From IMG/VR virus record IMGVR_UViG_3300033148_009018, positions 1-27,008 of that record: a stretch of DNA of 27,008 bases. One strand, given 5' to 3'. Positions 1 through 27,008 of this stretch are shown one piece after another (position 1 is the stretch's first letter; each line of letters opens with the position of its first letter). The notes under the pieces were generated by a model, which was not told the origin of the DNA, did no database searches, and saw only the letters and a program-made list of their open reading frames with translations. Position numbers and translations under genes: made by a program. Source of the stretch: a virus.

Positions 1-231
1 CATGCTGAAGCGAATGCAATATATTTTGCTGCAAAATATGGAATTTCTTTAAATGGTTCAACTTTATATTGTAAAATGACGCCTTGTTATAATTGTGCGA
101 TGTCTATTATTGCTTGTGGAATTAAAAAAGTAATTGTTAAAAATTTTTATCATGATGGAAAACGTTCAGTTGATATGTTTGAAAAAGTCGGTATTAAATA
201 TAATCAATTAAATGATACCCTTACTTATTGA
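1..231 (+). CDS. dCMP deaminase, C-terminal part (5' cut by window edge)
   Basis: The open frame enters from the left edge and encodes 76 residues before TGA. It begins with the zinc-site motif HAEANAI, in which His is a zinc ligand and Glu the proton shuttle. It continues with TPCYNCAM, the PCxxC motif that supplies the two Cys zinc ligands. This pair is typical of the deoxycytidylate deaminase/ComEB branch of the cytidine deaminase superfamily. That enzyme converts dCMP to dUMP for dTMP synthesis, and phages often carry it. The N-terminal part lies outside the window. The gene is on the plus strand, opposite to the tail genes, so it belongs to a separate (probably early or metabolic) transcription unit. 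Confidence 0.9.
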   Translation, partial: HAEANAIYFAAKYGISLNGSTLYCKMTPCYNCAMSIIACGIKKVIVKNFYHDGKRSVDMFEKVGIKYNQLNDTLTY

Positions 232-289
232 GGTGAAATATGTTTAATAAAATAGTATAGGGTGGTATAAATGATTATCAAGGGTTACG

Positions 290-451
290 ATGTGGTTCAA
301 ATATGGAAATCCTTTTCAAATAGGAATTGACGGTGATAAATTAAAATCCCAATTCATTAAATCTTGTTTGTTTTTGTATTCTAAAAAGATATCATGGCGA
401 TTATCTTTTAAAGATTGCAAATTGAGAAGGAAAATTAAAAAAGGGGAATAA
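290..451 (+). CDS. small hypothetical protein (53 aa)
   Basis: ATG at 290 is preceded by AAGGG with 6-nt spacing. The frame runs to TAA at 449-451, and the SD of the next gene (AGGGG) lies inside its last codons. The product is 53 residues, begins MWFKYGNPFQIGIDGDK, and has a strongly basic Lys/Arg-rich C-terminus (KLRRKIKKGE). I do not recognise the family. The tight fit with the next start and the usable SD support a real gene. The short length leaves it uncertain, and a competing 19-codon ORF starts at 271. Confidence 0.45.
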   Translation: MWFKYGNPFQIGIDGDKLKSQFIKSCLFLYSKKISWRLSFKDCKLRRKIKKGE

Positions 452-452
452 T

Positions 453-629
453 ATGTCTAATCTTTCTAATGATTCAGTTATGATTACAGTAAATACTCCA
501 AAAGAATTGCATACTAAGTTTCGATATTATTCTTTTGATAAAGGTATTTCAATGACTAAACTTATTTTAAAAGCAATGGAAGAAATGGTTGAACCAAAGA
601 AGAAATTAAAAAATAGAATAAAAAAATGA
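453..629 (+). CDS. ribbon-helix-helix (CopG/Arc-like) small protein
   Basis: ATG at 453 has a good SD (AAGGGG, 6 nt upstream). The product is 58 residues. A short beta-strand-like stretch (SVMITVNTPKEL) is followed by two predicted helices (HTKFRYYSFDKGISMTKLI and LKAMEEMVEP). This is the layout of MetJ/Arc/CopG ribbon-helix-helix DNA-binding proteins, with the usual G-I-S-x-T turn between helices. Its stop overlaps the lysozyme start (ATGA at 626-629), so the two genes are translationally coupled. A role in regulating this plus-strand unit is inference only. Confidence 0.65.
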   Translation: MSNLSNDSVMITVNTPKELHTKFRYYSFDKGISMTKLILKAMEEMVEPKKKLKNRIKK

Positions 630-1042
630 CTTTTATAGCTGAAAGTTTTGAAGAAAAAATAATGAAACAACTTAAACTCCATGAAAGTTATCGGAGATTC
701 CCTTACTTATGCACTGTTGGTTATGGCCGCAACCTTGATGATAAAGGAATATCAAGAAAGGAAGCCGAATACCTTTTGAAAAATGACATAGCCGAATGTG
801 AGACTGATTTAATAAAAATATTTTCAAAAACGTATGATTTAATACCTTCAAATGCTTGGTTAGTTTTTGTAGATCTTCGTTTTAATCTTGGTCCTAAAGG
901 TTTTCGTTCTTTTAAAAACATGATCAAGAAAGCAGAAAGACAAGATTGGCCCGGTGTTGCAGCAGAAATTAAAGATTCAAAATGGTTTAATCAGGCAGGT
1001 CAAAGGGCCAAAACACTAATCAATATGATTAATTCCATTTAA
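626..1042 (+). CDS. phage lysozyme / endolysin, GH24 family, shortened catalytic loop
   Basis: The product is 138 residues and related to T4-like lysozymes (glycoside hydrolase 24), which cleave peptidoglycan glycan strands for host lysis. The catalytic Glu is E20 in KLHESYRRF. VGYGRNLDDKGIS (31-43) is the conserved Gly-rich strand, and FNLGP with RFNL (about 85-90) the second family signature. The family pattern is E-x8-(D/C)-x5-T. Here C29 is followed directly by T30, so the five-residue loop between them is missing. No signal peptide or TM is visible, so it would be released by a holin. The start is fixed by the ATGA overlap with the upstream gene, since no strong SD is present. It ends just before the bidirectional terminator. 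Confidence 0.88.
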   Translation: MTFIAESFEEKIMKQLKLHESYRRFPYLCTVGYGRNLDDKGISRKEAEYLLKNDIAECETDLIKIFSKTYDLIPSNAWLVFVDLRFNLGPKGFRSFKNMIKKAERQDWPGVAAEIKDSKWFNQAGQRAKTLINMINSI

Positions 1043-1047
1043 TAAAA

Positions 1048-1096
1048 AGAAAAGGGCTTTAACAAGGCAATACATATCTTGTTAAAGCCCTTTTCT
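1048..1096. terminator. bidirectional intrinsic terminator between convergent genes
   Basis: There is a perfect 19-bp inverted repeat: left arm 1048-1066 (core AAAAGGGCTTTAACAAG), right arm 1078-1096, and an 11-nt loop (GCAATACATAT). The stem has A-rich sequence on the left and TTTTCT on the right, so it can terminate transcription in both directions. It sits 6 nt after the lysozyme stop, between it and the end of the minus-strand tail/DGR unit. Confidence 0.9.
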
Positions 1097-1161
1097 GTTC
1101 GTTTACAATGAGTTTCTTTCCTTCTATGACCCTTCCATTATGTCCCCTCTATCAAACGTTA

Positions 1162-1329
1162 TTATGTTTTAGGATTGATTGACTTAAAAGCACCAAACAA
1201 TAAAGACACAATAGAATCATCCCATGCAAAGGGGGTGATTTTTGCTATGCCTTTCAATGCCGTAAATACGATTGTTAAAGTTAGATAATTGTTAGTCACA
1301 AATTCAACTATAACAGCATCAAAATTCAT
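1162..1329 (-). CDS. small phage protein of the lysis-like cluster (55 aa)
   Basis: ATG at 1329 is preceded by AAGGA, which overlaps the stop of the 74-aa gene. The frame ends with TAA at 1162. The product begins MNFDAVIVEFVTNNYLTLT, has a moderately hydrophobic first half, then a PFAWDDSIVSLLFGAFK motif. Short proteins with a P-x-x-W-D-D-S-I signature are recurrent beside phage lysis genes, but I know no assigned function. It is the last minus-strand gene before the terminator at 1048-1096. It might be an accessory holin or antiholin component; that is inference from context. Confidence 0.7.
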   Translation of the reverse strand: MNFDAVIVEFVTNNYLTLTIVFTALKGIAKITPFAWDDSIVSLLFGAFKSINPKT

Positions 1330-1341
1330 TTTTTCATTTCC

Positions 1342-1566
1342 TTATTTTAATTTAACCCATGCCCAGGCTGCAATAAACCCTCCAACAATACCACCCATAC
1401 CACCAATAACAGTGTCAAATTTCTTTCGTTTTTCAAGTTTAGTTATTTTTAGCATGCAGGTTTGTTCTCTACTTTGGAGTGTCTCAAAAATAATACCTAA
1501 CTTTTCGTCAATGTCGCCCTTGTCAAAATCAGCCCTGGTTATAGTTCCGTTCATTGTCAGCTCCAT
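1342..1566 (-). CDS. one-TM holin-like (XhlA-type) protein
   Basis: The product is 74 residues. The N-terminal half is charged and helix-prone (about 15-48). A basic patch (LEKRKKF) follows, then one glycine-rich hydrophobic segment at about 52-71 (VIGGMGGIVGGFIAAWAW) reaching almost to the C-terminus. This topology (cytoplasmic coiled helix, then one C-terminal TM) matches haemolysin XhlA-like or holin-associated phage proteins. Start ATG overlaps the upstream stop as TAATG, so translation is coupled to the gene before it. The location in a lysis-like group supports membrane permeabilisation, but the family is assigned from topology, not a clear motif. Confidence 0.6.
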   Translation of the reverse strand: MELTMNGTITRADFDKGDIDEKLGIIFETLQSREQTCMLKITKLEKRKKFDTVIGGMGGIVGGFIAAWAWVKLK

Positions 1567-1979
1567 TATGCAATCAATCGAATTATTTCAACATTTTCAA
1601 ACGTCCTCATTTTACCGGTTTGCGGTTCTCCAAAAACGATTTTATCTCCATCCAAAAACGCCAGGAGAGCATGGTTAGGGCCAGGGCCATGGGGGTTGAT
1701 CACACAATCCATTACTAGCAGATCACCGAAATTCTTTGAAGATAACCACCCCCTGGCGATCCGCACGCTGTCGTCGCAATCGCGGGATTCTTTTTGATAA
1801 ACAAAATACCGTGGTGAACATCGCCAAATGACATCAGCCGGATCAGCAGGGATCTGATATTCCCGATCCATGCAAATCACCTGCGCTTCTGGGCAGATTT
1901 TCCGCAACTTCCGATACAATTTACCACTTGATATCACTCCAGATATCTCTGGTTTCCATTCTTGCCAAAACCATCCCAT
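1566..1979 (-). CDS. predicted cysteine-peptidase/transglutaminase-fold phage protein
   Basis: I place the start at ATG 1979 (MGWFWQEWKPEIS) because GGGAGG lies 6 nt upstream. The frame is open further up to 2024 but without an SD. The product is 137 residues. Three blocks are conserved-looking in order: RDCDDSVRIARGWL with C68, GPNHALLAFLDG with H103, and FGEPQTGK with E118/Q120. A Cys-His-(Glu/Gln) order with a D-C-D-(D/N) and an E-P-Q-T motif is typical of small phage proteins with a papain/transglutaminase-like (lectin-associated peptidase) fold. No signal peptide is visible. The gene lies between the DGR and the holin-like gene, so it could act in lysis or on the host surface. Function is inferred. 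Confidence 0.6.
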   Translation of the reverse strand: MGWFWQEWKPEISGVISSGKLYRKLRKICPEAQVICMDREYQIPADPADVIWRCSPRYFVYQKESRDCDDSVRIARGWLSSKNFGDLLVMDCVINPHGPGPNHALLAFLDGDKIVFGEPQTGKMRTFENVEIIRLIA

Positions 1980-1993
1980 TTTATCCCTCCCTT

Positions 1994-2440
1994 TTACAAT
2001 TTTGATTGCTCTATTGCAAGCCAATTAAATATTTTTGAAATATGGGATTTACCAGCAATTTCAATAATTGAAAACATTTCAGCATCCATGGTAATCCATT
2101 GTCCTTCTGAAGCCTTCCATGAAGTTAAGAATGATGGATTGTCTCTAAAAGTATCCTTTAGCTCTCTGTAAGCAATTCTTGCATTATTATCGTAATCAAA
2201 CAAAATACCGTTAACTTCAAAACCTGCATTCAGTTTTTCTTTCTTTTTGATATTTAAGATTTCAAGTTTTAAAGTTTTGATAACATCATTATTGGTTATA
2301 TCCATGGAAATATTTTTATTTCTATAAATTTTATATTGATAAAAAACAGATTCATCAATAGTAACCTCTTCGATATCATAAGGAACCATAATGCAATTTT
2401 GAAGTTTTTTTATTTCTGGATAAATATCTGATTGAACCAT
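1994..2440 (-). CDS. DUF4376-like tail-associated protein
   Basis: The product is 148 residues. The C-terminal part, about 73-140, contains GFEVNGILFDYDNNARI, then TSWKASEGQWITMDAEMF, and a final helix with W140. This is the pattern of the DUF4376 domain found at the C-terminus of many phage tail-fibre-adjacent or assembly proteins. The start at 2440 has AAGGA 9 nt upstream and overlaps the 3' end of the RT gene by 65 nt. A second ATG at 2389 would shorten the overlap to 14 nt. Its position directly after a DGR and its tail-fibre target suggests a tail-fibre assembly or attachment role, which is inference. Confidence 0.7.
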   Translation of the reverse strand: MVQSDIYPEIKKLQNCIMVPYDIEEVTIDESVFYQYKIYRNKNISMDITNNDVIKTLKLEILNIKKKEKLNAGFEVNGILFDYDNNARIAYRELKDTFRDNPSFLTSWKASEGQWITMDAEMFSIIEIAGKSHISKIFNWLAIEQSKL

Positions 2441-3498
2441 ATTTTATATTCCTTTTAAGTAAAGGGTTTTTGATATTATTTTCTTTGCAAATAGTTTTAA
2501 AAATAATTTTCATTTCATTATCAATTATCATATTCCACAATCCATTATGGTTTGCATATGTCAACCAACCATAATAACTCATTACAGTATTTATTATTTC
2601 TGTATATTTTAATTCCCTCCAATTCTTTTTTATATTTTTAACTTTTCTATAAAATGAAGTGACAATATCTTTTCTTACATGCACTTTATTATGAAAAAAT
2701 ACATAACCTAAAAAATCAATCCCATGTTCTTTTACAGGAAATACTTGGAAATTGCCTTTTAATTTTAATTTAAGTTTTTCATTAAGAAATATTTCTATTT
2801 CTTTTCTTAATGAATGTAAATAATTTTTATCATTATGAAGAATTAAAAAATCATCACAATATCGGGCATAATATTTAATTCTTTTTTCGTGTTTTATCCA
2901 GTAATCTAATGGTGATAAATATAAATTACCAAAGTATTGTGATAAATAATTTCCAATAGGAATGCCTTTAGCAGAATCAATTATAACATCTAATAACCAT
3001 AATGTGTTTTCACATTTTATTTTTTTCCTTATTATTGTTTTTAATATTTCATTATCAATACTTGGATAGTATTTTCTAATATCCATTTTTAAACAATATT
3101 TTGTTTCTTTTTTATTCGAGAGAAATTTTTTCATTCTTTTTACACCATCATGTATCCCTCTATTTTTTATAGCTGAATAAGTATCTCTTATTAAAATACT
3201 TTTCCATATAGGTTCTAATATATTCATGATAGCATGTTGGACTATTCTATCAGGAAAATAAGGGAGTTTATAAATAACCCTGTCTTTTTTTCCTTTTTTA
3301 ATAAAGATTTCATATTCAGAATTTATGAAAGTTTTATTTTCTAACTGTTTTTTTTATTTCTTGTAAATACTTTTTAGGATTTTTATTTATTTCCTTTACA
3401 GAAGAATAATGTTTTTTATTCTTCTGTGCATTTATATGTGCTGTTCTTATATTTTCAGAAGAACAGATTTTAAAATATAAATTACCATGACGTTTCAT
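2376..3498 (-). CDS. DGR reverse transcriptase, frameshifted in an A8 tract
   Basis: The catalytic part runs 3227-2376 (283 codons). It has the strand-A Asp in KMDIRKYYPSID, the DGR-specific IGNYLSQ motif, where most retroviral and group II RTs have a Q-G, and the active site YCDD in ARYCDDFLIL. Upstream of its first ATG the same frame continues open with LPYFPDRIVQHAI, a conserved DGR RT block. The true N-terminus (MKRHGNLYFKICS..., ATG 3498) is in another frame and ends at TAA 3334-3336 after 54 residues. The frames join if the coding A8 tract (3348-3355) is read as A7, giving a 373-residue protein, a normal size for DGR RTs. D139, SQ186-187 and YCDD213-216 are numbered on this repaired protein. 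The role is to copy TR RNA into A-mutagenised cDNA for the VR. Confidence 0.93.
3348..3355 (-). other. A8 homopolymer at RT frameshift point
   Basis: T8 on the plus strand is A8 in coding sense, in the context GAAAT-A8-CAG. In the N-terminal RT frame it reads ata aaa aaa aca and meets a stop soon after. Removing one A restores KKQLENKTF and the rest of the RT. A -1 ribosomal slip would hit TAG after two codons, so only +1 slippage or loss of one A in DNA or RNA repairs it. Confidence 0.85.
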
Positions 3499-3609
3499 TT
3501 ATTTTCCATTTATGTCTTTTAAGAAATTTTCGGGTTACCTACTAACTTCTGTTGTGTGACATCCTATTCTGGCAAGAGCCAAAGTAAATATAAAAAAGTT
3601 AATTTTTAT
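3499..3609 (-). ncRNA. DGR TR-RNA 3' spacer between TR and RT
   Basis: This is a non-coding stretch between the TR and the RT start. In characterised DGRs the region just downstream of TR is part of the template RNA and is needed for cDNA priming. Here AGACATAA (minus sense, plus 3510-3517) is complementary to TTATGTCT at the 3' end of TR (plus 3610-3617). The spacer could therefore fold back on the template end. The RT start at 3498 has only a weak GGAAAA ahead of it. Assignment as template-RNA spacer is by position and homology to known DGR layout. Confidence 0.5.
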
Positions 3610-3740
3610 AGACATAATCCTACCCTGAGAAGTGATATTCGAATTACGATTAGTAGAAGAATTATTCGCATTGAAATTACAGAGACCTGATTTCAGTCCA
3701 TTCGAAAGATTCCCACCTGATTTCATAATCTGCTAATCAC
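3610..3740 (-). repeat. DGR template repeat (TR)
   Basis: This 131-bp segment aligns without gaps to the VR at 3769-3899, offset 159. There are 26 mismatches, every one a T on the plus strand of TR, that is an A in coding sense. TR has 39 such adenines. Read in the VR frame, TR is rich in AAC/AAT Asn codons (CNFNANNSSTNRNSN), the standard DGR design: mutating the first two bases yields many residues but no stop codon. Similarity breaks at both ends (3609 and 3741), which fixes the limits. Confidence 0.96.
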
Positions 3741-3765
3741 AATTATATTTACTTGTAAAAAAATT

Positions 3766-6604
3766 TTAAGACATAACCCCACCCCGAGAAGCGACAGACG
3801 AATCACGATTAGCAGAAGAAGTACTCGCAGCGAAAGTACAGAGACCCGACTTCAGCCCAACCGAAAGATGCCCACCCGAAGTCATAAGCCGCCAATCACC
3901 ACTTGTATTATAATGATAACCATAAAAATATGTAGAAGAAGAACCACCCAATGTTTTAGGATATAAAGGAGCATAGTTTCCTTCTCCATAAACACTTTTT
4001 ATATAACCATCATTATCCCCAAAAGCAGGGGCTTGCAGGGGCTTGTCCTGTATCCATATAATTAATTGCAGTATTATCAGCAAAGTTTAAGTAATCCGTA
4101 GAAGTATAAACTTTACATAAACCAATTGTATTATCAATATTTATCCCATCTATAATTTTCCACAAATGTCCAAATATATTTTCTATTCCTAAAAAAGAAT
4201 TAGCAATATATTTATCCGCTGCAACTATTCCTGCCAAATCAGAATCAGTAGTTCCTAAAGCAACTAAAATAGAACCATCAGTATTACCTAATCCCAATGT
4301 TCTTCCTGTATTACGTACATAATCATAAGAATATGTAGAAGCATCCGTATACCCTGGAAGAGCTGTTTGAGAGTCCCACGTCCCATATTTAGTTACAAAC
4401 AAAGCAGTGAGACTTTGATAACTGCTCCAACTTTGTTGATGTGTGTTTCCACCTCTATTTCTATATAAAACTCTAAAATCAGGACGTGTTTGATATGCCC
4501 ATGGCTTAAATCCAGGCAATGATCTTATAGAATCATTAGCATTATCAGCACTGGAAGTACCATCACCAGTAATTACTGCCGATGCAGAATCATCGTATAA
4601 AACACCTTCAAAACAATCATAATAATAAAAATCTTTTCCGTTAAAATGAGGAGGTACTATTGCAGTATAGCCATTAAAAGAAAAAGCAGAAAATGAAACA
4701 AGCACATACATATAGGTTTCGTCTCTACACCACAACTCATAAAACTTAGGACTTTTACTATAAACATCACCAGCAGTACCGTCAAAAGTTGCAGCGGTTA
4801 CACCATCTTGTAAATAATTTGAATCAGATGAATTGAGATAATGTTCTTCACCTGTAATACAATCTTTCAATACTCTACTATGGGCATTTTGTATTGGGTA
4901 ATCTGTATATTCAGACTCAACAAATATACCGTTTACAATAACACCTTTTGTTATTACATCGGTTGTTTCATTATAACGAATTCCATATACATAATCGTTT
5001 GTGATTGGGACACCACTAATAGTCAACCCAACAAATTCAGGAGTATCAGTTGTTGATACACCTTGATTTTCATTTTCAAATGCTGCAAGTATTTCTGCAT
5101 CTGTTTGGTCTGCTGTAGCACCGTCCTCAATATTTAAAATAGTACGAACTTCAGAAGCAGTCAGGTTATCTGCATTCCCAGTTGCTTTTTTACCAAGAAT
5201 TTCAGAAGCACCGAGGGTTACTTTCGTAAAAGTACCTGCCTCTGTACCAACCATAACTTCATCAGCAGCAGTAAATTCAGAATCTTTAATGTATTGGGGA
5301 TGGTCATCATCTTCCAAACCAGTTAAATTCCCATGGTCAGAAGCAGACGTACCGGCAAATTTAGTATCTGTAATCATTTGAACCAATGCAAAAGAACCAC
5401 CAGCTTTCGGTGTGACAACTTTTCCTATGAGAATCCCAAAATCAGTTAAATGCGTTGGTTTATCAGGTTCTTCTGCTGATTCAGCTTCAGCAAGAGATCC
5501 ATTACAAGAACCATATATAACATAAACATCGCCATCATCAATATGTCTATAAATCCAGAAACAAGCAAATTTCGCATTATTAACATCTGCAAGCGTTCCC
5601 GAACCATCGTCATAATGTGCAAAATCAATTGTGTTTCTTGCTGCCCCTTCTGTAAAACCAGTTCCAGGGACATCACCATACACAGGTATAAAAGTTACAG
5701 AAGCAGAATTATAAGAATTTAAATCGTATGAATTAACACCTCCATATACACTACCCACCTCCATAGTAAAATTATTTGTTCCTGAATAGGCAATTGCAGA
5801 ACCACTTGCTAAAGTATGATTATGCAGAGTCATTATTCGTGTATGAAATTTTTCAGGTGCATCTTGGAAATTATAACCACCAGAAATAAAATGAACATTG
5901 TCACTGGAATCTTTCATTACTTTTCCAATGGGAATCTGTGTTCTATCAGGTGAAGATGTCCTTGTATAAGGATTAGTGGTATCTAAAACAATCTGCGGAG
6001 TACCACCATTGTAATCTAAACAAATAAAATATGTGGTATCTGCTGCTGTTATTGCCTGGTTGTCTTGTTCTGCTAATGTTTCGTAAGAAAGAACACCCAG
6101 AACGTCATCTGTAATCCTGAGAAGCGAAGTCAATGCGGCAACTTTAAATGTACCGGCATTAGTTCCTTCTGAAATTTCTCCACCAGAAATAATCATTGGT
6201 GAATCTACATGAGCATTAAGAAGAGAACCAACCTTTGTTTTTTCCTCTTCAGTTAAATGCCAAATACCACCTTGCAAATCAGATAAAGCATTATGCAAAA
6301 CTTCACTGATAGGGATATTCTTATTTATGATAGTCCAGTCTGTTTCTAACGTAGGATCATCTTTTTCTGATATTAGGACATCCTCAACTTCTAAAACGGC
6401 TGTGAAGAACGTTCCTGCTACTGTGACAGTATACATTTCCCCTTTCATTATCCCGGAAGGGGAAGTATCAAGATCGGGAGTGTTTGTATCAGCATTGTAA
6501 CCACCTTCATAAGTCACACCTCCAGCAATTTGGGCAGCAACATAAGCTTCCAATTTGCCTTGTGAAACAGAAGGGGTTTTTGTTTTTATTCCAGAATGCA
6601 TCAT
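3766..6604 (-). CDS. DGR target: tail fibre with C-type-lectin-like variable domain (frameshifted)
   Basis: The frame from 6604 runs 863 codons to a premature stop at 4013. An overlapping frame (from 4083) carries the C-terminal domain and VR down to TAA 3766. They join if one copy of a 10-bp tandem duplication (4025-4044) is removed: MDTGQAPA then continues FGDNDGYIKSVYGEG. Repaired length is about 942 residues. Features include a fibre-type N-terminus, the phage-fibre motif DHGNLTGLEDDDHPQYI near the middle, and a large C-terminal lectin-fold domain (IENIFGHLWKIIDGINI, then GDWRLMTSGGHLS) that displays the variable residues for receptor binding. SD AAGGAGG lies 2 nt from ATG 6604 and 5 nt from ATG 6601, so 6601 may be the true start. 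Confidence 0.92.
3769..3899 (-). repeat. DGR variable repeat (VR) at 3' end of target gene
   Basis: The VR is the diversified partner of the TR. In coding sense the 26 changes are 16 A-to-G, 7 A-to-C and 3 A-to-T; no G, C or T of the template is altered. It encodes the last about 43 residues of the target (SGGHLSVGLKSGLC...) and ends at the stop codon TAA 3766-3768. The coding 3' end is G-rich (CGGGGTGGGG) where TR has CAGGGTAGGA. That is the position of the IMH (initiation of mutagenic homing) site, where VR and TR normally differ and which marks VR as recipient. Confidence 0.96.
4025..4044. repeat. 10-bp tandem duplication breaking the DGR target
   Basis: GCAGGGGCTT occurs twice in a row (4025-4034 and 4035-4044), followed by one more matching G. 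Ten bases shift the frame; the upstream frame then ends 5 codons later (SPCFWG-stop). With one copy the frame reads straight into the VR-bearing domain. Confidence 0.95.
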
Positions 6605-6611
6605 TACCTCC

Positions 6612-6941
6612 TTATTTCAAACCATTAATAGAAAAAACAAGATCAGCGGTTGTTTTGACATAACAAACGGTTTCCCCTATTTCACAAGCAATAGATAATT
6701 CTAATCCAGAACAATAACCTCTACCGGTTCCATCAGAATTAAAACAATAATGAAATTCAACCGGGTTATCAATGTGGGTATAAACATTATCACCAGCATC
6801 GCACTGGATATTTAAAGTTTTGCATTCGTTGGCAAGAGTGATTTCTTGCCAAGAACCATTAGCTGTTAAAGATTCTGAAAATCCAGAACTACCAACTGCT
6901 GCGATATTTCCGGCTGGGTCTACTGGTACACGTTTTTCCAT
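6612..6941 (-). CDS. small tail/fibre-associated protein (109 aa)
   Basis: ATG at 6941 has a strong SD (AAGGAGG, about 9 nt upstream), and the stop TAA is merged with the SD of the DGR target gene. The product begins MEKRVPVDPAGNIAAVGSS. The remainder looks like a short beta-sandwich with four Cys residues (about 40-95) and no TM or signal. I do not recognise a named family. Its place directly before the fibre gene, in the same unit, suggests a fibre-attachment or head-of-fibre protein. Confidence 0.7.
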   Translation of the reverse strand: MEKRVPVDPAGNIAAVGSSGFSESLTANGSWQEITLANECKTLNIQCDAGDNVYTHIDNPVEFHYCFNSDGTGRGYCSGLELSIACEIGETVCYVKTTADLVFSINGLK

Positions 6942-6984
6942 TTGTATTTTTCCTCCTTGTTTATGTAATAGTTTAACAGTTTAA

Positions 6985-7176
6985 TTAAATTGTTTCAAGG
7001 TTAAGAGTTATATACATACCTTTTGTTCTATCTTTATTAATCAACATTTTATGGCACTCAAAATCTCTCCCTGTCTCAAATAACTTGATTGGAATGTTAT
7101 GAGTATCTATGATCCCCTTTTGAATCTTTCTCACGCATTCAATCAAAATTGGGTACAGCATTCTTGAAATTTTCAT
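6985..7176 (-). pseudogene. fragment resembling the N-terminus of an M15-type peptidase (VanY/endolysin-like)
   Basis: The product is 63 residues. MLYPILIECVRKIQ and IPIKLFETGRDFECHKML followed by RTKG match the usual N-terminal pattern of phage M15 D,D-peptidases (a leading h-P-x-L, then FETxRs-x-x-r-Q, then G-x-T-k). The zinc-binding part (S-x-H-x(6)-D and later H) is absent: the frame stops after ITLNLETI. The SD (GAAGGA) abuts the ATG with no spacer, which is poor for translation. I read it as a decayed remnant of a cell-wall peptidase gene, but an expressed short protein cannot be excluded. Confidence 0.4.
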
Positions 7177-7244
7177 TCCTTCTTTGAATTGTTTGATAAA
7201 TAATTTAATAAAAATACTTAAATTATTTAAATGTTAACGCACTA

Positions 7245-9938
7245 TCAAAATAAAAATTCTATTTTTGTCAATTCATCATCAACAAGATTTTCAATTGCTA
7301 CTCTCAAATCATTGTTTGCAGGTAATTCAAATGGGTTTAAATTCATAGGATCAGGTGGAGTTCCTGTATCTTTTCCTGAAAAAACATCCCAACTTTTTAT
7401 GGTTTCGTCCGTTGTTTCTGTGCCATCATCATGAGTTGGTCCTCTGGTGATAGTTCTTATTTCTCTTACGTTTTGAGCCGCAACAATCATATAAGGATTT
7501 TTACTATCAACAATCAGGCTTTTTAGTTTAAATTCTGAAGATAGTAACTCCTCTTCTACATGGTCAAGTCCATCTATTTCTGACCCTGAACAAAGTCCAT
7601 AATCAATATATTCGTAGTTATCTATTGAATATATTCCATTTATATCAACAGATATATCAAAATCTATATCCTCCCCTTCAGAAAATGGTGATTTTATCTC
7701 ATAAACATAAGAATATTCTTGTACATCTTCATAATATTTATATGGGCAAGTAAGCCATTTCATTCCGATATCACAAAACTCAAGAGGTATTGTATAGCCC
7801 CATTTATCACTCACAAAGGTGTCAGCGTTTTTGCTAACCAGAACACCCCTTATACCACCAACATTTGACAATGATGTAAGTTCATGTGATTTGCAGTTAG
7901 CATCATCCACAACAGCAGGGTATTCAAAAGTTGATGTGTTGATATATCCCTGGTACGAAGCCTCTCCTTCAGTTTCCCTGGTGTAATATAATATAACTTC
8001 ATCGCCATTTTCATCAAAAACTTCGATTTCGCCTAACCAGTTACCAATTGACCTATTCGGGTCGTAAGAGGGAAGACAAACACCATTACCTGTATATGTA
8101 ATCCCGCCGGTCCAAATAATATCATCTTGTATCTCTTGGCTTTGAATTGCATTAGACCCAATGGCTGTTAGTCTACTTTTGAAATTGGTAATATTGCTAA
8201 TTTCAATAGGCCAACTTACTATTGTCTGACCATTATTATCTTTTATATTTTCAGCATAATTATTTAATTCCATATCCCAAAAAAAACAATCTCCATGATT
8301 GCTTTCGCAATATAAATAACCATCACCACATATTTTTATCTCATCAGGAAAACCAATTATTTTAAATTGGGAAGTGTCACCTGATTCAGGTGCTTGAACA
8401 ATAACTTGATCACCATCAGTAAAAGCACCTGCTCCACCAGCAACATCAGTAATAGAACCATCACAATAATAAAAAATTGGAACATCATCTTGTACTTCAC
8501 CTGTTGATGTTGTTACTGTGGCAGTATCATTATCATAATCAATATTTGAGATGATAGATTCATAAGTTATCATATCAAAAACTTCTTCAAAATTTATAGC
8601 GGAATCTAAGTCAATAGCATCTTCGTAAGGAACAGCGCATTCGGTATTCATTGGCCCTTTAAAATTAAAAGGAACGATTCTGTAATTCCCATCATAAGTA
8701 CTATCACCATCCCCCCAACTTTTATAACCAAAAACTTGACAATAGTAATAATAACCATCAGCCCCTATTGCAACCCCTATGCCTATTTCTTCAAATATAG
8801 TATTTATTATATTTGCTCTATGTCCAGGTGAACCCATCCATTCATCTACTACAACACTTGGTTGATAATATCCTGCCACATTTTCCCCTGCTAAATAATC
8901 TTCTCCCGATACGTAACCATCAGAATAATTTGAATCTTCAAATCTTGATGCTGTGGTAGATCCATCAGATCCATCATGCGAAACAAATGTATTCCGTGCC
9001 ATATCATCAGCATGTAGTTGTGCCATTGTATTTAATTTAGAATTTATTGTTAACGGATCTAATCCAAGTAATACTCTTTCGCTATTAGTATCAGTAAAAA
9101 CTGTACTAACTGAAGATGAATTATCGGAAGAAATTCCAGAGGAACCATACATTTGTTTATTATCTTGATCCGGGTCTAATGTTAAAGTAACTGTTTTCAT
9201 TAAATAAACCCATTTACCAACTTGATAGTCATAAAAATCTGTAGGGATTATATTTGTTATTATATCACCGAAAACTTCAACAGAATAACGGACATCAACA
9301 CCTTCTCCAGTTTTGCCTGTAATCCATCCACCAGTAAACAACGGTGTATCATACGGACATATCATTGATAATGATGTAAATGTCTTGCCATTTACTCTAA
9401 GTTCCCATTTAAGAGATAAATATTCCCCAGGTCTAACTATGGGTTGAGTCTCTATATGTGTATATGTTTCAGGAACAGTTCTTTCCCAAACACCCGAAGA
9501 ACTTTCAGGGATTTCTCCTAAATTAAAGCCATCAGAGAAAAAGTTTTTAACAATGAATGGGTAATGTTCAGTTATTTCACCTGAATTTTTTGCACTTACA
9601 GTTGAATTTCCCCAATATGATTCAGCCCTTCTACCATTTACAGGATTTTTAAATTCTATTGTTATACTTGATTGAGGTGAAATTTTATCAGAATTTTCAA
9701 ATTCAATATAGGTTCTTTCCCAACTTATGTAAGGACTATCTGGTCCAAAAACAGCATGAACATAATTATCAACAGTTTTTCTAAGTAAAATTTCAATATT
9801 TATATCTGAATTTGCTGCATTTACTGGGAGCATCGGTATAGCAATGCCTCCATCTTCTTGAGTAAATGCAGAAGAAACAGTTTTATTTTCAATTGTTGTA
9901 GGTTCTATTGAACTTAAATGAATTGTAAAATTTACCAT
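7245..9938 (-). CDS. large tail/adhesion protein with embedded CAP/SCP domain
   Basis: The start chosen is ATG 9938 (MVNFTIHLSSIEP), just after the upstream stop; the frame is open back to 9971. The product is 897 residues. Residues about 280-402 form a CAP domain (SCP/PR-1/YkwD type). In order it has LLGLDPL, the helix LNTMAQLHADDMA, the FVSHDG loop, GENVAGYY, WMGSPGHRANII and GIGVAIGADGYYYYCQVFG. The His and Glu residues of the CAP site (HADD, SHDG, GEN, GHR) are present. The flanks are beta-rich, with sequence such as VQDDVPIFYYCDGS and GDQVIVQAP typical of tail/baseplate hub or spike proteins. CAP domains are known as secreted proteins, and their use on a virion is unusual. The gene belongs to the minus-strand tail unit. 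Confidence 0.8.
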   Translation of the reverse strand: MVNFTIHLSSIEPTTIENKTVSSAFTQEDGGIAIPMLPVNAANSDINIEILLRKTVDNYVHAVFGPDSPYISWERTYIEFENSDKISPQSSITIEFKNPVNGRRAESYWGNSTVSAKNSGEITEHYPFIVKNFFSDGFNLGEIPESSSGVWERTVPETYTHIETQPIVRPGEYLSLKWELRVNGKTFTSLSMICPYDTPLFTGGWITGKTGEGVDVRYSVEVFGDIITNIIPTDFYDYQVGKWVYLMKTVTLTLDPDQDNKQMYGSSGISSDNSSSVSTVFTDTNSERVLLGLDPLTINSKLNTMAQLHADDMARNTFVSHDGSDGSTTASRFEDSNYSDGYVSGEDYLAGENVAGYYQPSVVVDEWMGSPGHRANIINTIFEEIGIGVAIGADGYYYYCQVFGYKSWGDGDSTYDGNYRIVPFNFKGPMNTECAVPYEDAIDLDSAINFEEVFDMITYESIISNIDYDNDTATVTTSTGEVQDDVPIFYYCDGSITDVAGGAGAFTDGDQVIVQAPESGDTSQFKIIGFPDEIKICGDGYLYCESNHGDCFFWDMELNNYAENIKDNNGQTIVSWPIEISNITNFKSRLTAIGSNAIQSQEIQDDIIWTGGITYTGNGVCLPSYDPNRSIGNWLGEIEVFDENGDEVILYYTRETEGEASYQGYINTSTFEYPAVVDDANCKSHELTSLSNVGGIRGVLVSKNADTFVSDKWGYTIPLEFCDIGMKWLTCPYKYYEDVQEYSYVYEIKSPFSEGEDIDFDISVDINGIYSIDNYEYIDYGLCSGSEIDGLDHVEEELLSSEFKLKSLIVDSKNPYMIVAAQNVREIRTITRGPTHDDGTETTDETIKSWDVFSGKDTGTPPDPMNLNPFELPANNDLRVAIENLVDDELTKIEFLF

Positions 9939-9942
9939 ATCA

Positions 9943-10725
9943 TTAATCCACAGGAACCGTAAAAGAATCATTATTTAAATAATCAACATCGGAATCAAAA
10001 TATGATGTAGCTGTTGTTTTTATATCATAAGTTTCTCCAGTAGAACAAATTCCTTGAATTGTAATTTCCCCTTCTGCATTAGAAGTACCAGTAAAAAGAA
10101 CAATACCTTCTTTAGAAAGTTCTATTGTGGCATCTGGGATAATATCATCAGACATTACATCTTTAATAGTTAATGTAATGTCTGTTATAATCCCAATACC
10201 TCCAGAATAATCAACTGATATATCTGCATACCCATACAGATCAGAACCAACCATTACAAGTATCTCTTCATCTGATAAATTAGAAGGAGCAGTTAAACAT
10301 AAACGATCAAATTCAATTTCATAAGTGCATTTTAAAATAGCTAATGCAGAAGAGGGAATAGTGATAACATTTCCAGATATTAAAACAGAACCAGCACTCC
10401 CAGCACTCCATTCTGTAGAAATACAACCTATTGGCATGTATGATAAAGAAGCTGAAGTAGTATTTTTAAATGATAAATATTCCACAATTTCTTCAACATT
10501 ACCCTGATTTACTTTTTTACAAGAACCAGAAGATATTTGAATTGTATATGGTTCTACACTATAAATTGGACGTACTTTTAAATACACCAATTCATTTATA
10601 GAAAAAGATATTTTTTCAATTCCATATAAAGATACATGGTATTCACCATCAAGTTCTAATTCCGCTGAAAGATCAGAAGATGTGCTTTCAGAAGAAAAAT
10701 TTGTAGTAATATATGAAGATGTCAT
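9943..10725 (-). CDS. tail structural protein with C-terminal Ig/CarboxypepD-like domain
   Basis: The start chosen is ATG 10725 (MTSSYITTNFSSEST), where GGGAT from the preceding gene's end acts as a weak SD; the frame is open to 10746. The product is 260 residues. The C-terminal 75 or so residues (ITDITLTIKDVMSDDIIPDA, then GEITIQGICSTGETYDIK) follow the repeat of carboxypeptidase-regulatory/transthyretin-like beta-sandwiches: v-x-D-x-x-x-g-x-P-I-x-n-A-x-V, then G-x-x-x-x-x-x-T-x-x-x-G. The N-terminal part is beta-rich and unknown. Virion adhesion or baseplate decoration is inferred from neighbours. Confidence 0.7.
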   Translation of the reverse strand: MTSSYITTNFSSESTSSDLSAELELDGEYHVSLYGIEKISFSINELVYLKVRPIYSVEPYTIQISSGSCKKVNQGNVEEIVEYLSFKNTTSASLSYMPIGCISTEWSAGSAGSVLISGNVITIPSSALAILKCTYEIEFDRLCLTAPSNLSDEEILVMVGSDLYGYADISVDYSGGIGIITDITLTIKDVMSDDIIPDATIELSKEGIVLFTGTSNAEGEITIQGICSTGETYDIKTTATSYFDSDVDYLNNDSFTVPVD

Positions 10726-10726
10726 A

Positions 10727-11263
10727 TTATGATCCCACAGCAACAATAACTACAGGGTAACTTTCTTCAGTATCCCAACCAGAAGGCATTGTGGGTGCTT
10801 CAATACTTATGCTGTGATATTTTGCATCATAGGAAGCTTCATAAACACCAACACCGTGTTGACTTGCTATTACTGTTTTATTTAAACTATCATTTGGATC
10901 AAGGGAAACTGTGCCACAAGAAACCGCTGAAATTGCAGATGCAGAAAAACTTTCAGCAGCATAAGACAAAGAAGTGTTATTGTCTTCAACGGAAGCAGGA
11001 TCTTGTGCAAAAATGATTATTTCCGTTATTTCCGCAGTTTCACTTCCTTCACCAGTTGTGCTTGATGGGGAAGTGCCCTCGCTTTCACTTGCAATAAAAC
11101 TTACATTAGAACAATTAGTAAATAATCTAAAATAAACAGAACCACTACCAAAAGCAAAAGAAGTATTACCTTCATTTAATTCGTCATCTAAATCCATATC
11201 AATATATAAATTAGCATCTACTACACTTGTAGAAAAACTTATTGTCAAAGAAGAATTAGCCAT
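10727..11263 (-). CDS. tail structural protein, unknown (178 aa)
   Basis: ATG 11263 has GGAGG about 9 nt upstream and overlaps the previous stop by 8 nt. The product is Ser/Thr-rich and beta-prone. It begins MANSSLTISFSTSVVDANLY and has a low-complexity linker with SEGTSPSSTTGEGSE in the middle, followed by a second half of alternating hydrophobic residues. No family is recognised. The layout is what is expected of a two-domain virion protein. It is part of an unbroken run of tail genes. Confidence 0.65.
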   Translation of the reverse strand: MANSSLTISFSTSVVDANLYIDMDLDDELNEGNTSFAFGSGSVYFRLFTNCSNVSFIASESEGTSPSSTTGEGSETAEITEIIIFAQDPASVEDNNTSLSYAAESFSASAISAVSCGTVSLDPNDSLNKTVIASQHGVGVYEASYDAKYHSISIEAPTMPSGWDTEESYPVVIVAVGS

Positions 11264-11516
11264 TTTTAAAAACCTCCAATACGTTATTTGAATTTCCTAA
11301 TCCAATTGTAATTCCTACAATATAATATTTTCCATGAGGTGATTTATTAAGAATTACAGTATCACCAACTTTAATTGTTTCTGATATAGCAGAATTTACT
11401 CTTCTAATTAATCCATTTACAGAAACTTTAAATTCCCCAGTAGAACCTAATCCGGTTACTCTGGAAATTGTTACTTCCTTTTTTTCATTTGAAAATAAAT
11501 TATTTATATTTGCCAT
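11256..11516 (-). CDS. small beta-barrel tail protein (86 aa)
   Basis: ATG 11516 overlaps the end of the 587-residue gene by 13 nt. The product is 86 residues. KKEVTISRVTGLGSTGEFKV is followed by ETIKVGDTVILNKSPHGKYYIVGI. The pattern of a V-G-D-x-V-x-L-x turn and a tyrosine-rich strand suggests a small OB/SH3-like barrel, as in spike or baseplate OB domains. No named family can be assigned. Confidence 0.65.
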   Translation of the reverse strand: MANINNLFSNEKKEVTISRVTGLGSTGEFKVSVNGLIRRVNSAISETIKVGDTVILNKSPHGKYYIVGITIGLGNSNNVLEVFKNG

Positions 11517-13267
11517 TTTTTTATTTCCATTTTATTAACAACTTTTGGTCCTGAAATAGAAATACTCGAATCCATTATTTGATAATTCCCAGGGGTAATT
11601 CTATCAGTTTCAAACCAAACAATCGAACCATCATTAATATCTTCTAAGAAAGGAGATTCAAAAGTTATTATTTCGTTATCATATTTATTTGAATCAATCC
11701 AGATTTCACCTCGTTTAATTAATGTTGCTTGACTTGTCAAAAGACTGGTTGTTATTTCATCCCCTTCTTTGTCAGAATCAATAGGAGCTGTTATAACTTG
11801 TACAGAAGAAAGAAATGTACTTTGTATCTCAAAAATTATTAAAAGCTCTTCTACGCTATGCTCTGATACTTTATAACGATAATATTCGGAATCATAAGTT
11901 ATTTCTGCAAGACAAGTATCCTCATTCTCTAAAATAATATCTGTTGAATATTGATCCCAGGTTAAAATTGCACTACCTCTTCCAAGCCATGAAATTTCTT
12001 TTAAAGTTCCTAATATTGGATAACTGGAAGAACCATAACCATTAATAAAAGTTATTATTTCTGTTACTTCATAATTATCTTTATTTAAAAAAGTAATAGA
12101 ACCATCTGTTTGATCTTGTATTAAAACAGATGGTTCAATTGAAGGATCTTCATAATAAAAAGCTCTTATATATGTTTCTTCTCCAATAATTCTGGAATCA
12201 CCAATAGTATCCTCAACTTCAAGAATCGGCGCAACTTTATCATTTGTGTCAGCAGTTACAGTGACAATATTATAACCTTCTTTTTTTTCTTCTGAATAAT
12301 CAACACCATAAACCATAGCAGATGAATAAGAATGAATTGAACTTGCTATTTTAACATCAACAGGTCTTACAGGAAAAGGATATCTAATATATAAAGAACC
12401 ATCGTCATTTGCTCTAATAATAGCACCGATTTCAGAAACAATTTCTTGTATGATTTCAATAGGTGTTCCTGTACTTTCATAATTATCTGGAAGCATCCAA
12501 TCAAGAATATCCCAATTAATTACGGTATAAACAACCAATGATTCACATAAATCTTTAGCTGAAGTCCATTCAGATAAAGAAACAGAAACAGAGGAAGCCC
12601 ATGGAGAAGATTCTTTTGCGGTAATATCCCTGCCCCAATAAGAAACTGTACCTTCAAAAGTATGTGTTCGTTCTTCAAGAAGGAAAAACATAACGGAATT
12701 TCCAATATGCACCTCAATTCTCATTTCCCCTTGAAGATTTGAGGGATCTGCTTTGTCAAATAAATCTTGAGATATTGAAGAAAAACTTATTGCATTATGT
12801 ATATTACTTTGATTTTTTTCAATAGTGATTTCTGAACTAATCAAACTTGAAATATCTGTTCCATCTAAATAAATTTTATAATCAATAGATGAAAATTGAG
12901 TAGGAATTTCATAAAGAGAACCAAGTAATTTTTGAATTCCAAAAAGATCTGATAAATTGGATACATCATTGATAATTGCCTGGATTGATTGTTCAGCATC
13001 TGACAATATTAATTTTATTACTTCCGTGTCTTGTTTTCCTTCTGATATAACGCCTTGTAAGCTTGATACAGCTTGATTTAACTCTATACTGCTATACAGA
13101 TACTCATTTGAAAGTAAAGGGTCTATATTAATCAATTTTAAAATAACTGATTGAACATCTTGAAGTCCTTCCGAGATGGTGATCAGCGAAGCTGATACAC
13201 CATTCTCCAATTGACTTGAACTTAAAACTGATTGGATTGATTTAATAATCTCATTTTGATTGAACAT
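11504..13267 (-). CDS. tail/baseplate protein, 587 aa (probable 3' part of a split gene)
   Basis: ATG 13267 has GGAAGG 8 nt upstream; both lie inside the downstream copy of an 80-bp direct repeat. The product begins MFNQNEIIKSIQS. Residues about 14-38 are identical to the C-terminal end of the 376-residue protein. The N-terminal 110 residues are helical with Gln/Leu/Ser heptad-like spacing. The rest is beta-rich (IYLDGTDISSLISSEITIEK at about 130-150), resembling baseplate hub or receptor-binding proteins of siphophages with a T4-gp27-like fold; that comparison is tentative. A deletion between the repeats would fuse it in frame to the upstream ORF. Confidence 0.72.
   Translation of the reverse strand: MFNQNEIIKSIQSVLSSSQLENGVSASLITISEGLQDVQSVILKLINIDPLLSNEYLYSSIELNQAVSSLQGVISEGKQDTEVIKLILSDAEQSIQAIINDVSNLSDLFGIQKLLGSLYEIPTQFSSIDYKIYLDGTDISSLISSEITIEKNQSNIHNAISFSSISQDLFDKADPSNLQGEMRIEVHIGNSVMFFLLEERTHTFEGTVSYWGRDITAKESSPWASSVSVSLSEWTSAKDLCESLVVYTVINWDILDWMLPDNYESTGTPIEIIQEIVSEIGAIIRANDDGSLYIRYPFPVRPVDVKIASSIHSYSSAMVYGVDYSEEKKEGYNIVTVTADTNDKVAPILEVEDTIGDSRIIGEETYIRAFYYEDPSIEPSVLIQDQTDGSITFLNKDNYEVTEIITFINGYGSSSYPILGTLKEISWLGRGSAILTWDQYSTDIILENEDTCLAEITYDSEYYRYKVSEHSVEELLIIFEIQSTFLSSVQVITAPIDSDKEGDEITTSLLTSQATLIKRGEIWIDSNKYDNEIITFESPFLEDINDGSIVWFETDRITPGNYQIMDSSISISGPKVVNKMEIKKWQI
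13148..13227. repeat. 80-bp perfect direct repeat, copy 1
   Basis: This is identical to 13257-13336 (period 109, with 29 unique bases between). It lies inside the 587-residue ORF. It contains a hairpin at 13178-13201 (GGTG-ATCAGC-GAA-GCTGAT-A-CACC) with a one-base bulge. Confidence 0.95.
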
Positions 13268-14381
13268 CTTGAAGTCCTTCCGAGATGGTGATCAGCGAAG
13301 CTGATACACCATTCTCCAATTGACTTGAACTTAAAAGTGTTTTGTTTGAAATAAAAAAATCATTTAACAAAACACTTATTTTGTTTGCTTGTATATAAAA
13401 GGAGGTTCTGTCCTCATAAACACCTTTTACTTCATTAATTAAACTTAAAGCATTTTCTAAGTAAGTACCATATTGATTTAATAAAGAAAAAATTTGAGTA
13501 TCTCTAAATGAATTTATTACTTCAAATTTAGAAGAACTGCCTAATCCTGTATTTAATTTAAAATCAGCAAGAATGTACTGATATACTCTGGTTACTTCTA
13601 AAATAGAATTTAAAATAAAATCAGAAAAAACACCTACTGCAAGAACAGGTTCTTGTATAATTGATAAAGAATTAAATTCAATAGAAGGAATACAAACTCC
13701 AGTAAAGTTTGTAGAAATATTATTTGTTATATTAAAAGAAGGAATCCCTAATTCAAAATAAATGTCTCCTTGAAAAGAATTAATAGAAGTAAAATCAGCA
13801 GTAGTTGTATAAGAAAAACCAGAAGAAACTATTTCTGATAAAGAATTAAATTCAATAGAAGGAATACAAATTCCAGTAAAGTTTGTAGAAATATTATTTG
13901 TTATATTAAAAGGATTAGAAGCCGCTTCAAAATGAATACTGCTTTGTAAAGAAATAATAGAAGTGAATTCATTTACAATATTAATACCTAAAGTAGTTGA
14001 AATATTATTTATTATTGTAAATTCAGGAGGAAATAATAATTGAACAACACGGATCACACCAACATCAATATTATTTGTTATTATAAATTCAGGCACACCA
14101 ATAAAAATATCAATAGAAGACAATATTGAGCTTGTTGTGATAATTGCTGGAACCATTATTTGTATAGGAACAGAAGCTTCAAAAATATTACTTATTGAAA
14201 ATGGCTCAGGTTTTACTATGTCCCCCCAAAAATCAATTCCACTAAATATATTAGAAACAACAAAATCAGGTGGAAATATAAAAGGCTGCTGAGGAAAATA
14301 CAAAACATCCTTTGCAGGATTTGTATATCCCGATGTAAGTTGAAAATCTACATTATTGGATGCTGGTGCACTGTATGCCAT
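13251..14381 (-). CDS. repeat-rich tail protein, 376 aa (probable 5' part of a split gene)
   Basis: ATG 14381 has AGGGG 6 nt upstream, overlapping the previous stop. The product is built from short strand repeats of the form F-x-I-x-N-N-I-S/D: FVVSNIFSGI, FSISNIFEAS, FIITNNIDVG, FTIINNISTT and FNITNNISTN twice, a likely beta-solenoid or stacked-sheet fibre. A 58-residue unit is duplicated with near-identical DNA (13663-13738 and 13837-13912). It ends in a helical segment (SSSQLENGVSASLITISEGL) shared with the next protein, stopping after GLQDVQSK. It overlaps the next gene by 17 nt. The role is structural; no family is known to me. Confidence 0.7.
   Translation of the reverse strand: MAYSAPASNNVDFQLTSGYTNPAKDVLYFPQQPFIFPPDFVVSNIFSGIDFWGDIVKPEPFSISNIFEASVPIQIMVPAIITTSSILSSIDIFIGVPEFIITNNIDVGVIRVVQLLFPPEFTIINNISTTLGINIVNEFTSIISLQSSIHFEAASNPFNITNNISTNFTGICIPSIEFNSLSEIVSSGFSYTTTADFTSINSFQGDIYFELGIPSFNITNNISTNFTGVCIPSIEFNSLSIIQEPVLAVGVFSDFILNSILEVTRVYQYILADFKLNTGLGSSSKFEVINSFRDTQIFSLLNQYGTYLENALSLINEVKGVYEDRTSFYIQANKISVLLNDFFISNKTLLSSSQLENGVSASLITISEGLQDVQSK
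13257..13336. repeat. 80-bp perfect direct repeat, copy 2
   Basis: This copy spans the junction of the two ORFs. It carries the C-terminal codons of the 376-residue protein and, in another frame, the SD and ATG of the 587-residue protein. The same hairpin lies at 13287-13310, just upstream of that SD in the direction of transcription. Confidence 0.95.
13663..13912. repeat. 76-bp in-frame internal repeat (174-bp period)
   Basis: 13663-13738 and 13837-13912 match at all but one base (C/T). The period of 174 bp equals 58 codons, so both copies are read in frame as FNITNNISTNFTG(I/V)CIPS and onward. It encodes the duplicated strand unit of the 376-residue tail protein. Confidence 0.9.
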
Positions 14382-14384
14382 TTT

Positions 14385-14666
14385 TTACCCCTGTAAATGC
14401 TCGTAAATGCCTGAATTTTCACCTTCTAAACCTACACAAATAATTCTAAATTCATCATTAGTTCCCCCAGGCATTTCTAAAGACCAATCTCCTGCGGCAT
14501 CAGACATTGTTTTATAAAAAGTAGTTGGTACAATTTTTTTAATACCAATAATTTCTCGTTCCGCAGGATCACCATCCACTCTTACTGTTCCTGAAAATGA
14601 AATCATTCTTAAAGAACCTGAAATTATAGAAACATTTGGTTTACCAACTCCAATATATATTGCCAT
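14385..14666 (-). CDS. small Ig-like/carboxypeptidase-regulatory-like tail protein (93 aa)
   Basis: ATG 14666 has AAGGAGG 6 nt upstream, embedded in the stop of the previous gene. After MAIYIGVGKPNVS the sequence SFSGTVRVDGDPAEREIIGI, then KTMSDAAGDWSLEMPGGTND, follows the pattern of transthyretin/CarboxypepD-reg-like sandwiches: G-x-V, a P-A-x-R-x-I strand, then t-x-s-d-a-x-G-x-W/Y. Small proteins of this kind are frequent in tail operons, probably as decoration or adhesion units. The role is inferred. Confidence 0.7.
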   Translation of the reverse strand: MAIYIGVGKPNVSIISGSLRMISFSGTVRVDGDPAEREIIGIKKIVPTTFYKTMSDAAGDWSLEMPGGTNDEFRIICVGLEGENSGIYEHLQG

Positions 14667-14667
14667 A

Positions 14668-15711
14668 TTAAACCTCCTTTATGGCAATATAATTATTGCT
14701 GTATATTTTAAAAGTTCTCCATTGAGTCCCATCTGTTTCTTCAAGAATATCTTGATATGTAAGTTGAGGTAAAACTGTTCCGTAAGATGTGGATTTTTTT
14801 ATATGTTTCATAACACCAATCATGCCATTACTGGATTGTTGATAAAAATCCATCAATAGATATCTACTCTCATATTTTTCAGGATCGAAATAGCTTGTAA
14901 CAAAATCTGTGTATGTAATAGCAGTTGCGTAATTATTAGTACCATCAGGTCCAATTAAAGTATTCCCTACACCAAAATTTGAAGTATTAAAAGCCCAATA
15001 ACCTATATGATTAGACAAACAACTTCCAATAGTATAAGAATTTACTAAATCAGCAGTAATAGTATTTGACACAAGTGTTTTTATTTCAATTTTTTCACAC
15101 TTAACTGTGCCCATATCATCATTATGAATTGTTCTAATAAATATCTCTCTACCAACAGCCCATTCAGCAGGAGCAGAATCAACAACAATACTAACATCAG
15201 ATCCAGCAGTTAATGTAGTTCCACAAGTTGCAATTTCACCTGTTAAATCATCATAACCTGGATCAAGTTTACCAAAATAACAACCCCTATAATCAACTGA
15301 AGAAAGATAATGAATGCCCATTACAGCATCTAAATCACCATAAATCCAAAATGGTCCTGTAATCCCTTCTGCTGTAGTCCATGCATTCCCAGTAACATAT
15401 TTATTTGTTGATCCTGCATGAGTGGTTGCATCCCATGCTTGATATCCATAAAGACCAATTAAATTATCTATCCATTTTACTTGAATATAAAGATCATCTT
15501 TTCCCCCTTCTCCAGGAGAATAGATTACGAACCAATCATTTATAGTACAATTATCTTCATCAGTGGCATAAGATGAATCAATTAATGTCCAACCAATTCC
15601 AGTAGTTGAATAATCATAAGTCCCATTTCTTTTACAAACAAAATCTCTAAATCTACAAAAAATTTCATTTTTATCAGAAGCAGACTGGTCAACTAAATTG
15701 ACATAAGCCAT
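14668..15711 (-). CDS. tail protein, unknown (347 aa)
   Basis: ATG 15711 is preceded by GGGGGG that overlaps the previous stop. The product begins MAYVNLVDQSASDKNEIFCR and has a tryptophan-rich first third (GIGWTLI, INDWFVIYSP, FWIYGDLDAV). It then has a beta-rich middle (VGREIFIRTIHN at about 190-200) and a mixed C-terminus ending QWRTFKIYSNNYIAIKEV. The sequence is a type seen in siphophage tail operons between tail tip proteins and fibres. I know no defined function. No TM or signal is visible. Confidence 0.7.
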   Translation of the reverse strand: MAYVNLVDQSASDKNEIFCRFRDFVCKRNGTYDYSTTGIGWTLIDSSYATDEDNCTINDWFVIYSPGEGGKDDLYIQVKWIDNLIGLYGYQAWDATTHAGSTNKYVTGNAWTTAEGITGPFWIYGDLDAVMGIHYLSSVDYRGCYFGKLDPGYDDLTGEIATCGTTLTAGSDVSIVVDSAPAEWAVGREIFIRTIHNDDMGTVKCEKIEIKTLVSNTITADLVNSYTIGSCLSNHIGYWAFNTSNFGVGNTLIGPDGTNNYATAITYTDFVTSYFDPEKYESRYLLMDFYQQSSNGMIGVMKHIKKSTSYGTVLPQLTYQDILEETDGTQWRTFKIYSNNYIAIKEV

Positions 15712-15720
15712 ATTCCCCCC

Positions 15721-16554
15721 CTATTCATCATTAAGAGTTATAGCATTTATTTGAAAACTTGTACCATTCGTGATTGTATAATCTGTTTCAAAATCAATAC
15801 AACCAACAACAGTTCCAAGTTCTTTCAAAGAGAAATTATCAAAATCACCAGAAGCAGCGGCATTTGTTTTGGAATAAATTCGCAATTCATGAGCACCCGT
15901 AAAAGACTCATCAGCATAAAAATCAATATACTGATCAGTTCCTGCTACAGCATCACCAAGAACTTGTAATGCAGCACCATTGATTTTAAATTCAAATCCA
16001 GCAAGGGTTTCTGTGTGATCATATTCTAATCTATACAAGCCTCCTGCAACCAACGCAGTTCCGATATCTGTAAAAGTAATCAAACAGTATTGATCTGTAG
16101 CAGAAGAAACTAAACTTAAATCAGTTGTTTCATCGAATGTTGTGCCCATATCACCATTTGTCCAATGGGTAGAACCACCAGTAAAAATCCTATCAATTTC
16201 AGTCGTAAAAAGTTCAGTTGCTTCAATAGCAGTTTCCTCAATAAGACAAGCTGACCCTGTTGGACCAATAGAACCGCCGGAAGCTGTCCATGCAACATCA
16301 TCATATATCATAATGGCTTTGTCTACTGAATCATCTTCTGTATGCGTATCTACAACAAGAGTTTCATCATTTTGGGTATATCCATTTGCTGTACTAAGTT
16401 GATGGTCTGTTACATCGGATAAAACGGAATGGTCATCTTTATCAAAAGCAAAGGTTGGGTCCATTAAAATAACTGTAATGGTATCAGAAACTAAATTAAT
16501 ATTTCCTGATTGTTTCTGAAATTTAAAATGATTTGAATGAATACTTGTTGTCAT
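15721..16554 (-). CDS. tail protein with inserted jelly-roll (CBM-like) module (277 aa)
   Basis: ATG 16554 has AAGGA 9 nt upstream. The N-terminal half (about 1-125: SNHFKFQKQSGNINLVSDTI, VLSDVTDHQLSTANGYTQND) and the C-terminal tail (CIDFETDYTITNGTSFQI) look like one phage structural protein. Between them, about 130-245, sits a module with GLYRLEYDHTETLAGFEFKI, DQYIDFYADESFTGAHELRI and ASGDFDNFSLKEL. That order, ending in D-N-x-S-L, is typical of carbohydrate-binding jelly-roll domains. The arrangement suggests insertion of a glycan-binding module into a virion protein. The binding specificity cannot be read from the sequence. Confidence 0.7.
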   Translation of the reverse strand: MTTSIHSNHFKFQKQSGNINLVSDTITVILMDPTFAFDKDDHSVLSDVTDHQLSTANGYTQNDETLVVDTHTEDDSVDKAIMIYDDVAWTASGGSIGPTGSACLIEETAIEATELFTTEIDRIFTGGSTHWTNGDMGTTFDETTDLSLVSSATDQYCLITFTDIGTALVAGGLYRLEYDHTETLAGFEFKINGAALQVLGDAVAGTDQYIDFYADESFTGAHELRIYSKTNAAASGDFDNFSLKELGTVVGCIDFETDYTITNGTSFQINAITLNDE

Positions 16555-16699
16555 TTTTTTCTTTCCTTATTTAAAATTTATTCTATGTAAAATTACTTTG
16601 CATAAGCCCAATTATTACCTTTTCTTATTTGCCAAATAGTGGCTGGAGCAACATTATATATATATATGAAATAATATTTTATCTGTTTCCCCTTCTAAA
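16555..16699. other. 145-nt spacer between tail genes
   Basis: This is the only sizeable gap inside the tail run. It holds an alternating TA tract near 16655-16670. On the minus strand there is a short open frame without a start codon ending ATIWQIRKGNNWAYAK. That end looks like coding sequence and may be the remnant of a deleted gene. No clear terminator or promoter is seen. Confidence 0.4.
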
Positions 16700-18142
16700 T
16701 CACTCAAGATAAAATCCAAATGCACAAAGATTGAAAGATTCCGCAGAAGTCCCAGCAGGAACAACTTCCTTAACCCAAACAGGACATGATGCAGGATACA
16801 GTGAAAAAGTTAAAGTATCACCACTTGCCCAAGTACCACTCCATCCAGTATTATCTAAAGTAAATAAATCCTTAGAATTGTCAGGATTTGTTGCAGAAAA
16901 ATTAGCACTTGTACTCCCTGTTCCAATACTCCCAAGATTAGCACCTGTCACAGTAAATGCAGAAGCAGAAGTGAAAGTCACAGTAATTGAATCTTGTTCA
17001 GCACCATCATTGTGGGCAACAACAGGATAGGTTGTTGAATCGTAATCACCATCCCCTGCTGTAGTCACTGCATAAGTATCAATAGAAGAAACGATTTCAG
17101 CGTCATAGAGACACATAGAGCATCTTCCCATAGCAGTTGTATAAGCATTCGCTACTTGATCATCTAAGGCAACTGTAGCGACATTGCCGCTATAAGAATA
17201 AGGCTTTTCTTGATACGTGCATGTGATATCTTTTGCTGACCCAGGAACAGATGCCCAAGTAATTTGGGTTGCCCATGTTCCATCATCCATATCAAGTTCA
17301 CCTGCTAAGGCATCGCTTGTTGCAACATCAACTGTTCCATCTTGATTCAGGTATACAGTTAAAGCAGCATCACCAGAAGTTAAAGAAGAAATAACAGGGA
17401 GTTTTCCAACAACTTGACAAATTCCATTGGTGTTGTTAGTCAAGGTTGCAACTGTTGGTGTAGTTGTTCCATCACCTGTTCCAATGCTTTCATCAGAATA
17501 AAGATTTTCAGCAACAGCCAACCACTCTTCATTTGTAGTTGTTTTTAAAGAAAGCACATTATTACTTCCAAGATATAAACCATTTGGATATACAATATCA
17601 GAAGTAGAAGTGATTTTTGTCCATGAAGTTCCGAAGGTAACAGAATCACCAATATTCACATCAGCAGCAACCGTTTGGGAAGCTTGCACTTTATCTGCAA
17701 TATGTAGATAACCACCATTTTCAAAAACAAAATCATCACTTTCCATTGTAATATCAACTGAAGTTTCAGAACCAGATAAAGCAGTTTGAAGCTGTCCACC
17801 ACCAACCCATTGTTTAACAGTTCCAGCAGCAGGGGAAGTCAGAGCAGCTTGTGTATCTGAATCAGTTCCTTTCATCAAATAAAAACGATCACCAGCATTA
17901 CTCGGTGTTTCTATCCATTGTAAAACACCGTAAGCCGTATCATCATCCGCATTAGCATTTTTCCAAAATTCTTTTCTGTATCGCGTAGTTCCATTTACTC
18001 TTTCTGTTTTTGTGACTCTGGGAAACAAAGAATGTTTTGCACCAGAAACAACAGCAACATCACCCATTCTACCACCATTAGCTGTAGTATCTGTAATCAC
18101 TTTTGATTTTTTGTATGAAAGATCTGTTAAAGAAATAGTCAA
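16700..18142 (-). CDS. virion/tail protein with C-terminal Ig-like module (480 aa)
   Basis: The start is TTG at 18142, with GGAGG 6 nt upstream and the previous stop overlapping the spacer. The N-terminal domain (about 1-130: MTISLTDLSYKKSKVITDTT, RYRKEFWKNANADDD) and middle (about 140-350) are typical of large tail proteins that follow the tape measure. About 354-450 (TAGDGDYDSTTYPVV, SITVTFTSASAFTVTG, TWASGDTLTFSLYPA) is a beta-sandwich-like module. It resembles the insertion in the tail-tube protein of this window (AGDGDTTGAITVT, TWAADDNFTFST). Likely surface-exposed. No enzymatic motif is seen. Confidence 0.72.
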   Translation of the reverse strand: MTISLTDLSYKKSKVITDTTANGGRMGDVAVVSGAKHSLFPRVTKTERVNGTTRYRKEFWKNANADDDTAYGVLQWIETPSNAGDRFYLMKGTDSDTQAALTSPAAGTVKQWVGGGQLQTALSGSETSVDITMESDDFVFENGGYLHIADKVQASQTVAADVNIGDSVTFGTSWTKITSTSDIVYPNGLYLGSNNVLSLKTTTNEEWLAVAENLYSDESIGTGDGTTTPTVATLTNNTNGICQVVGKLPVISSLTSGDAALTVYLNQDGTVDVATSDALAGELDMDDGTWATQITWASVPGSAKDITCTYQEKPYSYSGNVATVALDDQVANAYTTAMGRCSMCLYDAEIVSSIDTYAVTTAGDGDYDSTTYPVVAHNDGAEQDSITVTFTSASAFTVTGANLGSIGTGSTSANFSATNPDNSKDLFTLDNTGWSGTWASGDTLTFSLYPASCPVWVKEVVPAGTSAESFNLCAFGFYLE

Positions 18143-18143
18143 T

Positions 18144-18521
18144 TTAAACCTCCATAAGTTTTAGTATAATATTATTATGGTATGTGCCATCTGTGGTTAC
18201 AACAGGGTTTCCTATTGTTTGTGAATCTATTACTGGTTGTTCCTCTGTTTTAAATCTTACTGAATAATCTGTTCCTTCATAACTTAAAGTATACACACCT
18301 CCTTTAATGGATGCAAGAGATTTTAGTTGGTTTAAAATTCCTTGTTTTAAAAATCCCCAGGAATCAGCACCAACTAAAAGCATATCCACATAACTTCTGT
18401 CCCTTTCATAAATGATTTTATTACCAGCAGAAGCAACCTCAGAAACAGAATCAATTCCTATATCCCATAGTTCTGTTAATTGCAATCCAGAAATATCAAT
18501 TCCTTCTAAAGAAGAACTCAT
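18144..18521 (-). CDS. tail protein downstream of tape measure (125 aa)
   Basis: ATG 18521 overlaps the tape-measure stop as ATGA, so translation is coupled. The product is 125 residues: ISGLQLTELWDIGIDSVSEV, then RDRSYVDMLLVGADSWGFLK, then a strand-rich C-terminus (YTLSYEGTDYSVRFKTEEQP). The position and size fit a distal-tail or tail-completion factor, and the short beta segments in the C-terminal half fit that type. No specific family is recognised. Confidence 0.65.
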   Translation of the reverse strand: MSSSLEGIDISGLQLTELWDIGIDSVSEVASAGNKIIYERDRSYVDMLLVGADSWGFLKQGILNQLKSLASIKGGVYTLSYEGTDYSVRFKTEEQPVIDSQTIGNPVVTTDGTYHNNIILKLMEV

Positions 18522-21500
18522 GTATTGCCTCCCATTAAAGAAGATCTTCTGATATGTTTTTGAAGAGATCCCATAATATCTTGATGAACCAATGTTGGAA
18601 ATTTCTTATCACCAACAACAAGATTCAAAGTTCCGTAATCTGTAAATTCATGCTGCTTATTTTCTTTAGTTTCATTCTTTGTAAAAAACTGTTGAGTAGA
18701 TTGAACTATTGGTTTAACTGAAGAAATATCGAATTTTGGTGTTATTCCTTTTATCATTTTTCTGATATTGGGAATACCAAATCTCTTTACAGATTCTTTT
18801 GGAAGAACCGCTTCACCAGATTCTAATAAATGCTTATGAACATCACCCCCACCATATCCAGGGATAATACCTCCTTTAGCTTTCATTTGTGGTTCAGAAT
18901 CATTTGATTTACTTTTTTCATTATTTAATTTTTGAGCAGCTTTAAATGCTCTTTCATATTCAGCAATGAGTATTTTTACCGCATCTTTAGTTTCCACAGT
19001 TGCATCTTTCAAATCTTCCATTGGTTTATCTATAACAGAATTAGCAAGTGTTTCAATTGCGGTATTCAATTTTCCAATCTCTATAACCGAATACTCTGTC
19101 ATTTTTCCATATGTTTCCATATTGTTTTTCATTGCTGTGCCAAGTTCATCAACTTTCTTTTCAGCAGTAGTGACAATATTTTGAACAGCATTTTTTTGTT
19201 CATCCAATACTTTTGTTGTTTGGCTATTAAGATCTAATTGTTCTTTTAAATTATTTTTTAATTTATTCTGCACCATTAATTTGGCAGAATTATACTGAGA
19301 TTGTTCACTTTGCAAATCATATAAAGCTGTTCTTTGTTCCTGTATTTCTTTATTAGTTTCTCTTGCGTCATCTGATTTTCCAGCACGTAATTGTTTAGTT
19401 CTTTCTTCTTCTAATTTACTTATGGCTTTACGGGCACTTTCAATTTCTTTTTCTTTATTACTGAATAATTGAAAATATTCTTGCCAACCTTTATTTAATT
19501 CTTCTATTATTTTTTTCGCATCACCAATTCTATCTTCATCTAATGCCTTTTGATAATCACTTGCAAGTTTAGCAAGTCTTTTTCTTTCTTCAAATGCTTT
19601 CTGTTCATTAGAAAAATCAGCTTGTCTTATGTCACGTAAAACCTCTTCAGAAGATTTAATTATCCCTTTTCGTTCTTCTTGAGCAGCTTTAATAGCATCA
19701 GTTAAAGAATCTTCAAGTCCTTTAAGATCCTTTATATAAGATTCATATTCTTTTTTTCTATCACTTAAAGATTTATTTGCATTTTTATAACGGTCTTTAT
19801 CCATAGCATGAAGAGCTTTTGTTAATTCTTTCTCATCCGTTATAGTTGCTTTTAATAATTCTTTACCGTCTTTATATTCTTGTTCAGTTATTTTATAAGC
19901 TTTTTCAGAAAACTCTTCCGTTATTCTTACATGACCTTTATAATAATCTATATAGGCTTGTGTTTTTCCAACAAGAATTTGGGTTTCCGATTTCCCATTT
20001 GTTTCAAGAATTTTTAATTGGTATTCTAAACTTGAATCAAGATATTTCATTTCCTTATCTTGTCCATGTTTAAAAAGTCCAAATAGATTTTTATTATGAT
20101 CGGACATATCAACAAGTTCAATAGCTTGTTGTTTTACAAACAGGTCTCTTTTAGCTTTTAATAATCCAATCTGTGTTTGAAAATTAGTATTTTTTATTTG
20201 GAGTATTTTATTTTCGTATGCTTCAGTAAGTGTTATCTGGGCATCGTAATTACCGGACATAGCGTCAAACTGTTTACTGTAAATATCATATGCAATTTTA
20301 ACCTCATCTTCTGCGGCACTTTGACTTCTGGAAATCTTTTTATCAATTTCTTCAATTTCTTTTTGTCTAAAATTTTCCATATGTTTAGACATACTACCAA
20401 CATAATTTTCAGATTCATTTGCATAATCAGCCCACATCTTTACAAGATAAGAACCAACATCTTTAGAAATTCCCGCAACTGTCATAGCGGCTAAAGCATT
20501 GTTTTTTGCATTCCGTTCAATTTGCTTTGATTGGATTGACTGTTCTTTAAAAGATTGTATAAGGGAACCCATAAAAACATCTGTTTTTTGTCGTAATGGA
20601 TCATAAGACAAAGCAAGATCTTTTACTTGTTTTTCAGTTAAAGAAGCTGCATTTTCAATTCCTGCAAAAGCATTTTCCGCAATTACATCAGTTCCTTTAA
20701 TAATATTAGCAAGTGTTTTCTGTGCTTCCTCATTCCCTTCTTTTGCTTTCTTTTGCAATTTCTCAAATGCTTTTACGGTTCTACCAACTGCTTTTTCACC
20801 ATCAATACTTGGCAATTCCCATTCACCGACTATTTGTTTTTGTTGCTCTGTTAATTTACGAACTCCCTCGTATAATTCACCAGCTTTTCTTGCTGCTCTA
20901 ACTAAAGATTGATCGTATTCATTTTTCATACGTTTTGCAAATTCACTAACCTGTTCTGATAATTCTAAAATAGATGAACTTTCTTCATTCAAATTTAAAA
21001 TAAACTTTTTTATTTCAGTAGATAATGAGGGGTACTTTTCTTTTAGCTTATCCAAAGATTCAATAAGATTTTCTTTCTTTTTTATTTCTTCTTCATTCCC
21101 CTTACCACTTTTTATAATGTATTTAGAGTATTCGTCCAAATGCCTATTTAAAGAATCAAGAGAACCAGCCATTTCTTGATTCTTAATTATTGCTTCTTTC
21201 ATGCTATTAATATAAGAATTAGATTTATAAAAAGCATAAGAAAAAGCTGCTGCTATTATAGCCAAAGTTGCGCCGAGTGGTGTTTTGATAAACAACCACA
21301 TATTTGCTACAGCTATTTTTATATTGGTTGCTAATAATTGAAATCCCATGGACACATGTTGAACAGGTCCAACAAAAGAAGAGGTGGCAGCAGCAGACGA
21401 AATAACAACTGCATAATAAGCCTTTAAACTTGTGATAATTCCTGCAATATACCTTGCAAATGCAAAAGACATTAATTTAGAAATTGCAAAAGTCAAAGTT

Positions 21501-24163
21501 CCAATAATAACTGTCCATTTAATCATTGAGATAATTACTTCACCAATACCAGATTCAGCAAAATTAACAAGAACATCTAAAGTTTTCTTTATGATATCTA
21601 AAAATGATTTAACTGCGGGCAAAACATGTTTAGATAAAACAACAGCAAGTGTGTTGAATTTGGTTACTATCATTGTTACAGTAACAGAAATCCCTTTCAT
21701 CTGCTCTTCTGCCATTTTATGAGCAGTGCCTACTTGATCTAAACCATCCCTTAATTTATTATAACTATCAATCCCTTGGGTTGTAAAAGCAGTTACAGCA
21801 GCAGCACCACGAATACCAAACATTTTAAAAGCATCTTCAGCATTACCTACAATTTTCGGAAGAAGTCTGACAACTTCTGCAAAACCGACTATCTTTGGAT
21901 TTATATCATCCATAGTATAACCAGCATTTTGAACTGCTGCTGCAAAATCATCACTTGGATTCAATATGCCATTAAGAACCCTTCTTAATCCTGTAGCAGA
22001 TGTGGAGAAACGCATACCAGAATTAGAAAGAAGTTCTAATGCTGCGGTTGTGTCTTTTAATCCTACTCCAGCAGCAGAAGCAATAGGACCAATATAATTC
22101 ATTGAGGTATTCAAACCTTGAATAGTCAAACGAGATTTAGTTACTGCATTTGCAAAAATATCTGCAACAGCACCAGAATCGGACATTTCAAGATGAAATA
22201 TTTTAAGTGTAGTTGCAACAAGTTTTACCGTCTCTTCCAAACTTTCAAGAGAACCAGTAGCAAGATCAGCAATACTGCCAATACCAGCAGTGATTTCAGT
22301 AGCAGTAAAACCGGCCTGTGCCATCTTAATCATAGCACTGGAAACTTCAGTTATGCCAAATTTTGTGTCTTTGGAAACTCCTAAAAGAGTATTAGAAAGT
22401 TGTATAATCCCGGATTCTGAAGCTTGTGTAATAGCAGTTAAATTATGAATAGATTGTTCAAAATTTAATACTTCAAGTGCAGAAGCCCTAACAGAATCAG
22501 TGAAACCTCTTAAAATAGAGGAAGCTGCCATATACCGGGCATATGTTTTGATTCCCCTAATAAGATCCTGTATAGTCCTTCCAAGAACAGAAGCCCCTTT
22601 ATTATATGCGGAAGTATGTTTTTTACCATCAATATAAGCTCTGTTCAATTTTGCTAAAGAAACAGAAAGGCTTTCAATTTCTTTCTTTTCAAGTTTTGTT
22701 GATGAAATCCTTCTATTTGCTTGAATCCCTTGTTTACTATGACTTGTCAAAAGTTCAGCATATTTCTTTTTTAATCTATCTAAGGTTGTTATTAATTTTT
22801 GTTGTTCTGCTGCATCTGTTTTTAAAGATGTGTTTAGTTTTTTTAATTCATGTTCTACATCTTTTATCCCTTTTCCTGTTTTAAGAAAAGAATCAACTAA
22901 AGTTTTTGCTTGTGCTGAATATTTATTAGTGGTTGTTAATAAAATTTCAAAAGATCTATAAAGGTCCGCAACCTTTTCTTTTACTGAATTAAATTCTTTA
23001 AACTTTTTTATGTATTTATCAACTTTTAATCCAGATTCCTCAAATGTTTTTCCACTTGAAAAAATCCTCTTTTCAAATTGGGATAATGTTTGAGTAGATA
23101 AACCAGATATGGTTTTAAAAAGCTGTAATTTCACATTTAATTTATCATATGATTTATCAAGAATTCCCACTTTAGAAGCAGTTTGAAGAGATATGTTCCC
23201 AAAAGCTTGTAAACCGGCTTTATTCAACACTTGAAAAGTTGTTCCTGTTCTTTTTAAATTACCTTCTAATTCAGCAGTGACAATTTTAAACCTATCAATG
23301 GTAGTTATTGCTTTCTTTTCTTCCTTTGTTAAATCTTTACTTTTTAAAGTTAATGAGGTTATCCCCGTTTCTGTTTTCTTTAAAATACCAACAAGGGAAA
23401 TAAATTTCTGCTCACTTCCCTTACTTGCTTTTTGAATTTCTTTTAAAGCATCATTAAAGTATTTACTTTTATCAGCAGCCTCTCTTACTGCTTTTTGATA
23501 AACAGTAAGATTCCCATGAAGAAGTTTTACCTTCTTAGCCAAATCATCGTTAGTTATTAAAAGTTTATATGCTTCGTTATTGTTAAGTTTAAAGCCCGCA
23601 GAGGTTACTTTCAAAGCACCTGACAATTCTAATTGTCTTATTTTTTGAATACTGTTTTCAGAATTTAAAGCTTTGATAGCTTTCTCGGTACTTTCAATTA
23701 TCTTCTTTTGTTCTGTTTCGTCTTTTGTATATTCCCTCGTAGATTTCGCTACAAGCCTTAAATCCATCTCAAGCCGCTTTAGCCCTTTGTCGTATGCTTC
23801 CGTCCTCTTAACAGCATCAGAGAACGTTGCAGTGCCTTTTTCTATCCCGGCACTAAACAGTCTCCAGGCAGACAAAGCAGTTTTAGATTGCTTGGCAAAA
23901 TATTCTTCCATTTTTGCCATTTTTTCAACATCTTCTGAAGTTCCTTTAACCGCTTTACCTGTTTTTAAAGCTTCCTGTGCTGCTTGCTGTAAGGCCATGG
24001 ACATATGACCGATAGCATTAGCAGCATCAGTTTGTTGAAGCTTCAATTGTTCCTTTGCCATGTCCTGAAGGGCTTTGATGAATTTTCTCAACAAAGTTTC
24101 AACTTTGACAAGTTCAGAACCGTCAGCTTTTGCTTTTATATTTATGCCTAATAGATCAACCAT
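18518..24163 (-). CDS. tail tape measure protein (PhageMin/TP901 type)
   Basis: The product is 1881 residues, the largest in the window. Start ATG 24163 has AGGTG nearby, overlapping the end of the chaperone extension. The N-terminal 550 residues are mostly coiled-coil (Lys/Leu/Glu heptads). About 564-808 is the PhageMin_Tail domain, with FEQSIHNLTAITQAS, SAMIKMAQAGFTATEI and AGVGLKDTTAALELLSNSG. Hydrophobic TM-like segments lie at about 874-901 and 961-976. Long coiled-coil follows (1050-1750), and the C-terminus has the GGIIPGYGGGDVHKHLL, then ESGEAVLPKESVKRFG signature found in many tape measure proteins. The protein sets tail length and is ejected during DNA entry. A length of about 1.5 angstroms per residue would imply a tail near 280 nm (rule of thumb, inference). 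Confidence 0.96.
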   Translation of the reverse strand: MVDLLGINIKAKADGSELVKVETLLRKFIKALQDMAKEQLKLQQTDAANAIGHMSMALQQAAQEALKTGKAVKGTSEDVEKMAKMEEYFAKQSKTALSAWRLFSAGIEKGTATFSDAVKRTEAYDKGLKRLEMDLRLVAKSTREYTKDETEQKKIIESTEKAIKALNSENSIQKIRQLELSGALKVTSAGFKLNNNEAYKLLITNDDLAKKVKLLHGNLTVYQKAVREAADKSKYFNDALKEIQKASKGSEQKFISLVGILKKTETGITSLTLKSKDLTKEEKKAITTIDRFKIVTAELEGNLKRTGTTFQVLNKAGLQAFGNISLQTASKVGILDKSYDKLNVKLQLFKTISGLSTQTLSQFEKRIFSSGKTFEESGLKVDKYIKKFKEFNSVKEKVADLYRSFEILLTTTNKYSAQAKTLVDSFLKTGKGIKDVEHELKKLNTSLKTDAAEQQKLITTLDRLKKKYAELLTSHSKQGIQANRRISSTKLEKKEIESLSVSLAKLNRAYIDGKKHTSAYNKGASVLGRTIQDLIRGIKTYARYMAASSILRGFTDSVRASALEVLNFEQSIHNLTAITQASESGIIQLSNTLLGVSKDTKFGITEVSSAMIKMAQAGFTATEITAGIGSIADLATGSLESLEETVKLVATTLKIFHLEMSDSGAVADIFANAVTKSRLTIQGLNTSMNYIGPIASAAGVGLKDTTAALELLSNSGMRFSTSATGLRRVLNGILNPSDDFAAAVQNAGYTMDDINPKIVGFAEVVRLLPKIVGNAEDAFKMFGIRGAAAVTAFTTQGIDSYNKLRDGLDQVGTAHKMAEEQMKGISVTVTMIVTKFNTLAVVLSKHVLPAVKSFLDIIKKTLDVLVNFAESGIGEVIISMIKWTVIIGTLTFAISKLMSFAFARYIAGIITSLKAYYAVVISSAAATSSFVGPVQHVSMGFQLLATNIKIAVANMWLFIKTPLGATLAIIAAAFSYAFYKSNSYINSMKEAIIKNQEMAGSLDSLNRHLDEYSKYIIKSGKGNEEEIKKKENLIESLDKLKEKYPSLSTEIKKFILNLNEESSSILELSEQVSEFAKRMKNEYDQSLVRAARKAGELYEGVRKLTEQQKQIVGEWELPSIDGEKAVGRTVKAFEKLQKKAKEGNEEAQKTLANIIKGTDVIAENAFAGIENAASLTEKQVKDLALSYDPLRQKTDVFMGSLIQSFKEQSIQSKQIERNAKNNALAAMTVAGISKDVGSYLVKMWADYANESENYVGSMSKHMENFRQKEIEEIDKKISRSQSAAEDEVKIAYDIYSKQFDAMSGNYDAQITLTEAYENKILQIKNTNFQTQIGLLKAKRDLFVKQQAIELVDMSDHNKNLFGLFKHGQDKEMKYLDSSLEYQLKILETNGKSETQILVGKTQAYIDYYKGHVRITEEFSEKAYKITEQEYKDGKELLKATITDEKELTKALHAMDKDRYKNANKSLSDRKKEYESYIKDLKGLEDSLTDAIKAAQEERKGIIKSSEEVLRDIRQADFSNEQKAFEERKRLAKLASDYQKALDEDRIGDAKKIIEELNKGWQEYFQLFSNKEKEIESARKAISKLEEERTKQLRAGKSDDARETNKEIQEQRTALYDLQSEQSQYNSAKLMVQNKLKNNLKEQLDLNSQTTKVLDEQKNAVQNIVTTAEKKVDELGTAMKNNMETYGKMTEYSVIEIGKLNTAIETLANSVIDKPMEDLKDATVETKDAVKILIAEYERAFKAAQKLNNEKSKSNDSEPQMKAKGGIIPGYGGGDVHKHLLESGEAVLPKESVKRFGIPNIRKMIKGITPKFDISSVKPIVQSTQQFFTKNETKENKQHEFTDYGTLNLVVGDKKFPTLVHQDIMGSLQKHIRRSSLMGGNT

Positions 24164-24166
24164 ACA

Positions 24167-24846
24167 TCACCTATTTTTATTCCAATCCTTATGTTTCCCC
24201 ATCATTTGTTTTGTGAGGTTTTCTTTTTCCGTTTGAGATATTCCTTCATACTCAGAAGGGTCTTTGAACATGGGAACTTGATTTGAATTTTCTACAGGTG
24301 AGGAATGGTTGCTGGACTCTTTAACCTCAATTCCATGTATTTTGGCTTGAAACTCCATTTCTAAATTCTTTCCTTTAATGATGTTTTTATACAAAGAGGT
24401 TATCTGATCTTTGGTTATTCCACCATCAAAAAAAGACTTAACAAAGAAATCGGGAAGTTTGTAATTGGTTTCCCGAATTATTTCTGTTATGACCTCATCA
24501 AAAGATCCTTCGCGGGTTTTGCTTTCTTGATGAGGTCTTTGAAGTTTTTTATTGAGTTCGCATAATTCACTTCAAAAATGATGGTGGCAATTTCCATTAC
24601 CTGATCATTAGTGATATCATGCAAAATTTCGTCTACTGGAGTTCCTGGTTCGAGGACATACTGAAGAAGTTCTTTGATATTGTTCTTTACTGCGGTAATG
24701 ATTTTGAGAAGAAGAACACCGTCTTCACTATCATCTGCTGAAGCTACTTCAGAAACTACAGTAGCAATAAGTTCGGTCATTTTAAATTCATCTGCCAAAC
24801 TAAGAGGGTAGATGGTTATTTTCTTTAATTCACGAATTCCGATCAT
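24167..24846 (-). CDS. tail assembly chaperone, -1 frameshift fusion product (GT-type)
   Basis: This is a predicted fusion of about 226 residues. It has 101 residues from the chaperone frame, then a -1 shift at A-AAA-AAC (24544-24550), then 125 residues (LQRPHQESKTREGSFDEV, then the segment ending KHKDWNKNR). The -1 frame is open from the slip site to TGA 24167 and has no useful start of its own, since its only start-like codon after the slip is TTG 24394. This is the lambda gpG/gpGT layout: two overlapping chaperones immediately before the tape measure gene, with frameshift efficiency fixing their ratio. The fusion's C-terminal part would bind tail tube protein and the N-terminal part the tape measure. 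Confidence 0.8.
24487..24846 (-). CDS. tail assembly chaperone, unshifted form (G-type)
   Basis: The product is 119 residues, mainly helical (YPLSLADEFKMTELIATVV, VKNNIKELLQYVL), with a hydrophobic/acidic pattern like siphophage gpG chaperones. ATG 24846 has only a distant SD (AGGAG about 28 nt upstream), which belongs instead to an 11-codon leader ORF overlapping this start. It ends in a Lys-rich tail (KKAKPAKDLLMRS). Directly upstream of the tape measure region and downstream of the tube protein (with the HNH gene between), as expected for this family. Confidence 0.82.
   Translation of the reverse strand: MIGIRELKKITIYPLSLADEFKMTELIATVVSEVASADDSEDGVLLLKIITAVKNNIKELLQYVLEPGTPVDEILHDITNDQVMEIATIIFEVNYANSIKNFKDLIKKAKPAKDLLMRS
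24544..24550 (-). promoter_or_regulatory. A AAA AAC slippery heptamer for -1 frameshift
   Basis: In chaperone frame the codons are ata aaa aac, so the heptamer A AAA AAC fits the X XXY YYZ rule in zero frame. A slip of one base back leads into the long -1 frame ending at 24167. The zero frame ends 19 codons later. Confidence 0.8.
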
Positions 24847-24865
24847 TGTGATTAGAATCTGACAT
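24830..24865 (-). CDS. possible 11-codon leader ORF overlapping the chaperone start
   Basis: ATG 24865 with AGGAG 9 nt upstream encodes MSDSNHNDRNS and stops at TGA 24830-24832, 15 nt inside the chaperone gene. The chaperone ATG itself has no SD. Translating the leader could bring ribosomes to that ATG by coupling. This rests on SD placement alone. Confidence 0.35.
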   Translation of the reverse strand: MSDSNHNDRNS

Positions 24866-24903
24866 TAATAATGTCTCCTATATAAAAGGATTGGTTATAA
24901 ATT

Positions 24904-24969
24904 CTGCCCCCGGTAATTGAATATCTCTGGTATTCAATTCAAAAACAACCATATTTCAGCGAGGGGCAG
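24904..24969. promoter_or_regulatory. nested hairpins in the spacer after the HNH gene
   Basis: The outer inverted repeat is CTGCCCC (24904-24910) with GGGGCAG (24963-24969). Inside is a perfect 9-bp hairpin, AATTGAATA/TATTCAATT with a 7-nt loop (24915-24939). It sits between the HNH stop and the chaperone leader, on the minus-strand transcript. It could be a leader structure or a partial terminator. No U-tract follows closely. Confidence 0.5.
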
Positions 24970-24980
24970 AAAGTTTAAAC

Positions 24981-25751
24981 TTATGGTTTCAACAACAATA
25001 CATGTTTCCATGATTGTTTTACGTATAATCTTCTTATATGAGAATAAGAAATATTAAATTCCTTTGCTATTTTTTTACATTGTTTTGTACGACTTTCCTC
25101 TTTAAAAGATTTAAACTTACGAAATCTTTTTCTTATTTCAACTACTTTTTTTCTTGTTAATTTGCTATTTCCTTGTTTCTCCCCTTTTGCATCCCTTCCT
25201 TTTCTAATTTTATCATCCATATTATCTTGAGGTGTTCCAAGAAATAAATGATCAGGGTTACAACAAGATGGATTATCACATTTATGAAGAACATACATTC
25301 TTTCTGGTATTTCACCAACAAATTCTATATACGAAGCTCGGTGGGATCTTTCATTTTTCCCCTTATAGGCAATTTGACCATAACCATCTTTATCTTTGCC
25401 TTTTTGCCATTCCCAACAATTTGTTTTTTCGTTCATTTTAGTATTATATTTTATCCGTTCTTTATAAGATAATTTTAAATACTTATTTCTATTTGTTGGT
25501 TTAGAAGTTCCATATTTTTGAAAACGTTGGTAATGCTTAGAACAAAGATTTTTATAAATGGGTTTTGCAGTACAACCTTCATATATGCAAATATCTTTTT
25601 TATCGCCCTTTGTTAATTTAAGTCTTTTTATAGAACCATCTAACAATCCTTTCCTATAATGTGTTCTGCAATGCCCCCTTATTATCACAGGAAGATTGCA
25701 CCCTTCTTTTAAACAAATAGTTTTTATTAATTTACGTCTTTTTTTACTCAC
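24981..25751 (-). CDS. free-standing HNH homing endonuclease
   Basis: The product is 256 residues, starting at GTG 25751 with a perfect AAGGAG 6 nt upstream. The N-terminus has two tandem C-x4-C-x8-C-x2-H units (CLKEGCNLPVIIRGHCRTHY and CIYEGCTAKPIYKNLCSKHY), likely zinc-binding. The nuclease core is NCWEWQKGKDKDGYG, then RSHRASYIEFVGEIP, VLHKCDNPSCCNPDHLFLGT and NMDDKIRKGRD, the HNH_3-type beta-beta-alpha-metal site. A basic C-terminal helix-turn-helix-like region follows. It interrupts the usual tube-to-chaperone gene order without disrupting a coding frame, so it is intergenic rather than intron-borne. It is AT-richer than the tail-tube gene upstream. Confidence 0.93.
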   Translation of the reverse strand: MSKKRRKLIKTICLKEGCNLPVIIRGHCRTHYRKGLLDGSIKRLKLTKGDKKDICIYEGCTAKPIYKNLCSKHYQRFQKYGTSKPTNRNKYLKLSYKERIKYNTKMNEKTNCWEWQKGKDKDGYGQIAYKGKNERSHRASYIEFVGEIPERMYVLHKCDNPSCCNPDHLFLGTPQDNMDDKIRKGRDAKGEKQGNSKLTRKKVVEIRKRFRKFKSFKEESRTKQCKKIAKEFNISYSHIRRLYVKQSWKHVLLLKP

Positions 25752-25817
25752 TGTTTGCTCCTTTATAATAGTTGATCAACCATATAAAAGAATATCACAT
25801 AACAAACAGTGAGTAAA
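25743..25817 (-). promoter_or_regulatory. 15-bp inverted repeat enclosing the HNH ribosome binding site
   Basis: TTTACTCACTGTTTG (25743-25757) and CAAACAGTGAGTAAA (25803-25817) are perfect inverted copies separated by 45 nt. In a transcript from upstream, the HNH GTG start codon lies in the stem, next to its SD in the loop. The loop also holds the palindrome GTTGATCAAC and a TATTATAAAGG stretch that could act as a promoter element. A transcript starting within the loop would lack the inhibitory arm. Confidence 0.75.
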
Positions 25818-25844
25818 GAGTTATTTAGTCAAAAAAAATAACTG

Positions 25845-26750
25845 CTAATCAAATACAATCACACCCAAAGGAGCGCTGTTCCAAGCTGCGTTTCCGCCGG
25901 TTACCCCATCATCAGCACGTTTGGCCTCAAATATCATTGGTGCAGAAACCGCATCTTCTGCTTGCATTGACAGTTCTGTATTCCCTGTTACGTTGGCCCG
26001 TGGGAAAATAATATACATATGATGAACTCCGTCAGGATATTCATACCAGGATTCCATACGAACATATGCAGGAGCAATCATGGCACCAAGATTAATTGTT
26101 CCAGAATGGGCAGAAGCATAAGCAGTTGTGCCAGTTACCGTTATAGTTGTTGAGAAAGTAAAATTATCATCTGCTGCCCACGTATTAGAAAAGAAATTTG
26201 CAGGGATCGTAAAGTATTCTTGATCTGTATCATGCAAAGGTGTCATTGCCGCATCAAGAGCAGAAAAAGCATGAACCAAACCACTTGTTCTTCCGTAAAT
26301 ACTTCCAGCAGCAGCACCAGTAAAAACAACAGTCCATGTGTCAGTGATTTCATTGTCCACTGTTTCCGTAACTGTGATAGCACCAGTAGTATCCCCGTCA
26401 CCAGCAGTTTCGATAGTTCCTTCAGTGACTGTTCCTGTTACTGTGGCGGTGGGGTCAATGCCCCTTGCAAGAGCAACATTGAAAGGTGTGATCTCTTTGT
26501 ATGTGACTGCAAGCATAGAAGATTCCCGCAAGGGTAAACTGAGATCTTCCAACGCCGGGAATCCAGATTCCAATTTCCAATACTCAACCGTACTTGTAAA
26601 ATTAGTTTCTCCAAGAGCACCAAGTGAATTGCCAGCTACCAATACAGCGGTTGCAGAAGAAATATTAGCAGCAGAGTTACCTACTCGAATCTGGGCAAGT
26701 CCAAGTGCGACTGTACTCGTATCTTTTGTTAATGGACCACTTCTACTCAT
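25845..26750 (-). CDS. major tail tube-like protein with Ig-like insertion
   Basis: ATG 26750 has GAAGGAG 8 nt upstream. The product is 301 residues. The N-terminus (GPLTKDTSTVALGLAQIRVG, then STVEYWKLESGFPALEDLS) and C-terminus (MESWYEYPDGVHHMYIIFPR, FEAKRADD) are typical of siphophage tail tube subunits of this gene neighbourhood. About 103-215 is an inserted beta-sandwich-like module (GDGDTTGAITVTETV, WTVVFTGAAAGS, TWAADDNFTFSTTI), probably exposed on the tail surface. It precedes the assembly chaperone and tape measure, as expected. The major-tail identity is from order and pattern, not from a hallmark motif. Confidence 0.75.
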   Translation of the reverse strand: MSRSGPLTKDTSTVALGLAQIRVGNSAANISSATAVLVAGNSLGALGETNFTSTVEYWKLESGFPALEDLSLPLRESSMLAVTYKEITPFNVALARGIDPTATVTGTVTEGTIETAGDGDTTGAITVTETVDNEITDTWTVVFTGAAAGSIYGRTSGLVHAFSALDAAMTPLHDTDQEYFTIPANFFSNTWAADDNFTFSTTITVTGTTAYASAHSGTINLGAMIAPAYVRMESWYEYPDGVHHMYIIFPRANVTGNTELSMQAEDAVSAPMIFEAKRADDGVTGGNAAWNSAPLGVIVFD

Positions 26751-26767
26751 AACGTAATCTCCTTCAT

Positions 26768-26974
26768 TTATTTATTTATTTGATTAGGAAAAAAAGTTAA
26801 TAGGTTTTCATGCCTACATGACTTTTTCAAGCATTTCATTTTTATAGAACCGTGAATTTCCATTTCAACAATTGCATTCCCACTGCCCCTTGCACCAAAT
26901 TTGAAAACCCACAATCCATTAGGTTTACGTTCAATAAGTTTCTTACCGCATTTTTCGCATGTGATAAAACTCAT
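26768..26974 (-). CDS. small zinc-ribbon protein (Com-like) upstream of tail tube
   Basis: The product is 68 residues. CEKCGKKL (C7-x2-C10) and MKCLKKSCRH (C-x4-C) form a likely four-Cys zinc ribbon around a WVFKFGARGSG strand. Similar short Zn-ribbon proteins appear in Mu-like and related phage tail regions as Com-type regulators or structural factors. ATG 26974 overlaps the upstream stop as ATGA. A nucleic-acid-binding role is possible but unproven. Confidence 0.65.
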   Translation of the reverse strand: MSFITCEKCGKKLIERKPNGLWVFKFGARGSGNAIVEMEIHGSIKMKCLKKSCRHENLLTFFPNQINK

Positions 26975-27008
26975 TTACCACCCCATTTACAAAGCACATC
27001 ACAAATAC
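26971..27008 (-). CDS. 3' end of an upstream tail/head-joining gene (cut by window edge)
   Basis: The last 11 codons (ICDVLCKWGGK) and stop TGA are visible, overlapping the zinc-ribbon start (ATGA). The family cannot be named from so little, but the overlap shows it belongs to the same minus-strand unit. Confidence 0.55.
   Translation of the reverse strand, partial: ICDVLCKWGGK

Follow-up and report, generated by a model that had tools for sequence, protein, structure and literature searches.

We analyzed the whole of a 27,008-bp stretch of viral DNA (IMG/VR record IMGVR_UViG_3300033148_009018; hereafter the window) that carries a diversity-generating retroelement (DGR) on its minus strand. 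In coding order, the locus holds a target tail protein gene, a variable repeat (VR), a template repeat (TR), and a reverse transcriptase (RT) gene. The target ORF (4013–6604, 863 codons) matches the tail protein family phrog_5302 and stops ahead of the VR, while the C-terminus encoded by the VR lies in a separate frame of the ORF list (3766–4083) that is out of frame with the rest of the gene. The VR (131 bp, 3769–3899) reaches as far as the target's stop codon, and the TR (131 bp, 3610–3740) is noncoding. The RT gene is spread over two frames, i.e. a 54-aa N-terminal part (3334–3498), assigned to phrog_1423 by a profile match and by alignment to phage RTs, and a main part of 325 codons (2376–3353). 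These meet at a run of eight adenines on the coding strand (A8; 3348–3355). A second contig, IMGVR_UViG_3300033143_005437 (the sibling; L003, L015, and L016 in our numbering), is 99.9% identical to the window over 13,256 bp, and differs from it only by two SNPs and by the lack of a 10-bp duplication. No near DNA relatives of the window were found among annotated phages.

The TR and VR differ at 26 of their 131 bp, and all 26 mismatches (16 A>G, 7 A>C, and 3 A>T on the minus, coding strand) fall on template adenines, of which the TR has 39, while the non-A positions are identical (92 of 92). The hypergeometric chance for all 26 mismatches being on A is about 4e-18. The initial annotation had described two 131-bp repeats, 28 bp apart, with 26 differences that were all at template adenines (39 in total), and our recount returns exactly these figures; its reading of adenine-specific mutagenic retrohoming is supported by the same pattern. 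The 28-bp spacing is at the short end, yet not unusual, as VR and TR lie 27 bp (L086) to about 1350 bp apart among the relatives listed.

A search for a second VR, as initially proposed, found none in the window or in the whole sibling contig. When the non-A positions of the TR were scored at every position of both, the known VR matched at 92 of 92 and the next best site at 44 of 92. A DNA-identity search for repeats returned the TR itself as the sole match, and is too strict for detecting VRs. Two further repeat pairs recovered by an A-tolerant search (13145–13336 and 13662–13912) were rejected as DGR repeats; with 0–3 mismatches, they are plain duplications. The pair at 13662–13912 consists of in-frame repeats with a 174-bp spacing within ORF 13251–14381 that encode NITNNIST-type protein repeats. 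At 13148–13336, an exact 80-bp repeat (109-bp spacing) links the 3′ end of the same ORF with the 5′ end of ORF 11504–13267. The sibling contig terminates exactly inside this 80-bp repeat (window position 13256), which may reflect a true duplication or else a seam in the assembly.

The RT contains IGNYLSQ and YCDD, in agreement with the (I/V/L)GxxxSQ and YxDD motifs of the DGR clade, and the DGR-type RT named by the initial annotation is borne out by profile searches. Specifically, a profile built from the RT and five phage relatives has PDB 8ub7 ("Reverse transcriptase") as its best match (E 1e-73), far above group II intron RTs (best 1e-31) and DRT RTs. We take 8ub7 to be the DGR RT of Bordetella phage BPP-1. 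The phrog_1423 RT family matches the window RT with an E of 2e-98. None of the NCBIfam models exceeded its own cut-off for the RT, and a peptide-pattern search of bacterial and archaeal genomes yielded no confirmed relatives.

The element was initially called complete, but its RT gene is split in both the window and the sibling, with the N-terminal part in one frame (3334–3498) and the remainder in another that is open from 3353. When both parts are aligned on five phage RTs, they join at the A8 run without any other gap or length change, and the gene has acquired no further stop or frameshift. The RT ORF reported at first (2376–3227, 283 aa) is only a part of it. As the main frame has its first ATG at 3227, downstream of the conserved LPYFPDRIVQHAI segment and inside the finger region, this ORF alone would be without part of the fingers. 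An RT in working order would occupy one open frame, which is the case in neither contig; this bears on the activity of the DGR, not on its ancestry.

Among 80 related IMG/VR loci, the RT N-terminus and core are found in a single ORF in 74. The sibling, with the same break as the window, is one of the remaining six, and the other five (L058–L062) have in-frame stops only, so that a frameshift reading of these was rejected. In these five, the RT genes (at about 500–1400, 2112–3011, or 3001–3900) contain several in-frame stops and are otherwise conserved. The stops resemble recoded stops as in crAss-like phages, which suggests that L058–L062 come from phages with reassigned stop codons that bear the same DGR family. 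A 13-pair stem-loop is present in the 5′ coding region of the window RT (3397–3428), about 45 bp upstream of the A8 run (1 found vs 0.1 expected from shuffles).

A 10-bp tandem duplication at about 4036–4055 (edges ambiguous by a few bases) is the reason why the target ORF of the window stops short of the VR. The sibling does not have this duplication and encodes an intact target of 942 aa that ends in the VR (L015: 6653–9481). Therefore, an intact target exists in the population, and the window copy is out of frame. As such, the fiber gene with a VR at its 3′ end, as first annotated, holds for the sibling, where the VR encodes part of a C-type-lectin-like domain, but not for the window, where the 863-aa ORF goes no further than 4013, leaving the VR in the 3766–4083 frame.

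The last 403 aa of the target were modeled using the sibling sequence along with 23 relatives (pLDDT 81, pTM 0.87), with low confidence at the tip encoded by the VR (pLDDT 50–73). The first six Foldseek matches of this model are the DGR variable proteins TaqVP and Mtd, with only TaqVP passing an E of 0.001. With VIA-align, the best structural match is also TaqVP of Thermus aquaticus (5vf4; Z 23.6, 269 residues, rmsd 3.1, 14% sequence identity), and formylglycine-generating-type C-lectin folds and Mtd are found at Z 10–12 (Mtd about 10). No non-DGR family ranks above TaqVP in the VIA-align list. The C-terminal domain of the target is thus predicted to fold like the DGR variable proteins TaqVP and Mtd, and this supports the tail-tip target proposed by the initial annotation. 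To our knowledge, TaqVP is not a phage tail protein.

An A-only TR/VR pair is present in 66 of the 80 related viral loci, all 66 with the order VR–TR–RT. When relatives with near-identical TRs are compared, the differences between their VRs are mostly at TR adenines, i.e. 16 of 16 for L061/L062, 9 of 9 for L051/L055, 18 of 19 for L038/L039, and 19 of 21 for L028/L029. This DGR family is therefore diversifying in nature. In the VR comparison proposed at the outset, these relatives vary mostly at A columns. The window and the sibling, which are the only contigs available for this phage, share one and the same VR. C-type-lectin VRs and broadly active DGRs have been described (PMC8144416).

The one-strand order target–VR–TR–RT is that of the "lineage 3" DGRs of crAss-like phages (crAssphage LMMB and relatives, with CLec3 targets), for which this layout has been described along with the lack of an avd gene (PMC7290462). 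Our element also shares with these a tail protein target, a VR at the very 3′ end, and an RT of phrog_1423, to whose crAss-like members it is about 44–50% identical. It differs in that the RT is out of frame, as is the target in the window, and in that the present phage belongs to another lineage, which is AT-rich and has a tail module of its own. Avd (PF05635) had no match at E 10 in the window or the sibling, both of which are fragments, and the control was positive in only 2 of 14 genomes. The DGR of Bordetella phage BPP-1 (target Mtd, RT brt) is similar in its A-specific TR-to-VR changes, its DGR RT, and the C-type-lectin-like fold of its target, but here no Avd and no accessory gene between target and RT are found, and the target is only remotely similar to Mtd.

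The DiGReF survey includes DGRs in which frameshifts, stops, or insertions disrupt the RT although VR and TR still differ at adenines only, and it concluded that the losses had either happened recently or were sequencing errors (PMC3521204). One of these, from Bacteroides sp. 9_1_42FAA, has a frameshifted RT and an adenine-only VR/TR pair, and was read as a very recent inactivation or a sequencing error (PMC3521204, Fig. 4). By contrast, the RT break is shared here by a near-identical second contig, and in the window the target is broken as well. The present case fits the survey's description of such DGRs.

The initial annotation was right to recognize a genuine DGR here, and the element is of a known kind; we consider it probable that it is a standard Avd-less target–VR–TR–RT phage DGR that was active until recently and whose RT is now disrupted. 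Past mutagenic retrohoming is indicated by the A-only pattern. With an intact RT, reverse transcription of the TR RNA would have misincorporated bases opposite adenines, and the resulting cDNA would have taken the place of the VR at the 3′ end of the tail-tip gene, altering binding residues on a C-type-lectin-like domain. A later frame break at the A8 run in this phage population would have frozen the VR, and the break in the RT frame suggests that retrohoming is probably off at present. In the window copy, the 10-bp duplication would additionally cut the VR domain off the tail protein. Since the RT has no other stop or frameshift and the VR is free of non-A changes, the RT, if dead, died recently. 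The identical VR in both contigs is compatible with a silent RT although, with n = 2, also with chance or shared origin. The initial statement of a phage that diversifies its receptor-binding tip is thus not supported for this copy, given an RT broken in both contigs, a target broken in the window, and a VR that is the same in both.

That the TR and VR are chance repeats, or the outcome of ordinary gene conversion unrelated to a DGR, is vanishingly improbable. We found nothing in its favor, and it is refuted by the A-only statistics, by the DGR-type RT that adjoins the repeats, by the same layout in 66 relatives, and by the DGR-protein fold predicted for the target. It is less improbable, yet still unlikely, that the DGR works fully in nature, with at least one of the two frame breaks being an error of assembly or sequencing. 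Apart from the breaks, the cassette is intact, as the RT has no further stops and the VR no non-A changes; the 10-bp duplication is missing from the sibling, and therefore either contig may contain an assembly slip. The sibling also ends exactly in the longer repeat near 13256, and therefore repeats trouble these assemblies. However, the RT break is common to both contigs, which are two SNPs and a 10-bp indel apart and are therefore not copies of one assembly, and their identical VR gives no sign of ongoing diversification. Both frame breaks are probably genuine.

Slippage of transcription or a ribosomal frameshift at the A8 run could also yield the RT from its two frames, with DGR activity being low or switchable, but this seems very unlikely to us. 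The two frames overlap only around the run, and both parts are conserved. However, a context of A AAA AAA C would favor −1 ribosomal shifts, and the −1 frame is closed at this position, which rules out a productive −1 frameshift. Bacterial RNA polymerase is able to slip on A/T runs, but that of E. coli requires at least 7 T, and even more A (PMC6260861), such that A8 is marginal. Furthermore, the sibling aside, no such frame break exists among the 80 relatives, L058–L062 having in-frame stops only. It is likewise highly doubtful that the run acts as a switch, whereby slippage during DNA replication or transcription would toggle the tail-diversifying machinery on and off in the population.

Under the favored reading, i.e. 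recent activity followed by disruption of the RT, the locus adds one more phage DGR to the thousands known. Its only extra value is in the pair of near-identical natural contigs with a frame-broken RT and a still clean TR/VR trace of earlier activity, which would capture a DGR in the course of being lost or silenced.

Elsewhere in the tail module of the window, a 908-aa protein (7245–9971) contains an internal CAP/SCP domain (PF00188, residues 295–413, E 3e-18), which is unusual cargo for a phage structural gene. An HNH endonuclease (HNH_3; 24981–25751), likely a free-standing homing endonuclease, is located between tail-module genes.
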